Below are positions 1 to 64,000 of a DNA stretch of 64,000 nt, piece by piece. Both the position numbers and the translations under genes were made by a program. The notes below the pieces were generated by a model that was not told the DNA's origin, made no database searches, and was given only the letters and a program-made list of their open reading frames with translations. This DNA is from an uncultured Prevotellaceae bacterium (lineage in GTDB: Bacteria; Bacteroidota; Bacteroidia; Bacteroidales; Bacteroidaceae). The stretch spans positions 1-64,000 of the forward strand of contig CACYNE010000007.1 in assembly GCA_902775605.1 (NCBI GenBank), in the 5' to 3' direction. Within the stretch, counting starts at the first letter, position 1, and each line of letters opens with the position of its first letter.

Positions 1-740
1 ATGTGCAGGCGGTAGTAATGGATGATGATCTCCAGGATGCGGTTGCGGTCGGCACGGCCCATGCGAAACAGGTGCATGGTGGCATAGTCCATGCGCATCA
101 GCAGACGGATGTGCCCTGCCTCCTGCGGCATCAGGAAATCGCGATGGGTTGGCATCAGACTGCAGAACTCGGCCGCACGCAGGTCAAAATACAAACTATC
201 CTCGCCTCTCCGATCAAGTCTATCCTCGCACCTCGTACCTCGCACCTCGTACCTCGAACTATCCTCGTACCCCCGAATTTCCAAATTCGGATAGAACCCC
301 AGAAACCTACTGAGGTGCATCAGGAACACCAGATGGAAATTGGCAAAGTCGCTCTCGCGCTGGTCCAGCCACTGAATGCTGGTGCAGACGTACTCGAACA
401 GCGGCTCGTTCTGCTGCTCGTCGCGCAGGGCGTGATACAGAAACTCGCAGATGAAGAGGGCAATGGCCAACTTCGACGGGTCGCTCAGCAGCGAGGGCAA
501 GGGCGCGGCAATCGATGCCTCGCTAATCTTCTGCAACTGAGACTGTTGCTGGATGTCGGCGTCTATATTTAATAAGGTGAGCGGTTGGAAATACTGCTTC
601 TTCAGCTTGCTGTGGGCACTGCGCGGCAGGGGCACCGCAAACGACAGGCGTCCGTGGGTGCGCGTGAATGTGTCGACAATCATTTTCGACTCACCATATT
701 TAAACGAATGAAGCACAATGGCCTCTGTCTTGACCTTCAT
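1..740 (-). CDS. recO: DNA repair protein RecO (partial, runs off the window start)
   Basis: RecO helps RecR load RecA onto SSB-coated single-stranded DNA in recombinational repair. Read leftwards from the ATG at 740, the protein starts MKVKTEAIVLHSFKYGESK, the OB-fold start of RecO, with KTEAIVLHS and the later LFRMGRADRNRILEIIIHYYRLH stretch split by an alpha-helical middle. About 246 codons are present and the C-terminus lies beyond base 1. At the point between the conserved FYPNLEIRG and SLYFDLRAAEF segments lies a low-complexity stretch (Y-E-D-S-S-R-Y-E-V-R-G-T-R-C-E-D) encoded by a 7-bp array at 224-269. The frame stays open through it, so the gene looks intact. It is divergent from the tRNA-Glu gene. 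The call is from recognised sequence character, not a search. Confidence 0.85.
   Translation of the reverse strand, partial: MKVKTEAIVLHSFKYGESKMIVDTFTRTHGRLSFAVPLPRSAHSKLKKQYFQPLTLLNIDADIQQQSQLQKISEASIAAPLPSLLSDPSKLAIALFICEFLYHALRDEQQNEPLFEYVCTSIQWLDQRESDFANFHLVFLMHLSRFLGFYPNLEIRGYEDSSRYEVRGTRCEDRLDRRGEDSLYFDLRAAEFCSLMPTHRDFLMPQEAGHIRLLMRMDYATMHLFRMGRADRNRILEIIIHYYRLH
224..269. repeat. 7-bp period array inside recO
   Basis: On the plus strand the heptamers CCTCGCA, CCTCGTA, CCTCGCA, CCTCGTA and CCTCGAA follow each other from 224 to 258, with a further CCTCGTA at 263-269 after a 4-bp slip. The array is translated in frame on the minus strand as part of RecO. Confidence 0.9.
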
Positions 741-793
741 GGCTGCGAAATTAGCAAAAAAATCACAAAAACATGCACTTTTCTTTAAGAAAA

Positions 794-825
794 TTTGGCA
801 GAACCAGAAAAATGTAGTACTTTTG
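794..825 (+). promoter_or_regulatory. Bacteroidota-type promoter for tRNA-Glu
   Basis: A TTTG -33 box at 794-797 and a TACTTTTG -7 box (TAnnTTTG consensus) at 818-825 are separated by 20 bp. They sit 20 bp ahead of the mature tRNA end, which suits a short precursor leader. Confidence 0.75.
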
Positions 826-845
826 CACCCGCTTTAAGCGTCGAT

Positions 846-917
846 GGTCCCTTCGTCTATCGGTTAGGACGAGAGATTTTCATTCTCTAAAGAGGAGTTC
901 GACTCTCCTAGGGACTA
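846..917 (+). tRNA. tRNA-Glu (anticodon TTC)
   Basis: A 72-nt cloverleaf can be drawn by hand. The acceptor stem pairs GGTCCCT with AGGGACT (one G-U pair). The anticodon stem AGAGA/TCTCT encloses the 7-nt loop TTTTCAT, which places TTC as anticodon. The T arm contains GTTCGACTC. CCA is not encoded in the gene. The usual Bacteroidota promoter lies just upstream. Confidence 0.93.
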
Positions 918-1085
918 CAAATTTCAAATCCGTCATCTGCGCAGTGGTGCGCTACCAGCAGGAGTTGGGAAGGGGTGGCGGAGGATTTTTTTAAGAGGCA
1001 ACTCTTATGAAAGTCCGCTCAGGGCATCCTTTAGGGAGCAAGACCCATAAGCTTTAAATTCAAACAACAAAATTTCAAATTAAAA

Positions 1086-1340
1086 ATGGCAAACCACAAA
1101 TCATCGGTGAAGAGAATTCGCCAGGACAAGAAAAAGGCACTGCACAACAAGTACTATGCCAAGACTATGCGTAACGCCGTTCGTAAGCTGCGCGCATTAA
1201 CAAACAAGGATGAGGCTACTGCACTCTATCCCAAAGTTCAGAAGATGCTGGACAAGTTGGCTAAGACCAACATTATTCACAAGAACAAGGCTGCTAACCT
1301 GAAGTCAAGCCTCGCTCAGCATGTGAATAAGCTGGCTTAA
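1086..1340 (+). CDS. rpsT: 30S ribosomal protein S20
   Basis: S20 binds 16S rRNA early in 30S assembly. The 84-aa product begins [16 protein letters not shown] and is rich in Lys, Arg and Ala with the helical pattern typical of S20 ([40 protein letters not shown]). Length matches the family (about 84-90 aa). The start follows an A-rich leader with no strong Shine-Dalgarno sequence, as is common in this phylum. It lies 168 bp behind tRNA-Glu and ends at a strong UUCG-loop terminator, so it is probably transcribed as a short unit. Confidence 0.95.
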
Positions 1341-1360
1341 TAAGCCACAGAAAATACACT

Positions 1361-1390
1361 AAAGCCGCACAAGTTCGCTTGTGCGGCTTT
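1361..1390 (+). terminator. rho-independent terminator after rpsT
   Basis: AAAGCCGCACAAG, a TTCG tetraloop and CTTGTGCGGCTTT form a 13-bp stem followed by a T run, 20 bp past the rpsT stop codon. Confidence 0.92.
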
Positions 1391-1439
1391 TTTATTGTTT
1401 TTTGGCATGAAAAAATTCTTTTAAATCGCTTTTTTTTTG

Positions 1440-1447
1440 TACCTTTG
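1440..1447 (+). promoter_or_regulatory. -7 promoter box of gyrB
   Basis: TACCTTTG matches TAnnTTTG exactly and is 24 bp ahead of the chosen gyrB ATG. A well-spaced -33 TTTG is not evident; the region upstream is a T run. Confidence 0.6.
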
Positions 1448-1471
1448 CACCAATTTAGGACAATAACGAAA

Positions 1472-3448
1472 ATGGCAGAAGAACTGAACCAAACAGAACA
1501 AAATTATTCCGCGAGTAATATTCAGGTGCTCGAGGGATTGGAAGCCGTGCGCAAGCGCCCAGCTATGTACATCGGCGATATCAGTGAGAAAGGTTTGCAT
1601 CACTTGGTGAACGAGACTGTCGACAACTCTATCGACGAGGCTATGGCGGGCTATTGCACGCACATCGAAGTGACCATTAACGAAGATAATTCTATTACCG
1701 TTCAGGACAATGGACGTGGTATCCCTGTTGACGAACACGAGAAGATGCACAAGTCGGCCCTTGAGGTCGTTATGACTGTACTCCACGCTGGTGGTAAGTT
1801 TGACAAGGGTTCCTACAAGGTCTCTGGTGGTCTGCATGGTGTGGGTGTCAGCTGTGTGAACGCCCTGTCAACCCACATGATGTCACAGGTGTTCCGTAAC
1901 GGCCACATCTATCAGCAGGAGTACGAGAAGGGTAAGCCCCTCTACGACGTGAAGATTGTGGGCGACACCGACAAAACCGGAACCCGTCAGCAGTTCTGGC
2001 CCGACGGCACTATCTTCACCACCACCCTCTACAAGTACGACATCATCGCTAAGCGTATGCGCGAGCTGGCCTATCTGAATGCTGGCATCACCATCACGCT
2101 GACCGACCTTCGTCCTGATGAGGAAGGCAATCTGCGTGAGCCCGAGATCTTCCATGCTAAGGAAGGTCTGAAGGAGTTCGTGCGTTACGTGGACCGTCAC
2201 CGCACTCACCTCTTCGACGACGTCATCTATCTGAAGACCGAGAAGCAGGGTGTGCCCATCGAGGTGGCTGTGATGTATAACACCGACTACAGCGAGAATA
2301 TCCACTCTTACGTTAACAATATCAACACCATCGAGGGTGGTACCCACCTGACGGGTTTCCGTATGGCCCTGACCCGTACCTTGAAGGCATACGCCGATGC
2401 TGATCCTCAGATTTCTAAGCAGATTGAGAAGGCAAAGATTGAGATTGCCGGTGAGGACTTCCGCGAGGGTTTGACCGCCGTTATCTCTATCAAGGTGGCT
2501 GAGCCTCAGTTCGAAGGACAGACCAAGACCAAGCTGGGTAACAGCGAGGTGGCCGGCGCCGTACAGCAGGCTGTGGGCGAGGCCCTGAGCAATTATCTTG
2601 AGGAGCATCCCAAGGAGGCTAAGCTTATCTGCGACAAGGTGGTGCTGGCTGCAACCGCTCGTATTGCTGCCCGCAAGGCGCGTGAGAGTGTACAGCGTAA
2701 GAACCCCATGAGTGGTGGTGGTCTGCCTGGTAAGTTGGCCGACTGCTCAAACAAGGATCCCAAGACCTGTGAGATCTTCCTCGTCGAGGGTGACTCTGCA
2801 GGTGGTTCTGCCAAGCAGGGACGTGACCGTCATTTCCAGGCCATCCTGCCCTTGCGTGGTAAGATTCTGAATGTGGAGAAGGTACAGTGGCACCGTGTGT
2901 TCGAGGCTGAGTCTGTGATGAACATCATCCAGAGTATCGGTGTTCGTTTCGGTGTTGAGGGCGAAGGCGACCGCGAGGCCAATATCGACAAGCTGCGTTA
3001 CGACAAGATTATCATCATGACCGACGCCGACGTCGATGGTTCTCACATCGACACGCTCATCATGACACTCTTCTATCGCTTCATGCCTCAGGTCATCCAG
3101 GGTGGACACCTCTATATCGCCACTCCGCCGCTCTATAAGTGCACCTATAAGAAGTTCTCTGAGTACTGTTACACCGAGCAGCAGCGTCAGGCCTTCATCG
3201 ACAAGTATGTGGCTGGCGACGAGAACTCATCTGCTCTGCACACACAGCGCTACAAAGGTTTGGGTGAGATGAACCCCGAGCAGTTGTGGGAGACCACTAT
3301 GAATCCCGAGAACCGCTTGTTGAAGCAGGTGACCATCGAGAATGCTGCTGAGGCTGATGAGATCTTCTCTATGCTGATGGGTGATGACGTGGAGCCACGT
3401 CGTGAGTTCATCGAGAAGAACGCTACTTATGCTAACATTGACGCATAA
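1472..3448 (+). CDS. gyrB: DNA gyrase subunit B
   Basis: ATPase subunit of the type IIA topoisomerase that introduces negative supercoils into the chromosome. The 658-aa protein has the GHKL ATPase domain (VDNSIDEAMAG, DNGRGIPVDEHEK, SGGLHGVGVSCVNALS) in the first 220 residues, a transducer domain with the QTKTKLGNSEV loop, and a C-terminal TOPRIM domain with VEGDSAGGSAKQGRDR and the metal-binding DADVDGSHI. The frame is open 31 codons further upstream, but the ATG at 1472 is chosen because it follows the -7 box and gives the usual MAEE...NYSASNIQVLEGLEAVRKRP start. ParE is the alternative; the length and TOPRIM sequence favour GyrB. It stands alone, bounded by terminators on both sides. Confidence 0.93.
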   Translation: MAEELNQTEQNYSASNIQVLEGLEAVRKRPAMYIGDISEKGLHHLVNETVDNSIDEAMAGYCTHIEVTINEDNSITVQDNGRGIPVDEHEKMHKSALEVVMTVLHAGGKFDKGSYKVSGGLHGVGVSCVNALSTHMMSQVFRNGHIYQQEYEKGKPLYDVKIVGDTDKTGTRQQFWPDGTIFTTTLYKYDIIAKRMRELAYLNAGITITLTDLRPDEEGNLREPEIFHAKEGLKEFVRYVDRHRTHLFDDVIYLKTEKQGVPIEVAVMYNTDYSENIHSYVNNINTIEGGTHLTGFRMALTRTLKAYADADPQISKQIEKAKIEIAGEDFREGLTAVISIKVAEPQFEGQTKTKLGNSEVAGAVQQAVGEALSNYLEEHPKEAKLICDKVVLAATARIAARKARESVQRKNPMSGGGLPGKLADCSNKDPKTCEIFLVEGDSAGGSAKQGRDRHFQAILPLRGKILNVEKVQWHRVFEAESVMNIIQSIGVRFGVEGEGDREANIDKLRYDKIIIMTDADVDGSHIDTLIMTLFYRFMPQVIQGGHLYIATPPLYKCTYKKFSEYCYTEQQRQAFIDKYVAGDENSSALHTQRYKGLGEMNPEQLWETTMNPENRLLKQVTIENAAEADEIFSMLMGDDVEPRREFIEKNATYANIDA

Positions 3449-3461
3449 TACATATCATATA

Positions 3462-3501
3462 AATGAAAAAAGGCTGACCACTGGGTCAGCCTTTTTTCAT
3501 T
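3462..3501. terminator. bidirectional terminator between gyrB and buk
   Basis: AATGAAAAAAGGCTGA and TCAGCCTTTTTTCATT form a 16-bp stem around CCACTGGG. A and T runs at both ends let it serve both the rightward gyrB transcript and the leftward ptb-buk transcript. Confidence 0.9.
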
Positions 3502-4567
3502 CGTATATCTTCACGTCACGTTTCCCTCGAAGCACCGCAAGGGCATTCAGTGCCAAGGCCTCCATCTCGTCCTCACCAGGGAAGCAATAGGTGGGAGCCA
3601 GGAACTCGATACGCTGGCGCAAGCGACTGATAACGTATTCCGAGCGGGCCAGTCCACCCGTGAGCAGGATGGCATCCACCTTACCGCAGAATACGGCACC
3701 TAAGCCCACGATATTCTTTGCCACATGATAGATCATGGCGTTCAGAATCATCTCGGCATGCTCGTCGCCACTGGCGATACGCTGTTCTATCTCCTTCACA
3801 TTACTCGTACCCAGGTGGGCATTCAGGCCAGCCTTTCCGGCTAGTCGCTTCAGTAGTTGCTTCTCCGAGTACTTACCACTGAAACTCAGTCGGATAAGGT
3901 CGGCAGCAGGCAGACTGCCGGCGCGTTCTGGCGAGAAAGGTCCCTCGCCGTCCAGCGCGTTGTTCGCATCTACGGCCCTTCCGTGCTGATGAGCTGCCAC
4001 CGAGATGCCGCCACCCAGGTGACAGATAATCAGGTCCAGGTCCTCGTAGCGCTTGCCAATCTCATTGGCAAAGCGTCGGGCGATGGCCCTTTGGTTCAAG
4101 GCGTGCCAGATACAGATGCGGTTCATCAGGGGTGAGCCGCTGATGCGGGCGTAGTCGTTCAACTCGTCCACCACACCAGGGTCGGCGATAAACGATCTGC
4201 AGCCGGGAATGGTCTGCGCTATCTCGTGCGCAATCAAGCAACCTAAGTTACACGCGTGGTTGTGCATCGCAATACCGTTCATCGTGTCGTCCAGCATCTG
4301 CTGGTTAATCTCATACACACCACCGGCGATAGGCTTCACCAGTCCGCCACGGCCAATCACCGCATCAAAGCGCATGGGCTCGTTCATGCGGTTCAGCTCG
4401 TCCAGCACCAACTGTTTGCGATACTCCAATTGATTCAATACGTCATCGCCAAACTTCGCCAACTCCTCGTTGGTGTGGCTGATGCCGCGCAATATCCTCG
4501 GTTTCTCGTCCTCGAAGACAGCCATCTTCGTGGACGTAGAACCCGGGTTGATAACAAGTATAAACAT
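3497..4567 (-). CDS. buk: butyrate kinase
   Basis: Converts butyryl phosphate and ADP to butyrate and ATP, or handles a related acyl phosphate, in the cytoplasm. The 356-aa protein belongs to the acetate/butyrate kinase fold: it opens MFILVINPGSTSTKMAVF (phosphate-binding beta strand), and carries IICHLGGGISVAAH, the LDGEGPFSPERAG loop and ILLTGGLARS. Length fits butyrate kinase (about 355 aa) rather than acetate kinase (about 400). It lies downstream of ptb on the same strand with an 88-bp gap filled mostly by an 8-bp array. Branched-chain acyl phosphates are a possible alternative substrate. Confidence 0.92.
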   Translation of the reverse strand: MFILVINPGSTSTKMAVFEDEKPRILRGISHTNEELAKFGDDVLNQLEYRKQLVLDELNRMNEPMRFDAVIGRGGLVKPIAGGVYEINQQMLDDTMNGIAMHNHACNLGCLIAHEIAQTIPGCRSFIADPGVVDELNDYARISGSPLMNRICIWHALNQRAIARRFANEIGKRYEDLDLIICHLGGGISVAAHQHGRAVDANNALDGEGPFSPERAGSLPAADLIRLSFSGKYSEKQLLKRLAGKAGLNAHLGTSNVKEIEQRIASGDEHAEMILNAMIYHVAKNIVGLGAVFCGKVDAILLTGGLARSEYVISRLRQRIEFLAPTYCFPGEDEMEALALNALAVLRGKRDVKIYE

Positions 4568-4583
4568 AGACGTTAATCAAATT

Positions 4584-4647
4584 TCGTGATACTGTATATT
4601 CGTTATATCGTAATTTCGGAAATTCGTCATTACGTCATAACGAAAGA
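4584..4647. repeat. 8-bp period array between ptb and buk
   Basis: Eight consecutive 8-bp units fill most of the gap: TCGTGATA, CTGTATAT, TCGTTATA, TCGTAATT, TCGGAAAT, TCGTCATT, ACGTCATA, ACGAAAGA. Seven keep CG at the second and third positions. The units are degenerate but the period does not slip. Confidence 0.85.
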
Positions 4648-4655
4648 AAACCCAA

Positions 4656-5498
4656 CTAAACGCAAGCCAGCGCCAGCGAATAGAATTTGTTGTCGGCCGA
4701 GTCGGCACGCGAGGTCAGCACCACAGGCACCTGCGGACCCTTTAGGATGGCAGCCGTCTGCGCTTCGCAGAACAGCGTGATGGTCTTGTAGAAGACGTTA
4801 CCAGCCTGGATATCCGAGAAGATGAGACCGTCAGAGCGACCCTCCAAAGGCGAGTTGATGCCCTTCTTGTGTAAGGCAGCCGGCGAGAGCGATGTTTTCA
4901 GATCCAGCGGGCCATCCACAATACAGGGACCAAAAGCGCCCGTCTTCGTCTTCTCCACCAACTCCTGGTACTCCACGGTGCAGGGGAAATGCTTGGGGTT
5001 GACCTTCTCCGAGCAACTGATCAGAGCAATGCGTGGCTCCTCGACGCCCATCTTACGGCACAGGGTCAGCAGATACTGCAGCTGCTGTTCGCGCTGCTCC
5101 TTGGTGGGGTAGGGAATCACGGCCACGTCGGTCATAAACAGCAACTTGTCGTACATCGGCAACTTGGCACAGGTCAGGTGGGTCAGCACCTGTCCCTTGG
5201 GCAGGATGCCAGTTTCTTTATTCAGGATGGCCTTCAGCAGGTTGTCTGTGTTCAGCAGGCCTTTCATGATAACGTCGGCCTTGCCCTCGCGAACCAGTGC
5301 CACCGCCTTGGCTGCAGCCACGTCCACATCCTCGTCATCCACGAAGATAGGGTCGGCAAAACCAGCCTCCTTGGCTCGCATCACAGCACCTTTCGTGCTC
5401 TCATCTTGTCCACAAACTACGGCCACTCTGCGTCTGTCTCCGCAACTCTTCAAGTGGTCCACTAACTCATCAAAACATTGTATTGCTTTCATAATCAT
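4656..5498 (-). CDS. ptb: phosphate butyryltransferase
   Basis: Exchanges CoA of butyryl-CoA (or a related acyl-CoA) for phosphate, feeding the kinase encoded next to it. The 280-aa product is a phosphate acetyl/butyryl transferase (PTA_PTB fold): it has DVIMKGLLNTDNLLKAILNKE, LTHLTCAKLPMYDKLLFMTDVAVIPYP and VDGPLDLKTSLS segments, all hallmarks of Ptb. The start may be the ATG at 5498 or the one two codons in at 5492. Together with buk it gives an ATP-yielding acyl-CoA to acid route; no butyryl-CoA synthesis genes are in the window. Confidence 0.9.
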   Translation of the reverse strand: MIMKAIQCFDELVDHLKSCGDRRRVAVVCGQDESTKGAVMRAKEAGFADPIFVDDEDVDVAAAKAVALVREGKADVIMKGLLNTDNLLKAILNKETGILPKGQVLTHLTCAKLPMYDKLLFMTDVAVIPYPTKEQREQQLQYLLTLCRKMGVEEPRIALISCSEKVNPKHFPCTVEYQELVEKTKTGAFGPCIVDGPLDLKTSLSPAALHKKGINSPLEGRSDGLIFSDIQAGNVFYKTITLFCEAQTAAILKGPQVPVVLTSRADSADNKFYSLALACV

Positions 5499-5626
5499 CT
5501 TGTTTGATGGGACAAAATTACAAAAAAAGTATTATCTTTCCTATAAAAATAGGATATAATCATTAAAAAAATGTTCAATGAAACATCTTTGTTTACATAG
5601 AACGATTATTATTCGCAAAATTTGTG

Positions 5627-5634
5627 TATTTTTG
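5627..5634 (+). promoter_or_regulatory. -7 promoter box of the AraC-type regulator
   Basis: TATTTTTG matches TAnnTTTG, 17 bp ahead of the first start codon of the regulator gene. No TTTG lies at the right distance upstream. Confidence 0.55.
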
Positions 5635-5651
5635 CAAACAAATAGCGAACA

Positions 5652-7505
5652 ATGGTTGAGATGAGGTATGTTTCCTTTTTCTTTTTTTGCACATTATGCA
5701 TCACTATGATGGTGGCTCAACCTGCCCGCTCTAATCAGCCTTTGAAGAGACTCGAAGGAATGACAATAGAATGTAGTCTACTTGATTCGGAAGGCTTTTG
5801 GTGGTATGGTGGCAAGGGAAGTGGGCTATGCCGATATGATGGGTATGAGATAGAGTCGTTTCGCAGCAATCGTCAGCATCCCAATTTGCTGCGGAGTAAT
5901 GATTTGCTGTGCATGGTGGAGCATAAGGGAAACGCAGAAATATGGTTTGGCACTAAGGAGGGGGCATATATCCTTAGTAAGAAAGACTATTCCATTCGTC
6001 CAGTATTTTTAAAGAGCGAACAGGAGGCTAACGAGTTGGCCAACAAACGCATCAGTTGTATGATGGAGGCAGCTGATGGTAGTGTGTGGATGACCTATAG
6101 AAATCAACTATTACATTTTTCTGCGAAGGCAGAACTGATAGAAAGGTTTGCAACCACATGGGAAGGTAAGAACCGAAGTGTGTTGTCATTTTGTTTCGAT
6201 GCTGATAGCGCGTTGTGGACCAGACTATGGAACGGTGGTGCCATTCGATGGAAGAAGTCTGACGGTAGATGGCAGATGGAGAATAGGCTGCAAAATGACT
6301 ATCCGACCGAATTACCAGCATTATTGACTGCCGAACAGCAGAAGCTATTTCTCGACTCTGTGATGCGCAAACAAGCCATTGGTAGCGATACGACTATACT
6401 CTCGTGGGTTGCGCAGTCGGATGGTAGTGTCTATATAGGCACCTATCATGCGCTTTATTTTTATGACGGAAAGCAGGTAAAACTATTGCATGGAAGTCTG
6501 GACAAAGTGCGCAGTATGGCCTATTCAAAGAAATCGCAGTCGCTTTATTTGCTAAGTAAGGCTTGTGGCATCTGTCAATGGAAAGACAAAAAGTTGAAGG
6601 TGCTCCTTGATAGTACTGATTTTCGACAGCTCCAATTACAGGGTGATACGGCTTTGCTGCTGATGAAAGGTGTGACGGGCGTAAAAATGCTGAACTTGAG
6701 AACCATGCAGTTGACCCCCGATACGACAACGGCTAATGTCCACGCAGTCGTCACCGCCTATACCCTTGACGGTGAGAAATTCATAATGCCCTATGGCGAG
6801 CATATACTCACCCTGCCTAAGGGTATAGAACAAGTGGAGCTCTCTCTTTCTACCTTTGATTTTGACCATGTCTCACAGGTACAGTTTGCCTACCGGTTGA
6901 ACGATGACAGTGAGTGGATAGAGCTGCCTGAGGGTGAGCACGTGATAAAGTTTGCCCATCTGCCAAGTGGTGAAAGCCAGCTACAGGTGCGGGCCACCGA
7001 TGCCTACGGACGTTGGAGCGCTCCAATAACAGCTTTAACCCTTGTGCGTCCTGTTGCTTGGTATGAAAAAATATGGTTATGGGTACTTTTAGTGGTTACA
7101 GGTCTTATAGGTCTTATTTGTTTTATTAGATTCATAAGACCAAAAGAGCCAAAAAAAGAGGGCTTATCGCCGCAGCTCCTTTCTGTTGCTGATCAGGAAT
7201 TTCTCGACAAAGCCGTTGCTGCTGTCTCAACACATATGATCGACTCAGATTATTCCGTTGATGCCCTGGCCTCTGACCTCTGTATGAGCCGTGCCAACCT
7301 GCACCGTAAGATGCGCGCCATCACCGGACAAACACCTACCGACTTCATCCGCAATCAGCGCTTGGAACGTGCTGCTCATTTTCTGCGCACCACCTCGCAT
7401 ACCGTGAATGAGATAGCCAATCTCGTAGGCTTTTCCTATGCCAGTTATTTCACCAAATGTTTCAAGGAGAAATTTGGCGTACTGCCGAAAGACTTCGTGA
7501 AATAG
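5652..7505 (+). CDS. membrane-spanning AraC-type regulator with periplasmic propeller-like and Y_Y_Y domains
   Basis: A one-polypeptide sensor-regulator of 617 aa. An N-terminal signal/anchor (MRYVSFFFFCTLCITMMVAQ) precedes several propeller-type blades with DGSVWM, WFGTKEGAYIL, WTRLWNGGAIRW and DGSVYIGTYHALYFYDG signatures, then a Y_Y_Y-like domain (about 370-463: QFAYRLNDDSEWIELPEGEH), one transmembrane helix at about 474-495, and a C-terminal AraC helix-turn-helix pair at about 515-617 (SVDALASDLCMSRANLHRKM; VNEIANLVGFSYASYFTKCF). It resembles hybrid two-component regulators but lacks histidine kinase and receiver domains and is about half their length. It sits directly upstream of the carbohydrate block and is the obvious local regulator; the ligand is unknown. 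The start is MVEM or, three codons later, MRYV. Confidence 0.85.
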   Translation: MVEMRYVSFFFFCTLCITMMVAQPARSNQPLKRLEGMTIECSLLDSEGFWWYGGKGSGLCRYDGYEIESFRSNRQHPNLLRSNDLLCMVEHKGNAEIWFGTKEGAYILSKKDYSIRPVFLKSEQEANELANKRISCMMEAADGSVWMTYRNQLLHFSAKAELIERFATTWEGKNRSVLSFCFDADSALWTRLWNGGAIRWKKSDGRWQMENRLQNDYPTELPALLTAEQQKLFLDSVMRKQAIGSDTTILSWVAQSDGSVYIGTYHALYFYDGKQVKLLHGSLDKVRSMAYSKKSQSLYLLSKACGICQWKDKKLKVLLDSTDFRQLQLQGDTALLLMKGVTGVKMLNLRTMQLTPDTTTANVHAVVTAYTLDGEKFIMPYGEHILTLPKGIEQVELSLSTFDFDHVSQVQFAYRLNDDSEWIELPEGEHVIKFAHLPSGESQLQVRATDAYGRWSAPITALTLVRPVAWYEKIWLWVLLVVTGLIGLICFIRFIRPKEPKKEGLSPQLLSVADQEFLDKAVAAVSTHMIDSDYSVDALASDLCMSRANLHRKMRAITGQTPTDFIRNQRLERAAHFLRTTSHTVNEIANLVGFSYASYFTKCFKEKFGVLPKDFVK

Positions 7506-7622
7506 GCATTTTGCTACGATTCTCTTATTATCTGCGACGACGTTTTTAGGGATTTTCTTGGAAAGTTGCGAACTTTGCACCCAGATAACTGATTACGAAA
7601 CTACTTAAAAAATAATCTCAGA

Positions 7623-10600
7623 ATGAAGACCCTCAGAATCTTCCTCGTGGCAGTGATGATGCTCCTGCCTCTGACAATGACCGCACAGCGTTTGCAGCAG
7701 AAGCTAGGACGCAGTGTGGTTGCAGTAAACCGTTCCGGTAGTACCATCCGTAGCGTGACATCTACAGCAGGTACTGGTTCGCTCATCTCCTGGCGTAAGC
7801 TTGCTGAGGAGCCGGAAGGCACCACCTATAACGTCTATAAGCGTGCCAAGGGTGCTACGGACTATACGAAAGTGAACTCAAAGCCCCTGACGGTGACCTG
7901 TCTGCAGACCACGCTGACCAACAATACAGAGTATGCGGTGACTGCCATTTCACCCAGCGGCGTAGAAGGAGCGATGAGCTCTCCTTTCTTATATAAGACC
8001 CAGTCATACCCCAACGTATGGTTTGATTTTAACTTTGACAACACCGTCATCAACCGTAATGACTACCGCACCAAGTTCGTGTGGCCCATGGACCTGAACG
8101 GTAATGGTGAGTATGATGCCGTGGTGGTGGACCGTCTCTATGCGGGTGCCGCCAGTGGCGAGGAAAGCGATGAGGAGGAAAATACTGCCACCACCTCGCA
8201 TAAGATTCAGGCCTACAAGCTCGATGGTACCCTACTCTGGACGGTTGATATGGGTCCTAACGTCAATATCTGCAGTGGACAGAACGATATGGTGGTGGCC
8301 TATGACATCAACTGCGACGGACGCTGCGAGGTGATGATTAAGTCGAGCGACGGCACCCGTTTCTGGGATAAGGAGAACGAGACGTGGGGGAAGTATGCAA
8401 TGGGAAGCGATGTGCCCGACGTGGATGGTGACGGCATCATAGATTACCGCACACAAGAGGTGCGCAACCGTCCGTTCTATATCTCCGTGATTGATGGTGC
8501 CACGGGTGCCGAGATTGCCTGCAGCGAACTGAAATACAACGAGGTGACAGACGGTTCGGACAGCTATAACCGTACCTCGCGTCCCCGTTATATGAGTGAC
8601 GGCTACTCAGCTATGGACGGTCATTTCTGTATCTGCTACCTTGACGGCATCCATCCCTCATTGGTGATGGAGTGTCTGGATCGTGACAAGGACAAGACCC
8701 ATCATAACTACGTATTCACCTGGGACTACGACTGGACGGGCGGCACACCTACCAACTGGCATCACTCGGCTACCTGGAGCCGCAACGACAAACGACCTTG
8801 GCCCGCTGAGTTCCACCAGCTGCGTGTGGCCGACGTCAACGGTGACGGCTGCGACGAGATGATACAAGGAGGCTATTCGGTGAATCCTCTGAAAGGATGG
8901 TTTCAGAGCCCTGGCATCGGTCACGGTGACCGTTATATTCTCAGCGACATCGACCCAGACCGTCCTGGCTTGGAGGTCTATGCCATCCAGCAGAGTGCAT
9001 TACTGGGACAATTGCTTTATGATGCCGAGACGGCTGAACGCATCAAGGAATGGTACCTGCCAAGTGTCTATGATGTAGGACGTGGTGCTTGTCTCGACAT
9101 TGATGCTTCGCACAAGGGTTATGAGATACTGAGCTATGCCGATGATTACGTCTATGACTGCAAAGGCGAGAAGACGGGACAGACCCGTTCGGGTTCCATG
9201 TTTGAAGGTGTATGGTGGGATGGACGCTTGCAACGTGAATGGCTCAACTCGCCCGGTGGCAGTGGATGGGGTACCAATGTAATGATTACCCGTGTACTGG
9301 GTGAACGCCTCTGCGAGTTCTCGCAGGAGTCGTCATGGGCCACACATGGAGGCACCGGTACGCGTCCTGCCTTTATGGGTGATATCACTGGTGACTGGCG
9401 TGAGGAAATCATACTGGCCAAACAGAATGCCAACAGCTCTACTGGACTGGTGGGCTACACCACGAATATGCCCACCACCTATAGTATCTATTGCCTTCAG
9501 CAAGATCCTCATTATCGTCTCGACTGTACCACTCGCGGCTACTACCAGCACCCTAACACGGGCTTTTACCTGGGTGGTGATATGCCGATGCCACCATTGC
9601 CGCCTGTCTATACTTCTGACGTACGCAATGAGATGGCAAGCGGCAAGAGCGTGATGTTCGACCTTCAGGGCAATAATAATGAACCCATCACCGTGAACCA
9701 TTCACCAAGTATGCTCTATCTGATGAATCCGCGTGGTCACGACTATTCCTTTACAGGCAATGGCACCATCGGCAATGGTATGATGATAAAGTCAATGCAA
9801 GGCTTGGTGACCTTCAACTGCAACCTGGGACATACGGGCAAGAATATCATCAGCGAGGGTACGCTTGCTGTCAACGGAACCATCAGCGGTCCTGTGGAAC
9901 TGCGGGCTCGTGGTACTCTGAGCGGCAACGCCGTACTCAATGATACCATCACTTTCGAGGGCGCATTGAACTATGAAGGCTGTCGACTAATGCCTGAGTC
10001 TGCTATCACCTTCAAGAAGAGCGTTACATTACCTGGTGAAGTATATATAGAAATTAAACCTGGCAACAAGATCGTTGTAGAAGGTAACCTCACCTTCAAG
10101 AATACCAACTATATCACTGTAAACCTTGACAACAAGGATGCTGCCGATTATGTTGTTGCCGAATGTACGGGAACGCTGACCTGCGATCCTTCAAAGTTGA
10201 AGACTCGCGGACTCGATGGAATCAACTACGACCTGCTTATTGTTGACAACAAGCTCATTCTGAAGATAAACCCCACTCGTGCCCCACAGACCAACGTGGT
10301 GTGGACTGGTAACGAGAGTAAGGTGTGGGATTATAAAGCTCAGAACTTCGACTATAACGGTGCTACGGCTTTCGTGGCTGGTGATGCTGTCGTATTCAAC
10401 GCTCAGGCCAGTCAGAAGGCTATTATCCTCAACGAGCCAATGGTTACCAACGGAGTTTTCTTCGACAGCGGAAAATATACGCTTTCTGGCGAGGGCGGCA
10501 TCTCTGGCGAGGGCAACGTAACTGTTAACAAAGATGCCGACGTAACGCTTAACATGAAGTATAGCGACTATACGGGCAAGACCATCATCAATGGCGGCAC

Positions 10601-12020
10601 ACTTACCGTGCCTAACTTCTACGACGGTGGTCAAAAGAGTGCCATCGGTGCCTCTGCTGCTACAGAAGGCAACCTACAAATCATTGGTGGAACACTGGTG
10701 CTCTCGAAAGATAATATGGCTACCGACCATGTCGTAACCCTCACAGATACAGCCACCATTCGTGTGACAGCCAGCAACAGTGCCTTAACGCTGAAAGGAC
10801 AGGTGAAGGGTTCTGGTTATCTCGTAAAGGACGGTTCTGGACGTATCAACTTCAACTATGGCGGCACCAACAACTTTGCGGGTGTCATCGTGAAGAAAGG
10901 TACGATAGCCCAAGGCGCATGGAACACCACGTTCGGTAAGGTAGGCAGTCCCATGCTACTGGCAGGTGGCGAGGTACATCAGATTGATGTGAACAGCACC
11001 TCGACTGTACCAACGTTTAATCACGTGGTCACCGTTCAGGAAGGCACAACAAACAAGCTTATCGGTTCTTCACGCGGCAAGATCAACGGCTCCTTCAAGG
11101 GTAGTGGTAATCTTACTATCCAGACAAAATATGTGCGTTGCGACGTAGGTGCCAACTTCAGTCAGTTTGAAGGTCAGCTTACTGCTGTGGGAGATGACGG
11201 CAACTTCCGTCTGATGTCCAACGTAACAGATATGAGTAAGGCAAAAGTTGTGATAGGCACAGGCACTTATATGGCCCATTATGCCAGTGGCAGCGGTAAT
11301 GAGGCTACAGCTACAATGAAGATTGGAGCACTTTCGGGCACAGCTGCCGACGGCGTGCTGGGTGGTGGTCAGAGTACCTATCAGATTGGCTATCGCAATG
11401 AGGATACTTCTTTCTCGGGTCTGCTGAAAGCGAAGAGTATAGTCAAGGTGGGCAGCGGCAAATTGACACTGAAGACTTCTGGTCATACATCGCCCATTAC
11501 CGTCAATGAGGGAACGTTGGAACTGCAGAACACTTCTTCCAACACGCTGTGCAGCGGTCTGATTACCGTTGCCAAGGGCGGCACCCTCACAGGCACTGCC
11601 ACCGTGCAGAATGTCACCATGAAGCAGGGGGCTACTATCCTCTGTATGCTGACGGCATCCTCCAATTCTCGGTTAACTGTAAAAGGCAACCTTACTCATT
11701 CTGGCGACACCCTTTTAGTGCGTATTCCCTCTACTCGAAAACTCAAGGAGGGCGACGAGCTGACCGTTTTCAACGTACAAGGCACTCATAAAGGCGATGT
11801 TACTGTGAAGACCGAGGCCGAGGATGGCACAGCCTATGAATTTGATACCACCAATCTGCTCACCGATGGGATCATCCGTGTCAAGTCGGTTGTCACAGGA
11901 ATAGAATTAATTCATAATGAGAAAGGGTCTGGTACGATGTTTGACCTCAGTGGTCGCCGCGTGCAAATTCCAAAGCGCGGATTGCTTATCATTGATGGTA
12001 AAAAGAAACTGGTACAATAA
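7623..12020 (+). CDS. PL11 rhamnogalacturonan lyase with long beta-strand-repeat C-terminal region
   Basis: Predicted secreted lyase cleaving the rhamnogalacturonan I backbone. A signal peptide (about 1-21, MKTLRIFLVAVMMLLPLTMTA) precedes a PL11-type module (about 25-650): fibronectin-like start with LISWRKLAEEPEGTTYNVYK, then many DxNxDG calcium-binding turns of the eight-bladed propeller (DLNGNGEYDAVVVDRL, DINCDGRCEVMIKSSDG, DVNGDGCDEMIQGG, GDITGDWREEIILAKQ) and the closing GYYQHPNTGFYLGGDMP. PL11 enzymes are usually about 600-650 aa; here about 750 further residues carry repeated G-x-L-x-V/N-G strands (SEGTLAVNGTISG, INGGTLTVPN, VNEGTLELQN) resembling autotransporter-type beta-helix repeats. 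The last residues (FDLSGRRVQIPKRGLLIIDGKKKLVQ) look like a Prevotella-type C-terminal sorting or anchoring signal. First gene of the CAZyme run; 12 bp to the next. Confidence 0.88.
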   Translation: MKTLRIFLVAVMMLLPLTMTAQRLQQKLGRSVVAVNRSGSTIRSVTSTAGTGSLISWRKLAEEPEGTTYNVYKRAKGATDYTKVNSKPLTVTCLQTTLTNNTEYAVTAISPSGVEGAMSSPFLYKTQSYPNVWFDFNFDNTVINRNDYRTKFVWPMDLNGNGEYDAVVVDRLYAGAASGEESDEEENTATTSHKIQAYKLDGTLLWTVDMGPNVNICSGQNDMVVAYDINCDGRCEVMIKSSDGTRFWDKENETWGKYAMGSDVPDVDGDGIIDYRTQEVRNRPFYISVIDGATGAEIACSELKYNEVTDGSDSYNRTSRPRYMSDGYSAMDGHFCICYLDGIHPSLVMECLDRDKDKTHHNYVFTWDYDWTGGTPTNWHHSATWSRNDKRPWPAEFHQLRVADVNGDGCDEMIQGGYSVNPLKGWFQSPGIGHGDRYILSDIDPDRPGLEVYAIQQSALLGQLLYDAETAERIKEWYLPSVYDVGRGACLDIDASHKGYEILSYADDYVYDCKGEKTGQTRSGSMFEGVWWDGRLQREWLNSPGGSGWGTNVMITRVLGERLCEFSQESSWATHGGTGTRPAFMGDITGDWREEIILAKQNANSSTGLVGYTTNMPTTYSIYCLQQDPHYRLDCTTRGYYQHPNTGFYLGGDMPMPPLPPVYTSDVRNEMASGKSVMFDLQGNNNEPITVNHSPSMLYLMNPRGHDYSFTGNGTIGNGMMIKSMQGLVTFNCNLGHTGKNIISEGTLAVNGTISGPVELRARGTLSGNAVLNDTITFEGALNYEGCRLMPESAITFKKSVTLPGEVYIEIKPGNKIVVEGNLTFKNTNYITVNLDNKDAADYVVAECTGTLTCDPSKLKTRGLDGINYDLLIVDNKLILKINPTRAPQTNVVWTGNESKVWDYKAQNFDYNGATAFVAGDAVVFNAQASQKAIILNEPMVTNGVFFDSGKYTLSGEGGISGEGNVTVNKDADVTLNMKYSDYTGKTIINGGTLTVPNFYDGGQKSAIGASAATEGNLQIIGGTLVLSKDNMATDHVVTLTDTATIRVTASNSALTLKGQVKGSGYLVKDGSGRINFNYGGTNNFAGVIVKKGTIAQGAWNTTFGKVGSPMLLAGGEVHQIDVNSTSTVPTFNHVVTVQEGTTNKLIGSSRGKINGSFKGSGNLTIQTKYVRCDVGANFSQFEGQLTAVGDDGNFRLMSNVTDMSKAKVVIGTGTYMAHYASGSGNEATATMKIGALSGTAADGVLGGGQSTYQIGYRNEDTSFSGLLKAKSIVKVGSGKLTLKTSGHTSPITVNEGTLELQNTSSNTLCSGLITVAKGGTLTGTATVQNVTMKQGATILCMLTASSNSRLTVKGNLTHSGDTLLVRIPSTRKLKEGDELTVFNVQGTHKGDVTVKTEAEDGTAYEFDTTNLLTDGIIRVKSVVTGIELIHNEKGSGTMFDLSGRRVQIPKRGLLIIDGKKKLVQ

Positions 12021-12032
12021 AAAGACTTACCA

Positions 12033-14927
12033 ATGAAGGATCTACTATTGATACTATTTTGCCTGCTATGCTGTCCTACGGTCAAGGCTGAAGTGGCTTG
12101 GTTCGATGGTACGAACCCCGTCACCTATCAAGTTGATGGCAAGGTCGACGCTGTAGTGCAGATAGCCCTGCGGATGTTTTGTAATGATATGGAACTGGTG
12201 ACAGGCCATAAAACCGTTGAGTCAAAAAATGCCGTTATCCGTATCGTCCAGGGAAAAGGTTTGGATGACGGGTTCCGAATCTCTGTGACGGATGGTCAAG
12301 TAGTGATTGAGGGCCACAACGCCCGAGGCACCGCTTACGGACTATTGGAACTCAGTCGCATGGCGGGGGTGTCGCCTTGGGTGTGGTGGGGCGATGTGCG
12401 TCCTTACAGCCTTCATCGTCTCAGCTTGCCTGAGTCTTTCTCCTACGAACATACGCCGAGTGTGACCTATCGCGGCATCTTTATCAACGACGAGGACTGG
12501 TCGTTTCGCAGGTGGTCGATGGACAACATGGGGCCACAGACCTACAAGCGACTGTTTGAGTTGATGCTTCGTCTAAGGGCCAACACTCTATGGCCGGCCA
12601 TGCACGAGGGTACACCAGGTTTCTTTACGGTAAAAGGGAATAAAGAGATGGCTGACTCGTTTGGTATCGTCATAGGTACTTCGCATTGTGAGCCATTGCT
12701 TAGAAACAATGTAGCCGAATGGGATGTCAAAGAACGCGGAGCCTATAACTACATCACCAACCGCGAGCGAGTGCAGCAATATTGGACGGAGCGGTTAAAG
12801 GAGGTGAAAGGCTCTGAACAGCTGTTCACCCTCGGTATGCGTGGCATTCACGATGGTTCGATGGAGGGTGTGAAGACTCCCCAAGAGAAGTTGGAAGGTC
12901 TGCAGCAGGTTATTGATGATCAGCGCCAACTCCTACGCAAGTTCTACAATAAAAAAGTGGAACAGGTTCCCCAAGTGTTCATTCCTTATAAGGAGGTGCT
13001 GGAGATTATGGAAAGCGGACTCAAGGTGCCCGATGATGTAACGCTGATGTGGTGTGACGATAACTACGGTTACATGACACGTCTGCCCGATGCGGAGCAA
13101 CAGAAACGCAAGGGAGGGGGAGGCGTTTATTATCATCTGAGCTACTGGGGACGTCCACACGATTACCTATGGCTGACGACCACACAACCAGGGCTTATTT
13201 ACTCAGAGATGAAGGAAGCCTACGACCACAACTGTCGACGACTGTGGATAGCAAACGTACACGATCCGAAGATAGCGGCGTATGATTTGGAGTTGTTCCT
13301 GGATATGGCATGGGACATCAATGCCATTCAGCCTCAGACCATCAGCCAGCATCTTGAAAACTGGCTCTGTACGCAGTTTGGGGCGTTGGTAGGTAAGGCC
13401 ATCGCTCCTGCCATGCGTGAGTGGTATCGTCAGAACGCCATTCGCCGTCCGGAGTTTATGGGTTGGACACAGGTGGAACTTGACAAGAAACGCTATCCTG
13501 GCGGAAAGTCAATACCCACGACTACGGAATTCACGATGATTGAGGCTTACGAGCGTATGGAAGCATTCGCCCGTATCGAAGCAACCGTTGAAACCTACCG
13601 TCCATTAGTGATGGAGGGTCGACAGGATGCCTATTTCGCCCATGTGCTCTATCCCGTCCACGCAGCTGCCGCCATGTCACGAAAAATGCTCGCTCATGAG
13701 GAGGAGGGCCGACGAGCTTACAAAGAGATTCAACGACTGACGGAGCACTACAATACGCTGAACGGTGGTAAGTGGCGCGGACTGATGTCATCAGCTCCCC
13801 GCAACCTGCCCGTATTCGGCGAGGTGCGTACCATGTTGCCACAGCATCCCTCCATGGACCGCTTCATCTCTAAGAATGCCTGCGACTATCAGCAGGGCAA
13901 AGGCACAACCATCCAGATGCTCGGCCACTCGATGAACGCTGTCAGCATTTCCAAGGACAAAGAGCTTGTCTATGAGTTCGAGAGCATCTACGAGGGAGAT
14001 GCCGTGCTCTATACCGCCATGATTCCCACACAACCCAACGATAAAGGTGATTTACGTTATCAAGTTCAACTCGATGACCAACAGCCCATCGTTATCTCTC
14101 TGAAGGAACCCTACCGCTCCGAGCCATGGAAACAGAATGTGTTGCGCTGTCAGGCACTCAAGAAAGCACCAATAAATGTATCCAAAGGCCAGCATACCCT
14201 AAAGGTCAAAGCTCTTGACAACCATATCATCATGGATCAGTGGATGATAGATTTTAATCCTGATCTTCAGTTCTATATGATTCCAACACAATTCAATATA
14301 TCATTGGCCGATAATCTCAGTTTAAAAGGCAAGCGCATCGGTGTGATAGGCGATAGCTATGTGCGCAACCATCGTGAACCTGTAGAAAACACCTGGCACT
14401 ATAAGTTTGCTCAAAAACATGGTATGCAGTATTTCAACTACGGGCGCAACGGCAACTGCATAGCCCTTGACTTGAAACAATGGGGTACGGGTATGTACAA
14501 GCGCTACAAGGAGATGAACGATACGCTTGACTATGTCATTGTTATTGCCGGTCACAACGATGCCAGCCAAGGACGCCTCGATAGCATTGGTATCGATACT
14601 TTTCGTGAACGGTTAGGCATTCTCTGTAACGGTTTGAAGGAGAAATATCCCCAGTCGACAATACTCTTCTTTACGCCGTGGACGTGCGAGAATTTCACGG
14701 GCAGCCCCCGTCAGCGTGTGATAGATGCTATGCTGGAGGTATGCGGCACTTATGGCATCCCCGTGTTCGATGCAGCTCGCCGCAGTAATGTCTATGCAGA
14801 CAGTCAGGCGTTTCGTCGCCAGTATTTCCAAGGAGGCAAGGGTACTGATACGGCTCATCTGAATGCTCGAGGCCACAACCTCTTCCTGCCCGTAGCAGAA
14901 CAGTTCATCTTGAAATACATCAAATAA
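12033..14927 (+). CDS. GH115 alpha-glucuronidase-like protein fused to an SGNH hydrolase
   Basis: Predicted two-enzyme protein of 964 aa. A signal peptide (MKDLLLILFCLLCCPTVKA) is followed by a GH115 module: N-terminal glycosidase-associated domain (GTAYGLLELSRMAGVSPWVWWGD), then the conserved TYRGIFINDEDWSFRRWS, NTLWPAMHEG, TLMWCDDNYGYMTRLP and YYHLSYWGRPHDYLWLTTTQP motifs. GH115 removes (4-O-methyl)glucuronic acid from polysaccharide side chains. From about residue 755 the sequence changes to an SGNH/GDSL esterase: IGVIGDSYVRNH (nucleophile Ser), a GRNGNC block, IAGHNDAS and DTAHLNARGH (Asp/His pair). The esterase substrate cannot be read from sequence; an acetyl group on the same side chain is a reasonable guess. 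It is translationally spaced in the PL11-GH2 series (12 bp before, 7 bp after). Confidence 0.88.
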   Translation: MKDLLLILFCLLCCPTVKAEVAWFDGTNPVTYQVDGKVDAVVQIALRMFCNDMELVTGHKTVESKNAVIRIVQGKGLDDGFRISVTDGQVVIEGHNARGTAYGLLELSRMAGVSPWVWWGDVRPYSLHRLSLPESFSYEHTPSVTYRGIFINDEDWSFRRWSMDNMGPQTYKRLFELMLRLRANTLWPAMHEGTPGFFTVKGNKEMADSFGIVIGTSHCEPLLRNNVAEWDVKERGAYNYITNRERVQQYWTERLKEVKGSEQLFTLGMRGIHDGSMEGVKTPQEKLEGLQQVIDDQRQLLRKFYNKKVEQVPQVFIPYKEVLEIMESGLKVPDDVTLMWCDDNYGYMTRLPDAEQQKRKGGGGVYYHLSYWGRPHDYLWLTTTQPGLIYSEMKEAYDHNCRRLWIANVHDPKIAAYDLELFLDMAWDINAIQPQTISQHLENWLCTQFGALVGKAIAPAMREWYRQNAIRRPEFMGWTQVELDKKRYPGGKSIPTTTEFTMIEAYERMEAFARIEATVETYRPLVMEGRQDAYFAHVLYPVHAAAAMSRKMLAHEEEGRRAYKEIQRLTEHYNTLNGGKWRGLMSSAPRNLPVFGEVRTMLPQHPSMDRFISKNACDYQQGKGTTIQMLGHSMNAVSISKDKELVYEFESIYEGDAVLYTAMIPTQPNDKGDLRYQVQLDDQQPIVISLKEPYRSEPWKQNVLRCQALKKAPINVSKGQHTLKVKALDNHIIMDQWMIDFNPDLQFYMIPTQFNISLADNLSLKGKRIGVIGDSYVRNHREPVENTWHYKFAQKHGMQYFNYGRNGNCIALDLKQWGTGMYKRYKEMNDTLDYVIVIAGHNDASQGRLDSIGIDTFRERLGILCNGLKEKYPQSTILFFTPWTCENFTGSPRQRVIDAMLEVCGTYGIPVFDAARRSNVYADSQAFRRQYFQGGKGTDTAHLNARGHNLFLPVAEQFILKYIK

Positions 14928-14934
14928 AGGAACA

Positions 14935-15567
14935 ATGAAGAGATTATTCGTTATGTTTGTCCTGATATGCTGTGCTGTAATGGTACAGGCACAGTATGTG
15001 GACCAGAAGGAAGCGAAGGCTGATGGCAACCGCCCGCTGGCGGAGTTTGTTACACTGAAGAAGGTGTTGTGGAACTTCGACTGGGAATATTCCTCTGGTA
15101 AGGAACAGAAAGAATGGAGGCATGTTGATCTTCCCCATGATTTTCAGTTCGAGCAGCCGTGGACTGAAGATGGCAGCAGGCAACGTGTCTATGTCTTTAC
15201 CAATGCCTCGGAGGTTGAACTCTTTCTCAATGGCAAAAGCCTCGGCGTGAAGTTGAAAATAGAAGAAGAGGTGTCGGAATGGAAATCCGATGGTATGGAC
15301 TTACATTATCTGAATGTTTTTGCTGTAGATAATAAAGGCCGTATTGTTCCTGACTACGATTGCAAACTATCAGTCAATGTCAGCGGTCCTGCCACTCTAC
15401 TTGCCCTTGACAATGGAGACCATTATACCGACGACCTCTTTGCTGGCATCGCTAAGAAACAAATGCGCAGCGGCAAGATGCAAATCATCTTACGCAGCAA
15501 GCGTGAGGCTGGTCAGGTGACAGTCAGTGCTGTTTCTAATAAATTCAAAGCAACCTATAAAATATAA
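14935..15567 (+). pseudogene. GH2-family remnant lacking the catalytic core (internal deletion)
   Basis: An intact 210-codon frame that joins two distant parts of a GH2 beta-galactosidase-like protein. Residues 1-80 have a signal peptide (MKRLFVMFVLICCAVMVQA) and the start of the sugar-binding jelly roll (WNFDWEYSSG, EWRHVDLPHDFQFEQPWTEDGSR). Straight after, residues 82-210 match the C-terminal DUF4982/Ig-like end (VYVFTNASEVELFLNGKSLG, VDNKGRIVPDYDCKLSVNVSGPATLLALDNGD). The TIM-barrel with both catalytic glutamates is gone, so it cannot be a glycosidase. The join is in frame, leaving a secreted two-domain protein that could still bind sugar, but decay is the simpler reading. Seven bp from the GH115 gene and four from the next GH2. 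Confidence 0.75.
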
Positions 15568-15571
15568 CAAA

Positions 15572-18523
15572 ATGAAAAGATTATTGTTGATGATTGCCCT
15601 TTTGCTGGCATTGACCGCAAATGCCAGAGAGCGAATCAATTTCAATGTCGACTGGCGACTTTGTATAGGCGATTATCCTGAGGCCTCGAAGCCTGAATTC
15701 GATGATACCAAGTGGCAGGAAGTGACGTTACCGTATGCCTTTAATGGCGATGAGGCGTTCCGCAAGGATATCGTGGATTTGACGGACACCATCTGTTGGT
15801 ATAGGAAAGTGTTTAGAGTCGAGTGTTTAGAGTTTAGAGATAAAAAATTCTTCATCGAATTCGAAGGTGTGCGTCAAGGGGCTGATTTCTATCTAAATGG
15901 TCAGCATTTGGGCTATAGCGAGAATGGGGTGATGGCTTGTGGATTTGATTTGACTCCTTATATCAAGGAGGGTGAAAATGTGGTGGCCGTGCGCTGCGAC
16001 AACAGCTGGACATACCGTTCGCGCAAACACAACAGCCGTTATCAATGGAACGACAAGAACTTCAACGCCAACTATGGCGGTATTCCGAAAAACGTGTGGC
16101 TGCATATAACAGGTAAGCTCTATCAGACGCTGCCACTCTATTCAGACCTCGGCACAACAGGCACTTACATCTATGCCACAGACTTCGACATCGCTAAACG
16201 TCATGCCACCATTCATGCTGAATCGGAGGTGAGGAATGAAGACAACAAGACTCACAACTTCACGTTGCACGTAGTGGTGAAAGATGCCGACGGCAAGGAG
16301 GTCGCCAGCTTCTACGGCGCCAACGAGGTGTTGCAACCCGGTGAGACCATCGTGGTCAAGGCAGCGCAGGAGGTCGAGGGTCTCCACTTCTGGTCGTGGG
16401 GCTACGGCTACCTCTACACCGTTGAAACGTCCCTTGTGGAAGGTTCCGTGTGTTACGATTTACTCGTAACACGAACTGGCTTCCGCAAGACAGCGTTCAA
16501 AGAGGGTAGAATTTGGCTCAACGACCGCGTACTGATGGTGCATGGCTATGCCCAGCGCACAAGCAACGAGTGGCCAGGTGTAGGGCTGAGTGTCCCTGCT
16601 TGGCTGAGCGACTATTCGAATGCTCTGATGGTGGAGTCGGGTGCCAATCTGGTACGCTGGATGCACATCACGCCTTGGAAGCAGGACATTGAGTCGTGCG
16701 ACCGTGTGGGACTTATTCAGGCGATGCCTGCCGGTGACGCCGAAAAGGATGTGGAAGGACCTCGCTGGAATCAACGTACCGAACTGATGCGCGATGCCAT
16801 CATCTACAACCGCAACAATCCATCGATACTCTTCTACGAGTGCGGCAACGAGAGCATCTCGCGTGAGCACATGCTTGAGATGAAGGCCATCCGCGACGAA
16901 TATGACCCCAATGGCGGGCGCGCTATCGGTAGTCGAGAGATGTTGGATATTAACGAGGCGGAGTATGGTGGCGAGATGCTGTATATCAACAAGAGCAAAA
17001 AGCACCCGATGTGGGCGATGGAATATTGTCGCGATGAGGGCCTACGCAAATATTGGGACGAGTATAGCTACCCTTACCACAAGGAGGGCGATGGTCCGCT
17101 GTATCGTAATCAGCCTGCCCCTGACTATAACCACAACATGGACCTGTTGGCTGTCGAGATGGTGCGTCGCTGGTATGACTATTGGCGTGAGCGTCCAGGC
17201 ACAGGCACCCGTGTCTCATCGGGTGGCGTGAAGATAGTATTCTCTGATACCAATACGCACCATCGTGGCGAAAAACACTATCGTACTAGTGGTGTCGTTG
17301 ATGCCATGCGTATTCCCAAGGATGCTTTTTTTGCGCATCAGGTGATGTGGTCAGGCTGGGTGGATGACGAGCAACCCCAAACCTATATCATTGGCCATTG
17401 GAATTATGATAAAGGCACGAAGAAACCCGTTTACGTTGTATCGACTGGCGATGAGGTGGAATTATTCCTAAATGGACGTTCATTGGGTAAGGGTAAGCAG
17501 AGCTACCGTTATCTCTTTGCTTTCGACGATGTGTCTTTTGAACCTGGTACGTTGGAGGCGGTGGCTTCAGATGGCAGTAGTTATAAGTTGGAGACAGTGG
17601 GCGAACCCTATCAGTTGAAACTTACCGCCATTGAGAACCCGGAAGGGACTAAGGCCGATGGCGCTGATATGGTGCTCTTCCAAGTGGAAGTACTTGATAA
17701 GCAGGGACGTCGTTGTCCGCTTGATGACCATATGATTCACTTTCAACTCTGGGGCGAAGCCAAATGGATAGGTGGTATAGAGACTGATGCAATGTCACTC
17801 CCCGTGGAGTGTGGCGTGAATCGCGTATTGGTACGCACAACTACAAATGCTGGCGACATTCATCTTTCTGCCTATGCTGAAGGAGTAAAACCAGCGTATG
17901 TTGAGGTGAATAGTGAAAAAGGAAAAGTGAATAATTTGCTACCGCAACTGACGCTCAAGGGTCACTTGGATAAAGGAGAAACACCGCTCCCCCCGTCCTA
18001 CACAGAGCAGACTCGTGGTGTGAACATCATTTCAGCAAAGGCAGGCTACGATTCAGAACATGCCTATCGCAGTTTTGATGACAACGAACTGTCGGAGTGG
18101 AAGAATGACGGGCGTCTTTCTACCGCATGGATTACCTATAGGCTCGAACGAAAGACCGTTATTGACGATATCTGCCTAAAGATTACGGGTTGGCGTCTGC
18201 GCAGTTATCCCCTTGAAGTCTATGCTGGAAAGACACTCATTTGGAGTGGTAATACAGAACGTAGCCTTGGTTACGTCCATCTGACGCCCACCAAGCGTGT
18301 CAATACCGATGAAATCACCATTCGTTTGAAGGGTGCTGGCAAGGATGAGGATGCTTTTGGTGGTATCACAGAGGTGGCACAACCTGCCGCTGGTGCGCTT
18401 GACCTGCCACTTGCTACCGAAGGGACGCAAGAATTGGATCTCTTTAAAGCCAAGAATGGTGGTGACACCAAGAATGAGTTACGTATCATAGAAATAGAAG
18501 TGCTTGAAGACTTAACGAAATAA
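15572..18523 (+). CDS. GH2-family glycoside hydrolase
   Basis: Secreted GH2 enzyme (beta-galactosidase, beta-glucuronidase or related) of 983 aa. The ATG at 15572 is chosen because it starts a clear signal peptide (MKRLLLMIALLLALTANA) four bases after the previous stop; the open frame extends further upstream. Order: jelly-roll sugar-binding domain (FFIEFEGVRQGADFYLNGQHLGYSENG), Ig-like domain, TIM barrel with ILFYECGNESISREH (acid/base Glu in NES) and MWAMEYCRDEG (likely nucleophile Glu), DUF4982-type domain (VELFLNGRSLGKGKQ), Ig-like domain, and a C-terminal discoidin-like module (RSFDDNELSEWKNDGRLSTAWITY). Two 7-bp arrays lie inside the gene, at 15811-15845 and 17906-17933, both in frame. 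Substrate within the family is not determined by sequence. Confidence 0.88.
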   Translation: MKRLLLMIALLLALTANARERINFNVDWRLCIGDYPEASKPEFDDTKWQEVTLPYAFNGDEAFRKDIVDLTDTICWYRKVFRVECLEFRDKKFFIEFEGVRQGADFYLNGQHLGYSENGVMACGFDLTPYIKEGENVVAVRCDNSWTYRSRKHNSRYQWNDKNFNANYGGIPKNVWLHITGKLYQTLPLYSDLGTTGTYIYATDFDIAKRHATIHAESEVRNEDNKTHNFTLHVVVKDADGKEVASFYGANEVLQPGETIVVKAAQEVEGLHFWSWGYGYLYTVETSLVEGSVCYDLLVTRTGFRKTAFKEGRIWLNDRVLMVHGYAQRTSNEWPGVGLSVPAWLSDYSNALMVESGANLVRWMHITPWKQDIESCDRVGLIQAMPAGDAEKDVEGPRWNQRTELMRDAIIYNRNNPSILFYECGNESISREHMLEMKAIRDEYDPNGGRAIGSREMLDINEAEYGGEMLYINKSKKHPMWAMEYCRDEGLRKYWDEYSYPYHKEGDGPLYRNQPAPDYNHNMDLLAVEMVRRWYDYWRERPGTGTRVSSGGVKIVFSDTNTHHRGEKHYRTSGVVDAMRIPKDAFFAHQVMWSGWVDDEQPQTYIIGHWNYDKGTKKPVYVVSTGDEVELFLNGRSLGKGKQSYRYLFAFDDVSFEPGTLEAVASDGSSYKLETVGEPYQLKLTAIENPEGTKADGADMVLFQVEVLDKQGRRCPLDDHMIHFQLWGEAKWIGGIETDAMSLPVECGVNRVLVRTTTNAGDIHLSAYAEGVKPAYVEVNSEKGKVNNLLPQLTLKGHLDKGETPLPPSYTEQTRGVNIISAKAGYDSEHAYRSFDDNELSEWKNDGRLSTAWITYRLERKTVIDDICLKITGWRLRSYPLEVYAGKTLIWSGNTERSLGYVHLTPTKRVNTDEITIRLKGAGKDEDAFGGITEVAQPAAGALDLPLATEGTQELDLFKAKNGGDTKNELRIIEIEVLEDLTK
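15811..15845. repeat. 7-bp period array inside the GH2 gene (first)
   Basis: GTTTAGA, GTCGAGT, GTTTAGA, GTTTAGA, GATAAAA in direct succession, translated FRVECLEFRDK between the conserved WYRKV and FFIEFEG segments of the jelly-roll domain. Confidence 0.85.
17906..17933. repeat. 7-bp period array inside the GH2 gene (second)
   Basis: GTGAATA, GTGAAAA, AGGAAAA, GTGAATA in direct succession, translated VNSEKGKVNN in the linker before the C-terminal discoidin-like module. Confidence 0.75.
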
Positions 18524-18569
18524 AGGCTCTATCTGCAACTTAACATTCTGTTAAATAGAACAAAGACAT

Positions 18570-18611
18570 ACTGTATTATCATCTTTTTCTGAAAAAAGAT
18601 GATAATACAGT
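18570..18611. terminator. 19-bp perfect AT-rich hairpin between GH2 and GH30 genes
   Basis: A 19-nt arm at 18570-18588 pairs exactly with 18593-18611 around the loop CTGA. The stem is AT-rich (ACTGTATTATCATC...). It lies 46 bp after the GH2 stop and 80 bp before the GH30 start. It could stop or trim the transcript or act as a regulator site; it lacks the GC-rich stem of the other terminators here. Confidence 0.6.
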
Positions 18612-18653
18612 TCATATTCTATGCATGTGATAGCTTTTTTCATTTTTTTTTCT

Positions 18654-18661
18654 TATCTTTG
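18654..18661 (+). promoter_or_regulatory. -7 promoter box of the GH30 gene
   Basis: TATCTTTG matches TAnnTTTG, 30 bp upstream of the chosen GH30 start. It implies that GH30 and the genes after it can be transcribed separately from the upstream CAZymes. Confidence 0.6.
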
Positions 18662-18691
18662 CATCCAACAATCCAACATTCAAACTTACTT

Positions 18692-20206
18692 ATGAAACAA
18701 ACACTGACCCTGGCGCTACTTACGATCGCCATTGCCGCACAGGCACAGACTTACACGATTAATCCGAAAAGCCCGCAACAGACCATCGAGCATTTCGGAG
18801 CTTCCGACGCATGGTCCATGCAGAACATTGGTATCTGGCCCGAGGAAAAAGCCCAGCAGCAGATTGCCGACTGGCTTTTCTCTATGGAGAACGATGCCAA
18901 TGGACAGCCCCGAGGCATCGGCCTTTCGCTGTGGCGCTTCAACCTGGGCGCAGGCAGTGCCGAGCAGGGCGATTCCTCTTATATTAATAGAGACACCCGC
19001 ACGGAGTGTTTCCTGCGTTACGATGGTACCTACGACTGGACCCGTCAGGCCGGACAGGTGAAGTTCCTGAAGATGGCCAAGCAGCGTGGCGTGCCCTATG
19101 TGCTGGCCTTCCTCAACTCGCCCCCCGTTTATTTCACGGAGAATGAACTGGCCACCAATACCGGTCGCGGTGGTACGCTGAACCTGCGTTACGAGTGCTA
19201 CGACGCCTTTGCCCAGTTTATGGCCGAGGCCGTGAGTGGTTTGGAACGTGAGCACGGTATTCATGTCGATTATATCTCGCCCGTCAACGAGCCCGATGGT
19301 CATTGGAACTGGCAGGGCCCCAAGCAGGAAGGTTCGCCTGCAACCAACTGGGAGATTTCCGAGGTGGCCCGCAAGACCAGCGATGCCTTTACCAAGAAAG
19401 GCCTCAAGACACAGATTATGGTCAACGAGTCCAGCGACCTGCGTTGTCTCTTGGGTATCTATAAGACCTCGTGGGAGCGTGGCAATGCCATTGCGTCGTT
19501 CTGGTCGAAGGACAGTACCCGCACCTATCTGGGCGACACCCCGCTGGTGCCCCATCTCATGCTGGCCCACAGCTATTGGACCAACACCCCCGTCAGTTAT
19601 ATGAAGCGCATCCGCCAGGACCTGCGCAGGACGCTGAAGAAATATGGTGTGAAGTTCTGGCAGTCGGAGATCTGCATCATGAGTAATGACGAAGAGATTG
19701 GCGGTGGTGGTGGCTATGACTTCACGATGAAGACCGCCCTCTATGTGGCACGCGTCATCCATCATGACCTCTGCTATGCCAATGCCGAGAGTTGGTCGTG
19801 GTGGCGCGCCTGCGGAGGCAACTATAAGGATGGACTCATCCGCGTCTTCGATCGTCGTCACGAGGCCCGCGACAGTCGCCTGCTCTGGGCCTTGGGCAAC
19901 TATAGCCGCTTTGTACGTCCGGGTGCTGTGCGTTATGATATTGACACCAAGCAGAAAGAAGATCCCTATGGTGTGATGGTCTCTGCCTATAAGAACCAGG
20001 ACGGCTCGTGGGTCGTCGTAGCCATCAACTATAGTCAGGACTCCCAGCCCTTCTCCTTCACCGTAGGCCGTGACGCCGTCTCGGCCCGCAAATGGCAGCC
20101 CTACCGCACCAGCGACACCGACGGCGAAACCTTGAAACCATTAACCCCATGCAGCGGTGAGACCACCCTGGCCCCCCGCAGCATCACAACATTTGTATCA
20201 CAATAA
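18692..20206 (+). CDS. GH30-family glycoside hydrolase
   Basis: Secreted 504-aa enzyme of the GH30 clan-A fold, related to endo-beta-1,6-galactanases. The ATG at 18692 begins a signal peptide (MKQTLTLALLTIAIAAQA). The (beta/alpha)8 barrel shows IEHFGASDAWSMQNIG, LSLWRFNLGAGSAEQGD, YVLAFLNSPPVYFTENE, the acid/base glutamate in ISPVNEPDGHWNWQG and the nucleophile in FWQSEICIM. The C-terminal beta-sandwich ends SITTFVSQ. Galactan side chains would fit the GH35 beta-galactosidase two genes downstream. Substrate is inferred from family resemblance only; beta-glucosidase or xylanase activity also occurs in GH30. Six bp separate it from the next gene. Confidence 0.87.
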   Translation: MKQTLTLALLTIAIAAQAQTYTINPKSPQQTIEHFGASDAWSMQNIGIWPEEKAQQQIADWLFSMENDANGQPRGIGLSLWRFNLGAGSAEQGDSSYINRDTRTECFLRYDGTYDWTRQAGQVKFLKMAKQRGVPYVLAFLNSPPVYFTENELATNTGRGGTLNLRYECYDAFAQFMAEAVSGLEREHGIHVDYISPVNEPDGHWNWQGPKQEGSPATNWEISEVARKTSDAFTKKGLKTQIMVNESSDLRCLLGIYKTSWERGNAIASFWSKDSTRTYLGDTPLVPHLMLAHSYWTNTPVSYMKRIRQDLRRTLKKYGVKFWQSEICIMSNDEEIGGGGGYDFTMKTALYVARVIHHDLCYANAESWSWWRACGGNYKDGLIRVFDRRHEARDSRLLWALGNYSRFVRPGAVRYDIDTKQKEDPYGVMVSAYKNQDGSWVVVAINYSQDSQPFSFTVGRDAVSARKWQPYRTSDTDGETLKPLTPCSGETTLAPRSITTFVSQ

Positions 20207-20211
20207 AAAGA

Positions 20212-23067
20212 ATGAACCAAAGACTAAAAACCATCCTCCTGCTGTTCGTCGTTGCCCTTAGTGCCAACGCCCAACATGCCTTCGACAGCATCAAGAACAT
20301 GCTGTTGAATGCCCCCGTGCAGGAGAAAATCTACCTACACCTTGACAACCAGTGTTATTTCAAAGGCGATACCATTTGGTATAAAGCCTACGTGGTGCGT
20401 GCAGACAGCCTGACCTATTCCGACATGAGTCACATCCTCTATGTGGAACTTGTGTCGCCTGACGGCATGGTGGTCGAACGTCAGAATATCATAGCCTCGG
20501 AAAAGGGTTATGGCGATGGCAACTTCGTCCTCGAGGACTCCATCTATTCCGGCTTCTATGAGTTGCGTGCCTATACCCGCTGGATGCTGAACTTCAGCGT
20601 CAGCGAGCACCATTATGGCAGCAAAGATGCCGAGTTGTTCTATAATAAACAGATGGCAAAGGACTTCTTCCGCCAGTTCGATGGCATCTACTCGCGCGTG
20701 GTTCCTGTCTATGAGCGTCCCGAGACGCCTGGCGACTATGCCGCGAAGTATATTGTCAGTCGTCCCAAGACCCGTCAGGAGAAGGAACTCAAGGAAAAGC
20801 TCCTCGTTAATTTCTATCCCGAGGGCGGTCATCTCATTGCCGGTCAGCCTTGCACCGTGGCTTTCGAGGCCACCGATGAGGATGGCGAGGTGCAGAATGT
20901 TCAGGGCTGGGTGAGGATTCCCGATAGCACGGACAGTCTCCGCATTGAGACCACCCACCAGGGCCGAGGTCTCTTCACGGTCAATGTGCCTGCCGACGGA
21001 CGACTCAGGGCGGGCTTTATGTGGCATGGCAAGCGATACACCTTCAACCTGCCCAAGACCGAGGACGCAGGCTGTGCCCTTCGTCTTGATGCTGTGGGCG
21101 ATCAACTGAAGGCCGACATCCGCTTGAGTGGTCTGCCCGATGGCAGACAATATGGCGTGGCCGTGCTCTGTCGTGGCGTGCTGAAGTATTTTGAGACCAT
21201 CACGGGTAGCACTGCGCTGACCATCGACAAGTCGCAGTTGACCACGGGTGTGTGCAACCTCATCGTTATCGACGAGGAAGGCAAGCCCCTCAGCGACCGT
21301 CTTTTCTTCGTCAATCATCACGACTATGACAACCAGGCCATCGTGGTTGATGAGGGCGAGAAGACCTACGATCCCTTCCAGCAGATTGATCTCAGTTTCC
21401 AGGCACCTGTGGATGCCAACCATATCTCTATTGCCGTGCGCGATGGTGCAACTGACGAGCTTACCTACGATACCGGCAACATGATGACCGATCTGCTGCT
21501 GAGTAGTGAGTTGAAGGGCTTCGTGGCCTATCCCGACTATTATTTCGAGGCCGACGACCGTGAGCATCGTCAGCACTTAGACCTGCTCCTTATGGTGCAG
21601 GGCTGGCGTCGCTATGACTATCAAGAGTTGACCAGCGGTCAGCCTCTTCGCTACGCCCCCGAACAGCAGATGACCATCGAGGGTTATGTCTTTCCCACTC
21701 CCGACCTCAATCCATACGAGCGCGACGAGGTGCGCTATTGGTCGGTAGGCGTCTTTGGCTATAGTCCTTCGGCACAACTTCAGATAGATGCCCCTCAGTA
21801 TCTGCTGGATGAGTTGGCGATGCGTACCCGAGAGGCCAAGAATGACGATAGCGGTGAGTCCAGCTCAGAATCTTCCGAGGGTGGTGGTGGAGGCGCTATT
21901 GCCAACCTTTATAAAGAAGAGGGCGTGCTCAATATCAGGGGTGCCAATAACAGTTATATCCTTCCTGGCTATGGCTCCCTCAAGAAGGAGGTCATCGTCG
22001 AGGGCGAACTGGTGTTAGACAAGAATGTGGGCACCGTCAAGTTGGAGACCGACCGCGGCGGTCATTTCTCCTTTAACCTGCCTCCTTTCTATGGCAGCGG
22101 CATCCTCTTTCTGCGTGCCTACGATATTGATATCAGCGACAGGAAACTGCGCAATATGAGGAACAAGGGCGTGCTCAACGAAGAGGCCATACCCGATTTC
22201 TACGTGAAGCGCGATCTGTTCTATCCCGTCTTTGCCAAGAAATATAATTTCTATCAAACCCATCAGCCCGAGGATGAGAACCTGATGACCACCATCGACG
22301 ATGCCGACCTGCCCGATGTGGAGCGCATCTCAAAGATGGATACGAAACTGAAGAACGTCAGTGTCAAGGGCCACCGCCGCAGGGGTCGCCGCCGCACCGA
22401 CTATAGCAAGCCGGCTTGTGTCTATGATGCTCAGGAACTCTATAACCTCGTCACCGACCGTGGTCTCTCCTATGGCACCTATATGCCGCGCGAGTTTCCC
22501 TTCCAGGTCAGCATGGCCCTGCTGGGCAATTACAACAGCAACGAGAAGATGCACGTCATGGCGCGCCAGAACGACAGCATGCTGGTGCCCTATGTCTATT
22601 ATCGCAACTATGGCCCCTGCGAGACTATCATGGAGCAGTTTAAGAGTGATTTCTCTATCAACGAGGACCTCCGCCTGGCTCGTCAGAACGAGATTCGTGT
22701 GTTCACCGACTTCGAGTTGCGCAATGAGGACAAGGATGTGCCGCAGCAGACGTGTGTGCCCGATGTTACCCTCGACTTTATGATGTTCGACGGTGGTGGC
22801 AAAACCTACACCTATCGCGACCGCCGTCTTGTGCTGGATGGCATGTATGCGCCTTATGAGTTCTATCATCCCAACTATAGCCAGCGACCCCTTCCCGACA
22901 GTATCCAGGACTATCGTCGCACGCTCTATTGGAACCCCAATGCTCGTCTCAATGCAGACGGCACCTTTACGGCGTCGTTTTATAACAACGGTAAGCAGAC
23001 GCGTATCAAGGTATCGGCTGTGGGACTTACCAAATCTGGAACACCTATTTACAACAAATCAAAATAA
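20212..23067 (+). CDS. large secreted macroglobulin-like (MG-domain) protein
   Basis: A 951-aa protein of unknown function with signal peptide MNQRLKTILLLFVVALSANA. The start (PVQEKIYLHLDNQCYFKGDTIWYKAYVV) is the MG2-type domain found in alpha-2-macroglobulins and in many Bacteroidota outer-surface proteins. More Ig-like stretches follow (NFYPEGGHLIAGQPCTVAFEATDEDG), then a late segment with TonB-plug-like or carboxypeptidase-regulatory character (IVEGELVLDKNVGTVKLETDRGGHFSFNLP). A Ser/Gly-rich linker (DSGESSSESSEGGGGG) sits near residue 550. No thioester CxEQ motif was seen, so it is not a classical protease trap. Its place between GH30 and GH35 with gaps of 5 and 2 bp makes co-transcription near certain. 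A surface scaffold or binding role is only a guess. Confidence 0.7.
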   Translation: MNQRLKTILLLFVVALSANAQHAFDSIKNMLLNAPVQEKIYLHLDNQCYFKGDTIWYKAYVVRADSLTYSDMSHILYVELVSPDGMVVERQNIIASEKGYGDGNFVLEDSIYSGFYELRAYTRWMLNFSVSEHHYGSKDAELFYNKQMAKDFFRQFDGIYSRVVPVYERPETPGDYAAKYIVSRPKTRQEKELKEKLLVNFYPEGGHLIAGQPCTVAFEATDEDGEVQNVQGWVRIPDSTDSLRIETTHQGRGLFTVNVPADGRLRAGFMWHGKRYTFNLPKTEDAGCALRLDAVGDQLKADIRLSGLPDGRQYGVAVLCRGVLKYFETITGSTALTIDKSQLTTGVCNLIVIDEEGKPLSDRLFFVNHHDYDNQAIVVDEGEKTYDPFQQIDLSFQAPVDANHISIAVRDGATDELTYDTGNMMTDLLLSSELKGFVAYPDYYFEADDREHRQHLDLLLMVQGWRRYDYQELTSGQPLRYAPEQQMTIEGYVFPTPDLNPYERDEVRYWSVGVFGYSPSAQLQIDAPQYLLDELAMRTREAKNDDSGESSSESSEGGGGGAIANLYKEEGVLNIRGANNSYILPGYGSLKKEVIVEGELVLDKNVGTVKLETDRGGHFSFNLPPFYGSGILFLRAYDIDISDRKLRNMRNKGVLNEEAIPDFYVKRDLFYPVFAKKYNFYQTHQPEDENLMTTIDDADLPDVERISKMDTKLKNVSVKGHRRRGRRRTDYSKPACVYDAQELYNLVTDRGLSYGTYMPREFPFQVSMALLGNYNSNEKMHVMARQNDSMLVPYVYYRNYGPCETIMEQFKSDFSINEDLRLARQNEIRVFTDFELRNEDKDVPQQTCVPDVTLDFMMFDGGGKTYTYRDRRLVLDGMYAPYEFYHPNYSQRPLPDSIQDYRRTLYWNPNARLNADGTFTASFYNNGKQTRIKVSAVGLTKSGTPIYNKSK

Positions 23068-23069
23068 TC

Positions 23070-25478
23070 ATGACTATGAAAGTATTCAAACAACTTGCCC
23101 TCGCGGCCCTCATGCTGGCAGCACCCGCTTCTATGCAGGCTGCCCAGAAGCCTGGCACATTTACCACGGGCAACAAGACCTTTCTGCTTAACGGCGAGCC
23201 TTTCATTGTAAAGGCTGCCGAGGTTCATTACCCCCGCATCCCGCGCCCCTACTGGGAGCATCGCATCCAGATGTGTAAGGCGCTGGGCATGAATGCCGTG
23301 TGTATCTACATCTTCTGGAATATCCACGAGCAACAGGAGGGACAGTTCGACTTCACCGGCAATAACGATGTGGCTGAGTTCTGCCGTCTGGCTCAGAAGA
23401 ACGGCCTCTACGTCATCGTGCGCCCCGGTCCCTATGTGTGTGCAGAGTGGGAGATGGGTGGCCTGCCTTGGTGGCTGCTGAAGAAGAAGGACATCAAACT
23501 GCGCGAGCGCGATCCTTATTTCATGGAGCGCGTGAAGATTTTCGAGGAGAAGGTGGGCGAGCAACTCAAGCCGCTGACCATCCAGAATGGTGGTCCTATC
23601 ATTATGATTCAGGTGGAGAACGAGTATGGAAGTTACGGCGAGGATAAGCCTTACGTCAGCGAGATTCGCGACTGCCTGCGCAGTATCTACGGCAAGGAGC
23701 TGTCGCTGTTTCAGTGCGATTGGTCTTCGAACTTTGAGAAGAACGGCCTCGACGACCTCACTTGGACGATGAACTTCGGCACGGGTGCCAACATCGACGA
23801 CCAGTTCCGCCGTCTCGGCCAACTGCGTCCCGATGCCCCTAAGATGTGTTCTGAGTTCTGGAGCGGCTGGTTCGACAAGTGGGGCGCACGCCACGAGACG
23901 CGTCCTGCCAAGGATATGGTGGATGGCATGGACGAAATGCTTAGTAAAGGCATCTCTTTCTCGCTCTATATGACTCACGGAGGCACCTCGTTCGGCCACT
24001 GGGCTGGTGCCAACTCTCCCGGCTTTGCGCCCGATGTCACCTCTTACGACTACGATGCCCCCATCAACGAGTATGGCCAGGCCACCCCAAAGTTCTGGGA
24101 ACTGCGCACGATGATGCAGAAGTACTCAGACAAGAAACTCCCCAATGTGCCCAAGGCACCAATGCCCATCATCACCGTGCCCAAGTTTGAGCTGAAGGAG
24201 TTTGCGCCCTTCATGGCCGCCATGACCAAGCCCGTCAATGGAGCACCGAAGACCTTCGAGGAGATGGACATGGGCTGGGGCACCATGATGTACTCCACCC
24301 GCTTGCCAGAAATCACTTCGCAGAGCGTGCTCACAGGAGAGTTCCACGACTTTGCACAGGTGTTTATCGACCAAAAGTATATTGGCAAGATTGACCGTGT
24401 AAAGAATGAGAAATCGCTCACGATTCCTGCCGTGAAGAAAGGAGCCGAACTGATTATCATCGTCGAAGGCATGGGACGCATCAACTTCGGTCGTGCCATC
24501 AAGGACTTCAAGGGTATCGTCGGCAATGTTACACTGACCACAGAGACCGATGACGTAGAGATGGTGTTGACGCCGAAGAACTGGACTAACGTGGCCATCC
24601 CCGATGACTACGAAACAGCCGTTAAGGCACTTGATATGGTTAAGGGCGTTAATGACCGTGTGGCTTCTGGCGAAGTGAAAGGAAGTGTTCCAGGACTTGC
24701 CTTAACACAGGGTTATGAAGGCTCCAAGAAGCTTGCTGACATCATGAAGCCTGGCTACCATCGCGGCTACTTTACGCTGAAGAAAGTGGGCGACACGTTC
24801 CTGAACTTCGAGACCTGGGGCAAGGGACAGGTCTATGTGAACGGTCACGCCATGGGCCGCATCTGGAGCATCGGTCCACAACAGACGCTCTATGTGCCTG
24901 GCTGCTGGTTGAAGAAGGGAAAGAACGAGATCATCGTGCTTGATGTGGTTGGTCCTCGTGAGGCTGTTGTATGGGGACAGGCCGAGCCTGAGCTCAACAA
25001 ACTGCAGCTGGAGAAGAGTAATAAGCACAACAACATTGGCGACAAGCCCGACCTGAATTCTCAATTCCCAATTGTCAATTCTCAATTCAAGCCAGGCAAC
25101 GGCTGGCAGACTATCCAGTTTGGCAAGACCGCCAAGGGTCGTTATCTCGCCATCGAGTGTCTCTCTACTCAGAAGGACGGCGATCGCGTAGCCATTGCCG
25201 AACTCTATCTGCAGGGCACCGACGGCAAGCGACTCTCTCGTGAGCCTTGGAAGACGAAGTACGCTAACTCTGAGGATGAGAACGGCAACCACCTGGGCGA
25301 CAAGGTCTTCGACCTGCAGGAATCTACCTATTGGCAGACGGAGCGTGGTGCCTCGGCTCCTCATCTCCTCGTCATCGACCTGGGCTCTGAGCAGAGCATC
25401 AAGGCCCTTGAGTATCTGCCTCGTGCCGAGCAGGGCGCTCCTGGCAGTGTGAAAAACTTCAAGGTCTATCTTTATTAA
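23070..25478 (+). CDS. GH35 beta-galactosidase
   Basis: Secreted exo-beta-galactosidase of 802 aa, expected to strip terminal galactose from side chains. Signal peptide at about 1-24 (start at 23070, or MKVFKQ at 23076). The TIM barrel carries FLLNGEPFIVKAAEVHYPRIPR, IFWNIHEQQEGQFDF, RPGPYVCAEWEMGGLPWWL, the acid/base Glu in IQVENEYGSYG and the nucleophile in CSEFWSGWFDKWG. A jelly-roll domain (VNGHAMGRIWSIGPQQTLYVPGCWL) and an F5/8-type C-terminal module (about 680-802) follow. A 7-bp array at 25058-25090 supplies the linker LNSQFPIVNSQFK before that module. It is the last gene of the carbohydrate block and ends at a strong terminator. Confidence 0.92.
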   Translation: MTMKVFKQLALAALMLAAPASMQAAQKPGTFTTGNKTFLLNGEPFIVKAAEVHYPRIPRPYWEHRIQMCKALGMNAVCIYIFWNIHEQQEGQFDFTGNNDVAEFCRLAQKNGLYVIVRPGPYVCAEWEMGGLPWWLLKKKDIKLRERDPYFMERVKIFEEKVGEQLKPLTIQNGGPIIMIQVENEYGSYGEDKPYVSEIRDCLRSIYGKELSLFQCDWSSNFEKNGLDDLTWTMNFGTGANIDDQFRRLGQLRPDAPKMCSEFWSGWFDKWGARHETRPAKDMVDGMDEMLSKGISFSLYMTHGGTSFGHWAGANSPGFAPDVTSYDYDAPINEYGQATPKFWELRTMMQKYSDKKLPNVPKAPMPIITVPKFELKEFAPFMAAMTKPVNGAPKTFEEMDMGWGTMMYSTRLPEITSQSVLTGEFHDFAQVFIDQKYIGKIDRVKNEKSLTIPAVKKGAELIIIVEGMGRINFGRAIKDFKGIVGNVTLTTETDDVEMVLTPKNWTNVAIPDDYETAVKALDMVKGVNDRVASGEVKGSVPGLALTQGYEGSKKLADIMKPGYHRGYFTLKKVGDTFLNFETWGKGQVYVNGHAMGRIWSIGPQQTLYVPGCWLKKGKNEIIVLDVVGPREAVVWGQAEPELNKLQLEKSNKHNNIGDKPDLNSQFPIVNSQFKPGNGWQTIQFGKTAKGRYLAIECLSTQKDGDRVAIAELYLQGTDGKRLSREPWKTKYANSEDENGNHLGDKVFDLQESTYWQTERGASAPHLLVIDLGSEQSIKALEYLPRAEQGAPGSVKNFKVYLY
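25058..25090. repeat. 7-bp period array inside the GH35 gene
   Basis: TTCTCAA, TTCCCAA, TTGTCAA, TTCTCAA, TTCAA in direct succession. Because three heptamers equal seven codons, the peptide NSQF recurs exactly seven residues apart in the translation. Confidence 0.9.
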
Positions 25479-25495
25479 GACTATTGACGATAATA

Positions 25496-25530
25496 GAAAG
25501 GCGGCATCCACGAGTTGGATGCCGCCTTTC
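25496..25530. terminator. terminator after GH35
   Basis: GAAAGGCGGCATCCA and TGGATGCCGCCTTTC form a perfect 15-bp stem with loop CGAGT, 18 bp past the GH35 stop. It also faces the leftward 61-aa gene, so it may act on both strands. Confidence 0.92.
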
Positions 25531-25578
25531 TTGTTGTGATTATAATTACTATTTCAAATACTAAAGAGCCACGTCTTT

Positions 25579-25764
25579 TTAGCCGATGTTGCTCATATTG
25601 TAGGGAGGACGCTCGCCGAAGAGAATCTTTGTAATGGTTTGCTCCTTGCATTTGTTGGGCTTCTCCATCATCTCCTGTGCTTTACTCATTGCGTCTCTTA
25701 GGCTCTCGGCCTCAATGGTCAGATCCTTACTCATGACGACGTTTACATTCATCTTGAATTCCAT
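25579..25764 (-). CDS. small hypothetical protein (61 aa)
   Basis: Unrecognised small soluble protein. It starts MEFKMNVNVVMSKDLTIEAESLRDA, has an amphipathic helical middle (SLRDAMSKAQEMMEKP) and a short tail ITKILFGERPPYNMSNIG. No signal peptide or membrane segment. The pattern (beta strand, helix, beta strand) suggests a compact alpha/beta fold. A TATCTTTG -7 box lies 42 bp upstream on the same strand, and the bidirectional terminator at 25496-25530 lies behind it, so the gene forms a monocistronic unit converging on the CAZyme operon. These features make it likely to be real despite its size. Confidence 0.65.
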   Translation of the reverse strand: MEFKMNVNVVMSKDLTIEAESLRDAMSKAQEMMEKPNKCKEQTITKILFGERPPYNMSNIG

Positions 25765-26076
25765 TTTCTATTGATGTGCTAGTTTGATTTTACTTTTTGC
25801 GACTGCAAAGATAATATAAAATTGGCCCAAATGTCGGGTAACCCCATAAAAGATTAATATCTTTTAAGTATATTACAAATTTTTACTACAGAATTGTCGC
25901 CCATTTTAGAAAAGTATGTCATTTCTATGCTGATAGTAAGTAAATTAGCATATTCGTATTATGATAAAAGTATTTGTACAAAACTGGCATCTTTTCTATT
26001 ATCAAATATAGAAAATTTCGCTTTTTCCTTATTTTTACATACCTTTGCAAAGCAAATCAATGGTTACGATAAAACA
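25765..26076. promoter_or_regulatory. divergent AT-rich intergenic region
   Basis: Holds the leftward -7 box of the 61-aa gene (TATCTTTG on the minus strand, 25806-25813) and the rightward -7 box of the transposase gene (TACCTTTG, 26040-26047). An 8-bp stem hairpin TAAAAGAT/ATCTTTTA with loop TAAT lies at 25847-25866. No further coding potential was seen; the transposase frame is open upstream of its start but AT-rich and not protein-like. Confidence 0.6.
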
Positions 26077-27192
26077 ATGGCTGAACAAGAGAAATGGAAA
26101 TGGCAAGAGCCAGGCACAACATGGAAAGGAATAGGTCTATATCATATCACTTTGACAATTACCGACCGGCAACATTTGTTGGGTACACTCGTTATCACAA
26201 ATAATGATCCCACTACCGCCATAGTTGTACGTACATCTTTGGGGAATGCATTGATAGATTGCCTATTGAGCATTCCGCATCACCACCCTGAGGTGCAGAT
26301 ACTACATTTTTGCCTAATGCCTGATCATTTACATGCTGTGCTATATGTAAGGCATACTATGCCCACAGGCATTTCAGCTTTAGTACGAGGCTTCTGGCAA
26401 GCCACCAAAAAACTGGGGCGTGCCCATTCGGTAGCTACTACTTTTTCTATTGCTCCATTTCCTTCTTCCATTGCTCTGAATGCCATTCAGAAAAACCTCC
26501 AAGAAGAATGCATGGATAGCCAAAGCCTTCAGGAAACAACAGAACAGTTCAAAGCCTTTTCTGACTCTTTGCGAAAGCAGATGGGCGATGAAGCCTACTA
26601 CCAACTACCGCCAGTATTTACAGAGATGCCTTTTATTCGCCCAATGGGACATAACACACAGCTTCCCAATACCATTCGCTATATTGACATGAATCCCCAG
26701 CGCTTGGCAACAAAGCGTCTTAAGCCAGGTTTCTTCCGCGTGCAGAGAGGAATAGTAATTGGAGAACGTAGTTATGATGGGGTTGGTAATACAACAATAC
26801 TAACAGACGAACATTTTGAGCCTGTACATGTGCGCCAAACGATGGTAAAAGCAGCAGAACACGGGGATGACCTTCCGCTACGTAATTATATGAATTCATG
26901 TGTATTGAAAGCACGTAAGGGCGTGGTGATGGTGTCGCCCTTCATCTCTAAGCAGGAAAAACAGGTAATGCAGGTCTTATTGCGTGAACATCGCCCGTAC
27001 ATTCTTCTTGCGGACAATGGCTTCCGGGACTATTACAAACCATCAGATCATCTTTTTGATGCCTGTGCCTCAGGACGTGTTCTTATTCTTAGTCCTTGGC
27101 GGTATGATGCTTCCAAACGTCACATCAGTCGTGAGGAATGTGTTGCGCTCAATACTATGGCAGAAGAAATATGCCATCACTTATCAACTTAG
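26077..27192 (+). CDS. REP-associated tyrosine transposase (RAYT, Y1 HUH family)
   Basis: Single-copy HUH-type nuclease related to IS200/IS605 transposases that in other bacteria act on REP palindromes. The 371-aa product carries the HUH motif in FCLMPDHLHAVL (His-hydrophobic-His) and the RYIDMNPQRLATKRL segment typical of RAYT proteins. The catalytic tyrosine cannot be fixed by eye. The start at 26077 (MAEQEKWKWQEPGTTWKG) lies 30 bp behind a TACCTTTG box. After about residue 240 the protein continues with a Rossmann-like region (VMVSPFISKQEKQVMQ, YILLADNGFRDYY, SGRVLILSPWRYD) unusual for plain Y1 transposases but seen in Bacteroidota RAYTs. Three 34-bp direct repeats begin 17 bp after the stop. 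Confidence 0.85.
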   Translation: MAEQEKWKWQEPGTTWKGIGLYHITLTITDRQHLLGTLVITNNDPTTAIVVRTSLGNALIDCLLSIPHHHPEVQILHFCLMPDHLHAVLYVRHTMPTGISALVRGFWQATKKLGRAHSVATTFSIAPFPSSIALNAIQKNLQEECMDSQSLQETTEQFKAFSDSLRKQMGDEAYYQLPPVFTEMPFIRPMGHNTQLPNTIRYIDMNPQRLATKRLKPGFFRVQRGIVIGERSYDGVGNTTILTDEHFEPVHVRQTMVKAAEHGDDLPLRNYMNSCVLKARKGVVMVSPFISKQEKQVMQVLLREHRPYILLADNGFRDYYKPSDHLFDACASGRVLILSPWRYDASKRHISREECVALNTMAEEICHHLST

Positions 27193-27208
27193 TTTCTTCC
27201 GCGCCTTT

Positions 27209-27304
27209 TTCCGTTTCGTTGCAATTCCTCTTCCATCCCTTCTTCCGTCGCGTTGCAATGCCTCTTCCATTCCTTCTTCCGTTTCGGTGCAATGCCATTG
27301 CACC
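27209..27304. repeat. three 34-bp tandem repeats and palindrome behind the RAYT gene
   Basis: Units begin TTCCGTTTCGTTGCAATTCC at 27209, with copies at 27243 and 27277, each 34 bp apart and differing at a few bases. The third runs into GGTGCAATG-C-CATTGCACC (27286-27304), a near-perfect palindrome. They lie directly after the transposase stop and may be its cognate repeats. The rest of the gap up to 27397 shows nothing more. Confidence 0.8.
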
Positions 27305-27397
27305 ATCTCCTTTCTTAATTTGTTTTATTATTTGTGAGATTGATTTATTAGGTTCATGTATTCTTTGTATGACATCAGAGAGAAACAAGACTAAATG

Positions 27398-27429
27398 TTT
27401 GCTTGTTTGCATTATTTGTTGTACTTTTG
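27398..27429 (+). promoter_or_regulatory. Bacteroidota-type promoter ahead of the 85-aa gene
   Basis: TTTG at 27398-27401 and TACTTTTG at 27422-27429 with 20 bp between them. It is one of the best matches to the consensus in the window. Confidence 0.8.
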
Positions 27430-27541
27430 CACTCGAAGCATCAAGAGCAGTCATCTTTGGATGGACTCGCCAACCGAGTAAAGGATACCACGGTGGTTAG
27501 TACGATGCGGGAGAATTATTCACTTCAAAATTTATCCTTTT
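27430..27541 (+). promoter_or_regulatory. structured 5' leader of the 85-aa gene
   Basis: About 105-110 nt separate the promoter from the start codon. Two small hairpins are visible: ACTCG-CCAAC-CGAGT at 27465-27479 and ACCAC-G-GTGGT at 27487-27497. The leader is unusually long for such a small gene. No known riboswitch class was recognised. Confidence 0.45.
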
Positions 27542-27799
27542 ATGAAACAAGACATTTATTACATTCGTTATGCTCTGCGTTTTGCAGGCATGCAGATTCC
27601 CGAGTTATTAACCGTTTTCAATGCCCAGGTACAAAGCCGAGGCTGGTCCTCTATGCGAGCCTATCACGACCAGGCCCTTATCGATGAGTTTCAGCATCGT
27701 GGCATCGATACCACAGCCGTATATGATGGCAGTATCATCTCATTTGCTCATCCCGTGAGATATGAATTACCCGATAACAAACTAATTGCCATCTGGTAA
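27542..27799 (+). CDS. small hypothetical protein (85 aa)
   Basis: Unrecognised soluble protein MKQDIYYIRYALRFAGMQIP..., ending YELPDNKLIAIW. It is rich in aromatic residues, has no signal peptide, and reads like a compact alpha/beta fold. It has its own consensus promoter and a structured leader, and is followed by a GC-rich imperfect hairpin (27818-27844) that may end transcription and that separates it from the convergent restriction operon. It is not obviously related to either neighbour. The presence of clean expression signals makes it likely to be a genuine gene. Confidence 0.65.
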   Translation: MKQDIYYIRYALRFAGMQIPELLTVFNAQVQSRGWSSMRAYHDQALIDEFQHRGIDTTAVYDGSIISFAHPVRYELPDNKLIAIW

Positions 27800-27817
27800 C
27801 ACTATACAATATGCTCT

Positions 27818-27844
27818 GCCCCTGCCGTCTGCTCTTGGTAGGGG
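27818..27844. terminator. possible terminator between the 85-aa gene and the restriction operon
   Basis: GCCCCTGCC and GGTAGGGGC pair with one mismatch around a 9-nt loop. No T run follows, so termination is uncertain. Confidence 0.4.
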
Positions 27845-27851
27845 CGGGTAT

Positions 27852-30800
27852 TCATAAGTTGATGATATTTTCCTCAGATTTTGTCTGAATATTGTTCCGC
27901 ACAAAGGTCCGGACGTCATCAGGAACGTTATACTTATCGAACAAATGTTCGTCTATTTGCGCAATGGATTCATTCCACCAATTCTCATGAAAATCTTGAG
28001 TTGGAATTGCAAGGAAAGTTTCTGATGTGGCATGTTTCCCCATTTTGTTATATGCAAGCAACGCTCTAAAGAACTTTGTGAGCATATACTTGGCAATTTT
28101 AACAGCATCTTCTTTTGTATCAGAACCACCACAGACATTGTAAGAGTAGCTGCATATATCCTTTGGTCCAGCAATAGCGATGTCAGCATATGATCCGCCA
28201 ATGCCAGCACCATTGTCCATGTTACCCCATAACAAAGGTATTAATATCTTATATCGATTGAAGAAGGAGTGATTCCTAAATTTGAATCCAGTTGATATAG
28301 AAATATAATCTTCGTGATCTACTGAGCCATCTTTCTTCTTAATTTGTTTCAATTCAAAATCATTTATATGATACTTTTCAATACGTTTTCCTTCAATTCC
28401 CCAAACTTTAATGTCGTTATCTGAAGCCTTTTGTTCTGAAAAACTTGTCGCAAAATCTTTCTTAAAAATATCAGAGTTTACTCTGAAAGCATCTTTCTTA
28501 GAAACTACAAAAGGAATAAGTTCATCCCCTTCCTTTTCGATAACACATGAATACAGCACTGTAAGCTCGGGTATTCTTTCCACATCGTTTAATTCTATGG
28601 CAAATCTAACATTATTGGCATTCTTTCCGTCAATATATACTTTTTGATATCCATCTAAACCATTGCAATAATCTTTCTTCCACAGAATGATATTTGTATC
28701 AGAAGCGCCAGCGATTCCGTCAAATACATCTTTTCTATTATCTATGAAAACAATCTGTGGATCTCTTTTGACTTCTACAGTGTTCATGCGACTAAGACCT
28801 TTTGCAGATTTCTTACTTGCTCCCTGCCAGTTAGATGGAAATATCATCGATACGGTATCTGCTACATCAATAGCATTGTGATAGAATAATGGATATATCT
28901 GTACGTGTGAGTTTCCCTGATATGGAGGATTGCTTGCAGCAAGTGTAAATTTAATCATTTTGTCATCGTTTAAGCCCCAGAAATGTGGGGTATTTATAAC
29001 GTTTATATCAGTATTATCTTCTTTATTATTGTACCTCTCAGTAAAGTATTCTACAAGGTTCTCCTTGTAAACGCAATTTGTCTTCCAGTCTAAGTGGAAA
29101 CCTCTAAGGACACGATTCGTAATCTTGACTGCCATTTCTGTTTGACAGAGTACATAGATATTTTTCTCTAAAATGCGTTTCCACACATCCACTTCGAATG
29201 TTTTGCCTCCATCTTGCGAAGAATGTATCCTATACATGGAGTAAGCCAGGAACAAAGGGTAGACACCAGACTTGGAATTAATCTCAAGCACTCTTGCCTC
29301 TCTGTCCCACAAAACATCCGTATGGATATCGGCAAGAACACCCTTTCCCACATGGTCAATCAGCATTGGGTTGGGTAATGCCCTGTGGAAATCCTGTCCC
29401 TCAATATCATAAAATACTTCGCCACCGATGGTTTCACCCATGTGGAGGTTCACAACAGGCCAAGGAGTTATAATTGTTTCTTTTGCCGGATTCTTGAACG
29501 TTCCTATAATATTGATTAGTGCCTTAACTCGTTCTTCAGGCAACAGATCATCAGCTTCTTTTAGTTCTTTGCGAGTCTCAGTACATATTATAACAAAGAT
29601 ATCCTCATCAATAAATTGCTTAAAGTAGTCAAAGCCCAATATGTCACCGTTTGTTTCCTTAGGGAAACCTACAGGCATGAATTCTTCCCACGACTTATCA
29701 TCAATAAGTGAAGCGAAATTATCTAAGCGGAACTCTTCGTCACTTTTCACATCAACACCGAACGCTAAAAGAGGAATCCTTATAGAGATATTCCGTAAGG
29801 TTTTGATTAACTTATTGGCCCTTTCCTTAGACTCATCCTTCGGTAATTCCGGCTTTGGCTTACCACACTCACCACAAAATTTTGAATCATAGTTCGCATG
29901 GCCACAACTGCAAAGCCACCGTGATTTAGGACGCGAAGTGCCACAATGTGGACATGTTGGTTCCACGATATCTTTCTTTCCGCAGTTGGGACATGTCCAT
30001 CTGATTGCACTCTTAGTTTCGTTTCCATCTGCACCTTGGGCATTTACGGTATGCTTTGTATTAGCACCCGACTTTTTTCCACCCCAGTTTCTGTTGATTT
30101 CATCAAGAATAGCATCAGAGTTTGCGGCTTCGTTAATCTTGTCCCAGTTATATAGACGATTGTCATCACAACCATTGGCCTTTACTCGCTCTGCAGCAGC
30201 CTGATTGTACCAACGGAATAGCGTGTCAACATTGTGTTCAATGAGAGTGTTGCCGTTGTAAGACAGAACGGGGAAGAACTTCAGCAACTTCTTAGCTTCC
30301 TGTTTGCTGGCTACCTTGTCACCATTTTTATTGGCCTGACAAATGGAACAAAGAATGGTCAATGCCCTGTCAGGTGCAAAATCGAACACATAGCAACTTG
30401 TCTTGCGGATGCCCTCTGGAGAATCGTATGGACCTTGAACGCGGAATGCTGTTTGCAGGTAAAGCTTTGCATCTGTAGTATTACCGCCTTTTAGCATCAG
30501 CACACCAGTCCATTCAGGAATCGTCACCCCTGTTGTGAGTTTGCCACAAGAGAGTGTAATAGTTCCAAATTTATCCCTCTTCCAATAATTCATAATTCCG
30601 TTACGCACTTCCTTAGTTGCCTGAGTTGAGGGTTTTTCTTCATCGCCATCACCACAAACATTGATGATTTCGTAGTTCTTGAAGAACTCATGGTTCTGTA
30701 GTAACTTTGAAAGGGCCTTTCCTGCATTCACACCAGGAAGCACCCACAGCGTATGTCGGAATGCTCCACAGTTGTGAGAGGAGCAGTAGGGATAAAAGCT

Positions 30801-32087
30801 CTCTTTATCCTCGTTTCTCAACAGGTCAAGGAATTTTCCGACTTCCTCCTCATAGACAAACTCCAAAGTCTCTGGTTTCGTCCTAAAGAACTCCTTGAAG
30901 GAGAAGGCATTGTCATCAGTCTTGAAACGTTTGATGATGGAAGCCAACTCTACAGTTCGCAGGTGTATTTGCGGCATTCTAGCATAGGGGTTAGCATAGC
31001 CCTCCTTCTTCTCGTTCCACTCCGTCTTGCGTTTCATCTCTTCGTTATAGTCGAAGGTAAAAACTTCATCTTTGGAATAACGATCCAAAAGATTGAAGGG
31101 CGTGCCGGAAAGTTTCAGAATTTTCGTATATTCCTTCTTTGCTTTGTTTTCCACCTCCTGCCCAAGCTCTGTCAGAGTTGCTTCGTGCGCCTCATCGATA
31201 ATAACGAAATCCCAGGCCGTGTCCAATATTTGTCTTCTTACTTCTGCCGTTGTCGTTTCATCAGTGCGACGAAGGAACTGAGTAGATGCGAACCAAATCA
31301 CGTTACCATTATCCGCCCACTTCATTAGCTCATCGAAATCGCTCACTCCGATACCTGCCCGCGAACCATATTGCCATTTTGAGTCACCTCCTTCTGATGC
31401 AAAAATTTTGTCGAAGGCATCTTTCCATTCTTGATTTACATCTGGTCTTGACGTATAGACGAGCGTCTTCTTAAACCCCATTAGTTGGGTGATTTTGATT
31501 GCTGTCACCGTCTTGCCGCCACGAGGCTTTATTTCCCAAAGCAGGTCATCGTGCTTTTTGAACATTTTCTTTGTCCACTCCAAGCATTCTTTCTGGTGCG
31601 GATAGAATCGAATTGGAGGAATGTTTCTGAGTTCCTGAATTTCTTTTGGATTGAGCGCTGTCCTCCCTTCGTTGACAGCCCTTACAGCAGCTTTTACTGC
31701 ATTCACATCACACTCTACCCATTCGTCTCCGGCTTCAATATCAAAATTTGCCTCACGAAACCCAGACTTTTTAAGCACAGCACGAACCAGGTCGTCAATA
31801 TCAGGAACAGAACCATCATCACTAATTATTTCATACTTGAACAAAGTAGCAAATACCACTGTATGCTTGAATCCTCCTGTTTTTGTATCCTCTAATATTC
31901 TCTTTTTAGCAGCATTAATAAGACATTCAGAGTTGTCGTTGCTATCATCACCACGTTTAGGAAGATTCCTCTCTGTCTTACCAATTTTCAAGTATCCCTT
32001 ATGGTCATCATACGGGCAACTCCAGGCATACACAATTGTTTGCCCGATTTTCATGCCAGGGTCTATCATTCTGATTTTAGCATTCAT
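27852..32087 (-). CDS. GIY-YIG-like / DEAD-helicase / zinc-ribbon / Eco57I-like methylase restriction protein
   Basis: A 1411-aa restriction-modification protein. Residues 1-145 resemble a T5orf172/GIY-YIG nuclease domain (VYAWSCPYDDHKGYLKIGKT near 19-38; DEWVECDVNAVKAAV near 121). Residues 160-600 form a superfamily 2 helicase: Walker A PRGGKT at 188-193, DEAH at 298-301, motif VI-like QTAFRVQGP near 545. Cys-rich double zinc ribbon at 699-744 (CPNCGKKD, CPHCGTSRP, CSCGH, CGECGKP). Residues 870-1411 hold an N6-adenine methylase-like domain with VLEINSKSGVYPLFLAY at 933-949 in place of the usual DPACGSG motif I and SNPPYQG (motif IV NPPY) at 1052-1058. It overlaps its upstream partner by 11 bp, so the two are translationally coupled. 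Cleavage, translocation and target are inferred from domains only. Confidence 0.82.
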   Translation of the reverse strand: MNAKIRMIDPGMKIGQTIVYAWSCPYDDHKGYLKIGKTERNLPKRGDDSNDNSECLINAAKKRILEDTKTGGFKHTVVFATLFKYEIISDDGSVPDIDDLVRAVLKKSGFREANFDIEAGDEWVECDVNAVKAAVRAVNEGRTALNPKEIQELRNIPPIRFYPHQKECLEWTKKMFKKHDDLLWEIKPRGGKTVTAIKITQLMGFKKTLVYTSRPDVNQEWKDAFDKIFASEGGDSKWQYGSRAGIGVSDFDELMKWADNGNVIWFASTQFLRRTDETTTAEVRRQILDTAWDFVIIDEAHEATLTELGQEVENKAKKEYTKILKLSGTPFNLLDRYSKDEVFTFDYNEEMKRKTEWNEKKEGYANPYARMPQIHLRTVELASIIKRFKTDDNAFSFKEFFRTKPETLEFVYEEEVGKFLDLLRNEDKESFYPYCSSHNCGAFRHTLWVLPGVNAGKALSKLLQNHEFFKNYEIINVCGDGDEEKPSTQATKEVRNGIMNYWKRDKFGTITLSCGKLTTGVTIPEWTGVLMLKGGNTTDAKLYLQTAFRVQGPYDSPEGIRKTSCYVFDFAPDRALTILCSICQANKNGDKVASKQEAKKLLKFFPVLSYNGNTLIEHNVDTLFRWYNQAAAERVKANGCDDNRLYNWDKINEAANSDAILDEINRNWGGKKSGANTKHTVNAQGADGNETKSAIRWTCPNCGKKDIVEPTCPHCGTSRPKSRWLCSCGHANYDSKFCGECGKPKPELPKDESKERANKLIKTLRNISIRIPLLAFGVDVKSDEEFRLDNFASLIDDKSWEEFMPVGFPKETNGDILGFDYFKQFIDEDIFVIICTETRKELKEADDLLPEERVKALINIIGTFKNPAKETIITPWPVVNLHMGETIGGEVFYDIEGQDFHRALPNPMLIDHVGKGVLADIHTDVLWDREARVLEINSKSGVYPLFLAYSMYRIHSSQDGGKTFEVDVWKRILEKNIYVLCQTEMAVKITNRVLRGFHLDWKTNCVYKENLVEYFTERYNNKEDNTDINVINTPHFWGLNDDKMIKFTLAASNPPYQGNSHVQIYPLFYHNAIDVADTVSMIFPSNWQGASKKSAKGLSRMNTVEVKRDPQIVFIDNRKDVFDGIAGASDTNIILWKKDYCNGLDGYQKVYIDGKNANNVRFAIELNDVERIPELTVLYSCVIEKEGDELIPFVVSKKDAFRVNSDIFKKDFATSFSEQKASDNDIKVWGIEGKRIEKYHINDFELKQIKKKDGSVDHEDYISISTGFKFRNHSFFNRYKILIPLLWGNMDNGAGIGGSYADIAIAGPKDICSYSYNVCGGSDTKEDAVKIAKYMLTKFFRALLAYNKMGKHATSETFLAIPTQDFHENWWNESIAQIDEHLFDKYNVPDDVRTFVRNNIQTKSEENIINL

Positions 32088-33174
32088 GGCTCCTGTCTTT
32101 TATGGCCGAAGCATACACTTCGACGTAGGTTGTTACTTTATTCTCATCCCAATCCATCAGCTTGCAATACTCTGATGGTATCTCTAATGGTATAACATTT
32201 CCAAAGAGATCTCGTAATTGTGGCTTATTGATAGCTGCCACAAGGGCATTCTGCTTTATTGAGGGCTTTATATATGGAGGGCAAGCCGTTAGACCGTCCA
32301 TTTGCCAAAAATTCCAAGAAATGATATGACAGACAGATTTTATATATTCATAATCCTCCAAATACAACCCGTCAAAATCAATTTCTTCTATCTTATTGAG
32401 TAAAGTTCTTATAGAACCTTTATTGTTCTTAATCAGTTTGCTAAGATTATACGCTTTTAGGTTGTCAATTAAAGTATATAGTAAAGCTTCTCTTGTTAGT
32501 ACGAGATTATCGCCTTGCCATTCAAACCCGTAAGTGTGTTTATATGCCTTGATGATCCAATCTGCCCATTCCTTTTTGGTGGCGTTACTATCAATTCCAA
32601 CGAAAGTGTTGACAACCCTCAGTTTGCGATCAAGAATACCGATTCTTTGCTTAAGTGGAATCACACGTTCTGTAACCACATCATACCTACTGGTAAGATA
32701 AGGTCCCTCACCGCAACACATCTCTATTCGGTCTTCAAGCACATACTGCTCCCAGCTTTTGCCAGTTTCCTCGAATGTCTTTCTTAGAATGTCATCATTG
32801 GTTATTTTCCATCTTTTCCCCATCATAGGGCTATTGAATGGACTTCCTGAAGATGGAGCGGCACTACCAAAGAACCAAAGGCTGTCTGCGGCATTGAGTT
32901 GTTCATTGCAGACCCATGACGGAGTGAACACCTCTGCTCGTTTCTTAGTTCTCAGCCGCTTTTCCTCATCACTCTTTCTGACACGAGGGCGTAACACAAG
33001 GCCATTTTCGCCCACGATGTCCTCAATCTGAATGGAGTCGAGTTCATTATGCCCTCCAATATCCGTTGCCCACAGGATGTTTTTACCTGTAGTACGGTCT
33101 ATGAGAAGAATCTCCAGAAAGTCTCGTGGAATCTGGTCTTCAAGGATGTCAACTCTGTCGCGAATATCGGGCAT
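32077..33174 (-). CDS. methylase-like partner subunit of the restriction system
   Basis: A 365-aa protein resembling those labelled restriction endonuclease subunit M in Bacteroidota. It carries KKRAEVFTPSWVCNEQLNAAD, the TP.. motif that precedes motif I in Eco57I-like N6-adenine methylases, and MCCGEGPYLTSRYD, which may be a shifted motif I. No NPPY motif is visible, while the overlapping downstream gene has NPPY but a degenerate motif I. The C-terminal half (NLSKLIKNNKGSIRTLLNKIEE...) is helical and may recognise DNA or bind the partner. The ATG at 33174 follows a promoter-bearing leader region at 33175-33665. Confidence 0.72.
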   Translation of the reverse strand: MPDIRDRVDILEDQIPRDFLEILLIDRTTGKNILWATDIGGHNELDSIQIEDIVGENGLVLRPRVRKSDEEKRLRTKKRAEVFTPSWVCNEQLNAADSLWFFGSAAPSSGSPFNSPMMGKRWKITNDDILRKTFEETGKSWEQYVLEDRIEMCCGEGPYLTSRYDVVTERVIPLKQRIGILDRKLRVVNTFVGIDSNATKKEWADWIIKAYKHTYGFEWQGDNLVLTREALLYTLIDNLKAYNLSKLIKNNKGSIRTLLNKIEEIDFDGLYLEDYEYIKSVCHIISWNFWQMDGLTACPPYIKPSIKQNALVAAINKPQLRDLFGNVIPLEIPSEYCKLMDWDENKVTTYVEVYASAIKDRSHEC

Positions 33175-33227
33175 TGGTCAGCAGCAAATGGTCTGACTGA
33201 TACCCAAGCGTCAGAGGGTTCAATACT

Positions 33228-33530
33228 TCAGGTTTCAACAAAGCAGAAAAAACGAGGGTATCTCCTGCTGCCCGTTCCGTCATTTGGGCCTACCACAGCC
33301 TTACCTATAGAACGAACAGATTTGATACCCTCAGAGGAGTATATACAATGCACCCAAAAGTGTGCGTGAGGGCATAGTAGGCCCTCGGCACACTCCGGCT
33401 GCGTATAATATACACATCCGTAGGCGTCACCTCTGCTATTGTCTTTGATAGGTATTTGATTGTGGTAGTTCAAATGACCAAAAACAAAGCGTACAGTGTC
33501 GCTTTTTCCGCAATGTAGTGCTCCACCCAT
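33228..33530 (-). CDS. possible small protein (100 aa) upstream of the restriction genes
   Basis: An open frame starting MGGALHCGKSDTVRFVFGHLNY and ending RYPRFFCFVET, 53 bp before the methylase-like subunit and with AAGG 8 nt before the ATG. It is rich in Cys and His (LHC, PEC, LLCPHAHFWVHC). No family was recognised. A second frame in the +1 register ahead of it (33436-33630, from MSSEEGGKLQISERRRK) overlaps it, so the pair could be one protein broken by a frameshift, or a non-coding leader that happens to be open. Confidence 0.25.
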   Translation of the reverse strand: MGGALHCGKSDTVRFVFGHLNYHNQIPIKDNSRGDAYGCVYYTQPECAEGLLCPHAHFWVHCIYSSEGIKSVRSIGKAVVGPNDGTGSRRYPRFFCFVET

Positions 33531-33736
33531 CAATTGACCTTCGGTCGAACCTGCTATCGCTCGGCATACAGAAAGATATCTTTCTTCTGCGTTCGCTTAT
33601 CTGCAGCTTTCCGCCCTCCTCAGAGGACATCAATGCTTCTATGAGCAGATGCAATTGCAAAGATAATAAGAATTTGTGAAAGAGTCAACAAAGAAACCGA
33701 AAATATAAGTTTCTTTTAGAAAAAAGTGCAGACAAG
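33531..33736 (-). promoter_or_regulatory. promoter and leader of the restriction operon
   Basis: On the minus strand a TATCTTTG -7 box (33658-33665) with TTTG (33689-33692) 23 bp upstream would start a transcript near 33650, giving a leader of about 475 nt before the first restriction gene. The leader contains a perfect 14-bp palindrome, GAAAGATATCTTTC, near 33570-33583. The TTG-started frame that begins at 33660 overlaps the -7 box and is not accepted as a gene. Confidence 0.5.
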
Positions 33737-33934
33737 AGTATATCCGAATAAGTCGTAGCGATATGCCGTTTCGCTATGAGCGATACTACGTTTCTTTGCA
33801 AGAGATATGCCGTTTCCCTATGAGAGACATGCTGTTTCTCTTAGGCCTAACAATTTTTTCTCTTAGGCCTACCAGTAAAATCTCTTAGGCCTACTAGTAA
33901 TTTTTCTTAGGCCTAGCAGTTTTTTGTAGTGTCA
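33737..33934. repeat. array of nine 22-bp units
   Basis: Nine units follow without slip, starting at 33737, 33759, 33781, 33803, 33825, 33847, 33869, 33891 and 33913. Early units resemble CGATATGCCGTTTCGCTATG + AG; later ones end CTCTTAGGC and begin CTA, so each junction there reads TTAGGCCTA, a palindrome. The fifth unit is a hybrid: early-type left half, late-type right half. No spacers of CRISPR type are present. Confidence 0.9.
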
Positions 33935-34178
33935 CAACAATCTCGTTGTTTTTGGCTGAGACCCAACCTCATCTATGGAAACCCTTTGTACGTGGGGGAT
34001 AGAGGTAGGTGGGTTGGATGCATTCAACCCACCATCAACCCAACTTTAACCCAACTCCGATTCTTCGATTTTTTTAGATGGTGGGGTGATGGTGGGTTCA
34101 TGTTGGGTTGAGACCATTCACCCCAACATCTCAGATTCCCTTTATACAAAGGCGCTTCAGAAGAAAATGGTGGGATGG
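33935..34178. repeat. GGGTTG/CAACCC-rich inverted-repeat region
   Basis: A perfect 9-bp stem hairpin GGTGGGTTG-GATGCATT-CAACCCACC lies at 34008-34033, followed by two CAACCCAAC copies 11 bp apart on one strand and, after 34080, GGTGGGTT and TGTTGGGTTGAG on the other. The region between the 22-bp array and the TSCPD gene has no coding signal. Confidence 0.7.
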
Positions 34179-34448
34179 TTACTCCGCTGGCGCATCCTTG
34201 AGCAGCTCCAAGGCTCGACAGAGCTGGTCGGGGCATGAGGTGCTCTTGTTTCCACAACGGATGCCGTTGATGCGGGCGATGACGTCGTCGATCTTCTGAC
34301 CACGCACCAGTTGGCTGACGCCCTGGAGGTTGCCGTGACAGCCGCCCAGGAAGAAGACTTGCTGGATGACGTTGTTCTCGTCGGCAGTTACGTCGATGAG
34401 TTTAGAACAGGTGCCTTTTGTTTCGTACTGAATGTGTTTTGTTTTCAT
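34179..34448 (-). CDS. TSCPD-domain protein (TIGR03905 type)
   Basis: An 89-aa cytoplasmic protein containing the name-giving TSCPDQL motif near residue 69 and conserved Cys residues (GTCSKLIDV, FLGGCHGNL, IRCGNKS). The same domain closes vitamin B12-dependent ribonucleotide reductases; stand-alone copies are common in gut anaerobes and have no settled role. It lies 18 bp after dgt on the same strand and is probably co-transcribed, which would fit a link to deoxynucleotide metabolism, but that link is inferred. Confidence 0.85.
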   Translation of the reverse strand: MKTKHIQYETKGTCSKLIDVTADENNVIQQVFFLGGCHGNLQGVSQLVRGQKIDDVIARINGIRCGNKSTSCPDQLCRALELLKDAPAE

Positions 34449-34466
34449 AATCTGGTTTGTTTGTGT

Positions 34467-35804
34467 TTAGATGATGGGCAGTGAGATGCCGCAAATCTTT
34501 TGATAGACATCGAGGGCATAGACGTCGGTCATGCCGCTGATATAGTCGATGACGGCCATGAGGCGGGTCTCGAGGTCTGGACTGTCGATGTCGTATTGAC
34601 TGCTAACACGTCCGATGAGTTGCTGTGAGTAGTAGCGTTCTGGATGTTCGATGGCCTCGACCATGAGTTCCATGAGGGTTGCCATGATGCGATAACCAGA
34701 CAGCTCGACATCGAGCACGGGGCGACTGCGATAGATGCGCTGCTTGGAAATCTTGGTGCAGCGAACGTAGGCGTCGTGCTGAAGGGGCGAGATGTGGTCG
34801 ATGAGCGAACCAGTGAAGGTGCCAGCGAGAATCTTATCTTCATGGGAGATGAAGGCGTGAGTACATTCGTTCTCGAGCTTGCCGATGACGCAGGCACGCA
34901 GGTACTGAATCTTCTCGTTGGGGTCGGTTAGTTCCTCGTCGCTGATGCGCTGGCGGATGTGATTTTGCACGGTTTCATCGAAGAATGCCATCATCAAATC
35001 CATAGTTTCGTCAAAGCTGAGAATCTTCAGTTTGAAGGCATCTTCGAGGTCCATAATCTCATAACAGATATCATCGGCGGCCTCGACAAGATAGACCAGC
35101 GGATAGCGGGCCCAGCGTTGCTGACCATCGGCACCGGGTGTTATCTGGGGGATGCCCAGACGCTGGGCGATGGTGAGGTAGTTGTCCTGCTCGCTACTGA
35201 AAAAACCAAACTTGTTTTTGGGCGCTTTAAACGAGGGGTAGGGATACTTCACGATGGAGGCCAGCGTGCTGTAGGTCATGGCGAATCCGCCCGTGCGGCG
35301 CCCCTTAAAGCTGTGGGTGAGCAGGCGGAAGGCATTGGCATTACCGTCGAAACGGGTGATGTCTTCCCAGAATTCGGGTGATACCTTCTTCTGTAGATAG
35401 CCGCCCTTGCCCTCTGTGAAGAAGGTCTGGATGGCCTTCTCGCCACTATGGCCGAAGGGCGGATTGCCCAAATCGTGGGCCAAGCAGGCGGCAGCGACAA
35501 TCTGGCCAATCTCGGATACCAGCGGACTGAGGGCATCGCCATAGCGCTCGTGCAGATGCTGATAGATATCATTGCCCAGCGACATGCCCACGCTGGCCAC
35601 CTCGAGGGAGTGGGTGAGGCGGTTGTGGACAAAGACGCTGCCTGGTAATGGAAAGACCTGTGTCTTGTTTTGCAGACGACGGAAAGGGGCCGAGAAGATC
35701 AAACGGTCGTAGTCGCGCTTGAATTCGGTGCGGTCGTCATGGCGCTCCAGGTGGCGATGCTCCTGGCCCAGACGGCAGTTAGAGATGAGTTGATTCCATT
35801 CCAT
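34467..35804 (-). CDS. dgt: deoxyguanosinetriphosphate triphosphohydrolase (dGTPase)
   Basis: Hydrolyses dGTP, and possibly other dNTPs, to deoxynucleoside and triphosphate. The 445-aa HD-domain protein shows FSAPFRRLQNKTQVFPL, the first metal ligand in NRLTHSLEVASVG, the HD pair in ACLAHDLGNPPFGHSGE and the distal ligand in EAADDICYEIMDLED, the usual order for the type with an N-terminal R-R-x-x-x-K-T segment. Length agrees with Bacteroidota dGTPases. The start at 35804 (MEWNQLISNCRLG) lies 24 bp behind the AraC gene. The TSCPD gene follows. Confidence 0.92.
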   Translation of the reverse strand: MEWNQLISNCRLGQEHRHLERHDDRTEFKRDYDRLIFSAPFRRLQNKTQVFPLPGSVFVHNRLTHSLEVASVGMSLGNDIYQHLHERYGDALSPLVSEIGQIVAAACLAHDLGNPPFGHSGEKAIQTFFTEGKGGYLQKKVSPEFWEDITRFDGNANAFRLLTHSFKGRRTGGFAMTYSTLASIVKYPYPSFKAPKNKFGFFSSEQDNYLTIAQRLGIPQITPGADGQQRWARYPLVYLVEAADDICYEIMDLEDAFKLKILSFDETMDLMMAFFDETVQNHIRQRISDEELTDPNEKIQYLRACVIGKLENECTHAFISHEDKILAGTFTGSLIDHISPLQHDAYVRCTKISKQRIYRSRPVLDVELSGYRIMATLMELMVEAIEHPERYYSQQLIGRVSSQYDIDSPDLETRLMAVIDYISGMTDVYALDVYQKICGISLPII

Positions 35805-35828
35805 AGTGGCAAAAGGGATATCGTGGGG

Positions 35829-36707
35829 TTATAACTTTCTGTAGGCCTTGGGGCTCACGCCGACGTGCTCCTTGAAGTACTTACCCAGGAATGACTGGTT
35901 GGGGAACTTCAGTTCCTCGGCAATCTCCTTGATGGTCTTGGTGGTCTCCTTCAGGGCAATGCGCAACTCCTGGATGACGTAGAAGTCAATCCATTCGTTG
36001 GGGGTGCGATGACTGACGGCCTTGACGCTCTCGCTGAGGTATTTAGGGGTGATGCTGAGTTGGTCGGCATACCATCCCACGCGGCGCTCGCTGCGGCAGT
36101 TGGCCTCGAGAAGAGCGATGAAATCGGTGAAAATGGCGTCGGAACGCATCTGGCGCTTACCCGTAGAGGGCATGCGATTGCTATAGATAACGTTGCTCAG
36201 GTCATAGAACATGGCGAGGAGCAGCGTGCGAACCAGATCGCGACGATAGTGGTTGCTGGTGTCGTCCATCTTTGAGCGCACCACACGGAAATACTCCTTG
36301 AAGGTGTTTTGCTCTTGCTCCTTGAGGGCCAGCACAGGATTGTTGCGGGCATAGAGGAACAGGGTGGAGAGGTCGCTTACGTTGCGAATGGTCTCGTGAT
36401 AGAAGTCGATGGACAGGGCTATATAGAGTCCCTTGGAGTCGGGCGAGGTAGTCAATTTATCGACCACGTGATGGTCGGAAACAATGATGAAGTCGCCGGG
36501 ACCGATGTTTTGTTCTTGGGCGTCAAGCTGGTAATTCGCGCTACCTTCCGTGCAGAGACCTAAAAGGATGAAGTTCATACGGCGGGGCACCTCGAGCTGA
36601 GGAGCCGTGCTTGACTGTTCGATGAGTACGATGTCGTTGTCGATATTGCTACCCGCCATGCTCTGGCGTAGCATCTGAATGTTACTTTCTCTAATTAATT
36701 TTGACAT
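35829..36707 (-). CDS. AraC-family transcriptional regulator
   Basis: Soluble 292-aa regulator with a cupin-like N-terminal domain (RRMNFILLGLCTEGSANYQLD, GPGDFIIVSDHHVVD) and a C-terminal pair of helix-turn-helix motifs (GWYADQLSITPKYLSESVKAV; TIKEIAEELKFPNQSFLGKYFKEHVGVSPKAYRK). The ATG at 36707 (MSKLIRESN) is chosen over the GTG at 36734. Its ligand and targets are not shown by context: it is between murI and dgt and could read through to either only as part of a long leftward transcript. This architecture is common for Bacteroidota AraC proteins that respond to small molecules or stress. Confidence 0.85.
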   Translation of the reverse strand: MSKLIRESNIQMLRQSMAGSNIDNDIVLIEQSSTAPQLEVPRRMNFILLGLCTEGSANYQLDAQEQNIGPGDFIIVSDHHVVDKLTTSPDSKGLYIALSIDFYHETIRNVSDLSTLFLYARNNPVLALKEQEQNTFKEYFRVVRSKMDDTSNHYRRDLVRTLLLAMFYDLSNVIYSNRMPSTGKRQMRSDAIFTDFIALLEANCRSERRVGWYADQLSITPKYLSESVKAVSHRTPNEWIDFYVIQELRIALKETTKTIKEIAEELKFPNQSFLGKYFKEHVGVSPKAYRKL

Positions 36708-36743
36708 GGATATGATTTCGTGAATGGAATACACCAGGTAGAC

Positions 36744-37580
36744 TTAGCCCAGCGTGATATTTTCTACCTGGACAGGCTCGTGAAGGAAAATCTGTGCCGA
36801 CTCCTTGAACTTGTCGGGGTTTTCGGTGGTGAGATAGTGAACGAGGCCGTTCTTAGAGCATTGGCTCTCCATCTCAGGATGGCGCGCGAGATAGTTGACA
36901 AGACTATTGGCCACATACTCTCCTTGGGAAAGGACTTCCACACCCTTGGGAAGAAACTTGCGTATCTTAGGCAAGAGGAGTGGGTAGTGTGTGCAGCCGA
37001 GTATAATGGTGTCAATTTGCGGGTCAAGCGCCATAATCTGGTTGATGCGTTTTTCCACAAAGTAGTCGGCACCGGGGGAGTCGGCTTCATTGTATTCAAC
37101 CAGGGGGACCCAGAAGGGACAGGCCACGCCCGATACCTTGACGTCGGGGTGGAGCTTCTGGATTTCAAGGTTATAGCTTTCACTCTTGATGGTTCCCTCG
37201 GTGGCCAGCACACCCACATGACGACTGTGGGTGAGGTCGCCGATGATCTCGGCGGTGGGGCGGATGATGCCCAGCACGCGGCGGTTGGCATCCCACTGGG
37301 GAAGGTCGTGCTGCTGGATGGTACGCAAAGCCTTGGCTGAGGCTGTGTTGCATCCCAAGATGACCAGATGGCAGCCCATCTCGAACAGGCGCAGCACGGC
37401 CTGACGAGTGAACTCATAGACAACATCGAAGGAGCGCGGACCATAAGGGGCACGCGCATTGTCGCCCAAGTACAGATAGTCGTACTGGGGCAGCTGATGA
37501 CGGATGCCATGAAGAATGGTCAGTCCGCCATATCCGCTGTCGAATATGCCAATAGGCCCTGGCGCCTGGGGTAGGGTCAT
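36744..37580 (-). CDS. murI: glutamate racemase
   Basis: Makes D-glutamate for peptidoglycan. The 278-aa protein begins with GIFDSGYGGLTIL (first catalytic-Cys region with Gly-Gly; DSGxGG) and has YLGDNARAPYG, LVILGCNTASAKALR (catalytic Cys of CNTA), and IILGCTHYPLLLP (second catalytic Cys). All key residues are present. The ATG overlaps the stop codon of the upstream ompH gene by four bases (ATGA), so it is translationally coupled to the envelope operon. Confidence 0.94.
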   Translation of the reverse strand: MTLPQAPGPIGIFDSGYGGLTILHGIRHQLPQYDYLYLGDNARAPYGPRSFDVVYEFTRQAVLRLFEMGCHLVILGCNTASAKALRTIQQHDLPQWDANRRVLGIIRPTAEIIGDLTHSRHVGVLATEGTIKSESYNLEIQKLHPDVKVSGVACPFWVPLVEYNEADSPGADYFVEKRINQIMALDPQIDTIILGCTHYPLLLPKIRKFLPKGVEVLSQGEYVANSLVNYLARHPEMESQCSKNGLVHYLTTENPDKFKESAQIFLHEPVQVENITLG

Positions 37581-38104
37581 TTCTTGAGTTTTGAGATGAC
37601 TTCCTCGTTGAGGTCAACACCAAGTTCGGGCTCGATGAACGGGCAGGCATTGGAGTCGGTGTTGATGACAAGGGCCAGATGATGTTGGCGAGCCAATGCG
37701 GCGATGGTCTCGTTGAGGCGTGTACGAAGGGGAGCCTTCAACTCTTGCTCGGCCTTGGCCAGGTCGGCCTCTCCCTGCTTCTTGAAAGCCAGGTTCTTCT
37801 GCATCAAGTCCTGAAGCTCGGTCTGGCGCTTCAAAAGGATGGTGCGTGGAAACTCCTTCTGGCCTTCGAGGAAGTCCTCATACTTGCGGTTGAACTCGTC
37901 CTCTGCACGCTGCAACTCCTTTTCGTAGGCCTCGCGCAGGGTGTTCATCTGCTGTAACATGCCTTCGTATTCGGGCATGGCTGCCAAAGCGGTCTCATAA
38001 CTCAGATAACCAAAGCGTACCTGATGGGCCACAGAGTCCTCCCCTTGTGCCATAGCGGGCACACTGAGGAGGACCATGATAGCGATAATAAGATGTTTCA
38101 CCAT
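37577..38104 (-). CDS. OmpH/Skp-family periplasmic chaperone (third copy)
   Basis: A 175-aa Skp-like protein: signal peptide (MVKHLIIAIMVLLSVPAMA), short beta strand (VRFGYLSYETALAAMPEY), a long charged coiled coil (about 45-125: EKELQRAEDEFNRKYEDFLEG, ILLKRQTELQDLMQK) and a closing domain with LALVINTDS and VDLNEEVISKL. Skp holds unfolded outer-membrane proteins on the way to BamA. It is the most distal of three tandem OmpH genes and overlaps murI by four bases. Confidence 0.88.
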   Translation of the reverse strand: MVKHLIIAIMVLLSVPAMAQGEDSVAHQVRFGYLSYETALAAMPEYEGMLQQMNTLREAYEKELQRAEDEFNRKYEDFLEGQKEFPRTILLKRQTELQDLMQKNLAFKKQGEADLAKAEQELKAPLRTRLNETIAALARQHHLALVINTDSNACPFIEPELGVDLNEEVISKLKK

Positions 38105-38110
38105 ATTATA

Positions 38111-38614
38111 TTACTTCAATCCAAGTTTTGCCTTTACCTGTGCAGTGACATCGGTAGACAGCGTGGTGCTGATGTAAGGGATGCCTGCACCCATTTCCAT
38201 GATGTAAACATAGTTGCCTTCCTGACCAACAGCCTTGATGGCGTCGAGCACCTTGGTGGTGATGGCCTGCATCTTCTCCTGCTGAGCCTTCTGCATGGCC
38301 TGCTGGTTGTCCTGGTAGGTCTGCTGAATGCGCTGATAGAGGTCGTTCAACTCCTGGTTGCGACGGGTCTTAATGTTCTCGGGCAGAGTGGCCTGCTCCT
38401 TCTCAAAGGTGTCGGCCTTCTTCTGAAGCTCGTCCTGCATTGACTTCAGGTCGGCCTCGTACTGCTCGGCCAGCTTCTGGATCTCAGTCTGGGCAGCAGT
38501 GAACTCGGGCATGCCCTGAATGATTTCCTGTGTGTTAACATGGCCGAACTTGGCCTGAGCTGATGCGGTGAGACCGCAGAGTGCGCAGAGTGCGCAAAGA
38601 ATAAACTTTTTCAT
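38111..38614 (-). CDS. OmpH/Skp-family periplasmic chaperone (second copy)
   Basis: A 167-aa Skp-like protein with signal peptide MKKFILCALCALCGLTASAQ, the beta strand KFGHVNTQEIIQGMPEF, a coiled coil (LAEQYEADLKSMQDELQKKA, NQQAMQKAQQEKMQ) and a C-terminal YVYIMEMGAGIPYISTTLSTDV strand region. The signal peptide contains a CALCAL duplication from a 9-bp repeat in the DNA. It is 6 bp from the next OmpH gene downstream and 98 bp from the previous one, the gap being mostly an 8-bp array. Confidence 0.9.
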   Translation of the reverse strand: MKKFILCALCALCGLTASAQAKFGHVNTQEIIQGMPEFTAAQTEIQKLAEQYEADLKSMQDELQKKADTFEKEQATLPENIKTRRNQELNDLYQRIQQTYQDNQQAMQKAQQEKMQAITTKVLDAIKAVGQEGNYVYIMEMGAGIPYISTTLSTDVTAQVKAKLGLK

Positions 38615-38652
38615 TGTTTTGAATTAATTATTTGTTATTTTCTTTTTTTTGT

Positions 38653-38708
38653 CGTTATGACGTTGTTACGTTTTGTCGTTATTACGAAATGTCGAGATGA
38701 CGAAGTCA
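38653..38708. repeat. 8-bp period array between the first and second ompH genes
   Basis: Seven consecutive octamers, all starting CG: CGTTATGA, CGTTGTTA, CGTTTTGT, CGTTATTA, CGAAATGT, CGAGATGA, CGAAGTCA. They fill the gap up to the stop codon region of the first ompH gene. Confidence 0.9.
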
Positions 38709-38712
38709 CTTC

Positions 38713-39225
38713 TTAATAAGAGTAACCCAGCTTACGGAGCACCTCGTCGCTGATGTCAATCTTGGGCGAGCCGAAGATGATGCCGGCATCGCTGGCACGG
38801 TCGAGCACTAACTGATAACCACGGAGTTCGGCCACATCCTTGATGGCATTATAGACCTCTTCCTGGATGGGTGACATCAGGGCGGTACGCTTCTTAAACA
38901 GTTCACCATCGGGACCGAAGTACTTGCGCTTCAGGTCGCTGGCCTGCTTCTCCTTCTCCATGATGGCGTCCTGCTTGGCTTTCTTCTGCTCCTTAGAGAG
39001 GAACACCACCTCGTTCTGGTAGTTCTTATACATGGTCTGGGCCTCGGTGGTCAACGCATCGACCTCGGCCTGCCACTTCTTAGAGACCTGTGTGAGTTGC
39101 TCGTTGGCACGCTCGTAGGCGGGAATATTCTTGAAGATATAGTCCATATCGACTAAAGCAAACTTCTGAGCCTGCATGGATATTGCCGAAGCAAACAGGG
39201 CTATCAATAATATTACTTTCTTCAT
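38713..39225 (-). CDS. OmpH/Skp-family periplasmic chaperone (first copy)
   Basis: A 170-aa Skp-like protein: signal peptide MKKVILLIALFASAISMQAQ, FALVDMDYIFKNIPAYE strand-helix start, long coiled coil (EVVFLSKEQKKAKQDAIMEKEKQ), and a C-terminal YQLVLDRASDAGIIFGSPKID block. It follows bamA by 48 bp and presumably serves outer-membrane protein assembly with it. Confidence 0.9.
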   Translation of the reverse strand: MKKVILLIALFASAISMQAQKFALVDMDYIFKNIPAYERANEQLTQVSKKWQAEVDALTTEAQTMYKNYQNEVVFLSKEQKKAKQDAIMEKEKQASDLKRKYFGPDGELFKKRTALMSPIQEEVYNAIKDVAELRGYQLVLDRASDAGIIFGSPKIDISDEVLRKLGYSY

Positions 39226-39270
39226 CGTTATTACAATTTAAGTTTTCGTTATTACGTTATTATGTCGCTG
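39226..39270. repeat. 8-bp period array between bamA and ompH
   Basis: CGTTATTA occurs at 39226-39233, 39247-39254 and 39255-39262, the last followed by TGTCGCTG. The first copy is separated by a 13-bp interval and touches the ompH start codon. Confidence 0.7.
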
Positions 39271-39273
39271 TCA

Positions 39274-41967
39274 TTAGAACTCCTGTCCCAGCACGAAGTG
39301 GAACTGACCACCGCCGCGCTGCCAGCCGCCATTATACACCTTGTCGAAACCGTAGGCCCAGTCGATACCCATCAGACCAACCATAGGCAGGAAGAGACGG
39401 ACACCGAAACCGGCAGAACGCTTCATGTCGAAGGGATTGAAATCGCGGGTCTTGGCCCAGGCATTACCGCCTTCGAGGAAGCCCAGTCCGTAGATGGTGG
39501 TGTTGCCCAGCATAAAGGGATAGCGCAACTCGAGAGTGAAGCGGTCGTAGGCATAGGCATCGTAGGCACTATAGCGGCTGCCTGTCCATTCGCCACCCAT
39601 GACATAGGCTGTTGATGAGATGGCACCGTTGTCGTAACCACGCAGACCGATGGTCTCTTCAGCATAGCTGGTAGAATAGCCGCTCATACCATCGCCACCC
39701 ACATAGAAGGTCTCGAAGGGTGACTTCTTGTTCTTGTTATATGAACCCAGGATACCGAACTCCACGCGGGTCATCAGCACGAAGCACTTCTGGCCACTGG
39801 AGAGTGAGGTGTAGGTGCGACTCTTGAACTTCCACTTGTGGTACTCCACCCACTTATACTTCTCGGCCTGCTCGCTCTGCCATACCTCGGGATGCTTGTT
39901 GTAGGTGTTCTGGGTGGCCAGGTTAGCATAATCCTTGCCATCGAAGAGCGACCAGGGTGGGGTGAGTGAAACAGAAAGCGAGAACTCTGAACCGTGACGG
40001 GGGAACAGCGGGTTGTCCGTTGAGTTACGCGTCAGGGCGAGGTTCAGGTTAATGTTATTACAGTTACCATTCGAGATGATGAAGTACTGCCAGTCCTTCA
40101 GCATATAGCGTTGGTAAGACAGCGTGGCCGAGAGCTGGAAGTAATCATCGGGCCAGCGCAGACGCTTACCCCAGCCAATAGAAAGGCCGAGGAGTTTGAT
40201 ATACTTATCGTCGTCGAGGAAGCTCTCGTAGTTATTGTAATAGTAGTTGTTGTATGAGTTCGAACCATACATGTAGTTGTAGATGTTGTTCATGTAGGCC
40301 GAGTTGTAGTAGGTGCTCGATACGTCGCTCTGCTTAGAGTAGTAGATACCTACGTTGAAGGCGTTGGGGCGCTTGCCGCCAAACCAACCGGTAGAATAGT
40401 TGGCATTGTATGAACGATAGTAGCGACCGTTGGTCTGGAAGTTCAGGCCAATCTGCTCACCATCGCCGGCAGGCAGGAAGCCGCGATGCAACTTGTTCTT
40501 GCCAAGGAGGTTGCGCAGAGAGAAGTTGTTGAACTTGATACCTACGCGACCAATGACACCCGTCTGACCCCAACCCAGTGAAAGCTCCAGCTGGTCGTTG
40601 GACTTCTGCTCCAGGTTCCAGTCAATGTCAACTGTGCCGTCCTCGATATTAGGCTTCACGTCTGGGCTTACTGACTCGGGGTCGAAATAACCCATTGAGG
40701 CAATCTCACGAGCCGAACGCATCAGAGCTTCCTTAGAGAATAGATCGCCGGGCTTGGTGCGCAACTCACGGCGGACAACCTCTTCATACAGACGGTCGTT
40801 ACCAAAGATGCGTACCATGTTAAGGTGGGCCTGGGTGCCCTCCATGATGCGTACCTCAACGTCGATAGAGTCGCCCACCACGTTGATGTCGGCAGGCTCG
40901 ACGCTTGAGAAGATATAACCCTTGTTGTAATAGTTATTGTGCACGGCATCGTCGTCTTCAATCAGGCGCTTGTTCATGAGTTTCTGGTTATAGACGTCGC
41001 CCTTCTTCATGTCAAGGATCTTGTCGAGAACATCTGAGTCATAGACGGTGTTACCCACCCATGTGATGTTGCGGAGATAGTATTTCTCGCCTTCGTCAAT
41101 CTTGACGTAGATGTTTACGTGCTTGTCGTCGATAGTCCACACAGAATCTTCTTCGATAGCGGCATCGCGGAAACCTAACTCGTTGTACTTGTCAATCAGG
41201 GCTTTCTTAGCCTCTACATAGCGCTCAGGGGTGTATTTCTTGGCCTTGAGCAGGTTGTAGATTTTGCCTGACTCGTGAATCTTGCCGAAGGCACCCTTGG
41301 TGAAGAGCTTGCCTTTGATGACCTTGTCGCTCAACTTGTCGTTGCCATCGAAGATAATACGGCGTACGCGCATCTTTTCTTTCTTGTCGATGTTGACTTC
41401 GAGCACCACCTGGTTCTTGCCCGTCACGTCGTCGTGCTGCGAAATCTCTATCTCAGCATTCTTATAGCCTTTGTCGTCGAAATACTTACGAGCCAGGATT
41501 TTGGCACGGTCGATGATGTTCTTCGTCAAACTCATACCCTTGGTCATACCTAACTTTGACTCCAGGTCGTTGCGCTCGCTCTTCTTCACGCCGTGGTATT
41601 CAATTTCGCTGATGCGTGGACGCAGGGCCAGATGAATGCACAGGTAAACCTGAGAGTCGACGATAGAGTCGGCAGTGATGGATACTTCAGAGAACAGACC
41701 ATGCTTCCAGTAGCGCTTCACAGCTTCTGTAATCTCGTTGCCTGGCACCTCAATGCGCTGGCCCACGTTGAGGCCTGACAGGTTGATGAGGACCATGTCT
41801 TCATAATCATCGACACCCTTGACGGTAATGCCACCAATCTCGCACTGGCGAGGGGTGCCGGCATAAGAGATGTCAGGGTTTACAATCTTGTTCTGCGCTG
41901 ATGCACTGAAAGGCAGAAGGATAAGAAGGAGCAGGGGCAAAAAGGCTTTCACTAAACCTGCTTCCAT
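39274..41967 (-). CDS. bamA: outer membrane protein assembly factor BamA
   Basis: Inserts beta-barrel proteins into the outer membrane. The ATG at 41967 (MEAGLVKAFLPLLLLILLPFSASAQ) starts a clear signal peptide; a GTG nine codons upstream is less likely. About 897 aa. N-terminal POTRA repeats are evident (ITVKGVDDYEDMVLINLSGL, RRIIFDGNDKLSDKVIKGKL, YYLRNITWVGNTVYDSDVLD, HLNMVRIFGNDRLYEEVVRRE), followed by the Omp85 barrel with GRVGIKFNNFSLRNLL, DPNLFPRHGSEF-like SDTDNP-type loops and SAGFGVRLFLPMVGLMGIDWAYG, ending in aromatic QEF as expected for a barrel. A Tyr/Asn-rich loop (about 575-595, NNIYNYMYGSNSYNNYYYNN) is an odd insertion. Confidence 0.93.
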   Translation of the reverse strand: MEAGLVKAFLPLLLLILLPFSASAQNKIVNPDISYAGTPRQCEIGGITVKGVDDYEDMVLINLSGLNVGQRIEVPGNEITEAVKRYWKHGLFSEVSITADSIVDSQVYLCIHLALRPRISEIEYHGVKKSERNDLESKLGMTKGMSLTKNIIDRAKILARKYFDDKGYKNAEIEISQHDDVTGKNQVVLEVNIDKKEKMRVRRIIFDGNDKLSDKVIKGKLFTKGAFGKIHESGKIYNLLKAKKYTPERYVEAKKALIDKYNELGFRDAAIEEDSVWTIDDKHVNIYVKIDEGEKYYLRNITWVGNTVYDSDVLDKILDMKKGDVYNQKLMNKRLIEDDDAVHNNYYNKGYIFSSVEPADINVVGDSIDVEVRIMEGTQAHLNMVRIFGNDRLYEEVVRRELRTKPGDLFSKEALMRSAREIASMGYFDPESVSPDVKPNIEDGTVDIDWNLEQKSNDQLELSLGWGQTGVIGRVGIKFNNFSLRNLLGKNKLHRGFLPAGDGEQIGLNFQTNGRYYRSYNANYSTGWFGGKRPNAFNVGIYYSKQSDVSSTYYNSAYMNNIYNYMYGSNSYNNYYYNNYESFLDDDKYIKLLGLSIGWGKRLRWPDDYFQLSATLSYQRYMLKDWQYFIISNGNCNNINLNLALTRNSTDNPLFPRHGSEFSLSVSLTPPWSLFDGKDYANLATQNTYNKHPEVWQSEQAEKYKWVEYHKWKFKSRTYTSLSSGQKCFVLMTRVEFGILGSYNKNKKSPFETFYVGGDGMSGYSTSYAEETIGLRGYDNGAISSTAYVMGGEWTGSRYSAYDAYAYDRFTLELRYPFMLGNTTIYGLGFLEGGNAWAKTRDFNPFDMKRSAGFGVRLFLPMVGLMGIDWAYGFDKVYNGGWQRGGGQFHFVLGQEF

Positions 41968-42012
41968 TACCTTATTTATATAAATAGCTCTCACTTTTAA
42001 TGATTTTACGTA

Positions 42013-42804
42013 TTAGTTCTTTCCCTTTTCTTCGTCTTCTATCTGAGCCTCGGTCTTGCCAAAGCGGCGCTGGCGACTCTGGAAACTCTCTATGGCCTTG
42101 TGAAGCTCGGCTTCGTCGAAGTCGGGCCAGTAGGTGTCGCAGAAATAGAGCTCTGAGTAGGCAATCTGCCACAACAGATAGTTGGAGATGCGCACTTCAC
42201 CACCCGTACGGATAAGCAGGTCGGGATCGGGCATGAAGTTGGTGCAGAGGTGCTGACTGATAAACTCCTCAGTGATGTCCTCGGCGCGGATGCCTCCTGT
42301 CTTGATGTGATTGAAAATGTTTTTGGGATTCTCGTCCATATCGTGTACCTCGCTGACAATCTGCTTGACAGCGTTGGTAATTTCCCAGCGACTGCTATAG
42401 CTCAAGGCCACGACCATGGTCATGGCATCGTTCTTGGCTGTATGTTCCTCAGTCTCGCGTAACTTCTGCTGCACGGCATCGGGCAGACGATTGATATCGC
42501 CAATGACGCGGAAGCGCACATTGTTCTTCATAAAGATCTCGTCTTCGAGCGAGGTAAGCACCAGACCCATGAGGGCTGCAATCTCGTCGTCGGGACGATT
42601 CCAGTTCTCTGTCGAGAAGGTGTAGAGCGTCAAGTACTTGACACCGAGTCGCGTGCATTCTGAGGTGATGCGGCGAACAGCCTCTACGCCGGCCTGATGG
42701 CCATAAGTGCGCTCCTTGCCACGTTCCATGGCCCAGCGACCGTTGCCGTCCATGATGATGGCAATGTGCTGAGGAATGCGCTTCATATCGAGTTCGTTAT
42801 TCAT
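42013..42804 (-). CDS. uppS: isoprenyl transferase (undecaprenyl diphosphate synthase)
   Basis: Makes the C55 lipid carrier for cell-wall and surface glycans from farnesyl and isopentenyl diphosphates. The 263-aa cis-prenyltransferase has [13 protein letters not shown] (catalytic Asp), the [11 protein letters not shown] substrate loop, [18 protein letters not shown] and [12 protein letters not shown]. The start may be the ATG at 42804 ([11 protein letters not shown]) or MKRIPQH at 42786. It lies between DUF6089 and bamA, the usual Bacteroidota order. Confidence 0.94.
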
Positions 42805-42815
42805 ATTCTAAATTT

Positions 42816-43508
42816 TTATTCTCTGTCGTTGTGGCAGGTCTTGCATTTCTCCATGAATTCGTAGGTCAGTGAGAGTTGCAGACCCTGATAGCAGTCGGTG
42901 TTTTTGAACAACTCGGTGCTCTTGATGCCGTATGGGTCTCGGACACCATCCAAATTGTCGCTGCCTGAGAAGTGCATCATCCATTCCAGGGTGAGGTTCA
43001 AACGACTCTGCAGCTTGTATTTCACACCAAAGCCGATGGGCATCTGAAATGCTGTGGCGGTCTTGTCGCCCTTGGCAAATGCTAGACCTGCGCCCAGTGC
43101 GATGAATGGGGTGAGGGGCTTGGCACCGTAATATTCCTGTCCTGTGCCGAAGGGCCAGAAGTTGTATTCAAACTTAAGGCTGAAGTCGGTGAGCTTGGTC
43201 GTGAACGAGAAGTCTTGACCGGCATACTCAGGATAGTAGGTGTTCACATGTTTTGAATTGCCCTTCAGTTGGCCGTAGTTCAGCATGGCACTCCATGCCA
43301 CTCGCGGGTTGGCCTTGTATTTGGCCACGATGCCAGCCATGGGTTGCAAACCTTTTGTCAGGTTGCCGTTGAAGTCGCCCAAGTAGTTCACGAGTCCTAA
43401 TCCTGCACCAGCCTCCATCTTGTATTCGGGCTCGTCTTGTGCTGCTGCTGTGTTTGTCAGCAGCGAACACTGCAAGGCAAGAAATGTTGCCAGCGCAATG
43501 ACTCTCAT
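42816..43508 (-). CDS. DUF6089-family outer-membrane protein
   Basis: A 230-aa predicted beta-barrel. The ATG at 43508 begins a signal peptide (MRVIALATFLALQCSLLTNTAAAQ); the longer open frame upstream has no protein character. GAGLGLVNYLGDFNGNL, an alternating pattern of strands and LTPFIALGAGLAFAKGDK fit the DUF6089 barrel. Its steady position ahead of uppS and bamA hints at a role in envelope biogenesis, though none is proven. Confidence 0.82.
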   Translation of the reverse strand: MRVIALATFLALQCSLLTNTAAAQDEPEYKMEAGAGLGLVNYLGDFNGNLTKGLQPMAGIVAKYKANPRVAWSAMLNYGQLKGNSKHVNTYYPEYAGQDFSFTTKLTDFSLKFEYNFWPFGTGQEYYGAKPLTPFIALGAGLAFAKGDKTATAFQMPIGFGVKYKLQSRLNLTLEWMMHFSGSDNLDGVRDPYGIKSTELFKNTDCYQGLQLSLTYEFMEKCKTCHNDRE

Positions 43509-43531
43509 GAATCCTATGTGGCGATAACTTC

Positions 43532-44743
43532 TCACTTCTTCCAAATCTGTCCGGCGTTGGTCACTAACCATAAGTTGCCTTGGGCATCGGCTGTCATAGC
43601 ATATTGTGTGCCTTGGGCGTCGGAAGGCAGTGCATAGTTGGAAACGGTCTTCCAAGTGATGCCTTTATCGCGTGAGACGTAGATGGTCAGGTTGTCACCC
43701 ACCGCATAGATGTCGCCACCAGCATAGGCCATCGAGAGGTTGTTTTGGGCTGGCATGGTGAAGCGGTTGTTGCTTTCAACGGGGATATAAACCCACTTGC
43801 CGTCCTTGTTATGCTGGGCAATCTTGCGCCAGAAACACATCTCGCCATTCTGATTGAGACCACCCATCAGCACGCAGTCGGCTGAGTCGATGGGGGCATA
43901 GGTCCATGTGGTGGTGGCTATCTGGGTGACAGGAAGCAATGATGCTTTGTCGTCGAGGGCCTCATCGTTCCAGGTCAGGCCGTTGTCCTGTGAGTATTTC
44001 AACATGCCATCAGTGCCCAGTGCATAGAGTTCGTCGGTGCTGGCGCCAACCAATTGGGTGAGGGCGGCGGGGCCAACAACATTCCAATTGGTGAGGTCGG
44101 ATGACTGCTCAACATTGGTGCCATTCACTCTATAGGCTTTCTGGCCTTTTATCACGATGCCTTTGTCAACCAGCTGCACGCTATCGCCAAAAGCAACGAG
44201 GCTCTTGTTAGTCCAATTCTTCAAAACGGAATCTTCAGCAACTTTCGTCCACTGACTGCTGGTGCTCTTGGTGGCACTGACCTTCAGGGTTACAGTGTAT
44301 TCGCGGACATTTGACAGGTCGTTGGAATATACGCGAAATACTCTTGGCTGACGGAAATCGATGGAGTCGGTCGTGGAGAGTACCATATCGCCTTTATCTG
44401 TCTTTAGCAATGCGATGCTATTGCTCTTGGTTGATATGCTACTGATGAGCACATGTTCCAGATCGGTGCCTTGGGGCAACTCGGTCGTGTTATAGATTCT
44501 ATTGTTCGTCTGATTTACCGTCAGGGGGTAGTTGCTGCCTGTCAACACGGTCTTGATGATGGTGTCGTTGCCGGTAGTCGACGAAGTGGAGTTTGTGTAG
44601 CAATTTAAATTTCCTAGAACAAAGCCTGTAATGGCCGCTTCATTAGAGGGCTCAATCGTCTCCGTATCGTCGCTATTGAGACATGATGTCATGGTCAAAG
44701 AAACGACGATAAGTGCGTAGAGCGTCTGATAAAATCTTTTCAT
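43532..44743 (-). CDS. DUF6242-type lipoprotein
   Basis: A 403-aa predicted lipoprotein. The ATG at 44743 starts MKRFYQTLYALIVVSLTMTSC, with a lipobox-like cysteine (TMTSC). A Ser/Thr-rich stretch (YTNSTSSTTGNDT) follows, then an N-terminal beta domain and a C-terminal propeller-like region with BNR-style repeats (YSQDNGLTWNDEAL; YVSRDKGITWKTVS). Function unknown. First gene of the DUF6242-DUF6089-uppS-bamA-ompH-murI series; a minus-strand TAAATTTG -7 box at 44771-44778 is its likely promoter. Confidence 0.8.
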   Translation of the reverse strand: MKRFYQTLYALIVVSLTMTSCLNSDDTETIEPSNEAAITGFVLGNLNCYTNSTSSTTGNDTIIKTVLTGSNYPLTVNQTNNRIYNTTELPQGTDLEHVLISSISTKSNSIALLKTDKGDMVLSTTDSIDFRQPRVFRVYSNDLSNVREYTVTLKVSATKSTSSQWTKVAEDSVLKNWTNKSLVAFGDSVQLVDKGIVIKGQKAYRVNGTNVEQSSDLTNWNVVGPAALTQLVGASTDELYALGTDGMLKYSQDNGLTWNDEALDDKASLLPVTQIATTTWTYAPIDSADCVLMGGLNQNGEMCFWRKIAQHNKDGKWVYIPVESNNRFTMPAQNNLSMAYAGGDIYAVGDNLTIYVSRDKGITWKTVSNYALPSDAQGTQYAMTADAQGNLWLVTNAGQIWKK

Positions 44744-44794
44744 CTGATCTTGTTTAAACAAATTCTGCTGCAAATTTACGCACAAAAAAGCAAA

Positions 44795-44815
44795 AAGCGG
44801 CCAAAATGACCGCTT
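44795..44815 (-). terminator. probable terminator after the CE15 gene
   Basis: AAGCGG and CCGCTT pair around a 9-nt loop, with a T-rich tail (TTTTTGCTTTTTT) on the minus strand. It separates the esterase operon from the DUF6242 gene. Confidence 0.6.
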
Positions 44816-44907
44816 AATTAAATAAAATATATCTTTATAGGCTTGATTTTAAGTTGTTTTTAGTTTTTTACGCACCATTTGTGGCATAAAGATACATTTT
44901 TTTGTGT

Positions 44908-46089
44908 TTAGAATTTATCTGTTTTGACGATTCGAATGTCACTCGTATCAGCCGTTCGACCTAACAGGAACTTATCGATGAAGGCCTGCACCTCGGGCCA
45001 TTGACTTTCGGGCAACTGGCAGTGGCCGTGGCCATCAACAATGCTCCAACCCATGCGGTCGGCAACGCCAAACTGTTCCCATACTTTTCGGGCAGCCTGT
45101 GCGGAGGGTAACATGGCTTTGTCGGCCAGCCATTTGTAGTCGGGATTGCCCAGCAGCAGAAGGGCGCGGGGGAAGACTAATGCGCAGAGTTCATGCTGGT
45201 CGTAGGGCAACATATAAACGGAATCGCCGGCGAAGTTGGTGCGCTGACTCTCCAAGAACCAGTGATAGTCCGTGTGGTCAAGGTCCTCAACACCTTCCAA
45301 GGTGTGTGACACACGCCATGCGGCAGCACCGCCGCCACCAGGCTCCTGGGCGATGGTCAGGGCTACACGCTCGTCGAAGGCTCCGCAATAAAGGGCCATC
45401 TTACCTGCGTATGAACAGCCCGTGACACCAATGTGCTTGGTGTCGATCTTCGTTACCTCGGGGCCTAACTGCTGCAGGCCATCGATGATACGACTCAGAC
45501 CCCATGCCCACTCGCTGTAGGCACCGTTGTCCTTGAGGTCGGGATAGAGACGGTCGAAGTTGTGTTCGCCGCGCTCGTGGTGACGTCCGAACTGTCCGTA
45601 GTCATTAACCTGCTTCTCGTGGAATACCATCGTGGCGATGGGACGGTCGTTGAACAACTGGCGGGGCAGGGAGATGCCGCTGGTGCCAATCATGACAGCA
45701 TAGGGGGCCTGGCCTGTCTGGGGATAGCGTATCTCTGAACGGAGTGTCAGCGTCTGACCATTCACTGTGACGTCAACAATCAGTGTGTCGCCATTCATGC
45801 GTGCTTTCACTTGCTCGGGCTTCACGGCTGGCTTTTCGCCAATGCCGTAGTGCATAATCTGAGCAGCAATCTCTGCACGACGTTTGCCCCAGTCCTTGTA
45901 TTTCTTAACGCCCTGGAGCGGATTGGGTAACTCCTTGATTACTGGCAACTTCTCTACAGCTGGCAAGGCTGGCTTTGCATACTTGGCAAAGGTGTTTTCG
46001 GCGTTCATAACCAGGGGTACTTTGTCCCCAGACTGAGCAATGGCCGTCATTGGGGCCATAACCATGAGTAACTTGATTAAGGGTTTCAT
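44908..46089 (-). CDS. CE15-like glucuronoyl esterase
   Basis: Secreted 393-aa alpha/beta hydrolase predicted to cleave esters of glucuronic acid, as in lignin-xylan or pectin linkages. Signal peptide MKPLIKLLMVMAPMTAIA (ATG at 46089). The CE15 nucleophile motif GCSxxGK appears as VTGCSYAGKMALYC, with AIAQEPGGGGAAAWR (Glu) and IVDGHGHCQLPESQ (catalytic His). The usual Arg of GCSRxGK is replaced by Tyr. It follows the CE6-like gene by 27 bp and is almost surely co-transcribed. Confidence 0.85.
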   Translation of the reverse strand: MKPLIKLLMVMAPMTAIAQSGDKVPLVMNAENTFAKYAKPALPAVEKLPVIKELPNPLQGVKKYKDWGKRRAEIAAQIMHYGIGEKPAVKPEQVKARMNGDTLIVDVTVNGQTLTLRSEIRYPQTGQAPYAVMIGTSGISLPRQLFNDRPIATMVFHEKQVNDYGQFGRHHERGEHNFDRLYPDLKDNGAYSEWAWGLSRIIDGLQQLGPEVTKIDTKHIGVTGCSYAGKMALYCGAFDERVALTIAQEPGGGGAAAWRVSHTLEGVEDLDHTDYHWFLESQRTNFAGDSVYMLPYDQHELCALVFPRALLLLGNPDYKWLADKAMLPSAQAARKVWEQFGVADRMGWSIVDGHGHCQLPESQWPEVQAFIDKFLLGRTADTSDIRIVKTDKF

Positions 46090-46116
46090 GATTTTTAGTT
46101 TTAAGTTGTTAGACAA

Positions 46117-47799
46117 TTATTTGATGAATACTTTCTTTCCTTCTTTGAGGTACAGTCCACTGCGCAAGCCATTGGCTGACATCTTTCTGCCCTGGAGGTC
46201 ATAGACGGCCTGTGACTGCTTTTTGTCGCTGGCGATGGTCTCAATGCCTGTGGGGTCGTCGGTTGTCAGATAGATATCGTCAATCTTGATGGTGCTTGCA
46301 GCCGTATTATACAGGCTGATGATGCCAATATGTGTAGGACTGATCTTCTTGTTGTTGCGTACCATGTTGTTGAGGTCGATGACAACCATCGTGTCGTTCT
46401 TGCCTACTGCTTTGCTGTAATAACTGGTAGATGTGGCGTCGTTCTGGGCATAGATGCGGAAAGAGCAGCTCGCCTTTGTGATAGGCTCCTTGAGTTTCAG
46501 AACTAAGTAGTTATAGTCTGACATATCGGCTCCTGCATCATAGCACCAGCCAATCTGAGAGCTGGCTTTCACGGTGAAGCTGGTGTCGGCCTCGTTGAAG
46601 CTGGCCGTACCCTTCAGGGTGGTGATACATTCGCTCTTCAGAGGGAGAAACTTGATGTCCAACTGGGCAGTAACTTTTTTCTCGTTGCGCAGGAAATCCT
46701 TGTAAACAATCTCGGCAGTGCCTGTTCCTTGGTATTTGGGCGAGAAAGCGCCATTCTCATAAACAAAGTCTTCGCTGTTAATGGAAAGGAATTTTGAAAC
46801 TTTTTCTTTGTGGTTGTCTTTGAACGTGGCTGTAGCGGAAATGCTCTGTCCAGGCATGCCAGTTATGCTGGTGGGGATGTCAACGCTCTGGGCCTGATAG
46901 AACTTCCTATAGGCGTTGGGCATAGAGTAAGCAGAGTCGGCATACAATTCCTTTTCCATTAATTCGAGGGCTGCAAAGGCGTAGCGTTTGCCGAGCATAC
47001 GATAGCCCAAAGCACTGAAGTGCCAAGAGTCTTGGCCATTGCCAGGTAAGTCTTCAGAACTGATGACGTGAGAAGTGGGTACTACGCTGGGCATGCGGTT
47101 TACTTGTACGTTATGACCATAGCATGAACCACCGTTCTCTTGACGAAGGGTCTCGCCAACAAACAAGGGTACGCTGTCGGCACTCAAGCCGAGGTCTGTT
47201 AACATGTCATTGTAGATTTTCTTCACCATGTTGGGCCAGTTGGGGTCGCCGTTGTTCGAGCAACCTTGGTGCAGCAGGATGCCTTTGATGATACCTACCT
47301 CCTGGGCTTTCTTGGCCATCTCGATGAGACGTCCGTAGGGGTTGCCGCCATAGCAGTTCTTGGCGATGGTTGCCCACCATTCATTGGGGTTCTGTGCCAG
47401 CTTCTGGGCGTATTTGTCTTTGTCGAACATCTCAATGGGGCTGCCACCCATGGCTACGGGTACCACGCCAATTCTAACGTTGGATGGCAATGCTGCCACC
47501 ATTGTACGTCCAAAATAGTCAGTGGGTCCGAGCTTGCCGGCCATGGAGTTTACCAATGGTGGCTTGGCAACATACCAGTTTCCCTTGGTACGACTCGGAT
47601 TGCTGAAATCACAAGTGGCAAGCAAACGGAAACGTGCATCAACCGTCTGATCCATGCTTTCTGCAGCGGCATTACCTTCCATGTTAGATTGCCCAAAGCA
47701 TAGATAAATATAAAAATTGGGATCTACTTCAGCCTTGATGGTCTGAGGGAATAAAAGGGCTGATAAGCCCAGAGAGATAGCAAATAATGTTTTTCTCAT
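46117..47799 (-). CDS. CE6-like (SGNH) acetylesterase
   Basis: Secreted 560-aa esterase. Signal peptide MRKTLFAISLGLSALLFPQTIKA; SGNH block I in YLCFGQSNMEGNAAA (nucleophile Ser), block II in VPVAMGGSPIEMF, block III-like ILLHQGCSNNGDPNW and block V in DSWHFSALGYRMLG (catalytic His). The normal HQGESN has Cys in place of Glu. The C-terminal half adds Ig-like and beta-sandwich regions and ends with GLRSGLYLKEGKKVFIK, a sorting or anchoring-type tail like that of the PL11 protein. Acetyl groups on xylan or pectin are the expected substrate. Confidence 0.82.
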   Translation of the reverse strand: MRKTLFAISLGLSALLFPQTIKAEVDPNFYIYLCFGQSNMEGNAAAESMDQTVDARFRLLATCDFSNPSRTKGNWYVAKPPLVNSMAGKLGPTDYFGRTMVAALPSNVRIGVVPVAMGGSPIEMFDKDKYAQKLAQNPNEWWATIAKNCYGGNPYGRLIEMAKKAQEVGIIKGILLHQGCSNNGDPNWPNMVKKIYNDMLTDLGLSADSVPLFVGETLRQENGGSCYGHNVQVNRMPSVVPTSHVISSEDLPGNGQDSWHFSALGYRMLGKRYAFAALELMEKELYADSAYSMPNAYRKFYQAQSVDIPTSITGMPGQSISATATFKDNHKEKVSKFLSINSEDFVYENGAFSPKYQGTGTAEIVYKDFLRNEKKVTAQLDIKFLPLKSECITTLKGTASFNEADTSFTVKASSQIGWCYDAGADMSDYNYLVLKLKEPITKASCSFRIYAQNDATSTSYYSKAVGKNDTMVVIDLNNMVRNNKKISPTHIGIISLYNTAASTIKIDDIYLTTDDPTGIETIASDKKQSQAVYDLQGRKMSANGLRSGLYLKEGKKVFIK

Positions 47800-47840
47800 G
47801 TTGTAATATTTAAGTTTATTCGTTTTCTGTTATGACAGTG

Positions 47841-47864
47841 CAAAGGTACGAAGAATCTTCGAAC
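47841..47864 (-). promoter_or_regulatory. promoter and candidate operator of the esterase operon
   Basis: A TACCTTTG -7 box on the minus strand (47841-47848) is joined on its upstream side by the palindrome GT-A-CGAAGA-A-TCTTCG-A-AC (47846-47864). The palindrome lies between the -33 and -7 positions, where a repressor would block polymerase. Confidence 0.55.
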
Positions 47865-48027
47865 TATGATTATTCTTATGTTTCACTTGCTATGCCAAAT
47901 GTTTCATTTTGGGGTAAAATAACAAATAAGTTGGGGATGCTAAAGGAAATGCACGTGCAAGATAATTTTACACATGGTCAATATTTGTAGTTGTATAAAT
48001 TTTGTTGACAACAAGTGTTGGTAATAC

Positions 48028-48064
48028 AAAAAAGAGCGCGGTATGAATCGCTCACCCCGCGCTC
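48028..48064 (-). terminator. terminator of the 31-aa peptide unit
   Basis: GAGCGCGG and CCGCGCTC form an 8-bp GC-rich stem (48034-48064) followed on the minus strand by TTTTTT. It starts 4 bp after the stop codon. Confidence 0.9.
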
Positions 48065-48067
48065 CTT

Positions 48068-48163
48068 TCAACGGATGTTGGAGTTCATCAGAGTAATGAT
48101 ACTCAGAACTGTAGAAATAACTACAGACGCCAACACACACGTTGTTTGTAAATCTAATAACAT
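48068..48163 (-). CDS. 31-aa hydrophobic peptide with its own promoter, leader and terminator
   Basis: The frame reads MLLDLQTTCVLASVVISTVL and ends SIITLMNSNIR. It has a single predicted membrane helix (about residues 9-26) and a short polar tail with one Arg. The ATG at 48163 has an AAGGTAAAG purine stretch just upstream. A TACCTTTG -7 box (48232-48239) with TTGG 16 bp upstream, and a strong terminator 4 bp after the stop, define an mRNA of about 200 nt. The leader has a GTAGTC-ATCAC-GACTAC hairpin (48211-48227) and its bases 48204-48212 are complementary to 48135-48143 inside the coding region. No homologue was recognised. Small membrane peptides of this layout are often type I toxins or membrane-protein modulators. 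Confidence 0.6.
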   Translation of the reverse strand: MLLDLQTTCVLASVVISTVLSIITLMNSNIR

Positions 48164-48164
48164 A

Positions 48165-48260
48165 ATCTTTACCTTAAATCTATTAACTACTAACCTAATG
48201 AATAACGTGTGTAGTCATCACGACTACGCTGCAAAGGTAATATTTCTTGATAAAACCAAT
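48165..48260 (-). promoter_or_regulatory. promoter and structured leader of the 31-aa peptide gene
   Basis: TTGG (48256-48259) and TACCTTTG (48232-48239) on the minus strand, then a leader with a 6-bp stem hairpin (48211-48227) and a 9-nt segment (48204-48212, ACACACGTT in the mRNA) that can pair with AACGTGTGT in the coding region, closing a loop around the ribosome binding site. The other parts of 47866-48350 are AT-rich and show nothing further. Confidence 0.6.
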
Positions 48261-48350
48261 AGTGTTATAAATACATTGTTTTTAAAAACTGTTAACTTTC
48301 TTGATTTATATCAATTAAAATAGATTTTGAAGGTATCAGAAATTATGCTT

Positions 48351-49342
48351 TATGACTTTTCTTTATAGATAACCTTATTGGCTCCACTGGTAATCTTCAG
48401 AGCTTCTGGGTGCTCCTTGATAAAAGAGTCAATATGGCGTACACGTTTTTCTTCGAGAACCTCGTCCATAGCAATCAAAATGCCCGTTTCTTCCACGTCG
48501 CCGAAACCGTAGTTGATGGCGGTGCCAAAGAGTTTCATTGTGGGCGAAAGACTCATATAGGCATTGACTAATGGTGGAATGTTGTAACCCAGCGCACGAA
48601 TCTTCTGGTTAAGAATGCGATAGTCTTCCTTGAAGTTGTTCTCTGTGAACAAAGCTGCAAGTTCCTTTTCATCGGTCTCAATCTTCAAAGGATGCATGGG
48701 GAGAACCAATTCGTCCTTGTCAGAGAAGTGCTTCTTGAGGAAGTAGAGAATCATGTCGCGTCCCTCACGGATATAACTGGGATACATGGTCATCTTGCCA
48801 AAGAAATACTTCACGTTGGGCATGATCACGGTCAGTGCGCCCAATCCGTCCCAAAGGTTGTCAAGTGCAAACAGACTCTTAGCTCCCATCTTTGAACTTT
48901 GGTAGGGAAGGCTCACGAACGAGCGTCCTAGTTCGATGGTGTATGGCATGTAGTCCTTGATGAACTTATCTGAGAAATGGAACATGTGGCTGGTGGCCAA
49001 AATGGGCTGACCATGTTCGTCCATCTCCCATTTTGTTCCTTCCAGATAGCGATAACCGCCAATAATTTCCTCGGCCTCAGGGTTCCATACGATGAGCTGC
49101 TTATAGCAGTTCTCGCATGTATCGAACTCGTCGATATCCACCTCTTTGCCAGTGCCACCACCAGCTTCGCGGAAGGCCATCTCGCGTAGTCGTCCTATCT
49201 CTCGCATCACGTTGGGTGCGTTGTGTGCAGTGACGATGTAGATCTTGTTGTTGCTCTTGTTGGTCATGCGCAACTGAAGGTCGGGCGTCAGTTCCTTTTT
49301 TAGGAGTTCTACGGGAATTGGATCAATGATTGGCTGTTCCAT
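48351..49342 (-). CDS. glsB: N-acyltransferase of glycine-lipid synthesis (GlsB type)
   Basis: A 330-aa GNAT-fold acyltransferase. Resembles Bacteroides GlsB, which attaches a 3-hydroxy fatty acid to the amino group of glycine to give the monoacyl lipid. Visible features are IGRLREMAFREAGGGTG, EEIIGGYRYLEG, TIELGRSFVSLPYQ and LKLFGTAINYGFG-like MKLFGTAINYGFG near the end. Ornithine-lipid OlsB-like activity is the alternative. It is 35 bp after the glsA-type gene, so the pair should form an operon for one membrane aminolipid. GlsB naming is by resemblance and context. Confidence 0.8.
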
Positions 49343-49377
49343 TGTTTTACGTTTTCTATTTGTTTTTTAGTCTTGCT

Positions 49378-50196
49378 TTATGCGAGTTTATATACTTTGT
49401 CCTTTACAAATTTAGCCCATTCCATCGGTGTCTTTTCTTTACTGAAGGTTTGCCAGGGGATAGGCTTGCCGATGGTGATGGTGAATGTATTGCCTGTATT
49501 CTTGAACATTTCGTCGGACAGGAAAAGCATGGCAATATTGATTTTCTTGACGTAACGATCGCTGATGTTTGACAGACGATAGAAGAAATTGCTGTTTCGG
49601 CCCTCAAAGTAGATGGGTACCACGTCTCGCTGGGTCTCCACACTTTTGGTGATAAAGGTCTTTTTCCACTCTAAGTCGCGAATAACGCCATTCTTGCGGC
49701 GTGAACAAAGGCCAGCGGGGAACATCAGAATGTGGGTGTCGCCCTGAAAGCCAGCCTCCACCATGGCGGGGAAGTCGCGTCCGTTCTTACCAGTTTTGTT
49801 GATGGGAATGCAGAGTGGTGCCAAGCCAGGAAGGTTCATCAGCAGGTCGTTGACCAGATAACGGAAGTTGTCGTTATAGTGCTCGCCGATGACAGAGCCG
49901 ATGGCGATGCCGTCAATACCACCCAAGGGATGGTTACTCACAAACGTATAGCGACGTGGATCGTCTTTGGAAGGAAGGTTCTCCAGTCCTTTAACCTCAA
50001 TTTTCACATTCAAGAAGTCAATTGTGGCCTTGAGCCAAGGCGTGCCTTTCAAGTCGCGCGATTGCCAAAGATGGGTGTTAACCTGGTTCTCGTGAACAAT
50101 ATGCTTGAGCCACCAAACCAAGGGACGAGGAACCCAACGGGCCTTCTTCCCCAGTTTGTCTTTAAGAATCTTGTCTATGTCGATAACCTTCTCCAT
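49378..50196 (-). CDS. glsA: O-acyltransferase of glycine-lipid synthesis (GlsA / PlsC type)
   Basis: A 272-aa membrane-associated acyltransferase of the PlsC family, expected to add the second acyl chain to the monoacyl aminolipid made by GlsB. FVSNHPLGGIDGIAIG is the family HxxxxD-type motif (HPLGGID), followed by LVNDLLMNLPGLAPLCIPINKTG and the FPAGLCSRRKNG motif III, with PIYFEGRNSNFFYR later. It could instead act on lysophosphatidate, but the pairing with the GNAT gene favours aminolipid synthesis. Divergent from mraZ. Confidence 0.82.
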   Translation of the reverse strand: MEKVIDIDKILKDKLGKKARWVPRPLVWWLKHIVHENQVNTHLWQSRDLKGTPWLKATIDFLNVKIEVKGLENLPSKDDPRRYTFVSNHPLGGIDGIAIGSVIGEHYNDNFRYLVNDLLMNLPGLAPLCIPINKTGKNGRDFPAMVEAGFQGDTHILMFPAGLCSRRKNGVIRDLEWKKTFITKSVETQRDVVPIYFEGRNSNFFYRLSNISDRYVKKINIAMLFLSDEMFKNTGNTFTITIGKPIPWQTFSKEKTPMEWAKFVKDKVYKLA

Positions 50197-50510
50197 CAGT
50201 TGCTTGTTATGCGTTTCCTTACAATTTTTGTGAATTGAACTGCAAAATTACAGAAAAACTTTCTTTTTCTATTCTTTTTTCAGATTTTAATGCACATTTT
50301 TACACATATTTAGTTCTTTGGGTGACATTTTGTGCTTAAATATGCAAAAATGATGATTGCACAAAAAGGGATAAATGTGTAATGTCGAAGTGCGAAAATG
50401 TATGGAAAATGAAAAATATTCGATTTGAATAAAAAAAAGTGGGGAATTGTGGAGGAATGTGGTGGAAAATGCGTAACTTTGCACCGTAGTCTCTTTATAA
50501 ATATGTTCGT
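50197..50510. promoter_or_regulatory. divergent region between glsA and the dcw cluster
   Basis: AT-rich, with no coding signal. Its right end carries the mraZ promoter and repeat boxes listed separately. The left half contains T- and A-runs and presumably the glsA promoter, but no clear TAnnTTTG box was found for it. Confidence 0.5.
50439..50481 (+). promoter_or_regulatory. MraZ-box-like direct repeats and dcw promoter
   Basis: Three direct repeats with an exact 10-bp period, GTGGGGAATT (50439), GTGGAGGAAT (50449) and GTGGTGGAAA (50459), precede the TAACTTTG -7 box at 50474-50481. In other bacteria MraZ represses its own operon by binding tandem TGGGN boxes 5 bp apart, which is also a 10-bp period. 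These would cover the -33 region. Confidence 0.7.
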
Positions 50511-50972
50511 ATGCGATTTTTAGGTAATATAGAAGCCAAGACAGATGCCAAAGGACGCGTCTTTCTGCCCGCCGCTTTTCGAAAAGTGTTGCAGGTGGCA
50601 GGGGAGGAAGTCCTAGTGATGCGTAAGGATGTGCATCAGCGTTGTCTTGTTCTGTATCCTGAAAGCACATGGAATCGCAGGATGGATGCACTTTTAGAAA
50701 AAGTGAACGAATGGGACGATGAGGGACAGCAGGTGATTCGCCAATATGTCTCAGAGGCAGAAGTGCTGTCGCTCGATGGAAACGGCCGATTCCTAATACC
50801 TAAGCGTTATCTGCAAAAGGCCGATATTGTGCAGGGTGTAAGATTTATAGGCATTAACGATGCCATTGAGATATGGGCTGTGGAGAAGACACAGCAACCT
50901 TTCATGCCGCAAGAGGAATTTGCGAAGAAGCTTAAGTCTATAATGACAAGTAACCCAGTGAAGAATGATTAA
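50511..50972 (+). CDS. mraZ: transcriptional regulator MraZ
   Basis: A 153-aa AbrB-like DNA-binding protein, first gene of the division and cell-wall cluster. MRFLGNIEAKTDAKGRVFLPAAFRK is the MraZ signature; a second copy of the swapped-hairpin domain follows (SEAEVLSLDGNGRFLIPKRYL). MraZ forms rings and represses the dcw operon through repeats upstream of itself; fitting repeats are at 50439-50468. It overlaps the next gene by 8 bp. Confidence 0.94.
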   Translation: MRFLGNIEAKTDAKGRVFLPAAFRKVLQVAGEEVLVMRKDVHQRCLVLYPESTWNRRMDALLEKVNEWDDEGQQVIRQYVSEAEVLSLDGNGRFLIPKRYLQKADIVQGVRFIGINDAIEIWAVEKTQQPFMPQEEFAKKLKSIMTSNPVKND

Positions 50973-51900
50973 GACAGCTGAGACATATCACGTTTCTGTT
51001 CTTCTGAAGGAAAGCGTTGACGGGCTGGCTATCCAGCCCGGTGGCATTTATGTAGATGTAACCTTTGGAGGTGGCGGTCACTCTCGCGAAATACTCCGTC
51101 GCTTGGGCGCAGATGGTCGTCTCTTTGGCTTTGATCAGGATGCTGATGCCGAGTCGAACATCATGAATGATGACCGTTTCACCTTTGTACGAAGCAATTT
51201 CCGTTTCCTGAAGAACTGGATGCGCTTTCATGAGGTAGAGCAGATTGATGGTCTGCTGGCTGACCTGGGCGTGTCGTCGCACCATTTCGATGATGAGACG
51301 CGTGGCTTCTCTTTCCGCTTTGATGCGCCACTCGACATGAGAATGAACAAACGGGCGGGGATGACAGCTGCAGACGTGTTGAACAACTATACGGAGGAAC
51401 AACTGGCAGATATCTTCTATCTCTATGGAGAGCTGAAAAATGCCAGGAAATTGGCATCAGTAATCGTGAAGGCTCGCCAGGAGAGTCCTATTGAAACGAC
51501 GGGGCAGTTGCTGCAATTGACGGAAAAGATCTTTGTTCGTGAGCGTGAGAAGAAAGAAGTGACGAAGTTGTTTCAGGCCTTGCGCATCGAGGTGAACCAC
51601 GAGATGGATGCCCTGCGTGAAATGCTGAATGGCGCTTGTCAACTATTGAAGCCAGGTGGACGCCTAAGCGTTATAACCTATCATTCGCTGGAGGACCGCA
51701 TCGTGAAAAATATGATGCGTGCAGGCAATGCCGAAGGGAAGGTGGTACAAGACTTCTTTGGAAGAGCGAAAGCACCTTTACACCTTATTAATAATAGAGT
51801 GATTGTGCCCACTGACGAAGAGCTGCAACGTAACCCCAGAAGCAGAAGTGCCAAGTTGAGAATAGCAGAAAAGAACGACGATGAAGAAAGACGAGAATAA
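50965..51900 (+). CDS. rsmH: 16S rRNA (cytosine1402-N4)-methyltransferase
   Basis: Methylates C1402 in the decoding site of 16S rRNA. The 311-aa protein has YHVSVLLKESVDGL, the SAM-binding VDVTFGGGGHSREIL, FGFDQDADAES, LLADLGVSSHHFDD and the RLSVITYHSLEDRIVKNMM segment, all conserved in RsmH. Second dcw gene, overlapping mraZ (8 bp) and ftsL (20 bp). Confidence 0.95.
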   Translation: MIKTAETYHVSVLLKESVDGLAIQPGGIYVDVTFGGGGHSREILRRLGADGRLFGFDQDADAESNIMNDDRFTFVRSNFRFLKNWMRFHEVEQIDGLLADLGVSSHHFDDETRGFSFRFDAPLDMRMNKRAGMTAADVLNNYTEEQLADIFYLYGELKNARKLASVIVKARQESPIETTGQLLQLTEKIFVREREKKEVTKLFQALRIEVNHEMDALREMLNGACQLLKPGGRLSVITYHSLEDRIVKNMMRAGNAEGKVVQDFFGRAKAPLHLINNRVIVPTDEELQRNPRSRSAKLRIAEKNDDEERRE

Positions 51901-52354
51901 GGAACCGGAGATGATCATTGAGATGGGTGGTGAGCAGGATGGCGAGCTGATCCAGAAAGGGCCGAAGGAGGAATTACCTGCGACCCTGAAACGTATGAAG
52001 GAATCTGCCAGTGAGGATGATGAGGCTCCTGTTGGTTCGCTTACCCTGAAGCAGATTGTGGGTGGCGACTATCTTTTCGCGTTGGTTCGTCATCATGTGT
52101 GGCTCATCATGCTCATTGTGCTAATCACCACAGTTTATGTGGGTGTGCGTTATCAGTGTGAGCAGGATGTGCTGGAGATAGACCAGTTGGAGAAGGACTT
52201 GGTTGATGCCAAGTATAAGGCGATGTCAAGCTCAAGCAATCTGACAGAGCTGTGTCGTCAGAGCAACGTGCTCAAGGTGCTGCATGAGAATGCTGATACG
52301 CTGCTGAAGTTCAGCGACCAGCCGCCTTATATTATTGATGTCCCTGAGGAGTAA
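51881..52354 (+). CDS. ftsL: FtsL-like division protein
   Basis: A 157-aa bitopic membrane protein. A long charged cytoplasmic tail (about 1-65) leads to one transmembrane helix (about 68-86: VWLIMLIVLITTVYVGV) and a periplasmic coiled-coil region (QCEQDVLEIDQLEKDLVDAK). Position between rsmH and ftsI and the topology identify it as FtsL, which joins FtsQ and FtsB at the divisome; sequence itself is weakly conserved. The cytoplasmic extension is longer than in Proteobacteria, as usual for this phylum. Confidence 0.82.
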   Translation: MKKDENKEPEMIIEMGGEQDGELIQKGPKEELPATLKRMKESASEDDEAPVGSLTLKQIVGGDYLFALVRHHVWLIMLIVLITTVYVGVRYQCEQDVLEIDQLEKDLVDAKYKAMSSSSNLTELCRQSNVLKVLHENADTLLKFSDQPPYIIDVPEE

Positions 52355-52372
52355 GAATAGAAGAAGTCGAAG

Positions 52373-54502
52373 ATGAGTAAGTTTAACAGCGATAAAGTAC
52401 TGCCCCGCTATCTGTTCATAGCTGTGGTGCTGACCATCATAGGACTGGCCGTTGTGACCAAGGCCAGTCTCACCATGACTGTCAAGAAGAGTTATTGGGA
52501 GACCGTGGCCAGCAAGATGCGCAGCGACAGCGATAGCGTGCGACCCAATCGCGGTAATATATTGAGTAGTGATGGTCAACTCCTAGCAAGTAGTATTCCT
52601 GAATACAAGATCTTTATGGATTACCAGGCAGGTAGCAAGGAAGATACGGCCTGGACGCATAAGCGTGACAGTATCTGGTATGCCGACCTGGACAGTCTGT
52701 GCAGAGGGTTGAGTCAGATATTCCCTGACTGGACGCCAGAACAGTTCAGGAATAGACTCGAGGAAGGAAAGAGAAAGGTGATGAGAAACGGAACTATTGG
52801 TGCTCGTCACTGGGCAGTATGGCCAAAGCGAATCAGTTATAACACCTATTGCGAGGTTCAGGAACTGCCTTTCTTCAATATGCCTGCCAACAAGGGTGGC
52901 TTCCATGCCGAGAAGTTCGAGGCGCGTCGTCGTCCGTTTGGCTCGTTGGCTGAGCGTACCATTGGCGATATCCGCAGTTTTGAGGGTGGTAAGGATACGG
53001 CTCGTTTTGGCATAGAATTGTCGTACGACTCTATCCTGCGTGGCAAATACGGTATCGAGCACAAAGAGAAGGTGCTCAACAAAAAGGTGTCGTTCATAGT
53101 GAAGCCACCTGTGGATGGTGCTGACGTGGTGACCACCATTGATGTAGGTATGCAGGACTTAGCCGAGCAGGCAGTCATTGAAGGACTGAAGAAATGGAAT
53201 GCCTCTATGGGTGTTGCCATTCTGATGGAAGTGAAGACGGGCGATGTGAAGGCTATCGTCAATATGCGTCGTGGTGCTGATGGTGAATATCATGAGCAGT
53301 TCAACGATGCCATCAGTTATCGTTGTGAGCCGGGTTCTGTGTTCAAGGTGGCCTCGTTCCTCGTGGCCCTTGACGATGGTGTGGTTGATACGAGTTATGT
53401 CATAGACACAGGTAGCGGTATTATGAAGATGCATGGTGCCAACATGAAGGATCACAACTGGCATCATGGTGGCTATGGTCGCATTAATGTGGCACGCGCC
53501 TTGGAGGTGAGTAGTAACATCGGCGTGAGCTATGTGATAGACCAGTACTATGGACATAACCCAAGGAAGTATGTCGAGGGACTCTACCGTGTGGGTATCG
53601 GCCAGGACCTGAAACTCCCCATTGTGGGTTATCTGCCACCAAACATCCGCATGCCAGACACCAAGACCAGCAATAGGTCACTCTATTGGAGTAAGACCAC
53701 TTTGCCTTGGATGTCGATTGGTTATGAGACGCAGATTGCGCCGATTAATACTGTGACGTTTTATAATGCCATCGCAAACAATGGTCGCATGATGCGTCCT
53801 CGCTTTGTTAAGGAATTCCAGAAAGATGGTCAGGTGATTTTTGAGACCGAACCAGAGGTTATCAAAGAGCAGATTGCCAAGCCACAGACCATTAAGACCA
53901 TGCAGACCATATTGCGTCATGTGGTCAGTCAGGGATTAGGTAAGAAAGCAGGCTCGCACTCTTTCCAGGTGTCTGGTAAAACAGGTACCGCTCAGGTGGC
54001 CAAGGCTGGTGGCTATAAGTCAGGCACTGTGGAATACTGGTTGTCGTTCTGTGGTTATTTCCCCTCCGACGATCCCAGATACACCTGTATCGTCTGTATC
54101 AAGAAGATGGGCTTGCCCGCTTCAGGTGGTCTGATGTCAGGTGGTATCTTCCACAATATCTCTGAAGGTGTGATGGCCAAGAAACTGAAGCTCCGCGTGG
54201 AGGATGCCCGTGACTCGTTTTCAGTATTGATACCAGAGGTCAAGGCAGGCGACAATGCAGCAACCACCTATGTGTTGGGTAAGTTGGGTATTAACTCCGC
54301 CAAGGTGGCTATGGACGAGCGAAAGACCACAGCCCACAAGATGCCCGATGTGAAGGGCATGGGTGCTCGCGATGCTGTGTATCAGTTAGAGCGTATGGGT
54401 GTGAAGGTAAGGTTGCATGGAACGGGCTTGGTGAAGCGTCAGAATATTGCTCCTGGCACCATTCTGAGACCAGGCATGCTCTGTACATTGGAATTGGATT
54501 AA
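52373..54502 (+). CDS. ftsI: penicillin-binding protein FtsI/PBP3 with PASTA domain
   Basis: Septal peptidoglycan transpeptidase of 709 aa, anchored by one N-terminal helix (about 12-31). After the dimerisation region (RGNILSSDGQLLASSIPEY) the transpeptidase domain carries the three active-site motifs: SxxK in CEPGSVFKVASF (Ser about 321), SxN in EVSSNIGVSYV (about 380) and KTG in VSGKTGTAQVA (about 534). A single C-terminal PASTA domain (HKMPDVKGMGARDAVYQLE...) is present, normal in Bacteroidota. 18 bp after ftsL. Confidence 0.94.
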   Translation: MSKFNSDKVLPRYLFIAVVLTIIGLAVVTKASLTMTVKKSYWETVASKMRSDSDSVRPNRGNILSSDGQLLASSIPEYKIFMDYQAGSKEDTAWTHKRDSIWYADLDSLCRGLSQIFPDWTPEQFRNRLEEGKRKVMRNGTIGARHWAVWPKRISYNTYCEVQELPFFNMPANKGGFHAEKFEARRRPFGSLAERTIGDIRSFEGGKDTARFGIELSYDSILRGKYGIEHKEKVLNKKVSFIVKPPVDGADVVTTIDVGMQDLAEQAVIEGLKKWNASMGVAILMEVKTGDVKAIVNMRRGADGEYHEQFNDAISYRCEPGSVFKVASFLVALDDGVVDTSYVIDTGSGIMKMHGANMKDHNWHHGGYGRINVARALEVSSNIGVSYVIDQYYGHNPRKYVEGLYRVGIGQDLKLPIVGYLPPNIRMPDTKTSNRSLYWSKTTLPWMSIGYETQIAPINTVTFYNAIANNGRMMRPRFVKEFQKDGQVIFETEPEVIKEQIAKPQTIKTMQTILRHVVSQGLGKKAGSHSFQVSGKTGTAQVAKAGGYKSGTVEYWLSFCGYFPSDDPRYTCIVCIKKMGLPASGGLMSGGIFHNISEGVMAKKLKLRVEDARDSFSVLIPEVKAGDNAATTYVLGKLGINSAKVAMDERKTTAHKMPDVKGMGARDAVYQLERMGVKVRLHGTGLVKRQNIAPGTILRPGMLCTLELD

Positions 54503-54520
54503 TAAAAGAAAATAATAGAT

Positions 54521-55975
54521 ATGAAACTGGAAGAACTTCTGAAGAAGATTTCTGTAAAGACCATTGAGGGCTCTGCCGATGTAGATATTGTTGACGTGGA
54601 TATTGATTCGCGTAAGGTGGGTCCTGGTCATCTGTTTGTAGCCATCAAAGGCACACAGACAGATGGACATCAATATATCTCAAAAGCAGTGGAACTGGGT
54701 GCTGCAGCCATCCTTTGCGAGGATATGCCGACAGAACGTCAGGCTGGCGTGACCTATGTGCAGGTGTCGTCAACAGAGACAGCCATCGGCCCTGTTGCCA
54801 CAACGTTCTATGGCGACCCTACCTCCAAACTCATCTTGGTAGGTGTGACAGGTACCAATGGTAAGACCACTATTGCCACCTTATTATATAACATGTTCCG
54901 TCGCTTGGGCTTTAAGTGCGGATTGCTCTCCACAGTGTGTAACTATATCGAGGACGAGGCCGTGCCAGCCAGTCACACCACGCCAGACCCCATCGAACTG
55001 AACCGTTTGCTCAGTCGTATGGTTGAGGCTGGTTGCCAGTATGCGTTCATGGAGTGCTCCAGTCATGCCATTGCCCAGCAGCGTATTGGTGGTTTGAAGT
55101 TTGCTGGCGGCATCTTCACAAACCTGACACGCGACCATCTGGATTATCATAAAACTGTGGAGAACTATCGTAATGCCAAGAAGGCATTCTTCGATATGTT
55201 GCCCAAGGGAGCTTTCGCCATCACCAATGCCGATGACAAGAACGGCATGTTTATGGTTCAGAACACCAAGGCCACAGTGAAGACTTATAGCATCCGCTCA
55301 ATGGCCGACTTCAAGGCCCGTATCGTGGAGTGTCATTTCGAGGGCATGTACCTGGAGGTGGATGGCCACGAAGTAGGCGTGCAGTTCATTGGCAAGTTCA
55401 ATGTCAGCAACCTGTTGGCTGTCTATGGTGCTGCTGTGATGCTGGGACAGAAGTCAGAGGATGTACTCTTGGTGCTCAGCACGCTGAAGAGTGTGGCAGG
55501 TCGTCTGGAACCCATCCATTCGCCTGAGGGATATACGGCTGTTGTTGACTATGCCCACACCCCCGATGCCCTGGAGAATGTGCTGAATGCCATCCATGAA
55601 GTGCTTGATGGCAAGGAAGGCCACATCATCACAGTATGTGGTGCTGGTGGCAATCGTGACAAGGGCAAGCGCCCACTCATGGCCCAGGAAGCCGTGAAGC
55701 AGAGCGACCGTGTGATTATCACCAGCGATAATCCCCGTTTTGAAGAGCCTCAGGACATCATCAACGATATGTTGGCTGGTCTTGACCAGAAGCAGATGAA
55801 GAAGGTAGTCAGCATCGTTGATCGTAAGGAGGCCATCCGTACTGCCTGTATGATGGCTCAGAAGGGTGATGTGATTCTCATTGCAGGCAAGGGTCATGAG
55901 GACTATCAGGAGATCAAGGGAGTGAAGCACCATTTCGACGACCGCGAGGTGGTGAGAGATATCTTTGGGTTGTAA
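54521..55975 (+). CDS. murE: UDP-MurNAc-tripeptide synthetase MurE
   Basis: Adds the third stem-peptide residue to UDP-MurNAc-L-Ala-D-Glu. The 484-aa Mur ligase has [19 protein letters not shown] (ATP loop), [47 protein letters not shown] and [28 protein letters not shown] contains the DNPR motif that marks enzymes using meso-diaminopimelate. 18 bp after ftsI. Confidence 0.95.
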
Positions 55976-55977
55976 AG

Positions 55978-56017
55978 CGTGATATCGAAATAACGTCATA
56001 ACGAAACAAAAAACGAA
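55978..56017. repeat. 8-bp period array between murE and mraY
   Basis: CGTGATAT, CGAAATAA, CGTCATAA, CGAAACAA, AAAACGAA in succession; the first four all begin CG. The array fills nearly the whole 47-bp gap and so also supplies the mraY leader. Confidence 0.85.
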
Positions 56018-56022
56018 AGAAA

Positions 56023-57297
56023 ATGCTATATTACCTGTTCCGATTCCTCGAGCAATATAATATCCCAGGCTCGCATCTGTGGAGTTATATCTCGTTCCGT
56101 GCTTTGCTGGCGTTGATACTCTCGCTGGTACTCTCGGCATGGTTTGGTGAGTTCTTTATCAAGTGGATGAAGAAACGTAAGATTTTTGAGACGGAGCGTG
56201 ACCCATCCATCGACCCCTTTGGCGTCGAGAAGAAAGGCGTACCCACTATGGGCGGCATCATCATCATTGTCAGCATCCTGTTGCCAGTGTTGTTGCTGGG
56301 CCGTATTCGTAATATCTATCTGATATTGATGATTGTCACCACGATATGGCTGGGCTTCCTGGGTTTTATGGACGATTATATCAAGATCTTCCGTCGCAAC
56401 AAGGAGGGCCTGAAGGGCATGTATAAGATTGTGGGCCAGGTGTCCATCGGATTCATTGTGGGCATCGTGCTCTATCTGAGTCCTGACGTGGTGATGCGCG
56501 AGAATATCGGCGACTCTCAGCAGGGTGACAATACAGAGATTGTGAAACATGAGAAAGTGGCCCATAAGTCATTGAAGACCACCCTTCCCTTCACCAAGCA
56601 TCATAACCTGAGCTATTCAGACCTGATGTCGTTTGTGGGCAAGCATAAGGTGGCTGCAGGCTGGATTCTCTTTGTCATCATGACCATCTTTGTGGTGACC
56701 GCCGTATCGAATGGTGCCAACCTCAACGATGGCATGGACGGTATGTGTGCAGGCAACTCAGCTATTATTGGCGTGGCGTTGGGCATCTTTGCCTATGTGT
56801 CGTCACACATTGGCTATGCCTCTTATTTCGACATCATGTACATTCCCCATTCAGAAGAGTTGGTGGTGTTCCTCAGTGCCTTTATTGGTGCCATGATTGG
56901 TTTCCTTTGGTACAACGCCTTCCCTGCTCAGATCTTTATGGGCGATACTGGTTCATTGACCATTGGTGGCATCATTGGCGTCTGTGCCGTGATTATCCAC
57001 AAGGAGTTGCTGCTCCCCATCCTCTGTGGCATCTTCTTCGTAGAGAGTCTGAGCGTCATCATCCAGACCCAGTGGTTCAAGTTTATGAAGCGCAAGGGAC
57101 AGCGTGTGCGTGTGTTCCGTGCTACGCCTATTCACGATAATTTCCGAAAACTGGACTCACAGCTTGACAAGACGTCACGCTATATTTTGACAGGTTGGCC
57201 CCATCGTCCCTTCCATGAGTCGAAGATTACTATTCGTTTCTGGATTGTGACCGTTATCCTGGCCGCCCTGACTATTATTACATTGAAAATCAGATAA
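56023..57297 (+). CDS. mraY: phospho-MurNAc-pentapeptide transferase MraY
   Basis: Integral membrane enzyme that makes lipid I. The 424-aa protein is longer than the E. coli form because of a hydrophilic insertion (about 165-205, ENIGDSQQGDNTEIVKHEKV...), a feature seen in Bacteroidota. Conserved blocks are VPTMGGIIIIVS, FMDDYIKIFRRNKEGL (Asp pair), SNGANLNDGMDGMC (metal-binding DGMDG) and FRATPIHDNFRK (His motif). About ten membrane helices are apparent. Confidence 0.95.
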   Translation: MLYYLFRFLEQYNIPGSHLWSYISFRALLALILSLVLSAWFGEFFIKWMKKRKIFETERDPSIDPFGVEKKGVPTMGGIIIIVSILLPVLLLGRIRNIYLILMIVTTIWLGFLGFMDDYIKIFRRNKEGLKGMYKIVGQVSIGFIVGIVLYLSPDVVMRENIGDSQQGDNTEIVKHEKVAHKSLKTTLPFTKHHNLSYSDLMSFVGKHKVAAGWILFVIMTIFVVTAVSNGANLNDGMDGMCAGNSAIIGVALGIFAYVSSHIGYASYFDIMYIPHSEELVVFLSAFIGAMIGFLWYNAFPAQIFMGDTGSLTIGGIIGVCAVIIHKELLLPILCGIFFVESLSVIIQTQWFKFMKRKGQRVRVFRATPIHDNFRKLDSQLDKTSRYILTGWPHRPFHESKITIRFWIVTVILAALTIITLKIR

Positions 57298-57303
57298 GAA
57301 GAC

Positions 57304-58635
57304 ATGAAGCGAATTGTTATTTTAGGAGCAGGAGAGAGTGGTGCCGGAGCAGCTGTTTTGGCCAAGAAAGAGGGTTTCGACGTGTTTGTGTCAGACATGT
57401 CGAAGATAGCACCCCGTTACAAGCAGATGCTTAACGATCATCAGATTCAGTGGGAAGAAGGACAGCACACTGAGTCGTTGATTCTGAATGCCGGCGAGAT
57501 TATCAAGTCGCCAGGTATTCCTGAGACAGCTCCTATGGTGGTGAAAGCCAAAGAGAAGGGCATCAATATCATCAGTGAGATTGAGTTTGCAGGCCGTTAC
57601 ACCAATTCGAAGATGATCTGTATCACAGGTTCGAATGGTAAGACCACCACCACCTCTTTGATTTATCATATCTTTAAGAAGGCAGGCTATGATGCAGGCC
57701 TGGCAGGCAACATTGGTAACTCGCTGGCCCTTCAAGTGGCCGAGGATCCACATGAGTACTATATCATCGAGTTGTCATCATTCCAACTTGACAATATGTA
57801 CGACTTCCGTGCCAACATCGCCATTCTGCTGAACATTACGCCAGACCATCTGGATCGCTATGGCTTTGAGATGCAGAACTATGTGGATGCCAAGATGCGC
57901 ATTATCCGCAACCAGACGCCCCAGGATGCCTTCATCTATTGGAATGATGACCCCATCATCCAGCGCGAACTGAAGAAGTACGACATTAAGGCCATCAAGT
58001 ATCCGTTCTCAGAACTTCGTGAGAAGGGCTCTATCGGTTATATCTCTGAGGGTGAATACACCATCGAGGAGCCAGAGCCATTTAACATGGAGCAGGAACA
58101 GCTTAGCCTGACAGGTCGTCACAATATCTATAACTCACTGGCAGCAGGTATTGCAGGTGATATTGCAGGTATCAAGAAAGACGTGATTCGTCAGAGCCTG
58201 AGTGACTTCCCTGGCGTGGAGCATCGCTTGGAGAAGGTGGCCACCGTGCGAGGCGTGCAGTATGTCAACGACTCTAAGGCCACCAATGTGGATGCTTGCT
58301 GGTATGCCCTCGACTCGATGAAGACCAAGGTGGTTCTCATCGTGGGAGGTAAGGACAAGGGTAATGACTACGACCCCATCAAGCCCCTGATTCAGGAGAA
58401 GTGCTCAGCACTGGTCTATCTGGGAGCCGACAACCAGAAGTTGCACGACAATTTCGATGCCTTGGGCCTGCCCGTTCGCGACACCCACTCCATGAAGGAG
58501 TGCGTTGAGGCCTGCTATGAGTTGGCTCAGCCAGGCGATACCGTGCTGTTGTCACCCTGCTGTGCCTCGTTCGACCTCTTTAAGAATATGGAGGACCGTG
58601 GCGAGCAGTTCAAGGAATTGGTGAGGAGTCTTTAA
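57304..58635 (+). CDS. murD: UDP-MurNAc-L-alanine--D-glutamate ligase
   Basis: Adds D-glutamate, the product of MurI, to UDP-MurNAc-L-Ala. The 443-aa Mur ligase opens MKRIVILGAGESGAGAAVLA, has ITGSNGKTTTTSLIYHI, IELSSFQLDNM, LLNITPDHLDRYG, YVNDSKATNVDACWYAL and LSPCCASFDLFKNMEDRG, all MurD motifs. 6 bp after mraY. Confidence 0.95.
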   Translation: MKRIVILGAGESGAGAAVLAKKEGFDVFVSDMSKIAPRYKQMLNDHQIQWEEGQHTESLILNAGEIIKSPGIPETAPMVVKAKEKGINIISEIEFAGRYTNSKMICITGSNGKTTTTSLIYHIFKKAGYDAGLAGNIGNSLALQVAEDPHEYYIIELSSFQLDNMYDFRANIAILLNITPDHLDRYGFEMQNYVDAKMRIIRNQTPQDAFIYWNDDPIIQRELKKYDIKAIKYPFSELREKGSIGYISEGEYTIEEPEPFNMEQEQLSLTGRHNIYNSLAAGIAGDIAGIKKDVIRQSLSDFPGVEHRLEKVATVRGVQYVNDSKATNVDACWYALDSMKTKVVLIVGGKDKGNDYDPIKPLIQEKCSALVYLGADNQKLHDNFDALGLPVRDTHSMKECVEACYELAQPGDTVLLSPCCASFDLFKNMEDRGEQFKELVRSL

Positions 58636-58652
58636 AAAGAAAATAGAAAATA

Positions 58653-58692
58653 CTAGAAGTCCTAGATAATCTAGGAAATCTGGATAGGAGAG
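58653..58692. repeat. 8-bp period array between murD and ftsW
   Basis: CTAGAAGT, CCTAGATA, ATCTAGGA, AATCTGGA, TAGGAGAG; the unit family (CTAG-rich) differs from the CGTnATnA family found at the other sites, and the ftsW ribosome binding region (GGAGAG) lies in the last unit. Periodicity is weaker than at the other arrays. Confidence 0.5.
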
Positions 58693-58700
58693 AAAAAGGA

Positions 58701-59975
58701 ATGGAAAAGAAAATTGGCAATCTTTTCAAGGGCGATAAGGGAATCTGGACGGTGTTCCTGTTCCTGTGTCTTATCAGCGTCGTCGAGGTCTTTTCGGCTT
58801 CGAGTACGTTGACATATAAGACGCATAACTACCTGAGTCCACTCATCTATCACTGTGTCATGATACTGTTAGGTGTGGTGGTGGCCATCGTCACGCTGAA
58901 CATCCCCTGTCGCTATTTCAAGCTCATCACCCCATTGCTACTGCTGATTACCTATGCCACGCTGTTATGGGTGCTCATTTGGGGCGAGAGCATTAATGGC
59001 GCTAACCGTGTTATCCAATTGCCAGGCTTTACCTTCCAACCCTCAGAGATAGCCAAGGGCACCATGGTGCTCACTGCTGCTCAGATATTAAGTGCCATGC
59101 AGCGTGATGACGATAGCGGTGCCGACCCCAAGGCCATGAAGTATGTCTTGATGTTGGTGGTGCCTGCCACGCTGCTGATAGGCTTGGAGAACCTGTCCAC
59201 GGCCATCCTCCTGTTTGGCGTTATCTTCATTATGATGTTCCTGGCCCGCATCCCCCTCAAGCAGATGGGACAGCTCTCTGGTGTGCTGGTCTTGCTTGCT
59301 GGCTTGTTCCTGGGCCTAGTGTTCTGGATGGCCAAACTCGACAAAGAAGGTCAGGAGATAGAGCAGGCACAAAAAAATGGTCAGACAGAGCAAGTGGTGC
59401 AGGTTGAAAAGAAAGAAAAGTCGGCCTGGGATAAGGTCACCCATCGTTTCTGGACCTGGAAGAATCGTATTGCTGGTGGCGACGACAAGGACGTGCCTGC
59501 CGAGGAGTATAAGGTGACAGACAAGAACTTCCAGGTGACGCATGCCAATCTGGCTATTGCCAACTCAGGCATCATCGGCAAAGGACCAGGTAACTCTGTG
59601 GAGCGTGACTATCTGCCACAGGCCTTCTCCGACTTTATCTATGCCATTATCATTGAGGAAATGGGACTATTGGGCGCCGTTGCCGTGGTCTTCCTCTATG
59701 TCATATTGCTGTTCCGAACGGCACGTATTGCCAGTAAGTGCGAGAATAACTTCCCTGCCTTCCTGGTGATGGGACTCACGTTGATGCTGGTGTTCCAGGC
59801 CGTTATTAACATGTGTGTGGCTGTCGATTTTGGTATCGTCACAGGACAACCATTGCCTTTGGTGTCGAAGGGTGGAACATCCACCATTGTGAACTGTGCC
59901 TATATTGGCATGATACTGAGCGTGAGCCGTAGTGCCAAGCGCAAGGAAAAGTACGAAAAAACTGTTATAGCATGA
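58701..59975 (+). CDS. ftsW: FtsW, septal glycosyltransferase of the SEDS family
   Basis: Polymerises septal glycan strands with FtsI. The 424-aa multi-pass protein shows LISVVEVFSASSTLTYK, NGANRVIQLPGFTFQPSEIAKG, ANSGIIGKGPGNSVERDYLPQAFSDFIYAIIIEEMG and TGQPLPLVSKGGTSTIV, all SEDS signatures. A hydrophilic 70-residue loop (EGQEIEQAQKNGQTEQVVQV...) lies before the GKGPGNS block. It overlaps murG by four bases. Confidence 0.94.
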   Translation: MEKKIGNLFKGDKGIWTVFLFLCLISVVEVFSASSTLTYKTHNYLSPLIYHCVMILLGVVVAIVTLNIPCRYFKLITPLLLLITYATLLWVLIWGESINGANRVIQLPGFTFQPSEIAKGTMVLTAAQILSAMQRDDDSGADPKAMKYVLMLVVPATLLIGLENLSTAILLFGVIFIMMFLARIPLKQMGQLSGVLVLLAGLFLGLVFWMAKLDKEGQEIEQAQKNGQTEQVVQVEKKEKSAWDKVTHRFWTWKNRIAGGDDKDVPAEEYKVTDKNFQVTHANLAIANSGIIGKGPGNSVERDYLPQAFSDFIYAIIIEEMGLLGAVAVVFLYVILLFRTARIASKCENNFPAFLVMGLTLMLVFQAVINMCVAVDFGIVTGQPLPLVSKGGTSTIVNCAYIGMILSVSRSAKRKEKYEKTVIA

Positions 59976-61084
59976 ATGAATTAAGAGTAGTTATCAGTGG
60001 AGGCGGAACAGGAGGCCATATCTTCCCCGCCGTATCAATAGCCAACGCCATTCGCGAGTTGCGCCCCGATGCCAAGATTCTCTTTGTTGGCGCTGAGGGT
60101 CGTATGGAGATGCAGCGTGTGCCCCAGGCCGGTTACGAGATTAAGGGTCTGCCCATCCGTGGCTTCTTCCGTCCCTTGTGGAAACTGGCCAATATAGGCG
60201 TTGCCATTGACTATCTGAAGAGCAAGCACATGGCCAAGAAGATTTTGCGCGACTTCCAGCCACAGGTAGCTGTAGGTGTGGGAGGCTATGCCAGCAGTGC
60301 CGCTCTGGGAGCAGCCAATAGCCTTGGCATCCCCACGCTGATACAAGAGCAGAACAGCTATGCCGGCTTGGCCAATAAGAACCTGGCAGCAAACGCCAGC
60401 AAGATATGTGTGGCCTATGAGGGCATGGAGCGTTTCTTCCCTGCCGACAAGATTATGTTGACGGGCAATCCCGTTCGTCAGCAATTGCTCGATGCAAAGA
60501 TTACACGCGAAGAGGCCCTGAAGACTTTTGGTCTTGACCCCAACAAGAAGACCGTCCTGTTGGTAGGTGGAAGCCTGGGTGCCCGCACTATCAACGATAG
60601 CGTGCTTACCCACCTCAGAGAGATAGCCGAGTCGGATGTCCAGTTTATCTGGCAGACGGGCAAGTACTATAGTAATCAGATTGCTGAGGCCCTGAAAGAG
60701 AAAGGCCAGCCCGCTAACCTCTGTGTGATGGACTTTATCAGCGACATGGCAGCAGCCTATCGTGCTGCCGACCTCGTCATCAGTCGTGCAGGTGCCAGCA
60801 GCATCTCAGAGTTCTGCCTCATTGGCAAAGCCGTGATATTGGTGCCCAGTCCCAATGTGGCTGAGGACCATCAGACCAAGAACGCCCTGGCGCTGGCTAA
60901 CAAGAATGCAGCCCTCTATGTGAAGGATGCTGATGCCAAGGTTGAGTTGATTCCCCTGGCCCTCAAGACCGTGAACATTGAGTCTCGCTTGCAGTCCCTC
61001 CGAGAGAACGTGCTGAAGTTGGGCCTGCCCGACTCAGCCAATATCATCGCTCATGAAGTGTTGAAACTAGCAAATGCAGAATAA
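59972..61084 (+). CDS. murG: UDP-GlcNAc--undecaprenyl-PP-MurNAc-pentapeptide transferase
   Basis: Peripheral membrane glycosyltransferase that turns lipid I into lipid II. The 370-aa protein has VVISGGGTGGHIFPAVSIA (first GGTGGH), VGVGGYASSAALGAA, LIQEQNSYAGLANK, LLVGGSLGARTINDS and SRAGASSISEFCLIGKAVILVPSP. Overlaps ftsW (4 bp) and murC by the alternative start (11 bp). Confidence 0.95.
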   Translation: MNELRVVISGGGTGGHIFPAVSIANAIRELRPDAKILFVGAEGRMEMQRVPQAGYEIKGLPIRGFFRPLWKLANIGVAIDYLKSKHMAKKILRDFQPQVAVGVGGYASSAALGAANSLGIPTLIQEQNSYAGLANKNLAANASKICVAYEGMERFFPADKIMLTGNPVRQQLLDAKITREEALKTFGLDPNKKTVLLVGGSLGARTINDSVLTHLREIAESDVQFIWQTGKYYSNQIAEALKEKGQPANLCVMDFISDMAAAYRAADLVISRAGASSISEFCLIGKAVILVPSPNVAEDHQTKNALALANKNAALYVKDADAKVELIPLALKTVNIESRLQSLRENVLKLGLPDSANIIAHEVLKLANAE

Positions 61085-62480
61085 CAATCAAACAATGGAA
61101 GCAAAAGATATAACAGCAGTATATTTCGTAGGTGCCGGTGGTATCGGCATGAGCGCCTTGGTGCGCTACTTCATTCACCGTGGTCTGGTGGTGGCCGGCT
61201 ACGACAAGACCCCCTCAGAGCTGACCCATCGCCTGGAGGAAGAGGGTGCACAGATTCACTATGAGGAGAATGTGGACACCATTCCCCAGGCCTGCAAGGA
61301 CCCCAAGCACTGTCTGGTGGTCTATACCCCTGCCATTCCCGCTGAACACCAGGAACTGCAGTATTTCCGTCAGAACGGCTTCGAGATTCAGAAGCGTGCT
61401 CAGGTGCTGGGCACCCTGACACGCCAGATGAAGGGTCTCTGTGTGGCAGGCACCCATGGCAAGACCACCACGTCGAGCATGTGTGCCCATATCATGCACC
61501 AGAGCCATCTTGACTGCAATGCCTTCCTTGGTGGCATCACCAAGAACTATGGCACCAACTATATCGTCTCTGATTCCGACTTCGTGGTTATCGAGGCTGA
61601 CGAATTTGACCGTTCCTTCCACTGGCTCTCGCCCTGGATGAGCGTCATTACCTCTACCGACCCTGACCACCTGGATATCTATGGCACCAAAGAGGCCTAT
61701 CTGGAGAGCTTCCGTCACTACACAGAACTCATCCAGCCTGGTGGTGCCCTGATTATCCATCGCGACCTGGAGATGAAAGACCATTTGCAGGACGGCGTGT
61801 GTCGCTATGACTATGCACTGAGCGAGGGCGACTTCCATGCCGAGAATATCAAGATAGAGAACGGCGAAATCACCTTCGACTTCATCTCGCCCATCGAGAA
61901 TGTGAAGGATGTGCAGTTGGGACAGCCCGTGCCCATCAACATCGAGAACGGCATTGCTGCCATGGCCATGGCCCAGCTTAATGGCTGTACGCCCGATGAG
62001 CTTCGCAACGGCATGAAGACCTATGGAGGCGTGGACCGTCGTTTCGACTTCAAGATTAAGACCCCTGAGCTGGTGTTCCTCAGCGACTATGCTCACCACC
62101 CCAAGGAGATTTACCAGAGTGCCCGCAGCATTCGTGAACTCTATAAGAACCGTCATATCACAGCCATCTTCCAGCCCCACCTCTATACTCGCACGCGCGA
62201 TTTCTATCAGGACTTCGCCGATGCGCTGAGCCAGTTGGATGAGGTGATACTGACAGAGATCTATCCTGCTCGTGAGTTGCCCATCGAGGGTGTCACGTCA
62301 GAACTCATCTACGACCGTCTGGCACCAGGTGTCGAGAAGCAGTTGGTCAACAAGGCCGATGTGCTGTCGCTGGTTGAGAGTCGTTCGTTCGATGTACTCA
62401 TTGTGCTTGGCGCAGGCGACCTGGACAATCAGGTGCCAGAGATGGCCAAGATTCTCAGTAGTAAGATTGGGAAAAAGTAA
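61074..62480 (+). CDS. murC: UDP-N-acetylmuramate--L-alanine ligase
   Basis: First amino-acid-adding enzyme of the stem peptide. The 468-aa ligase has YFVGAGGIGMSALVRYF, VAGTHGKTTTSSMCAHIM, VIEADEFDRSFHWLSP, STDPDHLDIYG and FLSDYAHHPKEIYQSARS. The ATG at 61074 overlaps murG; MEAKDITAVYF at 61095 is the alternative and gives a more typical N-terminus. Confidence 0.95.
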   Translation: MQNNNQTMEAKDITAVYFVGAGGIGMSALVRYFIHRGLVVAGYDKTPSELTHRLEEEGAQIHYEENVDTIPQACKDPKHCLVVYTPAIPAEHQELQYFRQNGFEIQKRAQVLGTLTRQMKGLCVAGTHGKTTTSSMCAHIMHQSHLDCNAFLGGITKNYGTNYIVSDSDFVVIEADEFDRSFHWLSPWMSVITSTDPDHLDIYGTKEAYLESFRHYTELIQPGGALIIHRDLEMKDHLQDGVCRYDYALSEGDFHAENIKIENGEITFDFISPIENVKDVQLGQPVPINIENGIAAMAMAQLNGCTPDELRNGMKTYGGVDRRFDFKIKTPELVFLSDYAHHPKEIYQSARSIRELYKNRHITAIFQPHLYTRTRDFYQDFADALSQLDEVILTEIYPARELPIEGVTSELIYDRLAPGVEKQLVNKADVLSLVESRSFDVLIVLGAGDLDNQVPEMAKILSSKIGKK

Positions 62481-62495
62481 GATAAAGATGTAAGG

Positions 62496-63239
62496 ATGAA
62501 CTGGAAAAGAGTTGCATTGGTATTCTTCGCCGTCGTTGTGGCAGCCTATATGGTGATGGCTATGACCGTCTTCAATGCGCCCGACGAGGATGTCATCTGC
62601 AAGGGTGTGTATATCACCATGCAGAACAGCCAGGAGAAGGGTTTCCTTTCTGCCGACGACGTGAGAAAGATGCTCACCTTGGATCATGTCAATCCAGAGG
62701 GGCAGTCTATGCCGCAAGTCAATGTGCGCATCATAGAGGAAAGGCTTCGTGGCAAGGACCTCATTGACAGCGTGGAGTGCTATAAGGGCCAGAATGGCTA
62801 TGTGTGCATCGACATCTACCAGCGCATCCCAGTGGTCAGGGTGATGAACGACCGTGGAGAGAACTATTATGTGGACAACCACGGCAAGCCCATGCCTGGC
62901 ACCGACTATCCTTGTAACCTCATCGTGGCTACAGGCCATGTAACCAAGTCCTATGCCGAGAAATGGCTGGTGCCGATGGTCAATCAGGTGCTTCAGGACC
63001 CATTCTGGAATAACCAGATTGTTCAGTTGAACATCCTGACCGATGGCTCAGTGGAGCTGGTGCCCCGTGTGGGTCAGCATATCGCCTACTTGGGTCAACC
63101 AGTTGACATAGAAAAGAAGCTGGAACGCCTGCAGAAGTTCTATCGCTACGGTCTCAGTCAGGCCGGCTGGAACAAATACACGCGTGTCAGCGTAGAGTTT
63201 GATAATCAAATAGTGTGCAAAAGAAAACAAAAAAGATAA
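62496..63239 (+). CDS. ftsQ: FtsQ-like cell division protein
   Basis: A 247-aa bitopic protein with one N-terminal helix (about 5-24, VALVFFAVVVAAYMVMAMTV), a POTRA-like domain (VYITMQNSQEKGFLSADDVRKML...) and beta strands (CIDIYQRIPVVRVMN, GENYYVDNHGKPMPG). It matches FtsQ of the FtsQBL complex by topology, by this strand signature and by its place between murC and ftsA. No ddl or murB lies between, normal in this phylum. Confidence 0.88.
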   Translation: MNWKRVALVFFAVVVAAYMVMAMTVFNAPDEDVICKGVYITMQNSQEKGFLSADDVRKMLTLDHVNPEGQSMPQVNVRIIEERLRGKDLIDSVECYKGQNGYVCIDIYQRIPVVRVMNDRGENYYVDNHGKPMPGTDYPCNLIVATGHVTKSYAEKWLVPMVNQVLQDPFWNNQIVQLNILTDGSVELVPRVGQHIAYLGQPVDIEKKLERLQKFYRYGLSQAGWNKYTRVSVEFDNQIVCKRKQKR

Positions 63240-63245
63240 TAGAGT

Positions 63246-64000
63246 ATGGCAGAAATTAAGGAATTTATCGTGGCAATCGAACTCGGTTCATCAAAGGTGA
63301 CGGGTATTGCCGGACAGAAGAGACCTGATGGCAGTATCTCTGTGCTGTCGCTGGTCCGCGAAGATTCATCTTCGTTCATCCGCAAGGGTGTTGTTTACAA
63401 CATCGACAAGACGGCTCAGTGCCTCATGTTGATTATCAAGAAGATGGAGACGCAGTTGCATACGCGCGTCACCCAGGTCTTCGTTGGCGTGGGTGGACAG
63501 TCTATCCGTAGTGTGAAGAACACTCTCTCTAAGGATCTTCCTGCCGATACCATTATTACGCAGGAGATGGTGGTGGAACTGATGGACGCCAACTGGGGTC
63601 TTGACTATCCTGACCAGAAGATTCTCGACGTTGCCGAGCAGGAGTATCGCGTGGACACCCAGTTGCAGATGGATCCTGTGGGCATCCGTGCCAATCGCTT
63701 GGAGGGCAACTTCCTCAATATCCTGGAGCGTAAGGCCTTCTTCCAGAACCTGAACAAGTGCTTCGAAACGGCGAATATCAAGGTGGCCGACATGTATCTG
63801 GCTCCCCTGGCGCTGGCCAATGCCGTGCTGACAGAGGTAGAGAAGCGTTCTGGCTGTGCCTTGGTCGATATTGGTGCCGACACCACCACGGTCTCTGTGT
63901 TCTGGAAAAACGTGTTGCGTCATCTGGCTGTCATCCCCTTGGGCTCTAACAATGTAACCAAGGATATTGCCTCGCTCCAGATGGAGGACAGCGATGCTGA
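63246..64000 (+). CDS. ftsA: cell division protein FtsA (partial, cut by window end)
   Basis: Actin-like protein that links FtsZ to the membrane. The first 251 residues are present: MAEIKEFIVAIELGSSKVTGIAG (phosphate 1 loop), KGVVYNIDKTAQCLMLIIKKME, VFVGVGGQSIRSVKN and CALVDIGADTTTVSVFWKN (phosphate 2). The ATG at 63246 is 6 bp after ftsQ. ftsZ should lie beyond the window. Confidence 0.93.
   Translation, partial: MAEIKEFIVAIELGSSKVTGIAGQKRPDGSISVLSLVREDSSSFIRKGVVYNIDKTAQCLMLIIKKMETQLHTRVTQVFVGVGGQSIRSVKNTLSKDLPADTIITQEMVVELMDANWGLDYPDQKILDVAEQEYRVDTQLQMDPVGIRANRLEGNFLNILERKAFFQNLNKCFETANIKVADMYLAPLALANAVLTEVEKRSGCALVDIGADTTTVSVFWKNVLRHLAVIPLGSNNVTKDIASLQMEDSDA

Follow-up and report, generated by a model that had tools for sequence, protein, structure and literature searches.

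A dual-function RNA, encoded on the minus strand of the window (the whole 64,000-nucleotide stretch analysed, from an uncultured Prevotellaceae bacterium), is the best explanation of the unit studied here: the mRNA of a small membrane peptide that would be both silenced by and a titrator of a conserved small RNA (sRNA), and that has repeatedly decayed to a noncoding sponge. We put the probability of this reading, drawn from sequence comparison and computed pairing, at roughly two in three. The conserved object at the locus is the RNA, which itself seems to matter.

Architecture of the Unit

Direct reading of the minus strand, on which all features of the unit lie, placed the promoter, leader hairpin, 31-codon ORF, terminator and a 9-bp internal match exactly where the preliminary description had put them. 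The Bacteroidota -7 promoter box TACCTTTG is found at 48232–48239 with TTGG at 48259–48256 (the consensus is given in an excerpt of PMC7366714), and a TAnnTTTG box lies 60–112 nt 5' of the ATG in most homologues. The 6-bp 5' hairpin GTAGTC-GTGAT-GACTAC (48211–48227) is followed by the leader/start element ATTCATTAGG-TTAGTAGTT-(AATAGA loop)-TTTAAGGTAAAGATT-ATG-TTATTAGA at 48153–48203, which by duplex energy is complementary to a BTnc060-like sRNA. The ORF MLLDLQTTCVLASVVISTVLSIITLMNSNIR at 48068–48163 (ATG 48163–48161, 31 codons, TGA 48070–48068) encodes a peptide with one predicted membrane helix, and an intrinsic terminator at 48028–48064 consists of a GC-rich hairpin and T run with the apical loop AGCGAUU (48052–48046). 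No Rfam model matches the unit.

The unit is flanked by glsB (NF053696) and a SASA-type esterase gene (PF03629). The upstream glsB and glsA (48350–50196) belong to glycine lipid synthesis, and pckA stands in that place in 17 of the first 30 relatives. The lipoprotein at 43532–44785 matches the BamI family in part, its 195 bits falling short of the 370-bit cut-off, and lipoproteins resembling it often come directly after the unit in relatives. Elsewhere in the window, a SAM-I/IV riboswitch is present at 27433–27542 (53.3 bits).

A Peptide Gene under Selection

Judged by its substitutions, the 31-codon ORF is a genuine gene, and comparison of homologues demonstrates protein-level selection on it where it is intact. 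Over codons 9–31 of 98 units pN/pS is 0.35, and codon 32 is a stop in 98/98 units open over 31 codons (TGA 45, TAG 32, TAA 21). These 98 were kept from 105 unique units by requiring an initial M and no stop within 31 codons (L044, L045 and L048–L052 were excluded); a stop at codon 32 was not among the criteria. Codons 2–5 are frozen in the 98 units, synonymous sites included, and the best 19-residue hydropathy of the peptide is 2.28. No family in Pfam or NCBIfam matches it, and no description of the peptide, or of such a Prevotella type I toxin, was found in the open-licence papers covered. The earlier proposal of a conserved, undescribed gene for a 31-aa peptide with one helix, equipped with a promoter and a terminator of its own, is borne out.

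A search with the single peptide in 150 genomes of its own genus gave matches at E≤1 in 61. The unit occurs in Prevotella of gut and rumen; among named carriers is P. communis E15-14 (L057), and many ruminant metagenome bins carry it as well. Outside the genus, a peptide profile found convincing relatives only in g8, another genus of the same family: 21/399 genomes matched at family level (14 own genus, 5 g8, 2 doubtful), 5/392 at order level (3 own genus, 2 doubtful) and 2/296 at phylum level (the own genome and 1 doubtful). In L017, L081, L036 and L092 a second ORF end (CAACATCCGTTGA-like) lies 3' of the stop codon and looks like a decayed duplicate of the tail.

Complementarity to a BTnc060-Like sRNA

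The preliminary description suggested that an RNA partner of the unit was missing or lies elsewhere; computed pairing points to the latter, in the form of an unlinked, complementary BTnc060-like sRNA. When a leader profile (R1) was run over 179 genomes of the family, 86 gave matches at E≤0.05, own genus included. All seven matched loci read from other genera hold a small RNA gene on the opposite strand, with a TAnnTTTG promoter, the core ..GTTATCCTGAAAACAATCTTTTTACCTTAAAA(..)AACTAATACCTATTGAA.. and a terminator; the same sRNA is seen in 10 of 20 further weak matches fetched, mostly from the own genus. At the sRNA locus R1 scores modestly, with E-values between 2e-4 and about 0.01, and these loci count as one event because they are orthologues. 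Using cmscan, BTnc060 (RF04184) was recognized in 15 of 30 loci scanned (6/6, 8/14, 1/10), own genome included, in antisense orientation to the leader; tandem-site loci make up most of the remaining 15. The scores of 62.6–173 bits all lie below the 228.9-bit gathering cut-off (the own-genome sRNA reaches 72.8 bits, E 8e-10), so the partner sRNAs are homologues outside the curated BTnc060 family, for which no described function was found in the open-licence papers covered.

The own-genome homologue (L332) is located at about 78672–78760 of contig C17 of the own genome (G000), unlinked to the unit; a tRNA gene lies about 85 nt downstream of it. A second place in the own genome (C2:20342) holds the 18-base BTnc060-like core with 1 mismatch. 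Each of four genomes checked for this core holds a single exact copy, two of them with additional copies at 1–2 mismatches, and genome G154 has two BTnc060-like loci.

By computed duplex energy, the leader is complementary to this conserved sRNA beyond chance. The own leader and own sRNA reach -29.2 kcal/mol compared to -13.9 +/- 3.3 for shuffled sequences (0/1000 as good, 1/2000 in another run). Among six other genomes, five lie between -29.2 and -32.3 kcal/mol with 0/1000 shuffles as good, the sixth (G004) being weaker at -23.7 kcal/mol and 12/1000. Against the own-genome sRNA, z<-3 was obtained for 156/158 leaders (96/98 with an intact ORF and 60/60 others, the ORF-less loci having been found by leader similarity, which partly builds in their leader conservation and duplex z-scores), whereas control segments from codons 9–29 of intact units gave z<-2 in 0/98. 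In both g8 genomes tested, the duplex between the leader of the 30-aa homologue and the sRNA of that genome reaches -27.9 and -28.2 (0/500 shuffles each). Five of 4126 arbitrary sequence windows bind as well; the lowest of them, at -78.1, can only be the antisense strand of the leader itself.

The complementary stretch takes in the leader, ribosome site, ATG and codons 2–4, and the predicted duplex would cover TTCATTAGG, TTAGTAGTT, TTTAAGGTAAAGATT and the start codon. Within its span, paired leader columns have an entropy of 0.23 (35 columns) and unpaired ones 0.79 (16 columns; P 7e-5). Small GC-rich hairpins (CCGGCAATGCCGG and CTTCGCATATGCGAAG types) are inserted at one place in the leaders of L065, L112 and L124; they fall in the AATAGA loop, which is unpaired in the duplex.

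If both RNAs are made, the unit RNA and the BTnc060-like sRNA would pair. In species bearing the ORF, this would block translation of the 31-aa membrane peptide and tie up the sRNA, and in species lacking it the titration (sponge) role alone would remain. From the computed duplexes we infer that pairing occurs in the cell, with peptide silencing and sRNA titration as its probable consequences.

The roles could also be reversed, the unit being a trans-acting sRNA with mRNA targets of its own (seed in the leader or the AGYGAUU loop) and the BTnc060-like sRNA its sponge. The anatomy would be the same, and the conserved, exposed terminator loop, for which no partner was found, would suit such a role; however, the BTnc060-like sRNA is the wider in distribution, and the 16-base leader core has one other own-genome place at ≤2 mismatches (2 mismatches, in a full-length, unbulged search). 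We hold this arrangement to be quite improbable.

RNA Structure within the Unit

The window transcript folds with z -4.88 relative to dinucleotide shuffles (0/200 equal it), and its minimum free energy structure includes a 7-bp version of the 9-bp pairing between the leader segment ACACACGTT (48204–48212) and the coding segment AACGTGTGT (48135–48143); the exact 9-bp match overlaps the 3' arm of the 5' hairpin by two bases. The preliminary description proposed that this internal pairing could keep the start codon of an mRNA for a type I toxin inaccessible. The exact 9 bp, the folding z-score and one A-U to G-C exchange (L004 relative to L001) agree with such a model, but across 79 units the native mean is -4.48 against -4.11 kcal/mol for permuted sequences, with 79/5000 permutations as low, and the signal comes from one clade. 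Strong pairing is seen in L001, L002, L004, L009 and L056, whereas most of the remaining units pair weakly; for this comparison L110 was dropped (no motif), and the values of L010 and L017, whose leaders were shortened by a false promoter match, are uninformative. As a family feature the internal pairing is rejected, and as an account of the locus it is very improbable. The idea of an RNA duplex over the start site survives in altered form, as the conserved duplex that would cover it is the predicted one with the separate sRNA. Strong 9-bp pairing is confined to near relatives. That the unit is more than chance follows from its conservation in homologues.

Selection acts on the unit's RNA beyond the protein, as measured against codon permutations in which the protein and the codon composition are preserved. 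The coding sequence out-folds its permuted versions in 80/80 units (mean z -2.11), and for the whole transcript z is below zero in 74/80. Codons 10–12 (48130–48136) pair with codons 28–30 (48081–48075) in 93% of cases among 62 non-redundant ORFs, forming a helix that is mostly conserved, without covariation beyond the null. Codons 13–14 with 17–19 (hairpin at 48108–48127) display synonymous-site covariation with an excess pairing of 0.074, above the 95% point (0.061) of an amino acid-preserving null and below the maximum of its 100 runs (0.077). These coding helices were found by a column-pair scan and missed by RNAalifold of the 80 ORF-bearing units. RNAalifold detected many compensatory changes in the 5' hairpin and terminator stem with loop sequences unchanged; one base pair of the 5' stem is altered on both sides in 22 sequences, and a second one in 17. 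The apical loop of the terminator, AGYGAUU, is near-invariant while its closing helix varies by compensation.

Repeated Loss of the ORF

The 16-base leader core is present with ≤1 mismatch in 59/150 genomes, some of them without a peptide match, and at the core-only loci read, a broken ORF, or none, is enclosed by this same set of promoter, leader, start element and terminator. In a wider survey with R1, matches were obtained in 176/277 own-genus genomes, each ≥90% complete (one match in 156, two in 20); a locus that had lost both ORF and leader would escape this survey, in which 101/277 genomes gave no match. ORF state could be classified at 173 loci: 107 are intact and 66 are broken, shortened or absent with the leader kept. 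A first split of non-duplicate loci had given 98 intact and 60 not intact, the latter including L046 and L220, which have 31-aa ORFs and were moved to intact in the tally of 173. Sixteen pattern-missed loci were also read by eye for this tally, as intact (L211, L263, L264, L289, L290, L292, L295) or as broken or absent (L269, L275, L277, L278, L280, L299, L301, L302), with L172 not counted.

Broken forms span from single stops to near-fusion of leader and terminator (L160, L226, L235, L299); L213 and L224 have in-frame shortened ORFs of 26 and 27 aa, not destroyed ones, and ORF-end remnants persist in some broken copies. The ATGTTATTAGAT element is retained in 45/60 of the loci first scored as not intact. 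Four loci are without it (L168, L299, L301, L302), of which L168 and L299 have no ATG ahead of the terminator and L301 and L302 have an unrelated one; all four keep the rest of the leader, with duplex energies of -27.0 to -32.2 kcal/mol with the sRNA. Start codon and codons 2–4 are part of the block predicted to pair with the sRNA, which would explain why they are retained without the protein. The terminator loop motif AGNGA is seen in 44/60 loci scored not intact compared to 5.7% of shuffled loops. Upstream, pckA was found at 59/98 intact and 27/60 not-intact loci, both counts being lower bounds as locus flanks are unequal in length.

A tree of PckA with 76 rows requires at least 11 changes of ORF state, where shuffled ORF labels require 17 or more in 100 trials; the count stays at 11 when L213 and L224 are called intact. 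The tree is weakly supported and the direction of change was not inferred from it; the presence of the ORF in g8 favours loss. Homologous loci whose frame is interrupted by stops or frameshifts are what the preliminary description had named as speaking against its toxin gene, and a toxin ORF is not what the locus is kept for, as 66/173 loci keep the RNA elements around an ORF that is not intact.

Leader retention alone proves little because the loci were found by their leader. The terminator loop, the synteny and a comparison of sister ORF-less loci are independent of this ascertainment. Among sisters (15 pairs in 6 groups, measured out of 42 attempted; 27 were skipped as the terminator was not located or the middle was <15 nt), mean identity is 0.96 in the leader, 0.95 in the terminator and 0.77 in the decayed middle, the leader exceeding the middle in 15/15 pairs and the terminator in 13/15. 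A leader that outlasts the middle in ORF-less sisters restores the support for RNA retention that the ascertainment caveat lowers. Comparison of the loci establishes that ORF loss recurred at loci where the complementary element and the terminator were retained.

The same loci can be read as a trans-encoded type I toxin-antitoxin system, in which the peptide would be a membrane toxin, the BTnc060-like sRNA its RNA antitoxin and the ORF-less copies disarmed relics. A small hydrophobic peptide under selection, a structured coding sequence, a start site covered by the sRNA in computed pairing and repeated ORF inactivation would all be expected of it. Against it stand sister leaders (15/15) and terminators (13/15) that remain closer to each other than the middle does, a terminator loop motif still present in 44/60 not-intact loci, and leader and terminator almost fused in L160, L226, L235 and L299. 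The sRNA also extends to genera in which the search found no unit of this kind, and no mobile-element signal was seen, searches of viral contigs, phages and plasmids having found no relative. A toxin-antitoxin system is considered unlikely.

An ordinary small-membrane-protein mRNA that is targeted by the sRNA, with the ORF-less loci as pseudogenes on the way out, would account for the protein-level selection and for the ORF-end remnants in some broken copies, and leader-based locus finding would miss leaders that had decayed. It is at odds with the leader outlasting the middle between ORF-less sisters and with the four loci that have lost ATGTTATTAGAT yet keep the remaining leader at -27.0 to -32.2 kcal/mol with the sRNA, and we judge it rather improbable.

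Promoter Sites and Further Sponge-Like Loci

A palindrome TTGTG-N4/6/8-CACAA with ≥9/10 bases is present upstream of the unit in 47/219 distinct regions, 4–9 nt ahead of the -7 box in 45/47; in shuffled sequence a score of 9 is attained in 1.2% of cases. The window's own copy is not one of the 47. Rex was considered from its consensus as the reader of this operator. At the sRNA gene, a palindrome with 8–10/10 bases lies 54–56 nt ahead of the -7 box in 9/10 Prevotella loci, those of L336 and L347 (8/10 bases) being indistinguishable from shuffles; the second sRNA copy in G154 (L349) is without one. In other genera a Cur-type motif (11–13/14) is found instead at 32–33 nt in 9/10 readable sRNA loci. 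The Bacteroides Cur consensus is TATGTTnTAnAACATA in excerpts of PMC6989115 and PMC3878776.

The palindrome over the sponge promoter would be in a repressor position, in some lineages, and that upstream of the Prevotella sRNA -7 box in an activator position. We infer that one CRP-type protein reads sites at both promoters, with opposite control of sponge and sRNA; such a regulator may set the sponge/sRNA ratio. A broader proposal can be offered tentatively, at somewhat less than even odds: Bacteroidaceae would possess an RNA switch responding to carbon state, with a Cur/CRP-type regulator turning the BTnc060-family sRNA on and the sponge off, the sponge having been built from a small-membrane-peptide mRNA and having become noncoding independently several times, while other Prevotella would use a second, tandem-site sponge.

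Nine Prevotella loci (L338, L339, L340, L343, L344, L345, L346, L348, L350) carry leader-like, often repeated sites complementary to the BTnc060-like sRNA, several of them in genomes without a strong match to the window RNA (G146, G240, G339, G403). Such loci may represent another class of sponge, or the sites may belong to leaders of other genes; L345 has a 161-aa ORF downstream. L338, L343, L344, L346 and L348 have one to three sites each with best duplexes of -31.8 to -35.5 kcal/mol, and their predicted RNAs fit the sponge idea.

If the dual-function reading is true, the conserved Bacteroidota sRNA family BTnc060 gains a partner, the transition from mRNA to noncoding sponge is visible in many intermediate states, and the freezing of a start codon and first codons after loss of the protein is accounted for. 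As a caution, where a small conserved ORF follows a frozen leader, it may be retained for the sake of the RNA.

Comparison with Known Systems

The window RNA is not BTnc060 (RF04184) but carries its complement. SgrS/SgrT is a dual-function small RNA with a base-pairing part and an ORF of ~30 aa. VcdRP, a dual-function sRNA with the same two parts, is tied to carbon metabolism and CRP in an excerpt of PMC8672173. The unit is predicted to resemble both in combining a base-pairing part with a ~30-aa ORF; unlike in either, its pairing part extends over the start codon and ribosome site of the ORF, and the partner predicted for it is itself an sRNA.

Sponges or decoys exist for the sRNAs ChiX and GcvB. 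Like these, the unit includes a stretch complementary to a conserved sRNA, and its ORF can be absent, but most of its copies encode a selected peptide and its descent from an mRNA is visible across species. In type I toxin-antitoxin systems (Fst, TisB, Hok), a short hydrophobic peptide is encoded by a structured mRNA with an RNA over the start site. The unit shares the peptide, the structured mRNA and a predicted RNA cover of the start site, and differs in that its sRNA is unlinked and family-wide and its ORF is dispensable.

Among Bacteroidota sRNAs, FopS and GibS of Bacteroides pair at start codons, and FopS has 12–15 copies per genome, according to an excerpt of PMC11697453. The BTnc060-like partner is likewise a Bacteroidota sRNA predicted to pair at a start codon; unlike FopS as described there, its 18-base core has one exact copy per genome in the four checked.
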